The translations under genes and the position numbers were made by a program. This document shows, piece by piece, positions 1 to 64,000 of a stretch of 64,000 nt of DNA. Every line of letters begins with the position of its first letter. The first letter of the stretch is position 1. The notes beneath the pieces were generated by a model that saw only the letters and a program-made list of their open reading frames with translations, made no database searches and was not told the DNA's origin. This DNA comes from Trametopsis cervina (Eukaryota > Basidiomycota > Agaricomycetes > Polyporales > Irpicaceae), in NCBI GenBank assembly GCA_022385755.1, contig MU278349.1, forward strand, positions 1,426,001 to 1,490,000. The letters are read 5' to 3'.

Positions 1-1517
1 GTAGACGAAGGTTAATTGGACAAGGTTCGACAGCGCAAAATCCGACGGTGGGCGTGTCGGCCGTTGGCGTCCGGTGGCTTGTGTACCACCTCGCGCTCTG
101 TGTAACCGTCAAAAAAACGGTGAACATTCGTCAGGCTTTTCGACGTCCACAGTCCGGTGCAGGCTTCGGAGCGAAGTCCGACCTAGTCCAATATGCATGG
201 CGCGCAAAAAAACACCAAGCTCAAGACCAGACCTAACTCCTAAAACATACACCGACCCGTCGGAAATCGACATTGTCAACTCGGCAGATGAATAACGCAT
301 TCTAGCAAACGGAAAATCTGCAAATCGACATGGCCACGACATGGTCATCTTCGGAGGCGGACTTCGGCCTTCTAGATCTGCGCATTGCGCCATGCACAGT
401 CGCGATCTGTGGTGGGCCACAGGCGCAGCAACCTGATTCCACTCATCGCACGTAGCACATAACGTATGATATACAACATGATGTGTATAATTGTGTAATG
501 CCAGCCTAAAGTTTGAAATTCACTCTCTTGGCGTTCTCGACCTGTCGAATGGCGGTCTCGCGATTATGAACCAGTTATACTCCAGTGTGCACCTTGAGGA
601 AAATTCTATTATTTCGCCGCTGTAGCCACCGAGCGCGATGAAGACGTCGACCACGGTTGTAGTCATCTCAAGGTGCTTAAGCTCTGACGCACTGCTCATC
701 GTAAGCGTCCACAGCGTCCAACCTAAACGTACTTTTGTTCCGGGAGCGCAACAGTACAGTACGTACGGCGCTTCGGGCAGAACGACCGTGGTGTGTGCAT
801 GCCAATCTCTCCGTTGTTCGTCCACACGCCAAGATGGACGGATGGACGGATGAGCCGTTGCTGGCTGGACTATGTGTTGAACGGCTTCGTGCATGATAAA
901 AAGTGGGTCGCGGGTGCAATAAAATGTTGAGCGCGCACGGAGGAAGCTGTGGCCATGATACCAATACTTCGTGGGCGCCCGACCAGCCCGTCTGCGGTGC
1001 GCAGACGTCAGACCCACCGTTCCCGCGAAGGCTTGGCTGCACGCCCAATCCGTCTTGTATGCACCGCAAGCTCCGTACGAGTAAAGCACAGCTCACCTGA
1101 CTGCACAAACACGTAAAATCACGCAGCACTGCCTGCGCAGCGCAGAACAGATCCCCACTCTCCGACCCTGATCAGGGGGAATTGCACGCGGAGCACGCAC
1201 CGAACCAGGGTCCTGGATTCGAACCGCAGAAGCATACAAAGCAGTGCTGCTACCGTCTTGCAGCCTGCGGAACGCAAGAGAAGGGGGCTCAGCACAGGTT
1301 TGCACAGTCGGATTCCGGTGTGGTGTAGCCATTGTGGGTGCATTAGAATCTATGAATACATCTCTATAGGCTGGCGGCCATCCCGCGATACTCGTCAGCC
1401 ACGAGAAGAAGCAGTACGCAGTATATCGGTCGAGGAGACCGTGCTCACCAGACACCCCGAGCACCCCGAGCTCGCAGCACCCACTACAGCGCCTACCACC
1501 TAAACCCAATCGCAGCG
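1..1517. other. no supportable gene at the left edge
   Basis: Open frames of up to about 190 codons exist on both strands, but none shows a recognisable domain or a coherent exon chain. A small acidic open frame at about 197-295 (+) ends in a stop and has no supporting context. A tRNA-like B-box lies near 1210-1225 but does not fold (see rejected items). The region may hold the flank of a gene that begins outside the window. Confidence 0.5.
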
Positions 1518-2997
1518 CTACCACAGCCCGAGCGCCGTAGGTACCCCCAACCCAACACTCAACACATAATCAACACCCGCGCCAGCCCACACCGCAACAC
1601 CAGCCAATCCGCACCGTCTAAACGCGTCCCAGCAGCTTGCGCGACTATCAAAGTCGACAGCGCGCAATATACGGGCGAGCACGACGCCCGCGAGGCCGAC
1701 GCCGAGGAAGTACGGCAGCCCGTGCGCGTTCGCGTACCCTGCGAGCGCCCAGAGCGACACGGCGGACACGGAGAAGGCGGTGAGGACGCTGCGCGTGTGT
1801 GTGCCGAAGAGGAGGGCGGTGGAGCGTACCCCGACTTTGACGTCGTCGGATTTGTCCTGCGTAGCGTTAGCGGGAGGCGCGAGGCATGTGAGGAAGGTGC
1901 AGGCGCAGGAGGAGGCGTACCTGGTGCGCGTAGATAGTGTCGTACACCAGCGTCCAGCAGACGCCGCCAGCATAGAGCGGCAGAGCGACGGCCCAGTTGA
2001 CGGAGCCTGCGACTGCCGACCAGCCGAGCATGGCTCCCCAGTTGAACGCGAGACCTGCATAAGCGCGCGAGGAGTTATAAAAGTACTGCGCCCTGCAGAG
2101 ACACACAACGTACCAAGGACAGACTGAGGCCAGTACGTGAACCGCTTCATGAACGGGTATGCGGCGACAACAGGGAGGGACGCCGCTCCGAGGAAGATGC
2201 TGCACTTCCACCAGTAAGCCAGACACAACAACAGAAATCAGGATACAACGCGTGCGCACCTATACCAGTTCAACTGAGTGAGCACCGCCAGCCCTCCGCT
2301 CAACTGCAGCCCCAAGAACCAGAACGCCTCCTGGCGCGTAATATCGCCCCGCGCAATCGGCCGGTCCTTCGTCCTGTCTTCCGTGCCAGTCCTAGCTCAG
2401 CACCACACCACATACTACCCGCCCGCCCACGACATATATAACGGTGCACTCACCGACGGCCTTGTCAAAGTCCCTGTCCGCCATATCGTTTATCGTGCAG
2501 CCCGCAGAGCGCATAATAAGTGCGCCAGTGCCGAACAGCCCGAGGCACGCCAGCGGCGTTGCCAACGGCGCGCCGATAGCGTACGCTGCCATCGTTATTG
2601 ACCAGGCTATATGCACCACACAGCACGTTCAGCACGGGCGCGTGTAAGGAGCTCGGGGAAAAGGAGACGTACCGCATGGATAGAACAGGAGCAGTGTCCC
2701 GATAGGTTTGTCTATGCGCGTTAGGTAGAGGTAGGGACGTAGCCTCGGAGGGGCCTTTTCGATCCATGAAGGAGCCGGGACGGGTGCGAGAGGAGGTGTG
2801 TTGGATGAGGAGGGAGTCGCGACGTCGTTCGTCTGTGTGAACCGCGCAGCCGTCCGCGTGAAATGCCGAGTCTCAAACCGCGGTATTGACGTATTTCGGA
2901 GGACAGCACGGTTCAGCCCATGGCCGATTCGTATAGAGGTTGTCACTCGCGATGAGAGCCAGGGCGCGTGCGAGTGCGCATGAAGGAGGGTGTGCAT
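1518..2997 (-). CDS. COQ2: 4-hydroxybenzoate polyprenyltransferase COQ2 (UbiA family)
   Basis: COQ2 attaches the polyprenyl tail to 4-hydroxybenzoate in the mitochondrial inner membrane, the committed prenylation step of ubiquinone synthesis. The spliced protein starts at 2997 ([13 protein letters not shown]), with an Arg/Ser-rich leader that fits mitochondrial import. The family entry motif [20 protein letters not shown] follows. The first Asp-rich prenyl-diphosphate/Mg site is NDMADRDFD and the second is [22 protein letters not shown] lies between them. Hydrophobic segments surround both sites, as expected for a polytopic UbiA enzyme. Several short introns interrupt it; one acceptor is GGAAG just before the DRTKDRP segment. 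The stop is at 1518-1520. Head-to-tail with RhoGDI, about 400 bp apart. Identification is secure; exact exon ends are less so. Confidence 0.93.
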
Positions 2998-3405
2998 GGT
3001 ACGAACCTCGTCGCCGTGAGCAGTAATTACGAATCCCCACCGCACGGCCGTGCCCGAGAAATTCGCGACTCAGCGGCACATTCGGGCGTCTAATCTAAAA
3101 CCGAAGCCTGGTCAGGGACGCACAAAGCGTGCCACCGGAAGGAAAGGCAAATCTCAGTCCGCCTCCCAGAGCTGCGAGGGATGCGGGAGACCCGATGATT
3201 CACACTCGATCATGATCGCGGCAGTAAAACATATTTTCCCTAGTTTATATTCCCATGAGATATCCAGTACATCAGCGCGACGCGGGAGGGGGAAGGCTGG
3301 TTGTTTGAAGGAGAGAGCGAGAAGGAACCGAATGCCAGAGAGCAGCGTAGTGCGATACAATTAGATAGAGAACCGACTCGGAGTCGCCGCGCACGCGCTG
3401 TGCGA
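2998..3405. other. intergenic, COQ2 promoter side
   Basis: This 408-bp spacer separates the RhoGDI stop from the COQ2 start, both genes being on the minus strand. It should hold the COQ2 promoter and the RhoGDI 3' end. I see no further gene or clear motif. Confidence 0.6.
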
Positions 3406-4429
3406 TCACCATTCCTTTGTGAGCTTGAAGGCCCATTGGAAATCTGCGTGTAGCGGAACGGAGCGGTGTAAACAACGTGGATGCGGAGATGAAGTCGAGG
3501 GACTAACCGATGTAAATCACGCCGTCGTCGTCGAACACGCGACTGCGGACGTTGTACGTGCCGGAGCGCGCGAGCATGCCAGATGGCGACTGGTCTGTCT
3601 CGAAATCTTTCTTGTATGGTTCACCGCTCTTGTTAGGACCGTATGAGCCGAGCATCTGCTCGAGCTTGTCAACTGCAGCGTGGTGAGCGAGCAGCACGCT
3701 TAAGCCGCAAGGCAAACGTCGTACCTGTGATACCGGCGCGCTTCACAGCCTGAATGTATTTGAGACCCTGTTGATGTCCAAGCGTCAAGATTGCGGCCCG
3801 CAACCAGATAAAAACAATACGCACCGTAACGATACCGTGGTTCACCTTGAATGTGATGGTGACACTACATAAGGGATGTGAGGAGAGCTCGTGTGGTAAC
3901 AAACACCGCTGAAACTGACTTGTAATCAACACCCTCCTTGATGTTGACAGGATGGTTACGGATTTCGTCGAGGTGTGAGGGATCAGACAGGTGGAACGTG
4001 ATGGCCTTGCCAGCGGGGAGCGTGGGGGAATGCAGCTCAAGCGTGAGCATAGTGAGCTGTCCAAAACCACCGTTGTCACCTCAACCGCCAAACAACAATG
4101 AGGCTCGCGACACGCACCTTGGGTCCTGTCTCCGGCGCAGATGCGCCAGGGACGATGCCAAGACTCGCCTTCCAGCGGTTCAAGCTCTCATCATTGGCAT
4201 CGAGGTTAGCGTACTCGTCCACGCTCTTTACAGCAGTGGGCTTGTATCCTATAGCACGCCCAGAAATACAACGTCAGAACCGCACGCAATAAAGGCAATG
4301 AAGAGGACCGCTGCTGACCTGGCGTCGTGGTAGGCACAAGATCGTCGTCGTCGTGCTGCAAAAACCGAGGAAGACCCTTAGCTAACTTACGAGCGTGGCA
4401 ATGGCGTGCATACTAACAGGTGCAGACAT
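3406..4429 (-). CDS. RDI1: Rho GDP-dissociation inhibitor (RhoGDI)
   Basis: RhoGDI extracts prenylated Rho/Cdc42 GTPases from membranes and holds them, GDP-bound, in the cytosol. The first exon encodes MSAPVSMHAIATL (start 4429) and the second an acidic stretch (HDDDDLVPTTTPG). Family hallmarks follow: ANLDANDESLERWKASLG, the beta-sandwich segment LTLELHSPTLPAGKAITFHL, then NHPVNIKEGVDYK. The end is MLGSYGPNKSGEPYKKDF, RSRVFDDDG and the universal C-terminus FQWAFKLTKEW followed by TGA (3406-3408). Introns of about 50-60 nt separate at least six exons. The length, around 200 residues, fits the family. Identity is certain; the symbol follows yeast RDI1. Confidence 0.95.
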
Positions 4430-5037
4430 GGTCGGGGTCGTAAGAGTGCGAGAACAAGGTTGAAAGAACGAAGAACACGCTCACGACACGGCTGTGCGCG
4501 GGCTGGGTCACTGATCGATCTTCCCACGGGTGCTATCGCGTTTTCCCGTCGAGCCCGGTAACTGGGCGCCTTGCTTGACCTTGGGTACAGCCATCAACAG
4601 GCATACACTGCTCGTTTTTGCATCCGTCTTGCTGACCGGAGGACGAGCGTTGTGAGGGAAGATATAACCAACAACTCCAAGATATAATTTCGCCGACGAC
4701 AGCCAACACATACAATGCGGTCCTACGCGGCTAGCTACAGACAGTCATGAGTAATTCCGAGTCGACATATTTAAAAACTAGGTAGCAGATGCAAAGCGAT
4801 AACTCGAGCGCGACCACTGAGAGAACAGGGTCCTAGGGTAGGAGCGAAAGCGGATACAGATGGAGCAAGCAATACACAAAGATAGCAGTTACATAGCGGG
4901 ACGATATAAGGAGAGCCAACAGGGCGCACATCAGTGTGACACCCGGGGCTATTCACACTAATGGGATTTTTGGAAGTCCCCTAGCAGGGATCTAATTTTC
5001 AGTGATAAGGGGTGGATGCATCCGGTCTGCTGTCACG
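4430..5037. other. intergenic, no gene seen
   Basis: This 608-bp spacer lies between two minus-strand genes. A 60-67-codon minus-strand open frame at 4508-4715 has no recognisable features. It should hold the RhoGDI promoter. Confidence 0.55.
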
Positions 5038-6941
5038 TCAATAACCATTGTCACTGAAACTCAGACGCTGCGCAGACATACCGCCTTTAAACCAGCATTT
5101 GCCCTTGCTTAAATGGAAGCATCGTGCACCGCCCGGACAGACGTGGCCCTGCATACGCAGGAAGTGGGCCGTCACGATCAATGTATGCGGAAAACAGGTG
5201 TCTGACTCACCCAGCAGCATCTATCGCCGTGAGGACACTCGAGCCCTATTGGACAGATTGTCAGCGTGTTTTCCGGCCCATGGTTCCGAGTCGGATATGA
5301 AACACGAAACCCAGATAGAACATACCGTTTTTGAGATAATTACAGGGTGCCTTCTTTGCATTCTTTGCGAGTACATCGAGCTGCTCCGCGGTCAGGGCCC
5401 AGTCATGAGAATACTTGCAGCCAGGCTGAATGCACGTTCCATCAGATTTGTTAAGGTTTCAGCGTTGGAGCTGACTTACACCCTTCGAACACGACATGAG
5501 ATAATGTTCATTGCATGGTGGCGGAGATTCTGGCATGTACAGTTACGGTCACTCTAAGAGCAGGGATATACTCGGTAGCTCACGTTTATGCAACGGCTGG
5601 CGAACCGACGTGAATACGGAACGAGAGGGCATGAGGCACGTCAGAGCTCACCTTCGTGATATCGATCGGTCTACCGGTAGTCGCGACCCGTGGAGAACCA
5701 GCCAGGTGCGAGTACGTCTCTGACTGCGGACTGATGAGGCCCCCGTTCGTAGTGACAGAGGTGGAGGATACGGGCATAGGCAGGGGTCCAGGGAGAAGCA
5801 TTCCCGAACGCCTGGTAAGCATCGGCGAAAGGTCGGGAAGGAAGACCCCCTCGACTCGAATGGACGGCAAGGCAAGCTGGTGGAGCTCACCCGAGGGTTC
5901 CACAGACCCTTGGAGGAGGACCACCTTGCCGAGCAGTTCCTCCTGGTTGAGGGCATGCAGGGTGCTAGCGTACAGACTGCCGTGGCCACCTGCACACGAG
6001 GAAATTTTTAGCGGATGTTACACGGGGACAGGGATCAGCAAGAAAGTTTCACCTGCGAGGAAGACGCGCAGCGTTTGTGGGAAGCGCGTAAAGGTGTTGA
6101 GGTGCTCTGCGTGTGCATCATGTTCGTCAGATGGATTCCGAGATGTTCATCAGGAATTTGCTGCACTTGCCTTTTACCTTTGAATTGACCCCATCATTTG
6201 CTGTGCCGGCCTCAACGATCTGAAAGCGTGGCGATGCCTGGCTGAAGCCGCTCAAAAACCCATCGAACTGCTCTGCCGTGCAGAGCGAGTTGGCGAGCAG
6301 CGTGTCGAGGACGGCCCTCCTGTTGATGAATATCGTTATCCAGAACGAAAGCCGGCCGAAGACCTGGACATCTTCCTGAGAAAGGAACCCCGCGATCACC
6401 CTGGTCAGCTCCTGGGCTGCCTGCAGGCCCCCGGTCTGACCAAGAGTGAGGAGAGAGCGGTCGAAGATATTAACGTCGCCGTCGACGATGCAGATAATGA
6501 GAGGATGTTGGTTCTGGTGAAGGCAGTGAGTGGAACAGGGACGGGGAGATTTTGAGGCTACGACAGACCTGTATTGTCTCTAAGGAAGAAATTTGACGAT
6601 TCAGGGTAGAGACCTGCGCGTTATGCGCCTTCTTTGCGAGGTCGGCTGCATTGAGGACCTGTGCGTGTGCTTGCTTCCAGACTGATAATTCTGACTCTAG
6701 TTCTTCCACGCGTCCCTCTAAATCGCCGTTGCGCTTGACGGTTGCAGTAGACAGGTCTGAGACGAGAGTCAGCTGGTGCGCATTCGACGATGGTAAGATA
6801 GCACATACCGAGCAATCTAGTCAAAGCCTCATCCCTTTGCAAAAGCGAGAGAAAAAGATTCAGCAACTGCGCGCTATAGCCGCGGGCCACACGGACTGAC
6901 CACAACTGCTTGTTACCCTCCGTTGTCGACGGCAAGGCCAT
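5038..6941 (-). CDS. coiled-coil / NYN-like (DUF7923-type) / tandem CCCH zinc-finger protein, copy A
   Basis: Start at 6941 (MALPSTTEGNKQLW), stop at 5038-5040. Domains in order: a coiled coil (VEELESELSVWKQAHAQVL and following); a globular domain opening with IICIVDGDVNIFD, continuing through FGRLSFWITIFINR and ending around LRVFLAGGHGSLYASTL; a Pro/Ser-rich linker; then CCCH fingers. Finger 1 is DGTCIQPGCKYSHDW. Finger 2 is a perfect C-x8-C-x5-C-x3-H (CNYLKNGLECPHGDRCCWGH), followed by CPGGARCFHLSKGKCWFKGG. The globular domain matches my memory of the fungal DUF7923 family. I infer a NYN/PIN-like nuclease fold from the DGD strand and the later GGH turn, but the two downstream acidic positions seen in copy B are lost (NSKV, GGHGSLY). 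One intron uses a GC donor (6107-6170). Probably RNA-binding; function unknown. Confidence 0.82.
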
Positions 6942-9895
6942 GTGGCAGTATAAGGAGAGGGAAGAGGGGAAAGAGGGTAGGTGGTAAAAGGATGGAGGGG
7001 AAGGAATGTGCGAACTGTCATGGAGAAGTGGACATATATAACCGCCGTGTTATGATCCTTGGGAGAGCATTGGATGATCACAAATGGAACACGATGGCGG
7101 CTAGCAAGAACCTCGGAGCACTGCCCAACAGAGACAACCTGCTTATTTGGAGCCCAGCGACCATTTCTGTTCCACGCTCATTGTCGCCGCAGCGTGTCCA
7201 GCTCGAGGCCACAGGAGAGAAAACATTTCTTTCCCTCGGTCACGGTGGGACGAACATGAGCGCTTTAGCTGGGTATATTCCATCCTAATGCGGGTATGGT
7301 ATCTCGATCTCACAGTCGCCGGCATCAGTGCGCCACAACCTCCCGCGTTCATGCATCACAAAGACGCCGTGCACAGTGGCCCTGCGACTGCCTTTCCGAG
7401 TCTCGACGCTCGACCGCGTCTTATTGGCGGAAAGCTGACACAAAATTCATCCCCGCCAGGCCAGTACAGCCACAGAAATTTTACATACACATAGCACAGA
7501 CCATAGCACCCGAGACGATGCTCCGACGACGTTCGCGGACTAAAAACAATTATACTCCGCGTGGTGAGTGTCCGCCCTTGCGGTGTCTGAGATACTAAGA
7601 GATGCATCTGCATCGAGATACACCCAACATGATTCATCAAGTCAAAGTCCTACTTGGGATACGGAGCAGTTGTGTCACCGCAGCAATCCTACCGTCGGAG
7701 GTGTAATTGGGAGGGACAGTGTGACGGTTCTTCGCGAGCCCCACTTGTGGAACCAGGCAGCCAAGGGTCAGACCCGAGCACCAGACAAGACGTTCCAAGT
7801 CCAGCTGATGGTCCATGGGCACCCTTGCACATATTGATCAGCGAGCATAAATGACGACAACCAATGCTAATACGCTCACAGGTCGTGTTGGAAACCCATT
7901 AAGGTCTAGTACCCGTAATAGTGAGATACACAGCCGGACGCCTGACAGTGCGGTGCCCGTTGAATATGCAATCGCCGGTCCTCTGTAGCCAACAAATCGT
8001 GAACGAGGTCTCACAGGGAGGCGGTCCAAACGCACGTGTCTCTGCAGGGACTGACAAAGTTTGTTCCAGGCCACCGCTCATGGAAAGTTCCCTGCACCCA
8101 CCCACTTCTAGGGCACCGCTAGTCCGATGATATCCTGCCACGACAAGGCACACCCATGCGCATTTCCAAAGACCCTGTACAGGTAGCCGAGATGCCGTCA
8201 AAACAGATGTGGAGGGCTCGGTATTACTGTATAGTTATGTTTCCATCGTAGGCCATTGTCTGTGATAGGGGCAGCCGATGTTCGCATCCACTTTTTGTCT
8301 CGCGTGATCAGATGGAAAGTGCGGGCTTGATCGCTGCAGCGAACTGCCTTATTTTCCCCGTTGGAGCACGACCACTGGGGAGGGGTATGCCACTATAAGA
8401 CAAAGTTTTCCGACATCTTCGCGCGGTGAACCTCCGCAGCGATACAGAAGCCCTTCTTATCGCAAAACTCTACATGAAACAGTAAGTCCATATATCGCAA
8501 GCCGAACAAAGAAACACGCACTGAGGAACGTTTTGCGCCACCGGTGGGATTCCTGATCGCGTTATACCAATAAACGGTCATCGGGTGTTGCTGCGGTCAG
8601 CGAAGGCCAGGAGGATAGTAGGCTGTAGAAATCGACGCACCTCCGCCATCATATTATCAGACGCTTCCTTTCCATATGAACGACATGGGAGTCGGTCTGA
8701 CTCGCTGAAACATGAGATCTAGATGGACAAGATGTATTGGGCGACAGAAGATGTGATGCTAGGTCGCACGACCTTTGTCGGCGATACGTTTTTTGAATTC
8801 GAAAAATGAGCGATCTTCTATCTGTGAGGTAACCGAGTTTAATAGGTTCCAGGCGTGCAGATGACAGTCTGGGCCGTGGGTATGTGGCTGGGAAAATCCT
8901 GGGCTCTGGTAAAGAGGGTCACATCCGCCATTGTGGCTTGATGTGCACTCTTGAGAACAGTCTGTAGGCAGGTAAGCTCTATATGATAGCTTAGTGAGCC
9001 GTTTTCTTATTCGCTGCACAACCAGTCCATCACGTACCTTTGTCATCTGCATTTCCCCCTTCACGCTTCTAATTATACCACGATGTCCAAAGGATCTGCT
9101 GTAGAATGTCCTGTAACAACGGAAGAGAGGCGACGACTGAGCGAACAGAAAGGCCAAAATCCCTTTCGCATACCGCCCACTGTCGAGCTGAGGGGTGGCC
9201 ATCATCCTCAACAGTGCTGACACGTAATGACTGCCCAGGCACTTAGCAACAGACAGCTGGACGGTCTGGACACGGCGATGCCCAGATGACGCCGAGGGAC
9301 ATATATAGGAAGATTAAGAGAGCCTGACAGGTAAGAACTATCGCGCCCGTAGCTGTTCGGGTCGGGTTGCTAGTCGTTTATTCAGGAGCGTCGAGGTTGT
9401 TATCACCGTGAAGTCGTGGGATTGGCGTACTCTTTAGTGGGCGGTGGATATATGAGCGGGTGCATTCTCATTCGTGGATGTGATTCTAGACGGCGCAACA
9501 CACCAGGATATTATGACGATGCGGTGACATAGTCCAGGGAGGTATTAGGTCGGAGGCCAGAATTGTTTTCCCCCTGCGAGCGGCACGTTTCATACCATTT
9601 TCTTGCATCGTACACAGGTACGAATCGCCTGTCATTCTGTTCACCGCAAGATGGGCACAAGACTCAGAAGTTGGAAGTGGTGACGCAAGGTACGCGACGA
9701 CCCGCAGGTAGCGGATCAGCCTGGGCGGTCGGAGCGCCCACCGTGTTCCGTGATTGCATAATTCTGAACTCAACCCAAACAACGGAAACAGCAAGCGGTA
9801 CAAGAGTTCTTTTCTAGGGACGAAGGCCATGCCACAGGAGAGCAGCATTCACGCGTGTATCGATGATGTCCGTTTCCCAAAATCTTATCAAAACC
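6942..9895. other. 3-kb stretch without a supportable gene
   Basis: This region separates the two CCCH paralogues. Open frames of 60-154 codons occur on both strands (for example 8759-9223 minus), but none joins into a coherent spliced gene or shows a known motif. Short minus-strand patches near 7800-8000 (CPMDHQLDLERL) and 8400-8470 (FCDKKGFC) faintly recall finger segments of the neighbours. They could be remnants of a decayed third copy, but this is too weak to annotate. Confidence 0.4.
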
Positions 9896-11627
9896 TTATG
9901 TCTCGCCTACGGCTGAAGGCTCCTCGTAGTGACGATACAGACACGTGCCGTCTTCGTTCTTACACGGCCCATCTACGCAGCGCGCATCAGCACGGATGCT
10001 TTGTATATGTACACTATCGCGGGAATCAGACGTACCGTTGACTCGCCTGCAGGGGTACGTGCGCGCCATCGCTTTTATTTGTTCCATGTCCTCGTCAGTC
10101 AAGCCAACGTAGTCATGCGACCAGGGGCAGACCGCTCGGTTGCACGTTCCGTAGAGATAAAACTCAGAGCACACCTTTGGTCTCTCTGGGAAGGTTGATA
10201 AGCTGAGCCCAGCTGTGTTGTTAAAAATAGGACTTACGATGCTTTATAGACTGTGATATAAATAAATCAGACGTGAAGATCGGTATGATGACATGGGTAA
10301 CATACCTTCGACCGATCCAGCGTAAGAGGCTCACTTTCGCGTCTGCGTAAACTAGGTAAGTGGTCGTATGAGAGAAACTGCACGAGACGCTACTCACGAC
10401 GTTGTAGTAGAGAAAGCAGACCCAACTGGACTTGGGAGATCACCGCCAAGCCCCGACGCGAACGCTTTCCATGGCTGGAGCTGTTGCCTTGTCGCAAAGG
10501 GCTCGCGCCTAGACATCCTGCTATCCGCTTCCCTCTCCCTCTCAAAGTATTGGCCTCCCAGCTTCCTACGATTAAACACCGAGTCAAGCGGCTTGAGCTG
10601 CGGGAGGTTCAGGGCGGTATAGGCGAAGTCTATCGGATATGCAGGCATAAGGTACAGCATCTTCCTGGCGTCTTCGTGTTCGCGCATGAGCGTCTCGAGA
10701 AATGGGATGTAGCCGGTGTCGTGACAGCCTGTGAGATAGTGAGCGATTTATGCCATCAAATGAGTCTGTAAATGTGTACCTCCGAAGATGATATGCGTAT
10801 ACTTCCGATTTGTGACTGCCCGTCTGATCTCCTCTGGCCCATTGTGAGCAAGTCGATATGATAACGCCACACGTATTGTGTGTCTTACCTCGAACTTTAT
10901 TGTCTACAACCTCCTTCCCCCTCCCAACATCCACAACATCGCACCCGGGAACATACTTGCAGAATCCCTGCAAGAACTCGTCCGTCTTCTCAGACAGGTC
11001 CTCGCGTCTTTCCTTGTACTTCAGCAAGTTCCACAACCCAGCTTTATTCAGGAACACCTTGATGGACAGCTCCGGTCTAGGCTTTCTGTCCCACATGTCT
11101 AGACCTCTGTAGATTGACTCTTGCAGGCGGGCCAAACTTTCTTTGCCTCCTTCTACGCCACGAGCGAACTGGGTCAGACTGAATGAGTAGCCGTCGCCGT
11201 CGATGACACAGAATATGCTCTCTGGGCGCGAAGGAGCGGGTTTGTCGATATCCGTGGTGCTGGCCCCCGAGTCTAGGATGTTCTGCATAGCTTCCTCGAG
11301 CTTGCTTAAGCGGTCTGCAAAACTAGTGACAGCAGCCTCTAGGTTTTGGATGTTCCGCCCGCTTCGAAGCGACGCGAGTTGGAGCACTCCGTACACCAGG
11401 GACTTGCGATAGTCTGCACTGGCCTTCTGTTCTTTGCTCAGACCGCCGAACTCCTCCCGCCTAATTATGTCAGTAATTAAGGCATCTACGCGTCGCAATA
11501 AGCAGGGTCTCTGAAGCACGCAAATAGTATGCGCTAATGACGTACCGGGTAGCGTGCTTGATCGTTCTTTCCTGTCGACTAAAGTGGGTTTCAGTCCGTA
11601 TGTTCATTGAGAGAGCACTTACTTCAT
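9896..11627 (-). CDS. coiled-coil / NYN-like (DUF7923-type) / tandem CCCH zinc-finger protein, copy B
   Basis: A paralogue of the gene at 5038-6941. A consistent 5' model is ATG at 11627 with five coding bases, a 26-nt exon, then the exon encoding DALITDIIRREEFGGLSKEQ. A coiled coil (SFADRLSKLEEAMQNIL) precedes the globular domain: FCVIDGDGYSF, IKVFLNKAGLWNLL, VVDVGRGKEVVDNKV and IIFGGCHDTGYIPFLE. These four blocks occur in the order and spacing of NYN/PIN ribonuclease motifs (strand-1 Asp, central Asp, late G-x-x-D turn); the nuclease assignment is my inference. At the C-terminus are C-x8-C-x4-C-x3-H (CSEFYLYGTCNRAVCPWSH) and, after splicing, C-x7-C-x6-C-x3-H (CRRVNDGPCKNEDGTCLYRH). It lacks the Cys-rich tail of copy A. 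A 13-nt exon seems to link the domains. Confidence 0.82.
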
Positions 11628-12720
11628 CCTAGTTTGGTTTGGCGTGCTGTAAATTAGAGACAGATGAGGGGAGATGCGAAGGGTGGAGTTAGTATGTGTA
11701 GCTCGGCAGAGTCAGCATTTTATATGCTCGCAAGTCGCCTGTCTTATCCATAGGATGCGCCACCTCTTCGTGTCCTGGATCTCCATTCTCTATCTAAGGC
11801 TGTCCGAGATATTCATGCTTGGACCCCGATATGAGCCATGACAACACGAGAGGCGTATCGATGCTGGTGGTGGCAGCTATGGCAGTCAAATACGTCTCCC
11901 AAGTGATACCGCAAAATACGGACACGCCTCTACGGCAACCGCTGCTAAAACGATATATAACCGCATCTGCGTCCATTCCCATCACATGCAAGGGTCTTAT
12001 GGATAAAATGGAGGCTTTGAGGCCTCAAGATACGCGTTAGCCTGCTACGCTTAGGCTCGCACTCGCCACCTACGACAATAGTGTCACCATCAGCTGCAGA
12101 GTAAGCAGCTCCGTCCTGTGTACTCACCTGACACAATACTCCGAAATGTAGCAAGTACCTACGTACTCCCCTCGAAGATATCCTTTCACAAGTGGTGTGA
12201 TGTGCCGGCGGCATGTGCATGTCGAAGCACAAGAGGCGCATTAGACGCCAGCCTCGTGGCGTTAGCGACCTCCGAAAGCAGTCGGGCCGAAAGGCCGGCA
12301 TGTGCAAGTCACGTTGACCAACGTGGGAATTTGCAATGCGCACTAGCGTCCAGGGATGGAATTTGCGAATTGCCTTCACCAATGTTATCGCCAACCCTGT
12401 GCGCAAGGACGGATCGCAAAAAAACGAAATCGCACTGCTTCGGAACAATAGCAGGCCCTTCCACTAAACGCTCTGATTTCTCGGAAAACGCATCCCAAGG
12501 GCGTAAGTTTCGCTTTTCTGCTCCATGTGACCCCGCTGCATCATTCAGCGTGGAGTCCGTTACGGAACTCTTCAGCCGTGGGTGCCGCCAAGGGTAGAGT
12601 TTGTGCTTCTTCGTGTGACGCAAGGGGAACATATATAGCTGAAGATGAGAGGATGTGAGATACTCGTCTTGTTCAGACTTGCCCGCTCGCATTACTCTCA
12701 CCTTAACGACTACTGTAACG
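11628..12720. other. intergenic, divergent spacer
   Basis: This 1.1-kb spacer lies between the minus-strand CCCH gene B and the plus-strand transporter. Open frames up to 167 codons on both strands look like chance frames without domains. It contains the transporter promoter (TATA-like site at 12632). Confidence 0.55.
12632..12638 (+). promoter_or_regulatory. TATA-like box of the MFS transporter
   Basis: The sequence TATATAG lies 83 bp upstream of the transporter ATG, at a plausible distance for a fungal core promoter. No other support. Confidence 0.4.
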
Positions 12721-15155
12721 ATGGACACGAATTCGCCTGCCCGCAGAGGCTCAAGATCACCCACAATTGACGAGGGTAAATCGGAGAAGGCACGATATAC
12801 CGAGCACGTTGATGCTATCTCCGAGAGTGACTTGCAAGCTGTAGCTCCGCGATTGCATGGACGCACACTCACCGCTGCACTGGCCTTCGTTGCTGGGACA
12901 GGATTCACGCTCTTCGGGTACGCTGTAATCCATTTGGCGGAACAGAAGGAAGTTGATAACGATCCGATGTACAGCTATGATCAAGGAGTCATGTCCGCTC
13001 TATTGAGCGCGCCGCAGGTCAGTACGCTTCCAGTAATACCAATACTGTCCTGTGCTCACTCTCGGGACCTGCGTATACAGTTCGAAAAGGTTTTCCCCAC
13101 AACGGTCATTGGTTCGAATCACGCGACGCTGCAAAGCTTTGTCGTTGCCATATACGTGAGTGATCACCTGGTGAAGCGAGTCGGGCTAAACGTTCAACTC
13201 GGTTTGGCAGGAAATCGGATGTCTCGTTGGCGCGTTGTCGAATCTGTGGCTCGGCGACCGCATCGGTCGGCGCAAGACCATCGTGCTTGGCGGAAGCATC
13301 ATGATTGTGGGAGCGATACTGCAGGCAACGTCTTTCAGCTATGCGCAGCTCGTAGTGGCCCGTATTGTGACAGGTTTGGGGAACGGTTTGAACGTGAGTG
13401 CTAGTACTGTTGACTCGGGGCCTATGACAGCTCTCATACATAATTTAGACTTCGACAGTTCCTTCGTACCATGCGGAGTGCTCACCCGCGTCCACTCGTG
13501 GGAGCTTCATCATGTTAGAAGGCAGTCTCATCACGTTCGGCATCATGGTCTCGTGAGTCTTGAACTTCCTTCCAAGAGATATGTTTTGACGTGTTTCACT
13601 CAGATATGTGCGTGAAATGGCCAGCTTTAGCGCGCATTCCAGCTGACGGAAAGTACTTGTGCTAGTGGATAGATTTCGCATTGTAGGTAACACGGCCATC
13701 ACGCATAAGGATTTCGGCACTCACATGCACAAGATTTTGGGCAAAAGGATCCTCGGCACAATGGCGAGTGCCGATAGCACTGCAGATCGTCTTCGCAATA
13801 ATCATGATCGTCGGCATTTTCTTCGTAAGTCTTGTACTTGTTTGACACTGGATACTGGAGGGGATCTGACATTGCCCACACTCAGCTCCCAGAATCACCT
13901 AGATGGTATGTTTGACGCCATTTCTTGATCGGAACATCCGTCAATCTGTTTGCACATAAGGTTAGCAAACCGGGGTCGTAACATTGAAGCACTAGCAGTG
14001 ATCTGCGCCCTAGAAGACAAGCCTCATACAGATCCTCACGTCCAACAAACCTTCCTAGGTATCAAAGAAGCCGTGGCCATAGAGTCAAAGAGCAACGGGC
14101 GTTCTCCGTTACGCGATATCTTCACCGGCGGACCAACCCAGAACTTCAGGCGTGCGACCTTGGGTGTGGTTATACAGTGTTTCCAGCAGATCACCGGTAT
14201 CAACCTCATCACATAGTAAGTCTTCCTTCTCCCTTCTGGACGGTTCATCGTGCTGACTCACCTTCTCAGCTATGCCGTGCGTACACCAGGCATTCTCCTG
14301 TGTCACTCTCTTGTTGACTTCATGAATAGACCCTCTTGTTCGAGCGTCTTGGCCTCGGCGACGTCGATTCTCGTATCATTGCCGCATGTAACGGCACGGA
14401 ATACTTCCTCGCCAGTCTCGTTGCGATCTTCCTAATCGACCGTGCCGGCCGACGGAAGCTCATGCTGTTCGGCTCGGTGGGCCAGACAATTACGATGATA
14501 CTCCTTGCCATCCTTGGGAGCATCGACAACTCGGCCACGCAGATCGTGTCGTCGGTCCTGTTATTCGTGTTTAATTCGTTCTTTGCGGTAGGATGGTTGG
14601 GCATGACTTGGCTCTACGTAAGACACAATGTCTTTGGTGTTGTGAGGCTTCATAATGCTGACAATATCCGATAGCCCGCTGAAATCGTCGGTCTGCGCAT
14701 CCGAGCTCCTGCAAACGCTTTCTCGACTGCGAGTAACTGGATCTTCAATTTCATGGTTGTGATGGTCACCGGACCATCCTTCAATAACATCAGCTGGCGC
14801 ACTTATATTGGTATGCACTCACAGTCCAAGGTCATGTATCTTAATTGATGTTCCTGTCCGCAGTGTTCGCCGCGCTCAACGCATTTATAATACCCATTGT
14901 ATATCTGTTCTTCCCTGAAACAGCAGGGCGCTCACTCGAAGGTGACCCTGAACACTTGAACCGTCGAAGCAGAGATAAGCTGACGTCGACTGCGCAGATA
15001 TGGACGTTGTATTTGCCCTTGCCCACAGGGAAGGCGTATCACCTGTACAGGTATCCTTACGCAAAGATGTGCCTCCAGCCGGCACCCCGGAAGCAGACGA
15101 GATTCTCGGGCTGAGAGATACTGCTAGCGAGCGAGAGAAGTCTGTTCGCAATTAA
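12721..15155 (+). CDS. MFS sugar/hexose-type transporter, 15 exons
   Basis: A 12-helix proton-coupled plasma-membrane transporter of the Sugar_tr family. Spliced model: 12721-12917, 12975-13017, 13081-13155, 13211-13393, 13449-13552, 13604-13607, 13666-13682, 13734-13824, 13886-13905, 13961-14215, 14270-14276, 14330-14617, 14675-14810, 14864-14941, 14998-15155. These total 1656 nt, exactly 552 codons. All family signatures appear only after splicing: FTLFGYDQGVMSALL, GDRIGRRKT, VPSYHAECSPASTRG, SYWIDFAL, FLPESPRWL, QQITGINLITYYATLL, DRAGRRKL, PAEIVGLRIRA, FFPETAGRSLEDMDVVF. The 4-nt and 7-nt microexons restore the tyrosines of SYW and YYA. The N-terminus is cytosolic and charged. The substrate is unknown; hexose or a related polyol/acid is likely. 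An upstream in-frame ATG at 12655 is less likely as the start. Confidence 0.93.
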
Positions 15156-16253
15156 GGCCGAGGAGTATGGATAGACATACCTGATAATTGTATCATATGA
15201 CACGCTTAAAAATGAGCAGTTGTAGCATATAGTTCAACTTCTCGTGACGAGCGACCCGCGCAGAGCAGGAGCAGTAGACGAGCCTGCTCAGGATAGCCAT
15301 TGCCTGACAAGTCTGCGTGACGTCGTGGGGGTGGAAGCTCTCGGATAGCGTGTTATTTGAGATCCGCAGTAGTCGTCCAGAACGTCTGTACAGCTGTGGT
15401 CAAAATTCTTCTGTGCTAATATGGGTATATAGAGCTTTAGAAGCTTTGTGTTTGGTAAATCGCACCGCATGGACCTTGTGAGATACACAGATAATGTGGT
15501 CGTTTACACACAACGTTCTGAACACGCCGAGTATTGAAGCTCGCTGCTCGTGCTGTGCAACCCTGAATTCCATAATCTTTCCGCGATTCGGAATTCTCGT
15601 TGAAGAGATGTTCAGTTGAGGGAACCGCGTTAGAGTCCCGGAGTGGCAACCTGTGCACTGCAAAATGCGAGATCAGCTGCTACTAGTACCTACAAAATGG
15701 CTCATAGCCTGCCCTAAGGCCGGGGAAATACATACATTTTCATCGGGTGACGGGCAGAAATGCCCACGAAGTAGCGGGGCCGCGGTCTATCGGCTGTAAA
15801 GTAGCAGGAGATGTGAAGTTGTGCACTACTCCCGCAGCAGCGATGAGGGGGCTGGCTTCGAGCGTGGATGACACTACGTTGAATGCCATTCGTATCTGCC
15901 CGCAGTACGATGATCATACGGCATACTATGCAGGACGTAGATATGTCGGAAATGAGATCGGGGCGCTTGCAGCCCTCTATAGGTGATGTTAATCGGTGCG
16001 GTAGATTGCGCAGCTGCAGGACAACATACGCAGTCGTAGCGGAACCCATTCTGTATCCAGCCTCGCGACAGATGAAGTTCGCACTGTGGCTGCGTGCAGA
16101 AGAATCGGCTAACGCGCAGCCTTGCTGATGACAAGACTTATGTGAGGCGGTGCCGGTAGGCAGTCGGCGGCCCAGGCACACTATTAGGTCCCGTTAGGAA
16201 CTCTTATAAGGTCATCTGGAGGTCAAAGTTGCATAGCATCGTCAGTACCTTCC
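15156..16253. other. intergenic, no gene seen
   Basis: About 1.1 kb between the transporter and the hydrolase. A 155-codon minus-strand frame at 15714-16181 is Cys/Arg/Ser-rich, with no recognisable pattern, and is probably chance. Confidence 0.5.
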
Positions 16254-17243
16254 ATGACTGCAACACAGGAGAAATCCCTCGACCTCGGGGACGGACTCAC
16301 CCTCGCGTACGAGGAAATAGGTTACCCATCGAGTTCGGAGGTCGTCATTTTCTTCCATGGGGTGCTCAGTGTAGGCATGGCATCGGAGATACCTCCGGCT
16401 TTTGAAGCAAGACACATTCATTTCATTGCCCCGACTCTCCCTGGATGGGGGAATTCCTCTCCTGTGCCTCGAGGCGTCGAGTACCACGACTACCTCTATC
16501 GCTGTATCGACGCGTTGTTGCGACATCTTCATCCTGACAAAGACGACCTCCGATTGTACATTTCCGGCGGCTCGTTTGGCACCGTCGTCTCCCAAATCAT
16601 TTACGGTGCGCCGTACGACAAGTTCCCTTATGGTCGACAGATCGTAGCAATGCTCCTCATCGCCCCTTTCTCCCCGCCTCACCACCACAAAGAGTTCAAC
16701 AAAAGCTTGTCCTTATCCAACTGGATCGCGGTGGGCACTCCTGCGAAGGTGATCCCATTCAAGCTCTTTTTCCGTCTTGGGATCGTGGGCTTGAAGACCA
16801 AGGTGAACACGCCCGAAGCCGCCAAGAAGTTCATCAACGACTACGTGTTTGAGCACATGAAGCCAAATGAGATGCAGGCGTTCGTGAAGTGGAAGCATGC
16901 GAAGGGACTGAAGGACGGGGAGGAGCTTGATACGCTGGCGGATGGAGTCTATCGCAGCACACGGAAGACTTGGGCAGGGTTGTTGGGAGTTTCGGACGTT
17001 ATACACTCGAACTGGGGAGGATACAACCCTGCTCAGCTGGACGAGGAGCACACAAAGCCAGTCTTCTTCTGCCTTACGAAGGAGGACAAGGATACGTTAC
17101 GTATGGGGGAGTGGTTAGCTGGCCAATTGAGAGGTTCGCTGGTCAGGTATGAGGAAGGTGGACATGTTGGGTCTCTTTTTGTGATGGACGATATCTGGGA
17201 GGATTTTCTGGCTCGTTATTGTGGACCTGCTACGGTGCAGTAA
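16254..17243 (+). CDS. alpha/beta hydrolase, intronless
   Basis: A single-exon protein of 329 residues with the alpha/beta hydrolase fold. Visible features are the strand-turn VVIFFHGVLS (oxyanion-hole HG, about residues 30-40), APTLPGWGNSSP, the nucleophile elbow SGGSFGT (G-G-S-F-G, Ser about residue 110), and a C-terminal histidine in YEEGGHVGS (about residue 310). The acidic triad member is probably in FFCLTKEDKD. There is no signal peptide, so a cytosolic esterase- or epoxide-hydrolase-like role fits; the substrate cannot be told. It is unrelated in detail to the hydrolase at 27.4-28.7 kb, which has introns and a GWSAG elbow. The absence of introns is unusual for this window. Confidence 0.88.
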   Translation: MTATQEKSLDLGDGLTLAYEEIGYPSSSEVVIFFHGVLSVGMASEIPPAFEARHIHFIAPTLPGWGNSSPVPRGVEYHDYLYRCIDALLRHLHPDKDDLRLYISGGSFGTVVSQIIYGAPYDKFPYGRQIVAMLLIAPFSPPHHHKEFNKSLSLSNWIAVGTPAKVIPFKLFFRLGIVGLKTKVNTPEAAKKFINDYVFEHMKPNEMQAFVKWKHAKGLKDGEELDTLADGVYRSTRKTWAGLLGVSDVIHSNWGGYNPAQLDEEHTKPVFFCLTKEDKDTLRMGEWLAGQLRGSLVRYEEGGHVGSLFVMDDIWEDFLARYCGPATVQ

Positions 17244-17688
17244 TCGTAGGGTGTCGCGTCGCGTAACTGGATTCATCGAAAGTCGTCGGAGAGTCGCGAA
17301 GTCACATAGTAGTCACATGCCTGGTGCTAGACGCGCGTAATACTACGCGTAGCGGACTTTGATAAGGCACTAACGCGTTTTCTGGTGTCAACTACGGATT
17401 TTGGGATATTTCGCTTCAAATTATACTTTGTGGTTGCATCCTAAGGTTTCATACATAAAAATGGCAGCAGAAGATGGGAGTTCATGAGAGATATGCTCGT
17501 CACACTCGCACCAATCATTTATCGGAGTTTGAAAGCGCGTACCGTGGGAAAGCCATTATTGCTCGCGTTGAACATCAATTGCCTTCGCGGCTCATTTCAA
17601 CTTTCCTCATCCCCCTCCCTTCATACACCCTCTGGCATTTTGTCCATCCTTCCCTATTTATCTTTGACACGTTAAACGCGAGTTCAGT
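17244..17688 (+). promoter_or_regulatory. CDT1 promoter with MCB-like elements
   Basis: This 445-bp intergenic region upstream of CDT1 contains ACGCGT at 17345-17350 and 17373-17378 and ACGCGC at 17331-17336, within 50 bp. ACGCGT is the MluI cell-cycle box recognised by MBF in yeasts, where G1/S genes are targets (fission yeast cdt1 is one). The function here is inferred from the motif and the identity of the gene. Confidence 0.5.
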
Positions 17689-19789
17689 ATGTCTGATCTG
17701 TATACCGCCTTGCGTGTCTCGCCCAGGAAGAAGCGCACTTTGCCAGAGGACGACGACAACCTCCTCACTCCCAAACGTTTACGAACCGAGTACGTACACT
17801 CGAATGGCTCTGTATTGATATAGGTTTACTGATCATGCTTCTGCCTAAGATTAACCACGCCCCCTTCTACCGTAACGCGTAAAACCGTGAAGGGCAAAGG
17901 CCCGTTTGAACCACCCACTGCGATACCTCTCCCATCCCACCTTGCCCGCCTCCACTCCATCCAAACTGCTCTGCAGCACGCTCTTTCACATGCCCTCGCG
18001 ACGTGTGCCATGTCTCCCTCCTCCGAGACTGGCATCGTCCGTAACGTTCTGAACCACCTCTCGCTCAGCACATACTCTGGGCTGACGACTAAATTTGATA
18101 TTGATGACTTGAGACGCCTCTGTTGGGTGTGGGAATGGGACGGAAAGACGCTCCCCGCTGACATACCCATGCTGGACGCGTCGGCCTCTAAGGGAAAGCC
18201 CAAGGCCTTCCCAGCTGAAGACGACGACGTTAACCCTTTCCTTGATGATACACCCAAGCGGGACGCGTCTAGCTCTAAGGGAAAGGCCAAAGCTCTCCCA
18301 ATCAAAGCCGACGATGACGATAACCCCTTCCTCGACGATAAACCTAAGCCAAACGCGTCTAGCTCTAAGGGAAAAGCGAAAGCCTCTCCAGTCAAAGTAT
18401 ATGATGACAACCCTTTCCTTGACGATAAACCCGCCACTACACCTGCTAAGGACTGGACGCGTGGAGCAATGGGTTTCATCCTAACTCAGACAACCCATTA
18501 CTCCAAGCTTGCCGGATCCCGCGTTCCCGCGTACGGAATAGGAATCGAAGTCGAAATGGACATTGACAAGGATATGGCTGGCGGCATGGCAGCTGTGGCC
18601 AGATGGACTGCAGCCAGCGAAGACCGTCGGAAAGAGTTCCGTCGGAAGCTCGAAGACTGGATAAAGGTATGTTTCCTGAGTCTCTACAGTGAACACAGCT
18701 AACCACATTGTCTAGCTTCATAAAGATGAACGCGCGATACCCAACATCCCAATGGCAATCCTTCCCCCTCTCCCGACTCCGAAACAGCCTTCCACCCTCA
18801 CCCGCCTCCTGGCATCTTCATCACCAAAGTCCCCAGCGGCTGCCTCTATTCTTGCGACACCTACCTCACCTAGTCCCTTTGCGAAATCCCCTTCCAAATC
18901 TCCTAGCAAACGCCCACTGCGCGACTTTGCCGTTCCCTTCCCCTCTACGCCCTCAAGCCGGACACCCAGTCCAACTAAGAACACGATCTTGTTCCCTCAG
19001 ACGCCGTCATCCCACCGTGGCCGCCCAGATCCGTTCTCCACTCCCACCTCGCTCCGCACACCTACATCCTCATTCTCGGATACCCCCTCCTCAGCCTCAT
19101 CCTCATCTCTACCTTCCACCCCCGTGCACCAGCGCGGACCCGACGCGATAACCGCCCCCGAAACACCCTCGAGCTCGCGTCGCGCAGCGATCTACGAGCG
19201 TATCCGCCAACGCTCCCTTCTCACAGCCACACCGACGAAAGTCAACCCGTTCAACAAGAACAAGACGCCCAATATGTCCAAGGACGCACTGCTGAAGCTC
19301 GGCCAGGAGGAGATGCGCCGCCGCTGTCTCCTTGGGCGGCTCAGCGGCGTGGCTGAGAGCGTGTGGATGCTGTTCTCCAACCCCGCCGGGTCAGCGACGA
19401 CCACGCCCAGTGGGCGCAAACGCCGCGCGTTACCGTGCTCGGAAGTCGCAGCGGCAGTCATCAAGTCCTCCCCGGTGCCTATATCTTCCGCAGAGGCACA
19501 AGAGTCCCTGGAACTTCTCGCCTCACTGTGTCCGTTCTTCTTGCGGAAGATGGACGTCGGGAAGGAGGAGTGGCTCGAGATGCCCGCGACTTCCACCTCT
19601 ACCTCAGGCGATTCCAATTCCACAGACTCGAGTCCGACAAAGCCGCCTCCGAGTCCTGGACGTCTACGCGGGAAGGAGGACAGCGCGGAAGAGCTGCGTA
19701 CGCGGTCACCGAGACGTGTGCGCCGCGAGGGCGGCGGGCTGCGCGAGGTGCGCGAGCGGATCAGAAAGGAGCTGGAGAGCCAGGACTAG
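17689..19789 (+). CDS. CDT1: DNA replication licensing factor CDT1
   Basis: CDT1 loads the MCM2-7 helicase onto ORC-bound origins in G1. Three exons (17689-17790, 17850-18666, 18716-19789) give about 660 residues. The N-terminus has a basic CDK-type patch ([24 protein letters not shown]). A middle winged-helix-like region carries [17 protein letters not shown] and [10 protein letters not shown] long Ser/Pro/Thr-rich stretch is full of SP/TP sites. The C-terminal winged helix (MCM-binding) has [26 protein letters not shown] and [16 protein letters not shown]. Between residues about 125 and 215 lies a three-copy repeat with NPFLDD. The low-complexity middle is typical for fungal CDT1. I judge the identity from the C-terminal WH domain and the overall plan. 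Confidence 0.85.
18175..18432 (+). repeat. three-copy ~29-residue repeat within CDT1
   Basis: Three tandem units of about 86-90 nt encode an [14 protein letters not shown] basic half followed by an acidic half ending NPFLDD(K/T)P. The copies differ at a handful of positions, so the repeat is not brand new. Each unit alternates a Lys-rich and an Asp-rich part. Confidence 0.85.
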
Positions 19790-20061
19790 CAGTTATCCCC
19801 GCGCGCTCTCTGCTGCAGGTTGTGCGCACATGCTACATTTTATTGCGTAAGTACGACGGATCGACGATACGATATAATAGCTACGCATGTATTCTCCCAT
19901 ATAGTTGTTGTGCAACATGATCTAACGCTCGCGCGTTTTTTATAACTGGAAATTTTGGTGTGAATAGCGTGATATAGTACAGTCATAGAAACGGTGTTGT
20001 ACAGACGTTAGTACAGCCTTTCACTTTCCCTCCGGTAGATGTCTTCGGTGCTATCCCACGA

Positions 20062-21775
20062 TTAAGCAGGCACCTGCAACTTCTCCCTCACCTCCTTCTC
20101 AAACTGGCTACAATCCACGACGCGTCCCTCTTTGCGACTCGCCTCCGCCGCAAACACCGTCAAATGGCTCCTTAGCGCATCGCTCACATTCGTGCCAAGC
20201 ACCTCCTGCTTTCCGCTCCTCACCGCCTCGACGAACGTCCTGATGAGCCCGAGGTCTCCTCCACCGTGTCCGCCGCCCTCGTTCTTGGGCGTGTGCTTCA
20301 CGTTGGTGCCCTTCCGGAAGTCGGTGACGGTGAACGTGTCCATGTCGCCGACGATCTCGCCGAAGGCGAAGTGCAGACGCGTTTGGCGTTCGCAGATGAG
20401 CCGCGTGTGCGCGATCATGGTGAAGGAGGCGGTGGAGCCGTCGGAGAACTCGAGGTTGACGACCTGTGTGAGGTATGGTGTAAGTAGGGTTTGATGAGAC
20501 AAAAAGAAGCGATGAATGGTGAATTAGGGTACAGACCTGGTTATCGCAGACGTCGTTGTCGCTTTCGTACACGCATTGCCCGTAACGCGATGTACGCAGT
20601 GCTTCGCCAATGTTCTCGATATCAGGAATACCATCCACGATCGTCGAAGCGGGCCAGTGCTTGTTGCCCTGTTGGACGGGCTCGAGGTAAACTACGGATC
20701 CGGTGAGTCAATTTCAATTTCCGTTGTACCAGAGAAATCCTGCTCACTCTTCTTTGCGCTGTAAGCACAGTCGCGCTCCATCGGGCAATCCAAGCAGCGG
20801 GTAGCGTCGCCTGCCGCTGCAGGCTTTGACTCCTTGCGGAAGTGTTTCAGAGAGCCGAACGATGATACTCGTGTCGGCGTAGCAGGGTTCAGCCAGTGGC
20901 ACAGAATGTCGATGTCACTGGTAGGTGAGATTGGTGTGAGAATAGCCTCATGGGTGAAGGAGGGGGAGCTTACTGGCAAGACTTAGTCATCAAAGAGAAA
21001 CAACTCTCTTCTTCCTTGCGCCAGTGACCGCGCACGTAAGAGTGTGCGAAGTGGTAGTAGCCAACAGGCTCGACGTGTACAACATTGATGAGTGGACCGA
21101 GTTGGCCAGAACGAACAATCTCGGTGAGAGCCTTGTTATACGGCGAGTAGCGTAACACTGTCATTGAAGATAACCCATTAGCCCAGATTCTATGAGACAC
21201 AAATATAACCTACCATGGCCCATTCCGAATATAACACCAGCCTTCTTCACGGCGGCTTCCATCCTCAAGCAGTCTTCAAGGTTCGTGGACATGGGCTTCT
21301 CGCAGAGTATATGGTATCCCTGCTCCGCAAAGGCCAGCACGACCTCGTTGTGCATCTGATCGTGCACCGCGACGATAATAGCATCGCACAGACGCTTGCC
21401 GACGGTCTTGATCGTCTCTGCGGAGGCATCGCGCAGCTCCTCCCAAGTCTCGAACACGAGTGTCTTGTCCACTGAGTGTTCGGCAGCAAACAGCTTGCGC
21501 GTGTTGCGTCGTGGCTCGGCGATGGCGACGACCTTGCATTTGGACGGCTCATCGAGAGCATAGCCTGCGTATCCCTGGTAAACGCATAGTGAGTAAACGA
21601 CTCGTTGAGCATACGATTCCATACATACCTTCCCGCGTTGACCGCATCCAATAATTGCTAGGGTGAGCGGTTCAGTAGACGAGAACATATCTTGACCCAT
21701 GGTTGTACGGGGAGAATCAGAGTTTCCTACACGCAGCGACCTTCTCCAGAGGGCTTTAGTACCCTTTAGAGCCAT
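20062..21775 (-). CDS. Gfo/Idh/MocA-family NAD(P)-dependent oxidoreductase
   Basis: The start at 21775 (MALKGTKALW) or a downstream ATG (MGQDMFSS) leads into the Rossmann fold LTLAIIGCGQRGKG (G-x-G-x-R-G dinucleotide site). Further hallmarks are VVAIAEPRRNTRKLF, DAIIVAVHDQMHNE, the catalytic-domain lysine motif HILCEKPMSTN (EKP) and VLRYSPYNKAL. The C-terminal half has a Cys-rich insert, RCLDCPMERDCAYSAKK, and a Gly/His-rich loop (NEGGGHGGGDLGLI). The end is FEKEVREKLQVPA with the stop at 20062-20064. At least six short introns interrupt it. The substrate is probably a sugar or cyclitol derivative; the exact reaction is not visible. Tail-to-tail with CDT1, 272 bp apart. Confidence 0.9.
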
Positions 21776-22959
21776 TTCATACGGTCCGAGTTTGCAAATG
21801 ACTACGCTGCCGCCGCCGCAGGACCCAAGGCCCCTCACGTGTTGTCGTAACACACGATAAGCACCTGCGGGATATACAGTTGTGGTGTATAATCCTCGTG
21901 TAGTGCCTCACAGCCGCAGCCACACGCGTTTGAAACGCGGGTTTAGCGATTGGGCAACGTTGTGGGTATCGAGATGCGGTGAACTCAGCCAGGAACCCCA
22001 TTTACCGCGCGCGCCTCCTCATAATCTGCGGCTCGGCACCGTCATTTTATCATGTCGCCCTGATATAACAGCGTGGCCGCAGGTTCAAACATTCTGCAAA
22101 TCCACGTCACGGATGCAAATAATACTTCAAAAGGTACAGTACCCTTTCCCGGTCGCGATGCACGCTGCTTGAATTCATTGCCGCGGCAGAGATAGCGTAT
22201 AACTTACACACATCATGCACATGGTATGAACAACGCTCGACCAAGCTAGCCTACAGGAGTGCCGGCCTTGACGAACCTTGGAAGCTGTTTCATATTGAAG
22301 TTGAATTTGACGTGCTCTGGGCGATAGAGTACGCTCTCCTGGTATCGCGTGCACGCACCAACGATGCACGCTGTCGGCGCGGTAGCATGACCTTCCGCAC
22401 TGGCATAACCTCCGCGGTGGCGCGAACTCTAATCACTCCTCCGTCCTCACCACCGCGCGTGGCGAAATTGACGAAATTGACTAGTAATTGACTGCTCTTG
22501 ATCGCTGATGTCCTCTAGTGCCATCCCATGACTTACAACAGATGAGGTCTCCTCGATGCCTGCTTGGCGTGTGTAGCGAGCACATTGTCGCGGCCAGGGC
22601 AGGCACATAGCGGTGACCATCACGTTTAAGATCGACTGAGCCCGTCGGAAGTAAATTTGTCAATTAGCATCATAGCTTGCACACTCACCTCACTAAGGTT
22701 TTGAGTACAGAAACTCGTAGATTTCGTGGTATAGATGGCTGTCGTTGTCTACCGAGACCTGGATTTCCCATAATACACTTGACATTTACGCGCTTCACCA
22801 CGGTCACTGAACGCCGTCATGTTTGTCAACTCACGCAATTACCAGCGGCCTCCTGTTTCCTCCTACCTGCATCGTCTATCAACTTAGAAGGTTCGCCTAG
22901 TGCTATTCAGCTCATTTGAATATATTTCTGATACGATTTTAGTCTTCTCAGCTCACAAT
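21776..22959. other. intergenic, divergent spacer
   Basis: About 1.2 kb between the oxidoreductase and F-box A. No gene is supported. The right end (about 22800-22959) is the F-box A leader, repeated upstream of F-box B (see duplication). Confidence 0.55.
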
Positions 22960-24282
22960 ATGGCAGAACTCACCAACCAACCCGCTGAGGCTGTTGTTCG
23001 ACCGCCCAAGCAGTTCCCACCCAATGTTGTTGACCTTGTTCTCAAACATCTGCAAGATGTCCCGGACGCGCTAGCCCGCTGTGCGTTGGTCTCTCGCGCC
23101 TGGCACTTTGCCGCATGCCCACATCTCTTTCGACGTATATGCTTCACCGCAACCACCCGCATCGTCCGGCGTGGTCTAAAGCGCAGCATAAAGTCTTTCG
23201 CCGATCTCATCCAATTCTTCCGGGACAACACAAGGGTCCGCTCTTCCATCCAAGACCTTGAGCTGAGCGTGTCACAGTATGCCTCCGACACCAACATACT
23301 GCTCGTGTCCGACCTCCGCGATATCCTGGATCTCACCCCTAACCTTCGCATCCTGAGACTTTCCTATGCGTCCCTCACAGAAAGCAGTCCCCCTCCGGCA
23401 CTTGCGTCGCCAGCACGAAAGAAGCTGGAGCTACTGCTCCTTGATCAGTCCACGGAAGTGACTCCCGGGGCTCTGACCGGGTTCTTCGCGCTTTTTGCCA
23501 GTTTCTCAACCCTGCATGTGGACATGCCACACGTCCTGATAGAGAGCAACGATTCCAGAAGGAAGGAGCGGCGGCCGAGTATAGCTGCGCCTGAAGGCAT
23601 GTCTGGGATTCTTCGCTACAACGTTGAGACCTTCGATACGGTTCCTCGTACCTTAGAGCGTTCAAACATCGGCGAAGAAACTGAACGACGTGCCGCTCAT
23701 TTGTTCCGGAACGTCAACGATATCATCCAGAGCGTAGGCCAGACGTTCCGCTCCCTCATTTTTGGCCCATTCCCAGCTGATTTCGAGATACCAATTGACC
23801 TATCGCCGTGCTCGAACGTTCTGGAGATCTCTATGAGGATTGACGTGACCTGTGGGCTTGGATGGGATTCCGATCTGTACTTTGATAGACCCGGAATTTC
23901 GGCAGAGAATCTTCGCAAGCGAACTCTGCCAAGCATTGTACAGATGCTTGAGACCGCGCCGAACACGCTGGTAAAGGTTGAGGTAGTTCTTGCATTCGAG
24001 GAGGCCCCCGCGGACGACGATGTCGACCAGGACGTTTTTCTGGACACCTTGGGTGATGCGATACAGTGGAAATGGGTTGTAGGAATACTCGCCGCTCATC
24101 CAACCCTTGACAAGCTTAGTTTCATGCTTGTGTTCCACCATTCATTTCGGGACTCCTACCCACAAGAAATCATAGAACGGATTGAGCGAGCTACCATTGA
24201 CGACAATATCCGTGGCCGGTTACATTCTATCTTCCAGCTTCGCGTCTTGCATTGGAATTCGTATCGAGAACTTATCATCTAG
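22960..24282 (+). CDS. F-box-like protein, copy A
   Basis: A single-exon protein of 440 residues. The N-terminus (residues about 18-60) is an F-box-like helical pair: FPPNVVDLVLKHLQDVPDAL then LARCALVSRAWHFAACPHLF. F-box domains bind Skp1 and place a substrate at an SCF ubiquitin ligase; in Agaricomycetes large lineage-specific families of this shape exist. The rest is leucine-rich with imperfect repeat spacing (LRDILDLTPNLRILRLSYASL) but no canonical LRR. An upstream in-frame ATG at 22900 lies in the leader and is not conserved in copy B, so 22960 (MAELTNQ) is preferred. Copy B begins MAESANQ at the same point. The substrate is unknown. Confidence 0.88.
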   Translation: MAELTNQPAEAVVRPPKQFPPNVVDLVLKHLQDVPDALARCALVSRAWHFAACPHLFRRICFTATTRIVRRGLKRSIKSFADLIQFFRDNTRVRSSIQDLELSVSQYASDTNILLVSDLRDILDLTPNLRILRLSYASLTESSPPPALASPARKKLELLLLDQSTEVTPGALTGFFALFASFSTLHVDMPHVLIESNDSRRKERRPSIAAPEGMSGILRYNVETFDTVPRTLERSNIGEETERRAAHLFRNVNDIIQSVGQTFRSLIFGPFPADFEIPIDLSPCSNVLEISMRIDVTCGLGWDSDLYFDRPGISAENLRKRTLPSIVQMLETAPNTLVKVEVVLAFEEAPADDDVDQDVFLDTLGDAIQWKWVVGILAAHPTLDKLSFMLVFHHSFRDSYPQEIIERIERATIDDNIRGRLHSIFQLRVLHWNSYRELII

Positions 24283-24289
24283 TTGAATA

Positions 24290-24960
24290 TCAATGTATTT
24301 CTAACTGAAAAAAAAACATATCCCAAAACGTCACAGGAAAGAACAACACCCCCTTGTGCCTCAAGGAGAGGTCACCGTGACCAAAGTACGACGTAATCCA
24401 GAACGTGCCCCCGCGCTGGCGACTTGCTTCGAAGAACCACACGCCCTGGGACATCGGGGCGCCGATGATAGGGGGCGGTAGTTTTGTGCGCCCATATAAG
24501 CTAAATTTCAGGGGAATATGGGGTACGTGCACCTTGCTTGACGAGCCTGGGGACATGCGACTTGAAGTGCACTTGGACAGGGGCAGAGAAATGTCTTCCG
24601 TAGGCGGATGCTGGTGGAATGTCGTACTTTCTGATTAATTGGCTCACGATTCTGCAAAATCCGCGCTGGAAGACTTTATGAAAGGCCGCCTTCGCGTCAT
24701 TTGACGCCATTGCAAGAGCCTTTATTGCGTCCTGCGGGAAAGGGGACGATCCTCCGTAGCCGTAATGGTTAATAGCGACGATGAGCAAGTTGTTCTGCGG
24801 TGCCAGAGCAATGACACGGCTGAAAATGTCGCAGTGGTGGTGAGCGGCGGCCAAAAAAGATAATAAAACCGACCTGCGCATCCTCAGTCATGGTAATGTA
24901 TTGCTGGCTGTCCTCGGAGACGTCGGGGTCTATGTCTACCATAGCACGTAGTTGAGACCG
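24290..24960 (-). pseudogene. decayed alpha/beta hydrolase (copy A of the duplicated unit)
   Basis: Minus-strand homology to the hydrolase at 27397-28746 is broken into pieces. HCDIFSRVIALAPQNNL, RYG-type INHYGYGGSSP and RKYDIPPASAYG match its N-terminal half. PPPIIGAPMSQGVWFFE and TFWITSYFGHGDLS match the middle, then FFPVTFWDM matches near the C-terminus. About 25 residues around the nucleophile elbow (GWSAG in copy B) are deleted, as are about 70 residues after the SYFGHGDLS block. The 5' part, including the oxyanion strand, is missing or replaced. No continuous frame exists. It could not encode an active hydrolase. It lies 8 bp past the F-box A stop. Confidence 0.85.
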
Positions 24961-25841
24961 TGCGTGAGGTGTTGAACAAAAGCCGACGGTACGACTCGAG
25001 CTTCTGCGGCAAGAGAGACACTTTGTGGATGAGTCCCACGTGAATTTCACGGGATCACTAGTCCCTCAAGTAGAAGGATCTATCGTCATATGTTAGCATA
25101 CGTCAAAGAACTGAGCGCACTGTGTTTCGTACCTTGACTTGGTGGGGCATCTTCACCTTTGCCTACATAGTCAGGACGTGGTGCGCACCACTATTACGCA
25201 AGTGCCCACATTCCTCAGAGCCCATTTTGCATGTCGATGCGTCCTTTCGCCCTCTGACACCTCGATCTGCCCAGATCACATACACGCGCCCATGATGGCA
25301 GTGGTGTCGCGGGATGAGTGTGTGTGGTCAGACGAGGGTCACCACAAGACGGAGAGATTGAATAAAAGGGACGTCGAATGTACCGCTCCTAGGAATAACA
25401 GCTGGGCGTGAGTACAGCATGTATAATTGACTCCTTCTGAGCTGGGCGCGACTCCTCGCCAGTCCTCAAAGGCGAACAAGGGCGCGTTTTACAGGCGACG
25501 CTGGTCTGCGGCAGGAAAAGAAGGGAAACGGCGGGAATTGAAAGGCTGGTGAATTATAGGAAAGAAAGAGCTGCGAGCCCTGAATTTGCGCGAGCAGCGG
25601 TGAGTCCTTGGACGCGTGATAAAACTGGTATCACGTGTTTCATCACGGTCACGTGCAGTGTTACAGCACTCATTACCGTATTCTGAACGCCGCATTTCGG
25701 CAGTGGTTCGTCAACACGCAATTGCCAGCGGCCTCTTGCTTCCTCCCAACAGCATCGTTCGTTAATTTGAAGGTTCGCCCAGTTTCAGTTCAATAGGATA
25801 TTTTCTCTAATTTCTATTATCCTTCACAGTTCATAGTCGGT
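24961..25841. other. unit junction and F-box B leader
   Basis: About 25000-25670 is unassigned sequence between the two duplicated units, with scattered short open frames and no recognisable gene. From about 25675 the sequence resembles the leader of F-box A and should contain the F-box B promoter. Confidence 0.5.
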
Positions 25842-27185
25842 ATGGCAGAATCTGCCAATCAACACGCTGAGGCTGTCCTTCAACCGACCAAGGAATTCCC
25901 AGCCAATATTGTCGCCGTGGTCCTCCAAAATTTCCACGACGACCAAGCCACGCTGGCAAGATGTACCTTGGTTTCTCGCGCATGGCACTTTATCGCATGT
26001 CCGCTTCTCTTTCGACGTATGTGCTGCAACGCAACCCCGCGCGGCAGCCGTGGTGCAAAACACAAGAAGAGGTCTTTCACGGACCTTCTGAAATTTTTGC
26101 GCGACAATGCAAGGATCCGTAGGTCAGTACAAGACCTTAAGCTGGGCAAACTCCAGCTTTCCTCCAGCCATCGTGCCGACACTGTCACACTCATTATATC
26201 TGACCTCCGTGATATTCTCAACCTTACCCCCCACCTTCGCATCCTCAGACTTTCCAATCTGTTGCTCGCGGCACATGAAACCCTTCCAGCACCCGCATCA
26301 TCGACGCACACGAAACTTGAGCAACTGCTCTTGAATGAGCACACGGTAGTCGACCATGAAGCCCTCACTGGGTTCTTCGCTCTATTCAGCGGCTTCTCGA
26401 CACTGCAAGTGGATATGCCACAGGCTAAAATTGAGAGCAACATCTCCAGGAAGGGGCACATAAAGCTGCAGCCAACTGTCGCTGTGCCGGAACGTGTGTC
26501 TGGCATACTGTCATGCAGTGTGGAGGTGTTCAACCCGTATCCCAACAGCTCGGATGAGGATGAAGACATCGATGAAGATGCAATCCAAGAACGTGCAACC
26601 CAGTCCTTCAGTGTTGTCAATTGTATCATACACACAGTGGGCTCGATGTTCCGCTCCATCATTCTTGGCCCGTTCCCAGCTGATTTCGGACTACCATTCG
26701 ATCTGGCGCCCTGCTCGAACCTACAAGACATCGTGGTGAAGTTTGACGTCGCCTGTGGGCTCGCGTGGGATGAGACCATATTCTTCACCAGATCTGGACT
26801 TGCCGAAGAGAATCTTAGCGAGGTGGTTCTGCCAAGTATTGCGGAGATGCTTGAGACGGCCCCTGATACACTGTCGAAGGTGCATATAGTCCTTGGATTC
26901 GAGGAGCGCCTCATGGCTGGGGATGTCGATGAAGACCTATTTCTGGACACCCTCGACAACGTGATACAGTGGGAACCTGTTGTGCGCATGGTCACTGATC
27001 ATTCAACTCTTGAAAATGTCAATTTCACACTTGTTTTCCACCATACATTCCGTGACTCATACCCCCAAGAGATCATGGAATGGATGGATCAGAATTCCCT
27101 CGATGATGATATCCGTGACCAGTTTCATTCCGTCTTTCAGCTTTCTGTTTTGCACTGGAACGCGTATCGAGCACTTTGCATCTAG
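25842..27185 (+). CDS. F-box-like protein, copy B
   Basis: A single-exon paralogue of the gene at 22960, 447 residues. The F-box-like region reads FPANIVAVVLQNFHDDQATL then LARCTLVSRAWHFIACPLLF. Shared blocks along the full length include SDLRDILNLTPHLRILRLS, ALTGFFALFSGFST, ILGPFPADFGLP and the C-terminal VFQLSVLHWNAYRALCI, which is LRVLHWNSYRELII in copy A. Copy B has a small acidic insertion (SDEDEDIDEDAI) absent from A. Both copies remain open, so both are likely functional. Expected role: substrate receptor of an SCF-type ubiquitin ligase; substrate unknown. Confidence 0.88.
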   Translation: MAESANQHAEAVLQPTKEFPANIVAVVLQNFHDDQATLARCTLVSRAWHFIACPLLFRRMCCNATPRGSRGAKHKKRSFTDLLKFLRDNARIRRSVQDLKLGKLQLSSSHRADTVTLIISDLRDILNLTPHLRILRLSNLLLAAHETLPAPASSTHTKLEQLLLNEHTVVDHEALTGFFALFSGFSTLQVDMPQAKIESNISRKGHIKLQPTVAVPERVSGILSCSVEVFNPYPNSSDEDEDIDEDAIQERATQSFSVVNCIIHTVGSMFRSIILGPFPADFGLPFDLAPCSNLQDIVVKFDVACGLAWDETIFFTRSGLAEENLSEVVLPSIAEMLETAPDTLSKVHIVLGFEERLMAGDVDEDLFLDTLDNVIQWEPVVRMVTDHSTLENVNFTLVFHHTFRDSYPQEIMEWMDQNSLDDDIRDQFHSVFQLSVLHWNAYRALCI

Positions 27186-27396
27186 TTGATCCGCAAGGTG
27201 TTCTTAATTGTACAGAACTGTAAAATATAGTCATCTTGACCGCCAATAAGTATGCTAAGTACAAGCAGTTCAACGAACATAAGGAGTTTGGCTATGAGGG
27301 CATGAATTATGTAGATGATGATATGGAGAGTGTAAACCACGGGGGTATAGCATTCCTTCGGTGCGACAACGTGACAGGGAAGAGGGCATACGCGTA

Positions 27397-28746
27397 TTAC
27401 GTTAAAGCTTCAAGGTAGACCTGCATGGCAAGCTCGCACTCATCCCAATGCATCTGCGAAGCAACAGTCATGTTTCAGAAGCCTCAACAACGACCACGAG
27501 AGGACTTACGAAATGGTTCACGCCAGGGATCTCTCTGAAGACAATGTTCCCTCCCCCGTTCGCCTTGTCGTCGTTCTGCATATCCCAAAACGCCGCAGGA
27601 GAGAACGACGGCCCCCTTGTGCCGCACAGCGCATGCACCCTCAGATGCGGCACAAGGGTCCTCGTCTTCTTATCGAAGCACGCCTTCTTGTAGTTGTCGT
27701 TCGCCTGCTTGCTGCACGACGCCATCAGAGGGAGCTCCAGCACAGTCTCTTCGATGATATGTGCGATCTCATCCTCGTTCAGGCTGTAGATCGTCGGCGC
27801 ACGCGTCACACTCGGGACGATGTACTGCAGCAGGGACGTATCCCTCGAGGAGAGGTCGCCGTGGTCAAAGTACGACGTGATCCAGATCGTGCCCATACGC
27901 TGGCGACTCGCCTCGGGAATGCTCTGGTCCATTTCGAAAAACCACGCGCCGTGGGGCATTGGGGTACCGATGATAGGGGCCGGAGGTTCTGTGCGCCCAT
28001 ATGAGAAATTTTTCAGGGGGACATGTAATACGCGCACCCTGCATGATGAGTCTGCGGACATGCGACTTGAAATGCGCTTGGATAGGGGTGGCGAAGTGTT
28101 CGAGGTTGGCCAACGCCGACAGAATTATACCATGGCCGGCGGACCAACCCAGAAAAACAACGCCACCGTGTTTGCCGTCGGCGGACGCTGGTGGAATGTC
28201 GTACTCTCTGATAAATTGGCTCACAAATGCTGCAAAATCTTCGCCCGAGGATTTGACAAAAGCCGTCTTGAAGTCGTCCGACGCAGTTGCAAGAGCCTTC
28301 ACGGTATCCTGTTGGAAAGGAGATGATCCTCCATAGCCGCGACGGTTAATAGCGACAATGCGCAAGTTGTTCTGTGGTGCCAGGGCGATGACACGGCTGA
28401 AAATGTCTGAGTGGCGGTGAGCGGTAGTCGAAAGAGACAACATTCCCGACATACGTGCGTTGTAAGCCAAGCCGTGAGTTGCAAAGATTGTGGTATACGG
28501 TATAGAAGTAGGAGCAGGGGCGCCACTATCGATGTAGGTGAACACTGGGCCCTCGGTACCGACAGTCAGCGACGACCTTTCCAGCAAGGCGTATGAAGGC
28601 ATTTGCGGCCGTTGCTTCGACTCGTCTGGGGTAGGCGAAGATACTGCTGTCCTATCCCGCCGGTTGAGCATTAGGGATTTGAGCCAGGAGAACAGTGAGC
28701 GCATCTTGCTTATGTGAGGCGGAAGACTTGGGCGGCACGGTGCCAT
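27397..28746 (-). CDS. alpha/beta hydrolase (copy B of the duplicated unit, intact)
   Basis: Four exons. Starts at 28746 (MAPCRPSLPP) and 28704 (MRSLFSWLKS) are both possible. The oxyanion strand is TTIFATHGLAYNA. An intron (GTATGT...CACTCAG) joins it to HIFSRVIALAPQNNLRIV and the conserved NRRGYGGSSP. The nucleophile elbow is FLGWSAGHG (G-W-S-A-G). A 49-nt intron after RRLIMQ restores EPPAPIIGTPMPHGAWFF. A last intron restores VNHFMHWDECELAMQ, carrying the catalytic histidine, with the stop at 27397-27399. Without that last splice the frame ends early at 27468. The plan fits fungal alpha/beta hydrolases near the epoxide-hydrolase/esterase type; the substrate is unknown. It lies tail-to-tail with F-box B, 211 bp apart. 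Confidence 0.88.
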
Positions 28747-29501
28747 TCGGAATGGAACTTATGAGAGGCGACATGCGGAGACGTACCCCTCCACATCCCA
28801 CTAATGCACAGTCCCTGAGCAGATCAAATGGTGTTCGGTAGATTTCATAGAGACTGCGCGCGCTCGATTTGCTCCTTTCGTTCCCTTGCTCCTATAGAAA
28901 CGTCTTGGTTTCCTATAGATACTGGGAACCAACCCATACGACCGCCCTTTGAATAAAAGGCTGGACCGCACATGTCATGATGACGAACAAGGGTACTTGC
29001 GTGATATACATGATCGAGGGCATCGTGGCGAATAAAGGTCGGCTAGGTCGAGTCAGGGCGACATGAAGACGAGACACAGTCTAGAAACCATCCTAAACTT
29101 CCCCTCATATTAGCGAACTGTGCGCAGCAGAACAAAGTTTATTACTGACGTTATCCAGCCGCTCGGAAGAGAGTCTCGCGCTGTGAACAGTCGTACGATA
29201 CTCCCAGTGTACTTTACACGCACCGAGAATAGATATACAAAGTACATCCCTAGCGAGAAGCCTCTATCAGCTCCAAGACTATATAGCACCGAGACACATA
29301 CCATCTAAAAACCATACAAAAGCCAGCGACATCCCACCATAATCTGTTATTTCCTGGGAGTGGGTTTTCATCATGACTAACCTGCGTCAGATCGCTACCT
29401 CTCGTGCGGGCCTGAATTTGTCTCGAATCATAAGTTAATATCGATTGTCTCCAGTACTGTTACTATCTTATTCTCGCGGTTTGCACCCCAGAAGAGGACG
29501 A
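28747..29501. other. intergenic, no gene seen
   Basis: About 750 bp between two minus-strand genes. It should hold the hydrolase promoter. Only short chance frames are present. Confidence 0.55.
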
Positions 29502-30770
29502 CTAGGCAGACTTCACGTCTGCGAGCTCGGAGACAGCGTCTACTACGTAGTCCGCCAAATTCACTTTGCGGGGCTGCCAGCCCAGTAATTCCGCTCTCTT
29601 CGAGACCATCCGTTGGCTCGCAGCAAGGAAAGCCACACCGCTACCGATGGCAAAAGATGTCAGAAATGGAGGTTGGCTATGAATTCAGAACACTCACTCA
29701 GGAACCTGAGCACCTGTCAAGATGCGGGGCTCCGAGGTCTTCAGAACACCACGTCTAGCGAGCTCTGGACCAAAAACGGCGGCGATATCCTTCCAATTGG
29801 CGCCATTGCTAGTCGCGAAGATGTAACGGCTGTATGAGGTGGCGTGGGCGGTGTTGCTTGTTGCCAACTCAAAAACGCGCAGATAGATGTCGACCAGATC
29901 TTCCAGGTCAACCTACGCGTTATCTCGGTGAGTTCCGTGAACGAACACGTCGAGTGATCAACCTACCAGCAGGAATTCATTAGAGCCTTCGCCGACATAC
30001 ACAGGACCGCCCATGGCTTTATAAATTGATGCAACCGCCTTGGTGAAGAACGAGCCATTGCTGATTGGCCCTGTTGATTTACCCACAACGGCACCGGGAC
30101 TAAGAATGTATGTGTTCACGTATCCCTTGTCGCCTTCCGTCAGAATCCTGAGGAAGAGCGTAAGAGCTTCGTCATGAGGGTCGTCGAGAGTTTACTCACG
30201 GGGTATCAATAGGCCCGTGAATGAAGTCTGGTGTGATGCTTCGGATGTCTTCCTCTTTACTGTCCTACTCATCACCCTATCATCAATATTATCATATAGC
30301 ATAATGATCGTGAAGTCGACATACATCCCAAAGCTTTCCCTGTGGGTCGAAGAGTCCGTCCTTCTTCATATCCAGGAATGCCGCGCAGCCACTGGTATGG
30401 ATATAAATACCGACAGCACCGGTGGTCTCGTGCCTCTGTTTCAATCCACGCAGGATAGCTAAGGCGAGAGGAACAGAGTCAGACTCGCCAGTGTTGATGA
30501 CAATGTCCGCGAGGCTGCTCTGTTTCTCTATGACTTCTTCATCTGAGAACGAGCCCTGTACAACGGCTACGCCGAGAGCTTCGATGGCGGGAAAGTTCTT
30601 TGGATTCCTGACAAGGGCTGTGACGGAGTAGGTTGGGAACTTCTTTCTCAGGGCGACGAGCACGGATCCTTGAGTTGTGATACAATGTTAGAAACACGAA
30701 TATAGGTGTTATGCGGATCGTACATACCACCGATGTAGCCCGTCGCTCCGACATAGAAGATAGTGGACAT
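29502..30770 (-). CDS. NmrA-like / atypical short-chain dehydrogenase (NAD(P)-binding)
   Basis: Start at 30770 (MSTIFYVGATGYIGG), with the extended-SDR dinucleotide motif G-A-T-G-Y-I-G-G at residues about 8-15. Then come VTALVRNPKNF, VVQGSFSDEEVI and ADIVINTGESDS. TGAVGIYIHTSGCAAF follows, the strand where these proteins carry an active-site-like Ser. The C-terminal half includes YILSPGAVVGKSTGPISNGS, VGEGSNEFLLVDLEDLVDIY and LGWQPRKVNLADYVVDA, with stop TAG at 29502-29504. Four or so short introns interrupt it. Family members are NADP-dependent reductases, epimerases or redox sensors; which applies cannot be told. The canonical Y-x-x-x-K is not evident. Confidence 0.85.
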
Positions 30771-32196
30771 TCTGGAGTGTCTGTGGTTTTCAGGCTGGGA
30801 GTTGCAGATTGGTTTCGAGTTGTTGAGGTTTCGAAGATCCACTCCTCCTTAAGTAGCTACTGCTATCTGCGATCGGCGAATGGAGCTGAAGCTTACTAAA
30901 GGCGCACACCTCAAGATAAAAGGAGAGTTCAAGATGATGCACTGTTATGCCATGCAGTTTCTCAGGAGCTGCTGACGAATGCGAAGCGGCAAAGGAACAC
31001 TAGAGGGAATGAGTAGGCAGATGCAATCACAAACTGACAAGAATTTCGCCATGTGTCATGATTGAAGTATTGCGAAACCCTGCCCGCAGCTGCCCGTACT
31101 GGCGCAAAACGCATCTGGTGATCATGCATGGGATATTCGTGAGTGAAGATGAACGTGATTGTACCGGCACAGGGAAATGCGTACCGATTATGTATTCCCT
31201 ACGCACAGGTTGCGTCCAGGTTCGCCGTTGAGGTCGCGCGAACGAGTGGAGGAACCAAGACGACAGTGTTCGACTTCGACGTGTATAGCCGGGCATTGCG
31301 AGCCTATCGTAGCCGCGAGACACCGATAGACCGGCTGTTTCAAGGATAATCACAAGGAGCAGAAAATGAAGAACATAGCGCACACCATGGACGTTGGTGG
31401 TCGTGGATGATGCAGAACTCTTAGTCCCAATTTGCGTCGTACACAGACCTGAAAGCGCATCACATAATAGGCGCCCTCCCGCGTACCTCCGCGGTCGTAA
31501 TCATAATAGCTGGTCTACTTCATCGACCACTCCACACGCTGCGAAAATCTGGGTACGACACTCTGCTATATGTGTTACCTGAGTATCACTAACATGCAAG
31601 TTGCACAGACTTTTGGATACACCGGTCTCAAACACATTCCCCCCGCATCATTACCTACTCACAAATAACGTACAGCTACATTTACCTTATAGTAACTACC
31701 TAGGCGTGAGTTCTGCAGTTCTGCCACGTATACAGCAACTCACCCACGCCAGTTAGAGATAATAAAGATGCATCTATACCGCACACCTGATGTTGTGGCT
31801 CAGACGTCATGAAGATGAGACAATACGCCCGATATAATCCTACGTTTGCCGAGCTAGGTCTTGCGCACATACTTCCTTGCGTTTGGGTAGGCATCGAAGG
31901 AACCTTGCCCACAATTACAGCAAATCGGAGTATGATTGGCTTCCGAATGAGCATGTTCAGCAGACGAAGACGTAACTTGAGGAAGTAGAAGGCCAATTTC
32001 CATCCGGACGGCCCAACTGTGGACTTGCAAGGGTAAGTACCGCGCTCTTTCCAGTTGTTGTTCTATCACTACCGAACGTCAAGCACCACTGGAACTATAT
32101 AACCACCGCCATCTGACTTGCCTACCACCCCCATTCCTTGCAAGCGACTGCTGCAGCCAGGAAGGAGCCCGACACCGTTGTTCACTCCCATCCATA
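30771..32196. other. intergenic, divergent spacer
   Basis: About 1.4 kb between the NmrA-like gene and the P450. Open frames of up to 118 codons are present but lack domains or linked exons. The P450 core promoter is at the right end. Confidence 0.5.
32096..32102 (+). promoter_or_regulatory. TATA-like box of the P450 gene
   Basis: TATATAA lies 95 bp upstream of the P450 ATG, the only such site near the start. Confidence 0.45.
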
Positions 32197-34405
32197 ATGT
32201 CCGTCTTTGAACCCGCCTCGTATATCATATTGCTTGTCGTGGGAGCAGCAACCCTGATCGTGTGGCTTTGCATGCGCCCTGCGAATAGCCCCCCTGGACC
32301 GCCTCTTAAGCCACTCATAGGCAATGCTCTGGACTTTGACCCCGCTGCACCCTGGACCACGTTCACCAAGTGGAAGAGTCGTTATGGTGCGTTATTAAGT
32401 TCTATTTCTTCGCTTTGAGTGCTGAACATATGTCAAGGCAATATCGTCGGCTTGCGCGCGCTCGGGAACAATATAGTCGTATTGAACGATCTCAAGACTA
32501 TCAACGACCTCTTTGACAAACGTAGCGCAACGTATTCATGTCGACCAGTGTTCACCGTCGCAAAACTCATGGGTCTTCACGACGTAATCGTTGTCGTATA
32601 GCACTGTTTATACTACCACTGATATATTTTCTTTGCTAGGGGATTCCACTCATGCCATATGGCCCAAGATGGCGTGCATCCCGCAGACTTGCACATCGAG
32701 CCCTTGCGCCGTCTGCTGCATCGAAATACTTCCAGGTTCAAGAGCAGATATCCGCTCTTCTCGTGATCGACATCCTCACAGATCCGGAAAACCTCTTCAA
32801 ACTCGTACGCATGTTCGTCCACTCTTTTCTACACAATAGCTCTTTCAAACTTTGTATCCTAGGGCCGCCGGCCGAATTATGTTATCCCTCACTTATGGTA
32901 TATCAGTTGACAAGAAGGACAACGAGGTGCGGTCTTCTCGCGGCGTCCGTGGCTCAGCTCTGACGGCATTTTAGTATTTCACACAAGCAGAAACGACTTT
33001 GAAGTTGGTTTGCGCATCATCTGTGCCGGGCGCATATCTATGCGATTTTCTACCTATCAGTAACGATCTTCGAGTTTCGTGAACTATTATTTGCTCACAT
33101 GATCACTTCAAACAGTGAAGTATTTACCGTCCTGGGTCCCGTTTCAACGTACGGCTGCGAGAGGCAAGCGGATGGTGGAAGCATTCGCTGCCTCACCATT
33201 TGAAAAGGTGAAGGTGGATATGGGAAGTTAACTCTTCATACCTCGAGTCGGTTTGAGTGTAATCTTAAGTTGTGCAGGCCGCTGGAACAGCGCCCCCCTC
33301 TCTGGCTCAAGATCTTCTCCTTAATGCTGATGAGAGCGCCGATTTCATAGATCACGAGCATCTCGTTAAATGGACCGCAGGTACGTAACATGCGTGATAT
33401 CTAAGCGACGAGGCCTGAGTAATTATGATGGTTCTATAGCTTCGATGTATGGAGGTACGCCAATGGAAGTATTGCATCGTTTACGTTTACGAAACCGCGA
33501 TGCTCAGCCGGAGGGGAAACCGTGAGCTCGCTATGAGCTTCTGTGTTCTCCGGGTGCTGACAATCTCTCAAATCAGACGTACTCCGCCGTGCTCAATTTC
33601 ATCATGGTCATGGCCTTGTACCCAGAGATTCAGAATCGCGCATTTGCAGAGATAGATTCAGTCCTCGGACCGAACCGATTGCCCACCGTGGAAGACAAGC
33701 CAAACCTCCCGTATCTCGACGCGGTCATCAAAGAAATGATGAGGTGGATGCCCATCTTACCACTTGGTAAGTGATCAGACCCATACGTTTCGGCCAGTAA
33801 CACAAGTTTCGTAGGTGTTGCGAGGCGCGCCACGGCTAAGGATAGCTATAATGGATATACCATACAAGAAGGCACAATCATCATGCCAAACGTTTGGTAT
33901 GTTGCATCATGGTGCCGGTGGCTTAGTTCAGCCCGAAACTTAGCTCACATGCATAGGGCCATTGCATTTGAACCGAATGCGAAATATCCACCTGAGACAT
34001 TCAACCCGGAGCGATTCCTCGACAGTCAACACCCTGCCACCGATCCTGCCACTTGGGCGTTCGGGTTTGGACGTCGGCACGTACCCATTATCTGACAACT
34101 CCCCACATAAGCCTAACCTTTCTTCGCGTCCAAAGCATATGCCCTGGCAAGTACGTCGGCGAGAACTCCGTGTTTATCCTGGTCGCCACCATCTTGCATG
34201 CCCTGCGCATTTCGGAGGACCCTGGCGAGCCTCTAGTGCCGCATTTTGCGACACATCTTGTCCGGTACGTTCTGCAATGACTCACATGTCTTGTCGGTCT
34301 CATCCTGAGCGGCGCTACTCGAGCAGATATCCGTTGCCTTTCAAATGTCGGTTTGAAGTACGTTCGAAAGAGAGAATTGAGATGCTTCGCGGAAGGAGTT
34401 CATGA
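32197..34405 (+). CDS. cytochrome P450 monooxygenase, 14 exons
   Basis: A microsomal P450. The N-terminal anchor [15 protein letters not shown] is followed by the hinge [13 protein letters not shown]. Exons: 32197-32386, 32438-32583, 32640-32812, 32863-32926, 32975-33059, 33116-33213, 33278-33380, 33440-33454, 33508-33521, 33577-33766, 33815-33896, 33957-34076, 34136-34264, 34327-34405; 1488 nt, 495 residues. Motifs: C-helix [11 protein letters not shown]-helix YGAGGETTYSAV (carried by exons of 15 and 14 nt), K-helix E-x-x-R (EMMRW), PERF, and heme loop FGFGRRICPG. The heme Cys is reached only if the intron at 34077-34135 uses a GC donor. The type fits Agaricomycete clan P450s (CYP64/OrdA-like plan); the substrate is unknown. 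If the GC intron fails, the gene is inactive. Confidence 0.85.
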
Positions 34406-34605
34406 ATAGTATAGTATTCACCATCACGCCTCAGCCGATGTTATATACTATATATATACTTCCTCTGTACTCGTGTGTTCGGAGAGATGCGTTGACTGAG
34501 TGAGACGATACGCATAGGGTGTGTCCGTTCCGTCAACGGATCAAAGTGTACATCACCTTGTAGACGCCTTTGCCCATTTTCCCCGCCATCCTATGACAAT
34601 GGGAT

Positions 34606-36112
34606 ATGCCTCGTCTGCTTCATCATCTCCTCGACGCCCTCCAAAAATCTCGGGGCCGCGGAAGTAGCTCACAATTACCTTCGAGAAAGCAGCGAGCACC
34701 TCGAAGCCTGCCTAGTTATCGACCTCTTCCTGTGACAAACGCGCTTCTCTCGCCACACGGACGAACGCGGTCGGTCTTGCTCGAGGATGTTAACCCGGTT
34801 GAGCACCGCGAAGCGTTCACGCGAAGAAGAAAGAGAGAGCCGAGCGTGTACGCTGGTGCGCGCGTAAAGGCGTCCTCTGCGACGATTGAAGAGGATGAGC
34901 CGACAGTCATGACGGAGGAAGAGCGAGAGCGGTGGGCGAATCCATATCGTGCGTCACAGGTCATTCATACAGCCAGGACGCAGCTCTAACAATTACGCAT
35001 GCAGTGCGGATGTTGTCTTCACCTATGCGTCGGTGCATTCTCACCAACACGAGACTGCCCATTGGTATGCCTCTTCGCTGTACATTTTGCTCGGATAGCA
35101 CTAAGACGCGAGTTCCACAGATTTTATGATACGCGTTTCCACAATGCGTGCGCCTACATCCCCGTTCGCCCCGGTGTTTGTACCAGATGGAGTGGAACAT
35201 CCTCGATATCGAGGAATCAGGTCGGGATATGGTCACTACGTCGTGTGCCACAGGGCAGCTTTCGATCATCTGCTTGAGTCGAAAGGTGCGTTTACACTTC
35301 CAGTCGATTGGTCGCAAGTTTCCATTCCATGACCTTCATTGCTCTATTTTTGTATAGCGATCCATAGACGGTACCTCAACGACATAGCGCCAACCGGTTC
35401 GCTCCTCATCCAACACATTGGGCATGTCCTCCGTGTGCGTGTACTTCAAGAGATCGAGCTTCTCACAGGGAGACTTCAAGCGCGACCATTGCTCGCTGAG
35501 AGCCGCCCTGTGATTCGCCGATTGAGGAGGTCAGAATGGATGGACATCAAGAACGAGGGTATCATTAACCACGAAGGGGCCGTTGCCGTTCTGGTCATCC
35601 CACCCCTTAACCGCAACAAGGAGACTAAGGAACGTCCTGCACCATCGAGCTCGTCTCTACCGGCAGAAGAGAGACCAGTAGAGGGCAATAAATCGTTCCC
35701 TATCTCAGTGCTTCATCCATCGAGACAACTCGAGACGGGCGAAGATACGTCAGGCTTCCTTCCGCAAGCACAAGTTCCTCTCTATCATGGAGTTTCTCTA
35801 TTCCCCCTTCCCTCTCAGAGGGCCGCTCTCCATGCAGGTATGAACAGCCTGCTTGGCACCGAGCGACGAGCGAGACAGAACGCACAAGGAAGCATAGACC
35901 AGAGTCAAAGCCCTGGTCAACATGACGACAAAAGCAGTCATGCGTATCTCCTCTACTCCAATCGGGACAGCCTGCTTCGAGCGGATTCAGTGCCCCTCGC
36001 GGTTGCGCTCTGGCGTTTGCGAATGTGGGAAGGCGAGAGTTGGGATAGCAGGAACGCAGAGGGGACCTATATGAGAAACCCTCCATGGTGGGATCGCAAT
36101 GCTGAGCGATGA
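34606..36112 (+). CDS. unrecognised conserved-looking protein, basic N-terminus
   Basis: I do not recognise the family with confidence. Four exons join cleanly: 34606 to about 34951 (MPRLLHHLLDALQKSRGRG), then LRMLSSPMRRCILTNTRLPI, then DFMIRVSTMRAP through YVVCHRAAFDHLLES, then a long exon from HRRYLNDIAPTG to the stop at 36112. The Arg/Ser-rich start without acidic residues could be a mitochondrial leader. The patch MRRCILTNTRLPIDFMIRV faintly resembles the bacterial YlxR/DUF448 core (C-x-x-T...P...I/L-R), only suggestively. LRVRVLQEIELLTGRL is a likely helix; the C-terminal half is polar with a W-rich end (NPPWWDRNAER). The reading frame and splice sites are well kept, so it is probably a real, expressed gene. 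Confidence 0.7.
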
Positions 36113-36166
36113 CAGGGAACAAAAACACCGTAGTCCATAGTACACTTTATCATACATTTGAGCTAA

Positions 36167-37166
36167 TTACGCCTCTACTTCCATCGGTGTGGCGGCGGGT
36201 TGTGATACGAGCTTGGAGGGATGGGATAGAACCTCATCACCTTCCCAGAACCGAGGAAGTTCATTCCCGGGTACGAAGAGTCGTTCAACGCCGTCCTCCG
36301 TGATGACGCACATACGGATAACACCTCCTGAGGAACCGTCGCGCGACATAGCGAGAGCCAGTGCTGTAGCAATAAAATGAGCGTCGTTGATTGTAGGTAA
36401 CGTGAATGCACTTACTGTTCTTGACGAAGTTGACTGTCTCATCTCTATCCCACCCATCCTTGTAAGTCGCATCGCAATATCCATAGACGTATGTCGAACC
36501 AGAACCTATGTGAGCAGCGTAAATCTGAGCATGCTCCATGAGAAGCTTGGCTACATACCTCCGATGGCCCAAGGTTGACGGAATAGGCCTCCTCCAAGAG
36601 GAATATTGTATACGCTTGGACCAACTTCCTTGTCCCAGCCTGCGACGATAATGCCTGCAGAAAGGGCATCCTTGTTGTCGTAACACATTTTCTGGAAGTA
36701 GTTGGCAGCAACGGCTACAGTCGGAGGGGCACCAGTGCTTTGTCTACGGAAGAGAACCCGGATCCCGTTAGCGAGGGTTATGGGATTTGCACAGATGACA
36801 GCTGCCTACGCGAGGTATTGCAGAGCGTAATGAACGTTGTCTGCGACGGCTTGTGTATCTGCAGCTGATCCTGAACGGCAGCAGTAAATGCGGTCATGTA
36901 CGTGCGTAAGCTTGTCGGTAACTCGGTTGGCCTGGTAGACAGTCAGGACAGCCGACGAAGAAAGGTGACATTTTGGCATACGATGTAAGAACCCGTCGTT
37001 GTACGCGAGTCGGCACCGACGACCACTCCGTTTTTGAACTGGACTGCCATGATCGAGGTCTATAACAGTATAAGTTGCGAGACAGATATATACTTCTTGC
37101 GAATGGAATACATACACCAAGGTTAACCTCCCCGGCCTTCAGCTGCTGCATGTCGACCGTCTGCAT
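36167..37166 (-). CDS. PRE3: 20S proteasome subunit beta1 (caspase-like)
   Basis: Pre3/PSMB6 forms the post-acidic (caspase-like) active site of the 20S core. Start at 37166. A short propeptide, [17 protein letters not shown], is cut before the catalytic Thr of [18 protein letters not shown]; the Gly/Thr pair is rejoined across an intron (donor GTATGT, acceptor TTATAG). Asp17 lies in [15 protein letters not shown] and Lys33 in VTDKL. Other family blocks are [48 protein letters not shown] and [14 protein letters not shown]. The stop is at 36167-36169. The basic R of RTTTG follows the yeast Pre3 pattern. It is transcribed away from RPN12, with 226 bp between the starts. Confidence 0.96.
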
Positions 37167-37392
37167 GGTGAATATGAGTCGCGTGTACGGTGCGGTGTGG
37201 TGAGTGAGGGAAGGTATAGATGGAGGTCCAAGATGGCAAGCAGTAATAGTATTGAGGTGACGCGTCGCGATACGCGCGTCGGTCCAGCCTCGTGCTTTCT
37301 GCCACAACCGATTTACGACTTGTTCACTGTTGATCTTCAACTACTCACATCCGCGTTTACTCTAACAATCTGTGCTACTTTTGACGTGTATA
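37167..37392. promoter_or_regulatory. bidirectional promoter PRE3 / RPN12 with MCB-like sites
   Basis: These 226 bp separate two divergent proteasome starts. The core contains GGTGACGCG at 37256-37264, overlapping ACGCGT at 37260-37265, and ACGCGC at 37272-37277. I looked for the yeast Rpn4 box GGTGGCAAA and found only a two-mismatch variant (GATGGCAAG), so control may differ from yeast. Confidence 0.55.
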
Positions 37393-38479
37393 ATGGCGAC
37401 GCAACTCGGGTCGTTGTACCAGGAATTACTCAAGGCGTTCACTTCGCAGCCTTCGGATCTGCAGAAGTGCGGCACGATATTGGCTCAGCTCAAGGTGAGC
37501 TCAAGATCTAAAGTTGTGGATTGACCTTTGTATGGCCGATACTGAGGCGTACATAGATTGGACTCATCCAGGCTGGTCTGCTAATCCCCCAGGGAGATGT
37601 TAACCTGGAGGATCTCGCAGTTGCACGTATGGTGCTCTCAGCAGCTCAATTGTACCTTCCGTACTGACCGTGTTATTTCTCTCCTTCAGGTGAGATACTG
37701 GAAATTGGAGCGATATGGAGTATAAGAACGAAAGATATACCCTCTTTCGATCGTTACTTCTCGCAACTCCAGACCTTCTACAACGACTACAGGTTTGTCT
37801 CTGAGACTTACACGTTCGACCATATCTAAATGTGCCCTCTTTAGCTCGGTGCTTCCTCAATCACCGCGTGAATTCCCTATCCGTGGCCTCAATCTCATCC
37901 GACTGCTCACTCAGAACCGTATTGCCGAGTTCCATACCACGCTGGAGTCTCTGCCTCTCCCCGCCGACTCGCTCACATCGAACCCATACATCAGCCATCC
38001 TATCAACCTCGAACGGTGGTTGATGGAAGGCAGCTACAGCAAAGTATGGAATGCGCGCGAGGAGGCACCTGCGGACGAGTACAAGTTCTTTGTAGATTCA
38101 CTTATGGGGACTATTCGGTACGCTAAGTGTTTTCTCTGCTACTTGATTCGGGGACTGAACGTCACATGTGCTGCAATAGGAATGAGATTGCAAGCTGTGA
38201 AGAAGCTGCCTACAACAGTCTGCCCATTAAGGATGCGGCGACATTGCTGTTCTTCCGCACTCAATCGGAGCTACTGTCTTATGCTCAGCAGGTGTGTGGG
38301 ATGCTACTTGATCATAAGAATTCGCGTCTCATTGTCATCGATAGCGCGGCTGGCAGGTAGATTTATCCGCAAGTACGATCACCTTCACTCAGAAGGGTGA
38401 GGAGAAAATGGAGATACCAAAGGACAAGCTCATTTCGGCCAATCTTCTCTATGCGCGTGAACTGGAGATGATTGTGTAG
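37393..38479 (+). CDS. RPN12: 26S proteasome regulatory lid subunit Rpn12
   Basis: Rpn12 (PSMD8) is the PCI-domain lid subunit whose addition completes lid assembly. Start at 37393 ([16 protein letters not shown]). The spliced product runs [55 protein letters not shown], then the family signature [20 protein letters not shown] with the helix [10 protein letters not shown]. The C-terminal PCI winged helix follows ([39 protein letters not shown]), ending [15 protein letters not shown]. The stop is at 38477-38479. Several introns of about 50-65 nt. Tail-to-tail with PRE10, 119 bp between the stop codons. Confidence 0.93.
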
Positions 38480-38598
38480 AATACATGCCAATTGTTCCTT
38501 ACTTGTAGCGATATAATTTTAACCCACTCTATACAGATGCGAGATGAAAGAGAAGCGAAAGCCGATGGTATTACACGAAAAGTCATGACAAGATTCAG

Positions 38599-39653
38599 TT
38601 ACTCGAATGTCTCCAAAGCCGCCTTCGCCTTCTGTTCAGCCTCCGCAAGCAGATCTTTGGGTACGGGCGTATGCAGTCCGTTGGTTTCGTCACCAATCCA
38701 AGTCATTTCAAGCTCAAACTCCTTCTCTTTCGCGTCATCGTGCACGAGGTATATACTGCAACAAAAACCATGAGATGAAACCACAAAATACTTCCGATAC
38801 ACTCACATGCGTGCGGCTTCCATAACTGCTTCCCGAGTTGTGAGTTCTGCAAGCTTTAGCTTCTCGATCTCTGTCTTCGCCAGTTGGCGTCCCTTGCCCA
38901 CTGCTGCACCGTGATAGCCCTGAAGTGCGCGTTAGCTGAAAGTCATTTTAAACCATGCAAATGCATACGTATGCGATGCCACTCGGCTCAATGATATATA
39001 ACTGCGGACCGTTGACATCCACGCCACCGATAATTGTGCTCACACCGAATGGTCGCACTGACGAATACAGGGTATACGCTTGGACTGTCATCGCCAGGCG
39101 ACTGACGAGTTCCTAGGACTATCATTAGGTGGTGCATGTTATTCAGCATGATTGAGACGAACTTTCAGTAGCGGTGCCTGTCGCATCATACTTCGGTGGC
39201 TATGTACTTCATCACGGGCTCGGTTGGCTATTTGACGACCATCCGCGAGGAAGCCTGCGGTAGCCTGGAGAGTGTTAGATCGAGGGAGCATCTACAAAGA
39301 ACATACACACCAGCCCAATATGTCTCTCTACACTCTGTATTCTCCTGTTTGCTTCAGGGACCAGGAGCTTTGAATGTATGATCTTCTCCACTGCAAGGAC
39401 GATACCATCCTTAACTCTCAGACCAATTGCCGTTCTACGACAAGAGAGTGTTCATTACTAGGACTACTTTCAAGGTTTAAATGAATGCGTACCCTGAGTT
39501 CTCTACGGCTTTGTTTGCGTACTCAACCTAAGCAAAGCTGTGATCAATTTACTGCACAAGAGGGGGCGTTCTAATGAAACTAACCTGGAAGATTCGACCA
39601 TCGGGAGAATATGTACTCGCAGATAAATCATAGCCTGTACCAATCGAAGTCAT
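38599..39653 (-). CDS. PRE10: 20S proteasome subunit alpha7
   Basis: Pre10/PSMA3 is a non-catalytic alpha-ring subunit. The N-terminal proteasome-A signature is complete: [20 protein letters not shown] then [35 protein letters not shown] follows, then [56 protein letters not shown] and [19 protein letters not shown]. The C-terminus has the acidic alpha7 type ([25 protein letters not shown]). Start at 39653, stop at 38599-38601; about seven short introns. [11 protein letters not shown] and ETNGLH distinguish alpha7 from other alpha subunits. It is divergent from RNR2. Confidence 0.95.
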
Positions 39654-39915
39654 GCTGGTCTATCCTTGATGTATTGTAGAGAATGTGTCGCTCTGGGTGG
39701 CGAGAAAGGTCGATCTAAGGATAAGTGTACGCGACTTCAGGACGCGCAAGCATCCCAAGGGTGACGCGGACGCGTAAACGTGGGAATGTAATAACGTGAC
39801 CTTATTGAAGTACGGTCTACCCGATATAGAAAGTCCGTTCCTTGTGATTGGGAATTTTCTTTCTACTTTACTCATCATCGCTATCTACTCGAGATTCCTG
39901 CTACACCCAGTTCGC
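39654..39915. promoter_or_regulatory. bidirectional promoter PRE10 / RNR2 with MCB-like cluster
   Basis: This 262-bp spacer contains ACGCGC (39742-39747), ACGCGG (39764-39769) and ACGCGT (39770-39775), all about 140-175 bp upstream of the RNR2 ATG. The 9-mer GGTGACGCG (39760-39768) also occurs in the PRE3/RPN12 promoter. MCB boxes are the classic MBF sites of RNR genes in yeasts; function here is inferred. Confidence 0.55.
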
Positions 39916-41314
39916 ATGTCCTTCAAAGTGTACCAGTCGCAAAACACCAGCCCTAATTCTACAGTCATATCGGCTTCTGAGTCAAGACAATCGCTAGAAT
40001 GGAATCTTCATGATGCAAAGCAAGCAATGAACGGTACGAGCACGTCCATGAATGATGAGGAACGCTTCAATCGCTTCGTGGGCGAAGTAGACCTACCGGA
40101 AGGTGTGTATGCTGCAGTAGTTATACCTCCGGAGATTCACTTGTGATAGACCGGGAGCCGCTACTTATAGAGTCCAAGCGACGCTTCGTCCTCTTTCCAA
40201 TTCAGTATGAAGAGGTCAGACCACCAGGACCTCATCCCCTAATCCATGCTGAACACACCTGCAGATCTGGCGCATGTACAAGAAGGCTGAAGCGTCCTTC
40301 TGGACCGCAGAAGAAATAGACCTTGGGCATGACTTAGTAGACTGGAATGACAAACTCAACGATGCAGAACGCAAATTCGTATCGCATGTGCTAGCCTTCT
40401 TCGCCGCTTCGGACGGTATTGTGAATGAAAATCTACTGGAGCGGTTTGCCGGCGAGGTCCAAGCAGCAGAAGCGCGGTGTTTCTATGGGTTCCAGATCAT
40501 GATAGAGAACGTACATTCGGAGACGTATTCCCTCCTCATTGATACCTATATCAAGGACCGTGAGCAAAGACAACACCTATTTTCGGCGATAGATACTATC
40601 CCTGGAGTCAAGAAGAAGGCTGACTGGGCGCTGCGATGGATTGCGGACAAAAGGTCGTCGTTTGGAGTGCGGCTCGTCGCTTTCGCAGTAGTGGAGGGTA
40701 TATTTTTCTCTGGATGCTTCGCCTCGATATTCTGGTTGAAGAAGCGCGGCCTGATGCCCGGGCTGACCTTTTCGAACGAATTGATAAGTCGTGACGAGGG
40801 CATGCACACCGACTTTGCCTGTCTCCTTTTCCGACATCTCAAGAAGCGACCGCACCCTGATGTCATTGTTGAACTGGTTACTGAGGCAGTCGAGGTAGAG
40901 AAAGAATTCTTCACCGGTATGTTCCTCGCTCCCGTCGTTGTGAATATTTCCTGACCTCACTCTCAGAGGCGCTGTCGGTGGATCTCATTGGGATGAATGA
41001 GAGTCTGATGCATCAGTATATTGAGTTCGTTGCGGACCGTTTGCTCGTAGCTCTTGGAAACAAGAAGCATTACCACGCCAGGAACCCGTTCGACTTCATG
41101 GACATGATATCGCTGCAAGGCAAAACCAACTTCTTCGAGAAGCGTGTGTCCGAATATCAAAGAGCGAACTTCAGCGGCTCTACATCTGAGACCGATTTGC
41201 CTGCGACCCAGAAGAATGAGCGAGTCTTGTAAGTTTTGATCTAACTTTCGAGACAAACAGCCAGTGCTTACCACAGTGTATTTTTCATAGCACCACCGAT
41301 GAAGACTTTTGAGT
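39916..41314 (+). CDS. RNR2: ribonucleotide reductase small subunit (class Ia)
   Basis: RNR2 holds the diferric-tyrosyl radical cofactor needed by the large subunit to make dNTPs. The start at 39916 ([14 protein letters not shown]) is preferred to an upstream in-frame ATG at 39796 inside the promoter. Motifs: [34 protein letters not shown] (Asp ligand), DGIVNENL (Glu ligand), [20 protein letters not shown] (Glu and His ligands and the radical Tyr), [26 protein letters not shown] (Glu/His ligands), [19 protein letters not shown]. The C-terminal large-subunit-binding peptide FTTDEDF is encoded mostly by a last exon of 22 nt after a GTAAGT...CATAG intron, with TGA at 41312-41314. Two further introns lie near the 5' end and one before EALSVDL. 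Confidence 0.95.
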
Positions 41315-41457
41315 GTCCCTAATTCCCATAGTCGCCCACCATTCGCATACTGTCGTCTTGTGGTACAACTGTATTTCAGTATTTTTATCACATATTATGT
41401 GCATAGCGTAGTAGTACATGTAATTGACCACTTATAAGAAGTCACGACGGCGATCGA

Positions 41458-43230
41458 CTACTTTTTAGATATATGCACAACTGAAGGTAATTCGTTAGTT
41501 TAATGCGAAACCGATTCGCAATGTAGAACTGACCGTCTTCATCCTCTAACACATGATCCAAACCAACCTTCTGCCCTCGTGTATGCTTCGCACTTGCACC
41601 CCAGACGACGGCACTTCATGCCGCGCCAGCAGGGTCAGCATACATAGTCATCGCAAGTATTAACCTGATCACTTACTACTTCATTTGCTTGGCGATCTCC
41701 TTATGGATCGAGTTACAGAAGTCCTCTACTGAACACTTTCCACGACGGAGAACGACGGGGGAATTGTAGTCCGGTGCCAATCCGCGCGGTTTCGTGTACA
41801 CCCGCACGAGGTTGAGGGTTTGCCACATCTTCTCGATCAACTCGTCGATGTTCATCCATTCACGAGAGGAAACCGGCACGCTCATGGGAATCTTGTATCT
41901 GCATACGAGTAAGCCTGGCAACATTGATATGCGAACACAATACGTACAGCAAATCGAGCTCTTCGATGGAGATAGCGTCGATCTAGAACCAAAAAACTTC
42001 AGTACAATGCGAGGGACAGCGTGTGCGCATAAGGCGAACCTTGTTCAAAACCTGGTGATAGAAGTTAGCTCGGGGAATGTTGCATCCGTGTGTAAATGAA
42101 AATTTACTCACGTATATTGCGGGAATATACACCCTGTTGCCCTCGATAACATCCACCAGGTCGTCCGCAGTCGCACCTGCTTGTCGTATGGCTACATCTG
42201 CGTTGCTGATTTTGTATTCGCTGAGCACAGCTTTGATTTCGTCGTGGTCTATGTTCGTCAACGGCACTGTGTTGGTGACTGAGACTCCTCCTTTGTCCTT
42301 CTTGCGAACTGTGATGTTAGGGGGCTTCTTGTTCAGCCTGATACCGAAGCCTTCTAGCTCCGTTTCGATGAGCTTCTTGTCGCCGAGCGGTTTGAGAACA
42401 TCGAGGACGATAAATATTAGATGACATGTGCGAGCGACTGGATGGTACTGAGTGTTTCATATCAATACTTGGCGGGGCGTGTCACATACCGGCGATGACT
42501 ATTCCAGTTATGTCAGAAACGGTCTACACAGCGTGTCCTAATAATAAACTGACCTTGACGACCTCGACCACGTCCATCATTTGCGCCCTCAATGATACCA
42601 GCTTTGTTACATCAGTTGATTTGTGCCATTGGTATGTGTTGGACTGTTAAGACTTACGAAGGTCCAGAATTTGTATAGGCGCACCATGCACCTTCACTGT
42701 TCCCGGTACTGTGGTAAGTGTTGTGAAGTCGATCTCGGAAGCCTCAGAGTGCGTGCCAGTCAATTTTGACATGAGAGTGGACTGCATCCTCATTGTGAAC
42801 GGTATGTAGAACACGTGCAGGCCGGAAACGCACCTTTCCAACAGATGGAAATCCGACAAAACCAACTGTTGCAATACCTGTACGGGCGACATCGAAGCCG
42901 AGACCTCCCCCGCCTCCTCCACCGGTAGAAGGACTGATCAATTCGCGCCGGAGTTTGGCAAGTTTGGCTTTTAGCTGTCCCAAGTGATAGCTGGTCGCCT
43001 TGTTCTTTTGCGCTGACGGTCATTGATGGCATGTTTAAGCAGATGCATGAGACGTGGAAATGAGAACATACTCCGATTCTGCGAGACTACTGTGAATATT
43101 CTTCGCTTTGCCACTTTCTCTGTAAACTCACCATCTCATCTTCGACTTCCTGGGTAAAAACATTATTGTTAGGCTGGGACTAGCAAAAGGCATTGTTAGA
43201 GCATACTTTGATCTTCTGAACAGTCGTCAT
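41458..43230 (-). CDS. RBG1: developmentally regulated GTP-binding protein 1 (Rbg1/DRG1)
   Basis: A ribosome-associated Obg-HflX-class GTPase that relieves stalled translation with its partner (DFRP1/Tma46). The first exons encode [14 protein letters not shown] and [17 protein letters not shown]; exons 1-3 are only 24, 18 and 7 nt. G1 is GFPSVGKSTLMSKL, G2 lies in the switch TTLTTVPG, G3 is [13 protein letters not shown] (Walker-B DLPG), G4 is LNKID and G5 is in PVSSREW. The TGS domain follows ([34 protein letters not shown]), then [20 protein letters not shown]. The C-terminus EDEDVVHISKK comes from a final small exon with stop at 41458-41460. Length about 365, as in the family. DRG1 rather than DRG2 follows from RTQKNKAT and the C-terminus. 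Confidence 0.94.
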
Positions 43231-43609
43231 CTTGCGTGAACTTTGTACAGTTGAATAAAGACAGTGGTGGTGGAGAGCAGCCCGATAATGTGGGCGCTTG
43301 TCATGCTGCGCGCCTGTGACAACAATGCCAGATTGAGCGGCAAACAGTTCTCTTCTGCCAAGCTGTAACCATCAACGCTCTCGTGCAAAGACCGCCTGGT
43401 CATCCTCAGCCTCTCTTCAGAGTGCTACTTCTGTCCTTTCCCCACACTCATTCCAACCCACTCTTTGCTCCCGCTCAATAGTGCATGGGACTGGCTGGTC
43501 CCGCATCCTTCAACACATCAAATCCTCAAACACCGCATACGCCGCCGTCGCAACGAACCCAGCCCGCCCCCTAACATCAACTCTCACGACCACTTGAACA
43601 ACTGCTATC
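43231..43609. promoter_or_regulatory. divergent promoter region DRG1 / KCH
   Basis: This 379-bp spacer lies between divergent starts. It is pyrimidine-rich on the plus strand towards the KCH start. No specific element is recognised. Confidence 0.45.
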
Positions 43610-45603
43610 ATGTGTGGAGGAGGTACTTGGAAGCGTGAGGTTCTGCCCGACCACAAGGTGCGCTCTTCGTCGTCGAGTGTTCTGCTGCGCAATGCCGAAT
43701 CTCACCTGACCATGGGACACAGTTCGACTTCATTGATACGCGCGAGTTCACTGACAACAGCTTTGGAATGCGCATGAAGTAAGTCCTCCAGCCGCGTCGC
43801 GCTGCGGTACGAGGGGAAGCCAACCTTGTACTGCGGGCGCTGGCGCCGGCAATAGCACGAAGTTGTCCTAGACCCTTACTGACCCTCCTTCCAGGTATCT
43901 ATGGCTATATGTCATCATTCTCAAAGGATTCTTCGTCTACATCTCCGATATTTTCACAGCAGTTACCATGTTGTCAACCGATTCTTGGTCCAACGCCATC
44001 TTCAACAGTTGCTCACCTGATCTCCATAACGGATGCGTGGCCATTCCATTTAACGTTGGAAAGTGGTTGTTCTTTGGGTGCATCATCTTCTCATTTTTGC
44101 TGGTAAGTCGTGTCCTGTGGGATTACCCCTGACATTTTCGGGACGCTCAACGCATTTAGCTTGCGTACGAAGGCTACAAGTCGAAGAAGATCATCCAGAG
44201 TCGAGATATCTCCTATGCGTTTACCAACGTGATGGCGAACAACTACTACTCGTTGCGTACGTCAAAGTGTTACAAACATAGCGGGGACTTCATACTGATG
44301 CACCCTGCAGGGTCATACGATCATTTCTGCTTTTTCGACCATATCTCCGCCTCAACGAAGCGAATGGATGACTTTGCCTTCTTTGTCTTCTTCACTTTCA
44401 AGAGTATGTTATCTCATTTCTTCTGTGGATCACACTAGTCTTACCTTCATACAGGTTGGAAGCGCTTGCTCTTCGCCGACGGTCCCCGTCAGACTATCAA
44501 CGCTCTGACGCTCTATGCGTTTTACCTTTCAAAGCAGGACAAGGGCCCGTGGTGGGACCTCAGCAAGTACTTTGCTGGCAACAACTTTGTCACGACTGGC
44601 CTTACCATCTCAACGGCATTCACGGTGCTTGTCTTTGCGGGTTCTGCCCTGCTATTGATCGTTGCGGGTCTCTGCTACATCCCGCTGCTCTGCCACATTC
44701 AGGGAAACCTGAAAGAGTACTGCTGCCACAAAGTTGACAAGGTATGGTCCCACAAGTATAACCCCTTTTCACTAGTTCTCACGCCTTTTTCAGCGTATCG
44801 CCGAGATCATCAAGCGCAAGAACAAGCAGCGACAGGCGAAGGCCCAGGCGCTTGCTAAGAAGGAAGCGGCTGGTGATTTCTCTCACCTGAAGAACAAGAA
44901 GGGCGAGATGATTGGAAAACCTCTTCCGCAGCCTACTCTCCCGAACATCTCGCTTGACGACGAGGAGACTGGGTCCGTTCGCACTGGGGCTGCTCCCAGC
45001 ACGTACACCAGCTCAAGTGACTATTACCACGAACGCAAGGAGTACATGGAATACCCGATGGAGTACCCGCCTATGCCCGCGTTCTCGCAGCCGTACGGGA
45101 ACCACCAATACAACCCGTCGGTCGGTACATTACCGACTGAGGATCAGCACTACGACGACAACGATTACGGCTCAACGGCCAACCTCACCCTGGGCGCCGC
45201 ACCAGTTGCCTACCCCGATGATCAACCGCGGACGAACAACATGTTCGCGCCGCAGGGCCACGGGGCGCAGGCACAGCACGGGCTGTACGCGTATCATAAT
45301 GATCCGCACGCTGCATACCGAGGTCAATCGCCTGCGAACGGCAGTGCGGCACCACCCTACCGTGGCCCGTCGCCTGCGCCGTCGCACAGCGATCTGGCGT
45401 ACGGCGATCCGTATGGGGGATATACCCAGCAACAACAACAACAGCCCCAGCAGTACTCGCGGCAGCAGCAGCAACAGCAACAGCAGCAGCAGCAGTACCA
45501 TCAACATGCGCAGGACCCGTACGGACGCGGGTATCCCGCGAACGACCATCAACGAGAGAGCGACGGGTACGATTACGGCGCTGGACAGGTCCATGCGATG
45601 TAA
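43610..45603 (+). CDS. KCH-family (Kch1/Prm6-like) potassium transporter
   Basis: A plasma-membrane protein of the KCH family (low-affinity K+ import coupled to the calcium response in yeast). Start at 43610 (MCGGGTWKREVLPDHK). Family blocks after splicing: YISDIFTAVTMLSTDSWSNA, VGKWLFFGCIIFSFLLLAYE, SRDISYAFTNVMANNYYSLR, MDDFAFFVFFTFKSWKRLLF, ADGPRQTINALTLYAFYLS, and a last hydrophobic block TAFTVLVFAGSALLLIVAGL. The RQTINALTL motif matches yeast Kch1 (RQVINGLTL). After the membrane part come a basic cytosolic helix (IAEIIKRKNKQRQAKAQAL) and a tail of about 200 residues rich in Pro/Tyr/Gln, with a run of about 11 Gln. Stop at 45601-45603. Confidence 0.9.
45424..45506 (+). repeat. CAG/CAA repeat encoding polyglutamine in the KCH tail
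   Basis: An imperfect CAG/CAA microsatellite. It encodes a short Gln run (six), then Pro-Gln-Gln-Tyr-Ser-Arg, then a run of about 11 Gln before Tyr-His. Mixed CAG and CAA codons suggest a partly stabilised repeat. Confidence 0.9.
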
Positions 45604-46756
45604 ACCCGTACTTCGAACCATTCCGCTCATTCTCACACGTTCTTTGTTCCGCCACACTCACGTCTCCCTCTCGTCACGTCGTTCGCTGGCTTCCCCCCGC
45701 GTCCCTGGCACGCATTCATATTCACACCTCGGCATATTTCAACCTCACTGATGGTCCCGGTTTTCCCTTTTTTTTTTTTACTTGACAATTTTCTTTACCG
45801 CTTCCGTCCTCCGACGAGCATGTTTCGTTTATTGGCAATCGTCCACCTCATAGCGTAGAGTATCATAGCAGTTCAAGCATGAATGTGTATAAGTATCGTA
45901 TTAAGTATTCGCGTCGGACGACATCCATCGCTGAGGCTGGCGTGTAAACCGCAAACTGCTCGAAGCAAGGCGCACAACATGGAATGTTGAAATTTGTGCA
46001 AGTACAGTATTTGCAAAATGTTGCACGGCATTCCTGAAGAGAGCCAAACGCACCCACGATCGCGCGGGTTCAAAACGCCACTGCGATGTGTCCACGAACA
46101 CGAACCCCATTTCCAGAAACGCTCCGCTTTGCAGATAACTTACCGCTCTTGCTGCTTTGCAAGACGGAGGATGCGACACAAATACTCAGTGACTTTATCA
46201 GTGCAGCCCACGTAAATTCATGCATAATCCACCACATAATCGCGCTGACGACGACGCTTACGCCTTTATAGCCCAATTATAACACAACAAACCAAGGATG
46301 ACGCGAGTTCGATTCGTCCACCTGCAGACATCACAGATCGCGACTAGAGCAACTGCTGTACTACCGTGCAGGTCATATTGTAGCTGCCACACGGGTTATG
46401 ATATGAGTACCTTCCGGATATGCTGAAGATCTGCATTGACGTTGTGTATTCCACTTATGTCAGGGATCCTCACCACATATACGCATGGGTAAACATTCCT
46501 CGGAAAGGTGTTTTAGGCTTTTAGGCAAGGAAGGCGACACGCGGTATCATGACACGGTAGCAGTTGCATAACATGAATTGCGTATTTGCACGAATATATA
46601 ACGACATATGAATGGTATAATGGCAGCAGGAGGGGGCAACTAGATCTTTTGTACTGTGGGCGGGAGAAGGCGCTGTTGACAAATACCATATTTTCTGCAT
46701 CACACAGCAGGCCTGTGGGACTTGCGTGTCATGGGATACAGTAAGATTGCCGTCTC
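45604..46756. other. convergent intergenic region, no gene seen
   Basis: About 1.15 kb between the 3' ends of KCH and IMP2. A T10 tract at about 45770-45779 lies some 170 bp after the KCH stop, probably 3' UTR. Open frames up to 137 codons on the minus strand overlap the IMP2 end in another frame. No RNA gene was found. Confidence 0.5.
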
Positions 46757-47683
46757 TTACACCTCGGCTGGCTTTTGCGGTGGCGCCGTTGTAACCCTCG
46801 CCTGACGCTTTCGTGCTCGCGCAAACTCGTCCATTTCCTTGCGCCATGCTGGGCCACGCTGGAGATTTCGTTGCCTGGCGGCCTCTTGAGACAAGTCCGG
46901 GTTGGGAATGGGGCCCATGCGATCTAGTGGCCATACTATGGTGTGCAGTCGCGAGTCGACTAGAGCGAGGGGGACCTATCGTGGGAGGTTAGTATATTCA
47001 GGAAGTATGAGATGGTGAACGTCATGTACAGGGCCGAACGTGTTGCTATCTTCAGACTTAAAGGGTTCGTCACCTGTGCGGTCAGATGAGCGGAGAGAAT
47101 GACCTTCGCGGGGGATGCCAACCTTCGACCCACATGTGTCCTTCCGGGATGACCACCTCGAAGTCTGGGTACGGAGGCAATGTCTTCACCTGTTGGGTAT
47201 CAGAGCAGTACACCGTCGGCTCATGATAAGACGTACAGTATCGCCAGGCAGCGCTATGATACGCTTTACGATAAGTTTGGAATCGGAGGGAGCTCTGAGG
47301 AAGGTTTGTTGGCGAACAAGCAGGCATATGAACAAGTGGACCGCGTACCGGAGGGCCACAATATCACCCCTAGCATACTTCTGCAACATAATCGACCATC
47401 TGTCAAAGTAGACGACGTCTCGCCATTTGGAATCATCTGGGTTCAGCGTTGGCTAGCTGTGCGGCAGACGGTGAGTTGGGGCGGTACACGCATGGACTGG
47501 CGTTGTTCTGCGCACCTTCATGCTCGACCCTGTGATGTACATGACCGTGCCAACGCACTCCGTGAACGCGAAACCAATGGGGAGCCATGTCAATGCGCCC
47601 GCCACCCATGCTGCCCTGGGGTGCTTTTGCTGTACGGTGGCCCACGATCGCCGTGCATGCCCCCATAAGGCCCGAAAGCGCAT
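46757..47683 (-). CDS. IMP2: mitochondrial inner membrane protease subunit 2 (S26 signal peptidase)
   Basis: Imp2 trims intermembrane-space targeting signals at the inner membrane. Start at 47683 (MRFRALWGHARRSW). The single N-terminal anchor GALTWLPIGFAFTECVG leads into the catalytic Ser of ITGSSMKPTLNPDD; an intron with acceptor CAGCTAG joins SSMK to PTL. The catalytic Lys is in LIVKRIIALPGDTV, and box E is VPEGH-like (VVIPEGHMWVEGDEP), followed by DSNTFGPVPLALVDSR. The C-terminus is a basic extension (RNLQRGPAWRKEMDEFARAR) ending PPQKPAEV, with TAA at 46757-46759. The Imp2 type is favoured over Imp1 by SKWRDVVYFDRW and the NTFGPVP spacing. Confidence 0.92.
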
Positions 47684-48161
47684 TACGATGCAGCGGGATC
47701 GCTAACGCAGAGAATTTGGCGATTCTGATAGAAAACCAAGAATGAGCGCACCAGAGAGACACTGGAATGCGGTGAAGGCGTGCTGTGATTAGTCTTTGAG
47801 GATTGGTGTATATGGAAGAGAGCACTCACGCTCAGAGTTGAGCGAGCGTGGATTACGTAGTTTGTATTGTGCGAAGTGTGATGTAAGCAGACCGAAGAAA
47901 GGCCTAAGAAGGCAAGTAAGCGTGGGTAAGCGTGCGGATGTCATCTCCTATAACAGCTTGTAATCATCGATAACATTTTCTTGCGGACCCATCCTGGATA
48001 GCGTGAGATGACATGCCTCCTTTCGGTTACGATCCCTATGTACACGGTCCGGGAGCTATACCACCCCACCGTATAAATACCTTGCCCATGTCCTCCTCGT
48101 CCTCAACACCACCCAACACACCCTTTTATCACCCCTACAACATCCCCTAACAGTACTCGCA
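47684..48161. promoter_or_regulatory. divergent promoter IMP2 / quinone reductase
   Basis: This 478-bp region lies between divergent starts. TATAAATA at 48072-48079 lies 83 bp before the reductase ATG and is followed by a CT-rich leader, the arrangement of a strong fungal promoter. Confidence 0.6.
48072..48079 (+). promoter_or_regulatory. TATA box of the quinone reductase
   Basis: A consensus TATAAATA, 83 bp upstream of ATG 48162 and followed by a pyrimidine-rich leader. The clearest core promoter in the window. Confidence 0.7.
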
Positions 48162-49001
48162 ATGGCCCCCAAGGTTGCTATCATCATCTACTCCATGTAC
48201 GGCCACATCGGCAAGCGTACGTTCTCCTATACCGCACACCTCCTGCATCCTGCTAAAATTGTTTCTCCACAGTTGCTGAGGCCGTCAAGAAGGGTATTAC
48301 TGAGTCGGGTGGTGACGCTACCATCTACCAGTACGTTGCAGTCTCTCCGAAGCATCCCTCCTTCAGTGCTAACTTTGCCGCCACAGGATTCCCGAGACCC
48401 TCTCGGAGGACGTCCTGAAGGCTCTACACGCTCCTGCCAAGCCCGACTACCCCATCATCACCCCCGAAGAGCTCCCCCAGTTCGACGCCTTCCTCTTCGG
48501 TATCCCCACCCGTTTCGGTAACTTCCCCGCTCAGTGGAAGGTACGCTTACCTTACTTGCTTCGGGTGCATGAACCCCCTTTACTTACTCTCTGCTAAAGG
48601 CGTTCTGGGATGCTACTGGCGGTCTCTGGGCTAGCGGTGCCCTCGCTGGCAAGTACGCCTCGATCTTCGTATCCACCGGTACCCCCGGTGGAGGACAAGG
48701 TTTGTGCCCTGATTTTCGTACACATGCATATACTCATCCAGTGCACTTAATTTCTTCAGAGACCACCGTCATCAACTCCCTTTCTACCCTCGTCCACCAC
48801 GGTCTCATCTACGTCCCCCTCGGTTACTCAACCGTCTTCCCCTACCTCGCCAACCTCTCCGAGGTCCGTGGCGGTTCCCCGTGGGGTGCTGGTTCTTTCG
48901 CCGGCGCCGACGGCTCCCGCTCGCCTTCCGAGCTCGAGCTCACCGTCGCGACTGCCCAGGGTGCTCTCCTCTGGAAGACGGTCGCGAAGGTTGCCTTCTA
49001 A
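48162..49001 (+). CDS. NAD(P)H:quinone oxidoreductase, WrbA/benzoquinone-reductase type
   Basis: An FMN-dependent flavodoxin-fold reductase that performs two-electron reduction of quinones. In wood-decay fungi relatives reduce 1,4-benzoquinones made during lignin attack. The FMN phosphate loop is IIIYSMYGHIGKLAEAV, split by an intron after GHIGK. Then [81 protein letters not shown] and GGSPWGAGSFAGADGSRSPS complete the WrbA pattern. The stop is TAA at 48999-49001. Four introns; length about 203, as for the family. Codons are strongly C-ending, and with the TATA box this suggests high expression. Confidence 0.94.
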
Positions 49002-49245
49002 GCGCTTCCGAGACGTTACAAGGATACATTGCTAGATCGCGGCTCGTCGGACCTATAACATTGTAAAATACAGAAACGGTTGTGTCGTTCACCTGTAACG
49101 GTGTCTTAATACATCGCATACTTCACACGCGACGAAGCCTGAACTCACGGGTGACCTTGTGCTCAATAGCGATGTTAAGCTACGGATTGTCTGCCGTGAG
49201 TCTTTTCGTTCACTTGGCTGTCATAGAGCGTCAACGGACTATGTA

Positions 49246-50540
49246 CTAGTGGCGTCTAAAAGTTTGGAAACAGGGTCACGTGTGTGTCACCCTTGACGTG
49301 TCGCAGCACGTAGTTAATATTCTCATGTCGCGCACCGGTGTACCTGAGCTCACACCTTCCAAACGTGGTCGCATTCTTGCACTACGGGAGGAAGGCTATA
49401 CATACCGTCAAATAGCAGCTAAGGTTGGCCGTGTTTCTGCCTCTGCATGCTGGAAAACAGTCGACCGTGAGATCAAACACCATACCCGGAACACTCTCCC
49501 GCGCAGTGGTCGTCCATCCACTATAACCCCACGAGACCGTCGTATAGTCCTCCGGACCATCCGTGCTCATCGATTCGAGCCATTTAGCTCAATTGCAGAA
49601 CGTGTTGGCACTGTCACGACCTCTCAAGTCAGGAACATTGCACATGAGGAAGGCTACCACCGTCGAATTGCACGTCGAAAGCCAAGAATAACTCCATTGC
49701 AGGCACGGAAACGGCTTGCATGGGTAGAGGAGAATGAGGACCGTGATTGGGATGAGGTGCTGTGGTCAGATGAGGCTTCCTTCGAAACAGGAGAACGCCC
49801 AGGGCATAGGATGGTGACACGTCGAGCAGGAGAGGAATACATCCCCGAAACAATTGAGCAGACATTTCGGAGTGGCCGGAAATCACTCATGGTATGGGCC
49901 AGCATCTCGAACAATCAACCTGGACCCATCATACGTCTTCAAACCACTCCAGAGCTGACAGACGAGAAGGGAAAGAAGAAGGGTGGTGGCATCAATGGGG
50001 AGCGGTATGTTGCTCAAGTCTTAGAGGGCCCAATGAAGAGCTGGATTACAACTATGGAGGCAGAGAGGGGCCGAACAATGTATATGGTAGAGGATGGAGC
50101 ACCTGCACACATATCTGTTGTTGCGAAACAAGCCCGACAGCGCCTCGGCATCAAGAACATCACACATCTGCCAAACTCCCCTGATCTTAGCCCAATCGAA
50201 CCCATCTGGTTGCTCGTCAAAAACCGTGTGGCTAATATCCCGGGGTCTGGCAATAGCCTCAACAACCTCTGGGCAGCCATTCAAGAGGTGTGGGCGAACC
50301 TATCGAAGGATGATATTCAGAAGCACACTGGAAAGATGAAAGCCCGTGTTGAGGCTGTTCGGGCAGCAAAAGGGTATCATACAAGGTTTTGATACCTCCA
50401 TGTAGTAGAATAGATTCAATTCACACTGTCTATAAATACAAAATTTGTCCCTCTGACAATTTCGACGAGAACAATGTTGAGGTGTGTGTCGCAAGTGACG
50501 CGTCTCGGTCACATGTTTCCAAACTTTTAGACGCCACGAG
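49246..50540 (+). mobile_element. complete Tc1/mariner-type DNA transposon
   Basis: A 1295-bp element flanked by TA on both sides (49244-49245 and 50541-50542), the target duplication of this superfamily. The terminal inverted repeats are 26 bp (49246-49271 against 50515-50540), with one mismatch at the third base. Further subterminal similarity (GTCAC and GACGYGTC-like blocks) continues inwards. It encloses one uninterrupted transposase. Perfect ends and an open frame suggest a recent insertion between the quinone reductase and ATE1. Confidence 0.93.
49325..50392 (+). CDS. Tc1-type transposase (DD34E)
   Basis: Intronless, about 355 residues from the preferred start MSRTGVPELTPSKRGR; an upstream in-frame ATG at 49280 also exists. 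The N-terminal paired-type HTH reads RILALREEGYTYRQIAAKVG; a second HTH includes FSSIAERVGTVTTSQVRNIA, with a GRPST linker (RSGRPSTITPRDRR) between. The catalytic triad is D in VLWSDEASF, D in MVEDGAPAH and E in LSPIEPIW, with exactly 34 residues between the second D and E. NSPDLSPIEPIW is the classic Tc1 block. No frameshift or stop is seen, so the protein could be active. A Lys-rich insert (DEKGKKKGGG) lies in the RNase-H fold. Confidence 0.95.
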   Translation: MSRTGVPELTPSKRGRILALREEGYTYRQIAAKVGRVSASACWKTVDREIKHHTRNTLPRSGRPSTITPRDRRIVLRTIRAHRFEPFSSIAERVGTVTTSQVRNIAHEEGYHRRIARRKPRITPLQARKRLAWVEENEDRDWDEVLWSDEASFETGERPGHRMVTRRAGEEYIPETIEQTFRSGRKSLMVWASISNNQPGPIIRLQTTPELTDEKGKKKGGGINGERYVAQVLEGPMKSWITTMEAERGRTMYMVEDGAPAHISVVAKQARQRLGIKNITHLPNSPDLSPIEPIWLLVKNRVANIPGSGNSLNNLWAAIQEVWANLSKDDIQKHTGKMKARVEAVRAAKGYHTRF

Positions 50541-50925
50541 TACAAGACCGCGGCACTGCGCCTCGGACCCGGTGAGATCCATCTGCCAACTCTATCTTTC
50601 CGCGCGGGAAGTGCTTAGCATCGATATCACCGTCGTCTGTTTGGGTAAAAAGAGTAAACACGCCGTTCATTGCCTATGAGAACACACAGACCACCGGGGC
50701 TCATTATACCTTGTTCACTAAATGACCGGTACGATATCCGTCCCCGAATGCACAACGACTTACTCTCTTTGTACTGTATTCTCCCGCGAACCTTTTCCGA
50801 TGTGAGAACTCCGCCTGCATTGCTTACACGATCTCCGAGCTCATATAAACACCGTCTGGGAGGAGCACTACCCACCCACCGCGTCGACAGCTCCGCTGTG
50901 CATCTGTTTAGGATGTCCTCACCCA
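50541..50925. other. intergenic, downstream of ATE1
   Basis: This 385-bp spacer lies between the transposon and the ATE1 3' end. Nothing recognisable. Confidence 0.55.
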
Positions 50926-52681
<1,756 letters not shown>

Positions 52682-53241
52682 AGGTCGGGATTCAGTTGGT
52701 CGAGATGCGACCTATGTAGTGGACGTAGACCTGTAGAGGTATAGTAATGCGGTGTTCAGCTCTTTGGATGATGTGAGTAATGACGAGCCGCTGATAGACT
52801 CGGGAATCCGAATCTGCGCTACGTATTGCTGGAAACGTTCGCGTTATCCACGGCCTGTGCAGTCCTGATGTGAGGGACAAACATGTCAGGATAATAACGT
52901 TCAGGAATAGTCGCGAAGACCGCGAAGCTGCAGGGTCTGTCGCAGCTGACAACTGTAATATCTGCTAACTTAAATTCAGGAGACTAAGCGCTCATGCGTG
53001 AGTTGAAGCGCTAGAGGACGAAGCATCCATGTGCATTGCATGCCTACATGAGAAGAGACCAGGTACACGATATATCAGGTCCATATGAAACCGAGAACGG
53101 AGCAGGGATGATGATGAAGCATAAAGAGAAAGATGGTAATCCGGGGGTTGAGATGAGGAATGGAATAGATATTCAAGGAAATCGTTTTGAAATGAATGCA
53201 CTGGACAAATTGGATGCAGTGAATGGGGAGAGAGCTTCTCC
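52682..53241. other. intergenic, ATE1 promoter side
   Basis: This 560-bp spacer lies between two minus-strand genes. It holds the ATE1 promoter. No other feature is seen. Confidence 0.5.
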
Positions 53242-54745
53242 TCACACCCGTGACTGCGCCGCGGTCTGACCCGCATACGGGGAGGCTGCGAACTGTTGCG
53301 TGCCATAAGCGGAGCCGTTGGTTGGGGGAGCGGCGTGCTGGGAGCGGGGTGTAGAGTTGACGTTCGACGTCCAGGACTTGGGAGGCCGCAGGTCGACGTT
53401 CGCAAGCTGCTGGCGGGCAGCGCGGAACTCTTGTTCCTCCACTTGCGTCTGCGCTATTATAGCAGCGCGGATTTCAGCCTGCCGCTGCAACTCGGCTTCT
53501 GATTCATCCGAGAGATAATCGGTGAAGCCTCCATCGGAGATGACGGTAGTCTCGGAGCCATCTCCGCTATCGCTGCTTGCGCTACTGGAGCCACTACGGA
53601 TGCTTAGACCGGCCACTTCTAGATCTAAAGGCGAGCGTTGACGTAAAGTTGAGGTAGAATTGTTGCGCTCGTGCGTGCGATCGGTGCCACGGATTGAATT
53701 GGTTGGGGGAGGGCTGGGGTTCCCTCCCAAGCCTTTGCGAGGCGTGTCGTTGTTGGACTTAGCGACGGCGACCACCGCTGACAAGGACGGCCGCTGCGTC
53801 GAAGCCCTGCGGGACAGTGTGCCGTTGAGCTCTGCGTGCTTGCGTCCTGGCGACTGTTTGGACTCCCTGGAGTTTTCACGACGCTTCTCGGGTTGAGTGT
53901 CCACGGCGGGGCGACGCGGGAGGACTATCTGGTCCATGCTGTTCGTGCTCACAGTAGAGCCGGGGGATGACTCCAGAGAAGTGCGTGATGGGTTGTTGAC
54001 TAAAGGCGATGCGAGCTGCTGTGGGCTTCCGCCTCCCCTCAGCTTGGCAGGTATAGGCAACGAGGCACTCTTCACTGGCATGATTTCGCCACGGAGGGCG
54101 CTGGCGACTACAGCACTGCCGCGACGCGATATGGACGGTGGCTGTGACGAGGGGAACACGCCACGCGTGTTGACAACGTTCTGCGCGAATGGCGGGATGC
54201 GCTGGCCCAGCGACTCAAGGAGTGCCCTGACGTCGCCAGGAATGGGGACATGATGAATGACGCTGACAGCCGGCCAGTCCGCAATCTGCACCTGCTTGTG
54301 TTCATTGGCAGCAGGTGGCCTACAGCAGCCAGGCCACCCGGGATTCTGGGTTGCTTTCGTTGTAGGGTTCTGACGTGCCCACTGTGTGAGACTGGTGATC
54401 AGCAGGATCGGAGGAAACAGGAGGATGACAACACACCTTGCAGAACCCACATGTATTGAACGACGCGACTGGTGTACTACTGAGCGCCCCGATGGTGGCG
54501 AGAGATAGGTCTACTTGTAAGACTCACCTTCTGCATTCTTGAAGAAGAGTACGTCATGTCTTGGGTGCATCGCACGGTTGCGACAGACCTCGCTTTGGTG
54601 AGGGCATCTTGGAACAGCGTCAGAGGGTCGGTGCGGACATGGACGAGGTGTAGTCGCCCGCTTACCTTCCCGACTGGGGCTTGAAGGCCTTGCACATGCG
54701 ACATGTAGAAGTAGCCTGGTCAATGGAGCCCAAAACGACACACAT
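53242..54745 (-). CDS. Cys-rich (putative zinc-binding) protein with disordered C-terminus
   Basis: I do not recognise the family. Start at 54745 (MCVVLGSIDQATSTCRMCKA). Four exons join in frame. After TCRMCKAFKPQSGR comes CPHQSEVCRNRAMHPRHD, then NTCGFCK, then WARQNPTTKATQNPGWPGCC. This gives C-x2-C, C-x6-C with H-x3-H nearby, C-x2-C and C-C, which could bind one or two zinc ions. A block LPGD-like (HHVPIPGDVRALLESLGQRI) follows, then about 300 residues of Ser/Pro/Arg-rich low complexity. An acidic patch with a helix lies near the C-terminus (DYLSDESEAELQRQAEIR). The stop is at 53242-53244. A regulatory or scaffolding role is possible; none is visible. Confidence 0.7.
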
Positions 54746-55419
54746 GTCGGCTATGAGGTAGACGGAGGAAGACGAGAGGGGGATATGTGGTATAGGGACG
54801 GAGTATAAGAGTGATTGTACAGAGAAGGGCAGAAGGCATAAGCATGCGGTCCTTTTTCTCGACGCTGATATAGTTCGTTCAAGCGAATCATGGGTTTTCG
54901 AGCAGGCTTCATGGCGACAGCAACGACGAGAAGGTAGATCAGACTGGCCAGTTGGCTGTACGATTGAACGTCGACGTTTAAACAGACTCTTTCAAAACCC
55001 ATGCTTCGTTTTCGACGTCGTGCTGCACGATGCTGCCTCGAGGCAAGAACAGATCGCCGAATGGATCAGTTAACTCCTGATTTGTCACATTAACCCATTA
55101 TTTTCCGGCTGATAACCTCATCTCGGCAGCATCTGGGGCAACAAATTCGCATTGCTTGGCTATTGTCCTCCCGCTTCCTGGTTCTATCGTGTCCATCGCT
55201 CGACCCTGCTACGCGTTCAGACGTGGCCCTTCGCATCGCTGTCGTCGTTGTATGCGACGAGATTTCGAGAATGGGTCATTTCCGCACATTCGCCCGGTGA
55301 TTGCCAGATACTGCATCTGGCATCTGGTATGACGCCGACGGTCCTGCACCGCCTTGAAATGTGGTACAGACCCCTCCTGCCTCCGCCATCTCTGTGCTTC
55401 CGTCGCTGTCCCTTCGAAC
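54746..55419. other. divergent intergenic region
   Basis: This 674-bp spacer lies between the Cys-rich gene and NCS1. An 83-codon minus-strand frame (54751-55002) with a hydrophobic start (SLIYLLVVAVAM) has no support as a gene. Confidence 0.5.
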
Positions 55420-56265
55420 ATGGGCAAATCGCAGTCGAAACTCTCGCCGGAACAGCTTTCTGATCTCCAGAAACACACCTATTGTATGTCGCGTTCCCTC
55501 GTGATCACAGCGACCACGGCAGCTCATCGACAACTCACATAGTTGACAAGCGCGAGCTGCAGCAATGGTCCTTATCTGCGATCTCTGTCTTTACGCGAGT
55601 CATCTGACTTTCTCCTCTTCAACAGGTACAAGGGCTTCCTCAAAGACTGCCCCTCTGGCCAGCTAGACAAGTCGGAATTTAGCCGAATATATAAGCAGTT
55701 CTTCCCGTTCGGTGATCCTGGCGAATTCGCGGACTACGTCTTCAACGTATTCGACGAAAACAAGAACGGGACTATCGACTTCAAAGAGTTCATTTGCGCA
55801 CTCAGTGTCACAAGTCGGGGGAGATTGGACGAAAAGTTGAAATGTGAGCGGTCGTATCCACATATACCGCCACACATGCAGCGCTGACTTTGCTGACTAG
55901 GGGCATTCCAACTATATGATATTGACGGTGACGGTTACATCACCTACGCGGAAATGCTGCAGATTGTCCAGTCAATATACAAAATGACAGGACAAATGGT
56001 CAAACTCCCCGCGGACGAGGATACTCCAGAGAAGGTAAGTGTCACATGCCAGCCCATGAACCCCCGCTCATCGTCCGCTTTGCAGCGAGTGGACAAGATC
56101 TTCAAGAACATGGACAGAGACAAGGATGCAAAACTGACTTACGACGAATTTGTGGAGGGCAGCAAGCAAGACCCTACGATCGTACAGGTGCGTAACAGAA
56201 CATGCCCTGTTATACGCTTGCTCATTCCGGCGTAGGCTTTGTCCTTGTACGACGGGCTGGTATAA
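55420..56265 (+). CDS. FRQ1: neuronal calcium sensor 1 / frequenin
   Basis: NCS1/Frq1 is an N-myristoylated calcium sensor that activates the PI4-kinase Pik1. Start at 55420 with the myristoylation signal [16 protein letters not shown] (Gly2). The first, degenerate EF-hand spans [22 protein letters not shown]2 is [15 protein letters not shown]3 [13 protein letters not shown] and EF4 [13 protein letters not shown], all with calcium ligands. The C-terminus is [14 protein letters not shown], completed by a final exon after the CGTAG acceptor; TAA is at 56263-56265. Length is about 190, as in the family. Exon 2 is only about 25 nt. Confidence 0.95.
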
Positions 56266-56569
56266 TCTCGCTGCCCTGCGGTTCCTTTTCGTCTCTGGGA
56301 TACCCTCGTCTTCTTGCTCCATCAATGTATTCTGAGTTTCCCCGGTTTCCCGAACTCCCTCCTGTATCGGTATCAGTCGCGCACACCGTGTCTTTACGCA
56401 CCAGTTTTTCGTTCATGCTGTCCAAAGGCGTCTTTCTCTCTAGTTTCAAACTGCTCCGCCGCTGGGTGCTGCCGAACGAGGAATGTACATTACCTGATCC
56501 ACAGTTATTAGCTCGCCACCAGGACTCACAACAAAGCAAATAGGATTTATATATAACATAGAAACCGTT
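56266..56569. other. convergent intergenic spacer NCS1 / EMC3
   Basis: This 304-bp spacer lies between two 3' ends. It should hold both 3' UTRs. Nothing else is seen. Confidence 0.55.
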
Positions 56570-57640
56570 TTACACCTTCCTGCCATATTTCTTGAGAATG
56601 CGGGTCTCTATATCGTTCGCTACCCAGCTGTACAAGCCTTCAGCGAATTCTAGGTTATCTTGCTCTGCCTTGAATAATTTATTGAAGTCTTGCGGCTGTC
56701 CGGGTTGCATAGTGGCTGCACCCGCAAATGGTGTACTCATCATAGTTTGTGAAGCATCCGCAGCTGATAAACACGTAAACAAGAATCTCCGCCCGAGCGT
56801 GAGTATGCGCACCGTTGTCGTTACCCAGAATGATGCGGTATAATCCATTCAACCCAAAGAAATTCAGGAAGTACCAGGACAATGAAGAAACCCATCGGAC
56901 ATCCATGTCTGGCGTCTCAATACCACGCTGGAGCATAGACTTGAAGCCGAGAGTTAGAGGGAAAGGGAGTTTGACTGATTTCGATGAATTAGCGAAGTCG
57001 GGTTTGAACGTGCCGTATTACTCACTCAGAACGAAGCCCTGGAAGAAGAAATTTATCCAGCCCATAATAACCATCTGCGGAACCATCATAACCATCTGAG
57101 TCTTCATGCCCGCCATCATACCGTCCATTGCGTTCGGGTCCGTCAGAGGGTTCGGAGGCGCGGCTTTTTCATCCTTCTTCGCCTTGCCGTCCTTCAGATA
57201 GCTGCCGTCGCCCAGAGCCTGTGACAACTCTTGGGATATAGATTTGTAGTATGTGGGGGGTATAGGCGAGAAAGCTGCTGTTGCGCGCAGAATTTGCGAG
57301 CGAGCAAGAGCGCGTCTGTACCACTGTAAGGACGAGTGTTTTCTAGGAAAGTGCGAACCAGGGCTTACTGCTCTCTTATGGCCTCCTTCGGCTGCTTTTT
57401 GGGTGGTGTTTGGAGCAGCAGGACTACATAATGCCTTAGCACCCCGACCAAGATCTGAATACACATTGAATTAGACCGACCATAGTAGAGCAGGATACGT
57501 CACGGCTCACCATAACCAGCGTGATTGGGAACAAGACCCAATCACGAATTTGCGGGTCGAGGTACAGCGATACTCTAGTTAATTTCTCAGTGCGACTCGC
57601 ATAAACACGAAACAGACAACACGTACGCAGAGCTCGACAT
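56570..57640 (-). CDS. EMC3: ER membrane protein complex subunit 3
   Basis: EMC3 is the YidC/Oxa1-like insertase core of the EMC, which inserts weakly hydrophobic helices into the ER membrane. Start at 57640: a 14-nt coding exon (MSSSA) is spliced to [20 protein letters not shown]. Then follow [13 protein letters not shown] residues, [40 protein letters not shown], the insertase core [20 protein letters not shown] and [20 protein letters not shown]. After [20 protein letters not shown] and [20 protein letters not shown] comes a C-terminus ending LKKYGRKV, stop at 56570-56572. The family order [29 protein letters not shown] is exact. It is divergent from the PROPPIN, 158 bp between starts. Confidence 0.94.
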
Positions 57641-57798
57641 GGTGGATGGTGACTGAGAAAGCGTCAATATGGTGCGTGGTGACCGAATCCGGAACGCCGA
57701 CAGAATTGTGGCACGCTGCGGGCGGTTGCGGTGATATAGAGGAACTCCAGAGACCAAAGCCACGACGCAATGAAGACTCACCTCCCACCACTATCTGA
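57641..57798. promoter_or_regulatory. 158-bp divergent promoter EMC3 / PROPPIN
   Basis: Two starts face away from each other across only 158 bp, so they must share promoter sequence. No specific motif is recognised. Confidence 0.5.
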
Positions 57799-59376
57799 AT
57801 GAATTTCGCACGACACCAGATCAGTGCGACAGCCCCAGTCCTCATCTTCGACTCAAGATTCGACTCCGAATGCCGCATCTTCACTACATGCACGCAGGCG
57901 GGATTCGCGGTGTACAGTGCCTGCCCCCTCAAACTACTCCGCAAGCGAGGTGCTTAGCCTTTCAATGTAGCATTTGTTCCATCTGGCTGAATGTGCGTTC
58001 TCTCTAGAGATTACAGATGGGACACTAGCGTTCGCTGTTCCCTTCCATACATCGTCTCTCATCTTCCTGGTGGGTGGCGGTCGTAGCCCTCGATATCCCC
58101 CGAACAAGGTCGTCGTCTGGGATGATGCGCAGGGAAAGGAGGTGGCAGAGCTGGAGTTCAGAGAACGTGTGCGGGGGTTGGCGTGTAGGAGAGGTTGGCT
58201 GGCCGTCGCATTGCGTCGGAGGGTCGTGGTATACAGGCTGGATACATCGATTACGAGATATAAGGAGTGGGACACATGCGATAATTTACGAGGTGAGCTC
58301 ACTCTCATGTGAGATACTGTGTATGAGCTACAAGTTGACTCAGTGTCGTTGTATAATTAGGACTATTAGCCCTCGCCACAGGGACGCATTCTACGCTCCT
58401 CGCTATACCCGGCCGTCAGACTGGCCACGTACAGCTGATACACTTACCACCGTGCCCCCCACCTCAACCTATAGGCCCTCCGTCGTCAGCACTTCCCCGG
58501 CCAGCACCTCCACCCTTTACAAAGCAGCCGGTTGCAATGATAGCTGCCCACACGACCGCCCTCACCACACTCACCGTTCCGGCTTCAGGTCGCTACTTGG
58601 CGACAACATCAGCCCGCGGAACCCTTATTCGAATATGGGATGCAGTCACAGGAAAGCTCGTGCGTGAGCTCAGAAGAGGATCGGACAAGGCTGTAATCTA
58701 CGGCGTGGCCTTCCGCCCGGACGAGCGCGAAGTGTGCGCATGGAGTGACAAAGGCACTGTACACGTTTTCTCTCTTACTTCTGGGAGTGGGGGATCGTAA
58801 GTACTCACCATCAAGTACGTCCTGAATATACTAACGCACGTTATCAGGAACCGACAATCGACATTCTCGCCGTTCACTTCTTTCCTGCCGCTTCCGAAGT
58901 ACTTCGATTCGGAGTGGTCATACGCTCAATACCGACTACCCGCTCAGTCCGCGCACATATCGCTCTCCGCACCCCCTCCGAAGGCACCTACCGCGGATGT
59001 TGTCGACGAGGAGAAGTGCGTAGTAGGATGGATACAAGGCCCTACAGACGATGATGACCCAGAGAAGCCGCCCCGGACGGAGTACCAGCTGGTGGCGCTT
59101 ACCTACACAGGAGGTTGGTATCGCTTAGCTATGCCACCCTCCACTGTCACATCAGTCCCATCCTCCCCTATATCCGCGCGTGTGGCCTCACCGCCGCCAA
59201 GCGTACAAGGGTTCTCGCTACCTCGGCCACGATCCACCAGTGGGTCGTCTGTGGCTGGTCGTCCGGATAAAGGAAAGGGGCGAGAGCGTGACCGCGAGAA
59301 GGAGAAAGAGAAGGAGAGTCGACAATGCGTGCTCAAGGAGTTCCGCAGGTATGGTCGGTGGGACGGCTGGGGTTAA
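57799..59376 (+). CDS. PROPPIN (WIPI3/4-like PI3P-binding WD-repeat protein)
   Basis: A seven-bladed beta-propeller that binds PI3P and PI(3,5)P2 on autophagic and endosomal membranes. Start at 57799 (MNFARHQISATAPVL). Blade features: DSRFDSECRIFTTCTQAGF, SLIFLVGGGRSPRYPPNKVV, VWDDAQGKEVAELEFRERVR, then GLLALATGTHSTLLAIPG and MIAAHTTALTTLTVPASGRY. The phosphoinositide-binding motif appears as LRRG in VRELRRGSDKAVIYGVAFRP. Afterwards come WSDKGTVHVF and LPKYFDSEWSYAQYRLP. RYPPNKV and the LRRG context place it with WIPI3/4 (fungal Hsv2-like) rather than Atg18. A charged, low-complexity stretch near the C-terminus (GRERDREKEKEKES) is unusual. Exons join at CGAG|AGATT, CGAG|GACTA and ATC|GAACC. 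Confidence 0.9.
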
Positions 59377-60055
59377 TTTCTTTCTAGCGCGGTTCATGGG
59401 CGCGTGGTAATCTTGGATATAATCTCCACTGGACGTTCAGTATGTTTCCATCCCATGTATATGATATCTCTCATGCTTTACCCATGCATCAACTGTACAC
59501 ATATATCATCTGCATTGTTTTATTCCACTGCACATTTTATTGGGTCCTTGGAGATCCTCACCATGAGTTAACTACCCGCAGAAACACGTCTGGGAGCTCC
59601 CTTGAGTGGGATATGTCTATAGAGTGACGAGGCATCTCGTAGGCCATTCCGGGCCCCCTAGAATCTGTGCTATGGCTGATAGTGTCAGATATATTTGAGC
59701 CTTTCAGTGAGCTCCTACGAACAGACGGACGTTGTGGTGCATCCGAGCCAGCGGGATTATTTTTTTCCTCCCATGGTTTGTGAGGATAAAAAAGCGCACA
59801 CCATGTTCTGTGGCAAGAAGTTCAATTTCCCAAATAACGAGCTGCTGTTTGTGACTGGTCTCCTTGCCGGAAACCTTCAGTGGGAGTCAACATCGGACCC
59901 GATGTGCATGTAGATCAGCGGGCGTCTGATCATCCGTCCACTACTTATGTACTAATCCGAAGGGTCTACATATACAACCAACCATACTCACCCGACGCAT
60001 GCAGCTTCATCTCCTCTCCCACCCCCGCCGGACATTCTCATAATTGATTCGTTAA
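59377..60055. other. intergenic, SLH1 promoter side
   Basis: This 679-bp spacer lies between two plus-strand genes. A 72-codon frame at 59695-59913 has no ATG start and no domain. The SLH1 promoter should lie here. Confidence 0.5.
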
Positions 60056-63000
60056 ATGTCTTCACTCTTTACTCATTTGCAATACCTGGTTTCCGCTGTA
60101 GACGAAACATCTGAGAGAGAGAAGCGTGCGGCCGAGGAGTGGACCCAGTGAGTTATTTCCCTGATTGCGACTGGTCTTGTGCTCACTGCAAATATAGGCT
60201 GAAAGGCATGAATAATCTCGTCAGGAAATGCGGTTGTGCTGACCACAGGATGACACCTCACAGGTACTCCGAAGAGCATTGCCTCGGACGAATACATTGA
60301 GTCGGACGAAGATGATTCGGACACGGTGTTAAACGCGTTCCATCCCTCAGGAGCTGTCGCAATGAGCTCAGGCTCACTGCTGCTGCCGAGGATGCTATCG
60401 TGAGCCAAGTTTTCTTACACCTATCACGTACGCACTCATACCACTCTAGGAAGCCGCACATTGAACAGCTGTTGCCTACACTTCATTCAACCCTCGCGTC
60501 GTCACGAGGTGACGATGAAATCTCAGGAGAGCTAGTGGAGATGCTGGGATATGATGAGATAGAACTTGTTATGGATATAGTAAATGCAAGAAAGACTATC
60601 ACGGCGGAGGTAAGCGCAAGTACTGTCCTAAAGGTGGTTTCGCTCACATACACTTCAGCTCTCGGCGCGTTTGCGCGGGGATATAGGCCATACGGAGAAA
60701 GCTGTGAATGGCTCTTCCTCACGGCAAGCAAGTAGCGCGCCCAAGGCCACTTCAGACCGGCAAGCTTTAGACATGGAATCCGCTCGACGAAGATTAGAAG
60801 AATCACTTCGTGAGAATGCGTCCCGTCCTCTCTATACAGGAACAGCGGTAAGTCGACAGCCTCTGGCCACAATATACATGCTCATTGCCGCATTAGCAAG
60901 CGGCTCCGGAGGTCCTCCCTCATGTTTACACATCGGCTTCGATGACACAAGGGAACGTATTGTCGCATCTTGGGACTAAATTCATGCTACCTATTGGAAC
61001 AACGCGGAGAGATGCAGAGGTAAATATACGTTTGCATACAGTTGACTCCGGGATGAAACGGACTGCATACACCCACAGGACTACGAGGAAGTTACAGTAC
61101 CGCCAGCTAATCCCGTCCCTCCAAAAGCATCAGAGAGGTTGATCAATATTCCTGAGCTTGATGATCTTGCGAAAGGCTGCTTTCCGGTAGGTCCCATCTG
61201 GATTATTTCTTTGCATTGCTGTAGCTAACATTGATGAAGGGATACGCTTCGCTCAACAGGATACAGTCAATAGTGTACCCTACCGCGTACCAGTCAAATG
61301 AGAACATGCTAATCTGTGGTGAGTAATGGTTTGATATTCAGGTATCCCTAGTCCAATTGTCGCACTTCAGCTCCTACCGGTGCTGTTGGTCATTTTGTGC
61401 TTTACGTCAAACTTCAGAACTCGCCCTGAAATCTCGTATTGATGTAGGGTAAAACCGACGTCGCTATGCTAACCATTCTGCGCGTCCTGGGCCAGCATCG
61501 ATCAACATCGCATGCGTCACAAACACTTGCTTCCACGATCCGACGCGATGAGTTCAAAATCATCTATGTGTCAGTGTCTGTTTGCATACCTGTGCTCGCT
61601 TCTGACATAGCGCTGCAGGGCTCCCATGAAAGCGTTAGCAGCTGAGATTGTGCGGAAACTGGGCAAGCGATTACAATGGCTCTCCATCCGTGTACGCGAG
61701 TTGACAGGTATGTTACCGCATCGTGGGCGCTGCAATCAGTGTAGTTCTAAACAGCGCAGGTGATATGCAACTCACAAAGGCGGAAATCGCGGAAACTCAA
61801 ATTATAGTGACGACGCCCGAAAAATGGGATGTGGTGACCAGAAAACCGACGGGAGAGGGCGAGCTTGCTTCGGTAGGCAGCTCCTTATAACATCAACATC
61901 GCTCTGACGGAACCTTCCCAGTAGCAAGTCAAGCTACTTATCATTGACGAAGTTCATCTTCTCAACGATGAGCGTGGAGCTGTCATTGAGACCATAGTAG
62001 CTCGAACCCTGCGTCAAGTACGATCACCGAACAATATTCCGAGCCTCCGCTGACTTTACCATACATTGCATCAGGTCGAATCCAGCCAGTCTGTAATACG
62101 CATTGTGGGCCTCAGTGCAACCCTGCCGAACTATGTCGACGTCGCCGACTTCTTGTGTGTTAATCGACAAGTTGGCTTGTTTTACTTCGACTCCTCTTTC
62201 AGGCCGGTACCACTGGAGCAGCACTTCATTGGCGTCAGAGGAAAACCGAACAGCCCACAATCCCGGAGGAACTTGGATCGCGTTACTTTCGAAAAAGTAG
62301 CAGAGATGGTGCGAGAAGGCCATCAAGTAATGGTATTCGTTCATGCAAGGAAGGAGACGGTAAAGACCGCCATGGCTTTGAAGGAGGCTGCTACTGCGGA
62401 GGGGTCGATTGATGAATTCAGCTCTATGGATCACCCTCAATGGGACTTTTTTAGACGCGACATCGGCAAATCAAGAAATAAAGAGATGAAAGAGCTCTTC
62501 GATAGTGGATTTGGCATTCATCACGCCGGTATGCTCAGAGAGGATAGGAATATGATGGAACGGTTGTTCGATGCTCGTGCAATCAAGGTGCATTCCTCCT
62601 GCTTGGATGCGATCTTTGTACGCTAATACGGCATTTAGGTCCTATGTTGTACCGCAACCCTTGCCTGGGGTGTCAATTTACCTGCACATGCCGGTAAGTG
62701 GGATATGTTATATTCAGAGTTTGGAGGTTACTGATTCAAAGTTCTACCAGTCATCATCAAGGGCACTCAGGTATATGACAGCGCCAAGGGTTCTTTCGTC
62801 GATCTCTCTGTACTGGACGTTCTCCAAGTATTTGGACGTGCCGGACGTCCTGGCATGGAGGACAGCGGTGTTGGTTACATCTGCACTACTCAAGACAAGT
62901 TGGACCATTACCTTGATGCTGTTACTTCCCAGGTTTGTGGTTTGTTAGTAATGCGCATATGCTTTTCGCTTATCATATTCTCTCAGAACCCAATCGAGTC

Positions 63001-64000
63001 GAGATTCATCGCCGGAATGGTTGACTCTCTCAATGCCGAGATCGCTTTGGGAACAGTGGCAAACGTCCACGATGCAGTACGGTGGTTGGGCTACACCTAT
63101 TTATCCGTACGAATGAAGAAGAACCCGTTTCAGTATGGTATGTGGCTCGAGTTACTTATCGTAACAAGCACCTGACAATTTACAAGGGCTCGCCAGGGAA
63201 AATGTCGCCGACGACCCCAGCCTTAGCTCGAAGCGTACTTCCCTAGCAATTGAAGCAGCAACTCTACTTGCGAAAACTGGAATGATCAATTACGACACGG
63301 ACGCAGGGACGTTTATAATCACCGATTTAGGAAGAATTGCCGCCAAGTATTACATTCGATATAAATCGATGGAGATCTTTAATGAAGAGTTCAAGGCAAA
63401 GATGGGCGAAGCCGACGTTCTTCACATGCTATGCAGGAGTACTGAGGTGAATATTTTATTTTTTGTCCTATTCGGGGTCTGTACGATCTCAACCTCAACG
63501 GGCTATTGTAGTTCGACCAAATTCAAGTACGGGAGAACGAAATCAACGAGTTGAAACTGCTCGAGGAAGCCATACCATGCGATGTGAAGGTAGGTCGTGT
63601 ACAATATCTTGCACTTCCGATTTGCTAACGCAGGTAAAGGGAGGAACCGATACGAGTCAGGGAAAAGTCAATATTTTGCTCCAGGCCTATATCTCTCGCT
63701 ACCGTCCTGAAGATTTCGCACTCGTATCAGACCAGTCATACGCTGCCCAAAATGCCGGCCGTATCATTCGCGGTCTCCTCGAAATCGGTATAAGTAAAAA
63801 ATGGGCAAGCTCAAGCGCTGTTCTCATGGGGTTGAGTAAAGCTGTCGAGAAGCGGATTTGGCCCTACGACCATCCGCTCAAGCAATTCCCGCTGAAGCCC
63901 GACGTGCTCTACAACATGAATCGCTACGCGGACGACTACACTGTAGCAGAACTGGCCACCATGAGCGCGGCAGATCTGGGAACACTCGTTCACATGAACG
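60056..64000 (+). CDS. SLH1: Ski2-like RNA helicase SLH1/ASCC3 (partial, runs off the window)
   Basis: Slh1/ASCC3 is the double-cassette helicase of the ribosome-quality-control trigger complex, which splits collided ribosomes. Start at 60056 ([17 protein letters not shown]). The N-terminal part ends with [20 protein letters not shown] and [20 protein letters not shown]. First cassette: Q-like [21 protein letters not shown]-loop CAPTGAGKTDVAM (split over three exons, the middle one 14 nt); [94 protein letters not shown] first Sec63-type region follows ([35 protein letters not shown]). The LAKGCFP lead-in and GFGIHHAGM favour Slh1/ASCC3 over Brr2. The second cassette lies past 64000. Confidence 0.92.

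What the first reader, a model, noticed from the sequence alone, without database searches (positions are those of the whole stretch)
5038..11627. Regnase-like architecture: NYN/PIN-type domain fused to tandem CCCH fingers, two copies
Both proteins have coiled coil, a globular domain and paired CCCH fingers. In copy B the globular domain shows, in order, FCVIDGDG (end of a first strand), IKVFLNK, VVDVGRGKEVVDNKV and IIFGGCHDTGY. This order of acidic motifs is what NYN/PIN ribonucleases show (D-x-N/D, mid D, G-x-x-D). Animal Regnase-1 (ZC3H12A) also combines a PIN nuclease with a CCCH finger to destroy mRNAs. I believe the domain is catalogued as unknown (DUF7923). If the nuclease reading is right, these are an unstudied fungal family of mRNA-cleaving zinc-finger proteins.
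Basis: inference. Interest (0 to 1): 0.75.

Follow-up and report, generated by a model that had tools for sequence, protein, structure and literature searches.

The report
Fungal NYN-fold zinc-finger protein pair
Two neighbouring genes of a wood-rotting fungus encode zinc-finger proteins whose uncharacterised core domain is predicted to fold like an RNA-cutting enzyme; one copy still has the main cutting residues and the other has lost most of them, so it may bind RNA without cutting it.

Summary

The nuclease reading holds in part. Copy B keeps three core NYN aspartates but has Asn at two further MARF1 acidic positions. Copy A keeps one of three. In 120 aligned homologs, mostly copy-A type, the first Asp is Asn/His in 59; 19 (strict), 34 (relaxed) or 56 (loosest) keep a full set. 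Zinc ligands stand in 115-119 of 120 rows. So copy A is probably an RNA-binding pseudo-NYN protein and copy B a possible RNase.

'Regnase-like' fits the layout, not membership (no PF11977 match). Copy A has a third Cys/His module. Copy B's fingers depend on an unusual 25-nt intron and are absent from its public annotation.

The parts
4992..6941 (-). Copy A gene, 12 exons (6941-6901, 6834-6809, 6756-6569, 6513-6171, 6106-6053, 5989-5652, 5596-5584, 5529-5480, 5425-5326, 5245-5211, 5148-5082, 5026-4992); 429 aa
   Evidence: splice gives NCBI protein P0002 letter for letter
6587..6926 (-). Copy A N-terminal long helix (residues 6-79), coiled-coil-like
   Evidence: one helix H6-79 in model m504f5f470334; pLDDT block means 59 for residues 1-10, then 74-96
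5841..6513 (-). Copy A DUF7923 / NYN-fold domain (about residues 86-267); D96 kept, N195 and G221 at the other two core positions, D98 and D192 also present
5405..5515 (-). Copy A CCCH finger 1 (C340-x7-C348-x5-C354-x3-H358)
   Evidence: sequence; ligands in 117-119 of 120 rows
5143..5344 (-). Copy A CCCH finger 2 (C379-x8-C388-x5-C394-x3-H398)
   Evidence: sequence; ligands in 117-119 of 120 rows; weak PF25543/PF00642 matches below cut-off
5016..5139 (-). Copy A third Cys/His module (C400, C406, H408, C414, H422)
   Evidence: 115-118 of 120 rows; inside the PF25543 match 370-423
5584..5596 (-). Copy A 13-nt micro-exon
   Evidence: counterpart in the copy B model
9896..11627 (-). Copy B gene, 9 exons in my model (11627-11623, 11578-11546, 11460-10889 or 11508-10889, 10833-10780, 10728-10398, 10351-10306, 10250-10238, 10212-10036, 9972-9896); 435 or 451 aa
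   Evidence: the domain part agrees with NCBI P0001, both ends of the gene do not
10568..11231 (-). Copy B DUF7923 / NYN-fold domain (P0001 residues 20-205)
11193..11201 (-). Copy B D30-G-D32, end of strand 1; D30 corresponds to MARF1 D358
   Evidence: VIA ranges, assuming no gap in the first ten residues; MARF1 residues from PMC6294520 passages
10902..10904 (-). Copy B D129, first turn of the helix after strand 3; corresponds to MARF1 D426
   Evidence: hhalign local alignment, not significant alone
10718..10720 (-). Copy B D155 in GGCHDTGY after strand 4; corresponds to MARF1 D452
   Evidence: hhalign; D129-D155 spacing 26 equals D426-D452
10115..10171 (-). Copy B CCCH finger 1 (C-x8-C-x4-C-x3-H)
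   Evidence: sequence; zf-CCCH_12 4.2e-5, below the curated cut-off
9929..10051 (-). Copy B CCCH finger 2 (C-x7-C-x6-C-x3-H, divergent, split by an intron)
   Evidence: sequence; no profile match listed
10213..10250 (-). Copy B 13-nt micro-exon (10250-10238) and 25-nt putative intron (10237-10213) on which the fingers depend

Best explanation
DUF7923 is an unrecognised, divergent NYN (PIN-like) domain. Both genes encode proteins with this domain followed by CCCH zinc-finger modules that should grip RNA; copy A also has a long N-terminal helix that probably joins two chains. In copy A the metal site is broken (one of three core aspartates kept), so it most likely binds RNA without cutting it. 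In copy B the three core aspartates are kept, so it may still cut RNA with a metal ion, as MARF1 does, though it has Asn at two further MARF1 acidic positions. Shown: the domain family, the copy A gene structure and the residue pattern. Predicted: the fold and the ends of copy B. Inferred: RNA binding by the fingers, pairing through the helix, activity of B and inactivity of A.
Against: Sequence profiles do not connect the families (hhalign local P 0.12; forced global 9 columns, P 0.66), and NYN or PIN was not listed in the Pfam scans (one search shows 25 of 42 families). Foldseek against the PDB gave no E <= 0.001 and no NYN among its first 50 rows, and its best viral hit superimposes poorly (rmsd 13.1). 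Both models rest on the same 120 sequences. Distances between the aspartates could not be measured. Copy B has N81 where MARF1 has D395 (my placement by order of secondary structure) and N130 where it has D427; mouse work cited in PMC10226599 (passages) says four aspartates, including the D395 equivalent, are needed. Against inactivity of A: it keeps D96, D98 and D192, and most of the family keeps some acids at the site. Copy B is very divergent (end branch 1.95), and its fingers are not annotated.
Confidence: 0.6

Rival explanations
1. The whole family is catalytically dead: DUF7923 is a pseudo-NYN domain that binds RNA or partners (a scaffold for decay factors), and copy B is merely less eroded.
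For: First Asp lost in 59 of 120 rows; strict triad in 19 of 120; zinc ligands near-invariant; two MARF1 acidic positions are Asn in copy B, and the first of them, N81, is Asn in 106 of 120 rows.
Against: Copy B, its relative P0122 and 17 others keep D-D-D; an acid in the strand-4 loop is kept in 111 of 120 rows and an acid at 126 or 129 in 117 of 120, more than expected of a wholly abandoned site.
Confidence: 0.25
2. Both copies are active Regnase-like mRNA endonucleases.
For: Fold; order of domains; Asp motifs in copy B; copy A keeps D96, D98 and D192.
Against: Copy A lacks acids at two of three core positions and has no acid in the strand-4 loop; no PF11977 match in either protein or in the genome.
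Confidence: 0.08
3. The fold match is a generic Rossmann-like resemblance and DUF7923 has another function.
For: No significant sequence link; no E <= 0.001 match in Foldseek against the PDB.
Against: MARF1 and VPA0982 stand 4.5 to 7.4 Z units above the first other row for both models; two of the three best viral Foldseek hits are named LabA-like/DUF88 and NYN; the three Asp of copy B land on NYN positions.
Confidence: 0.07

Closest known systems
MARF1 NYN domain (human 6fdl, mouse 5yaa)
   Different: MARF1 carries RRM and LOTUS domains (PMC6294520 start of abstract), not CCCH fingers (recalled); DUF7923 has Asn at D395 and D427 in copy B and loses further core acids in copy A.
Regnase-1 / ZC3H12A (MCPIP1)
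   Same: PIN-type domain plus CCCH finger in an RNA-decay protein (PMC5031192, passages).
   Different: Different sequence family (no PF11977 match). In the PDB sequence search only its zinc finger appeared, not significantly (ZC3H12C E 0.59, ZC3H12A E 2.8). Regnase has a single CCCH finger, these have two, plus a third Cys/His module and a long N-terminal helix in copy A. No Regnase structure is among the 50 shown fold rows, which tests nothing.
Canonical NYN (PF01936) genes of the same fungus
   Same: Same fold class and order of acidic motifs, read in three of the four matches.
   Different: They score as PF01936 with WDYG and GDGDF motifs; DUF7923 does not.
Tristetraprolin-type tandem CCCH proteins
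   Same: C-x7/8-C-x5-C-x3-H spacing in tandem in copy A.
   Different: The fingers match PF25543/PF25542 only below cut-off; TTP proteins carry no nuclease-fold domain (recalled).

Membership tests
DUF7923 (PF25540) | Profile match over the curated cut-off of 24.5 bits | tested here: met
   A 162.4 bits, B 122.1 bits
NYN / PIN-like fold | Parallel alpha/beta/alpha sheet superimposing on solved NYN domains | tested here: met
NYN / PIN-like fold | Profile match to Pfam NYN (PF01936) | tested here: not met
   not listed at E <= 10 for A or B or among the 25 families shown (of 42) for 30 relatives; hhalign to five NYN sequences P 0.12 local, 0.66 global
Active NYN ribonuclease | Three conserved core Asp (MARF1 D358, D426, D452) | tested here: inconclusive
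   copy B D30/D129/D155 met by alignment; copy A D96/N195/G221 not met
Active NYN ribonuclease | Fourth and fifth acids (MARF1 D395, D427) | tested here: not met
   N81 and N130 in copy B; placement of N81 by order of secondary structure only
Active NYN ribonuclease | Metal-dependent RNA cleavage | not testable with these tools
   needs an assay
Regnase / ZC3H12 | RNase_Zc3h12a profile (PF11977) | tested here: not met
   not listed for either protein; 0 candidates in the genome, read exon by exon, so a gene cut up by introns could be missed
Regnase / ZC3H12 | Nuclease-fold domain followed by CCCH | tested here: met
   copy A; copy B only in my gene model
Tandem CCCH (PF25543, PF25542) | Profile match over the curated cut-off | tested here: not met
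   A 20.6 of 24 and 15.9 of 27 bits; B 23.6 of 27 bits for PF25542; Cys/His spacing itself is met

The most novel reading that the evidence does not exclude
An unrecognised fungal family of NYN-CCCH proteins in which one lineage turned the RNase into a pseudo-RNase by replacing the first catalytic Asp with Asn or His and kept it so across many genera, while divergent paralogs such as copy B remain cutting enzymes: a natural experiment on converting an mRNA-cleaving factor into an mRNA-binding one, possibly with the dead copy guarding targets of the live one.
Probability: 0.3. Interest if true: 0.7.

Novelty: new variant of a known kind. Interest (0 to 1): 0.52.

Why it matters
DUF7923 is a domain of unknown function in the Pfam copy used, and no paper in the searched library names it or PF25540. 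Linking it to the NYN fold gives a testable function to a family with 215 homologs of copy A alone at E <= 0.01 (120 listed), many of them from mushroom-forming and wood-rotting fungi. It also predicts which members can cut RNA and which cannot. Few CCCH decay factors in filamentous fungi are understood (recalled), and a live/dead paralog pair in one genome would make the question directly testable.

Tried and rejected
Rejected: 'two active Regnases', because of copy A's residues and the missing PF11977 match.

Rejected for copy A: my first gene model (442 aa), wrong at the first exon, at the micro-exon and at the 3' end. One search replaced it. Searches used that first model; one search repeated the Pfam scan with the correct protein.

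Led nowhere: copy B as query found only itself and, with the domain region, one relative in Hermanssonia centrifuga. PDB sequence searches gave nothing significant (five matches, best E 0.45, among them two ZC3H12 chains at the finger, E 0.59 and 2.8; none). NCBIfam gave one sub-threshold match for each protein (E about 0.09). Foldseek against the PDB ranked no NYN in its first 50 rows; its list for B holds a Kluyveromyces RNA-decay protein at ranks 15 and 39, which I recall, unsure, as a PIN protein. Paper searches on fungal NYN plus CCCH gave no relevant paper from their listings. Two look-ups of the PIN superfamily review were not held. Two ORFs between or beside the copies (8759-9313, 9486-9848) match no Pfam family at E <= 0.1.

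Caveats on counts: the 120-row alignment holds 120 of the 122 listed proteins (P0069 and P0119, the two longest, were dropped by me), and only 120's 215 hits were listed. Two of the 120 rows (P0001, P0122) lack the finger region but are counted. Position 155 lies beside gaps, so strict counts there are too low; hence the relaxed counts. In the tree P0001 and five others are long branches.

Full report
WHAT IS THERE. The window lies in contig C2 of an assembly; its two proteins match public proteins named Trametopsis cervina. On the minus strand, copy A spans 6941-4992 (12 exons) and copy B 11627-9896 (9 exons in my model). The corrected splice of copy A equals the NCBI protein P0002 letter for letter. 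Copy B's domain equals P0001 (100% over residues 92-275 of my model), but P0001 lacks the first part and the fingers. Both copies share a 54-nt exon at the same place in the domain (A 6106-6053, B 10833-10780) and a 13-nt micro-exon before the fingers. The two further copies have look-alike 13-nt stretches between possible splice sites, read by eye. The genome has four DUF7923 genes by my reading of seven exon matches: this pair and a tandem pair at C1:1090396-1093238.

FAMILY. Pfam DUF7923: A 162.4 bits, B 122.1 bits, cut-off 24.5. Copy A has 215 homologs at E <= 0.01, of which 120 were listed; the named ones that I recognise are Agaricomycetes (class recalled), others are unnamed metagenome proteins. 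Copy B finds only itself and a Hermanssonia centrifuga protein, P0122 (38% identity, E 1.1e-21). A and B are 25% identical. In a tree of 122 domains B joins P0122 (support 98), but on a very long branch (1.95) whose place is unsure, and P0122 itself is a little more like a copy-A-type protein (P0018, 40%) than like B (34%). So A and B are neighbours but not a recent duplication.

ACTIVE SITE. MARF1 uses D358, D426, D427 and D452 (PMC6294520, passages). A bacterial NYN has D13/D118/D143 at D358/D426/D452, equal to D14/D92/D115 of VPA0982, and its D13A is dead (PMC11346440, passages). If the first aligned residues run without a gap, the VIA ranges put the first Asp of the NYN site on D30 of copy B in all three alignments (6fdl, 5yaa, 2qip) and on D96 of copy A in two of three, one residue off in the third (2qip). 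The hhalign path puts D129 on D426, N130 on D427 and D155 on D452, with the same spacing of 26. D395 of MARF1, by numbering the equivalent of mouse D215, which is also needed (PMC10226599 passages), most likely falls on N81. Copy B thus has the three core acids and lacks two others. Copy A has D96, N195 and G221, and no acid in the loop after strand 4; D98 and D192 remain.

EROSION ACROSS THE FAMILY. In 120 aligned rows, position 30 is D 61, N 53, H 6. The strict D-D-D triad is kept in 19 of 120, and in 30 of 120 if E is allowed at the second and third positions. Allowing an acid anywhere in the loop gives 34 of 120; allowing also the acid at 126 instead of 129 gives 56 of 120. Acids persist more than these counts suggest: 111 of 120 have an acid in the loop and 117 of 120 an acid at 126 or 129; of the 59 rows without the first Asp, 48 keep an acid at 129 and in the loop. 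On a quick tree built with the three columns masked in 120 of its 122 rows, the first-Asp state needs 2 changes (1 without six long rows), so it changed essentially once. The other two positions need 13 changes each and the triad 14 (12, 12 and 13 without the long rows). The clade without the first Asp holds Mycena, Laccaria, Termitomyces, Lyophyllum, Amanita and others (names). By contrast the Cys/His residues of the two fingers and the third module stand in 115-119 of 120 rows. The RNA-binding end is constrained; the cutting site is not, in most copy-A-type proteins. K131 (119 of 120) and the acid at 120 (D 110, E 10) remain fixed, so the pocket may still bind something.

READING. Best: a divergent NYN domain fused to CCCH fingers, with copy A an RNA-binding pseudo-NYN and copy B a possible endonuclease. 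It does not hold as membership (no PF11977 match), nor for activity of both copies. Literature: DUF7923 and PF25540 occur in 0 papers of the library; searches on fungal NYN plus CCCH found none relevant in their listings. Subscription papers are mostly not held, so the statement on novelty is limited to that library.

Noticed in passing
G000:C1:1090396-1093238 (L008): A second tandem pair of DUF7923 genes (82% alike in the domain) with, read by eye, two CCCH fingers and a third Cys/His module; one has Q, the other E at the second core position.
   Followed up: partly
window 10237-10213: A 25-nt putative intron with gtaagt donor and cacag acceptor, unusually short; copy B's zinc fingers depend on it.
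   Followed up: partly
window 6170-6107: Copy A intron with a GC donor (gcaagt..cag), in agreement with the public protein.
   Followed up: yes
G000:C2:1731721, C2:1734098, C17:386032, C17:401884: Four exon matches to canonical NYN (PF01936), two of them neighbours about 240 kb from the window; three of the four show WDYG and GDGDF motifs.
   Followed up: partly
window about 12720-14216, plus strand: At least one exon of a sugar transporter (MFS; Sugar_tr 1.2e-13).
   Followed up: no
window 2629-3069, minus strand: An ORF piece resembles a COQ2-type polyprenyltransferase (recalled motif; a 39-aa piece had no Pfam match).
   Followed up: no
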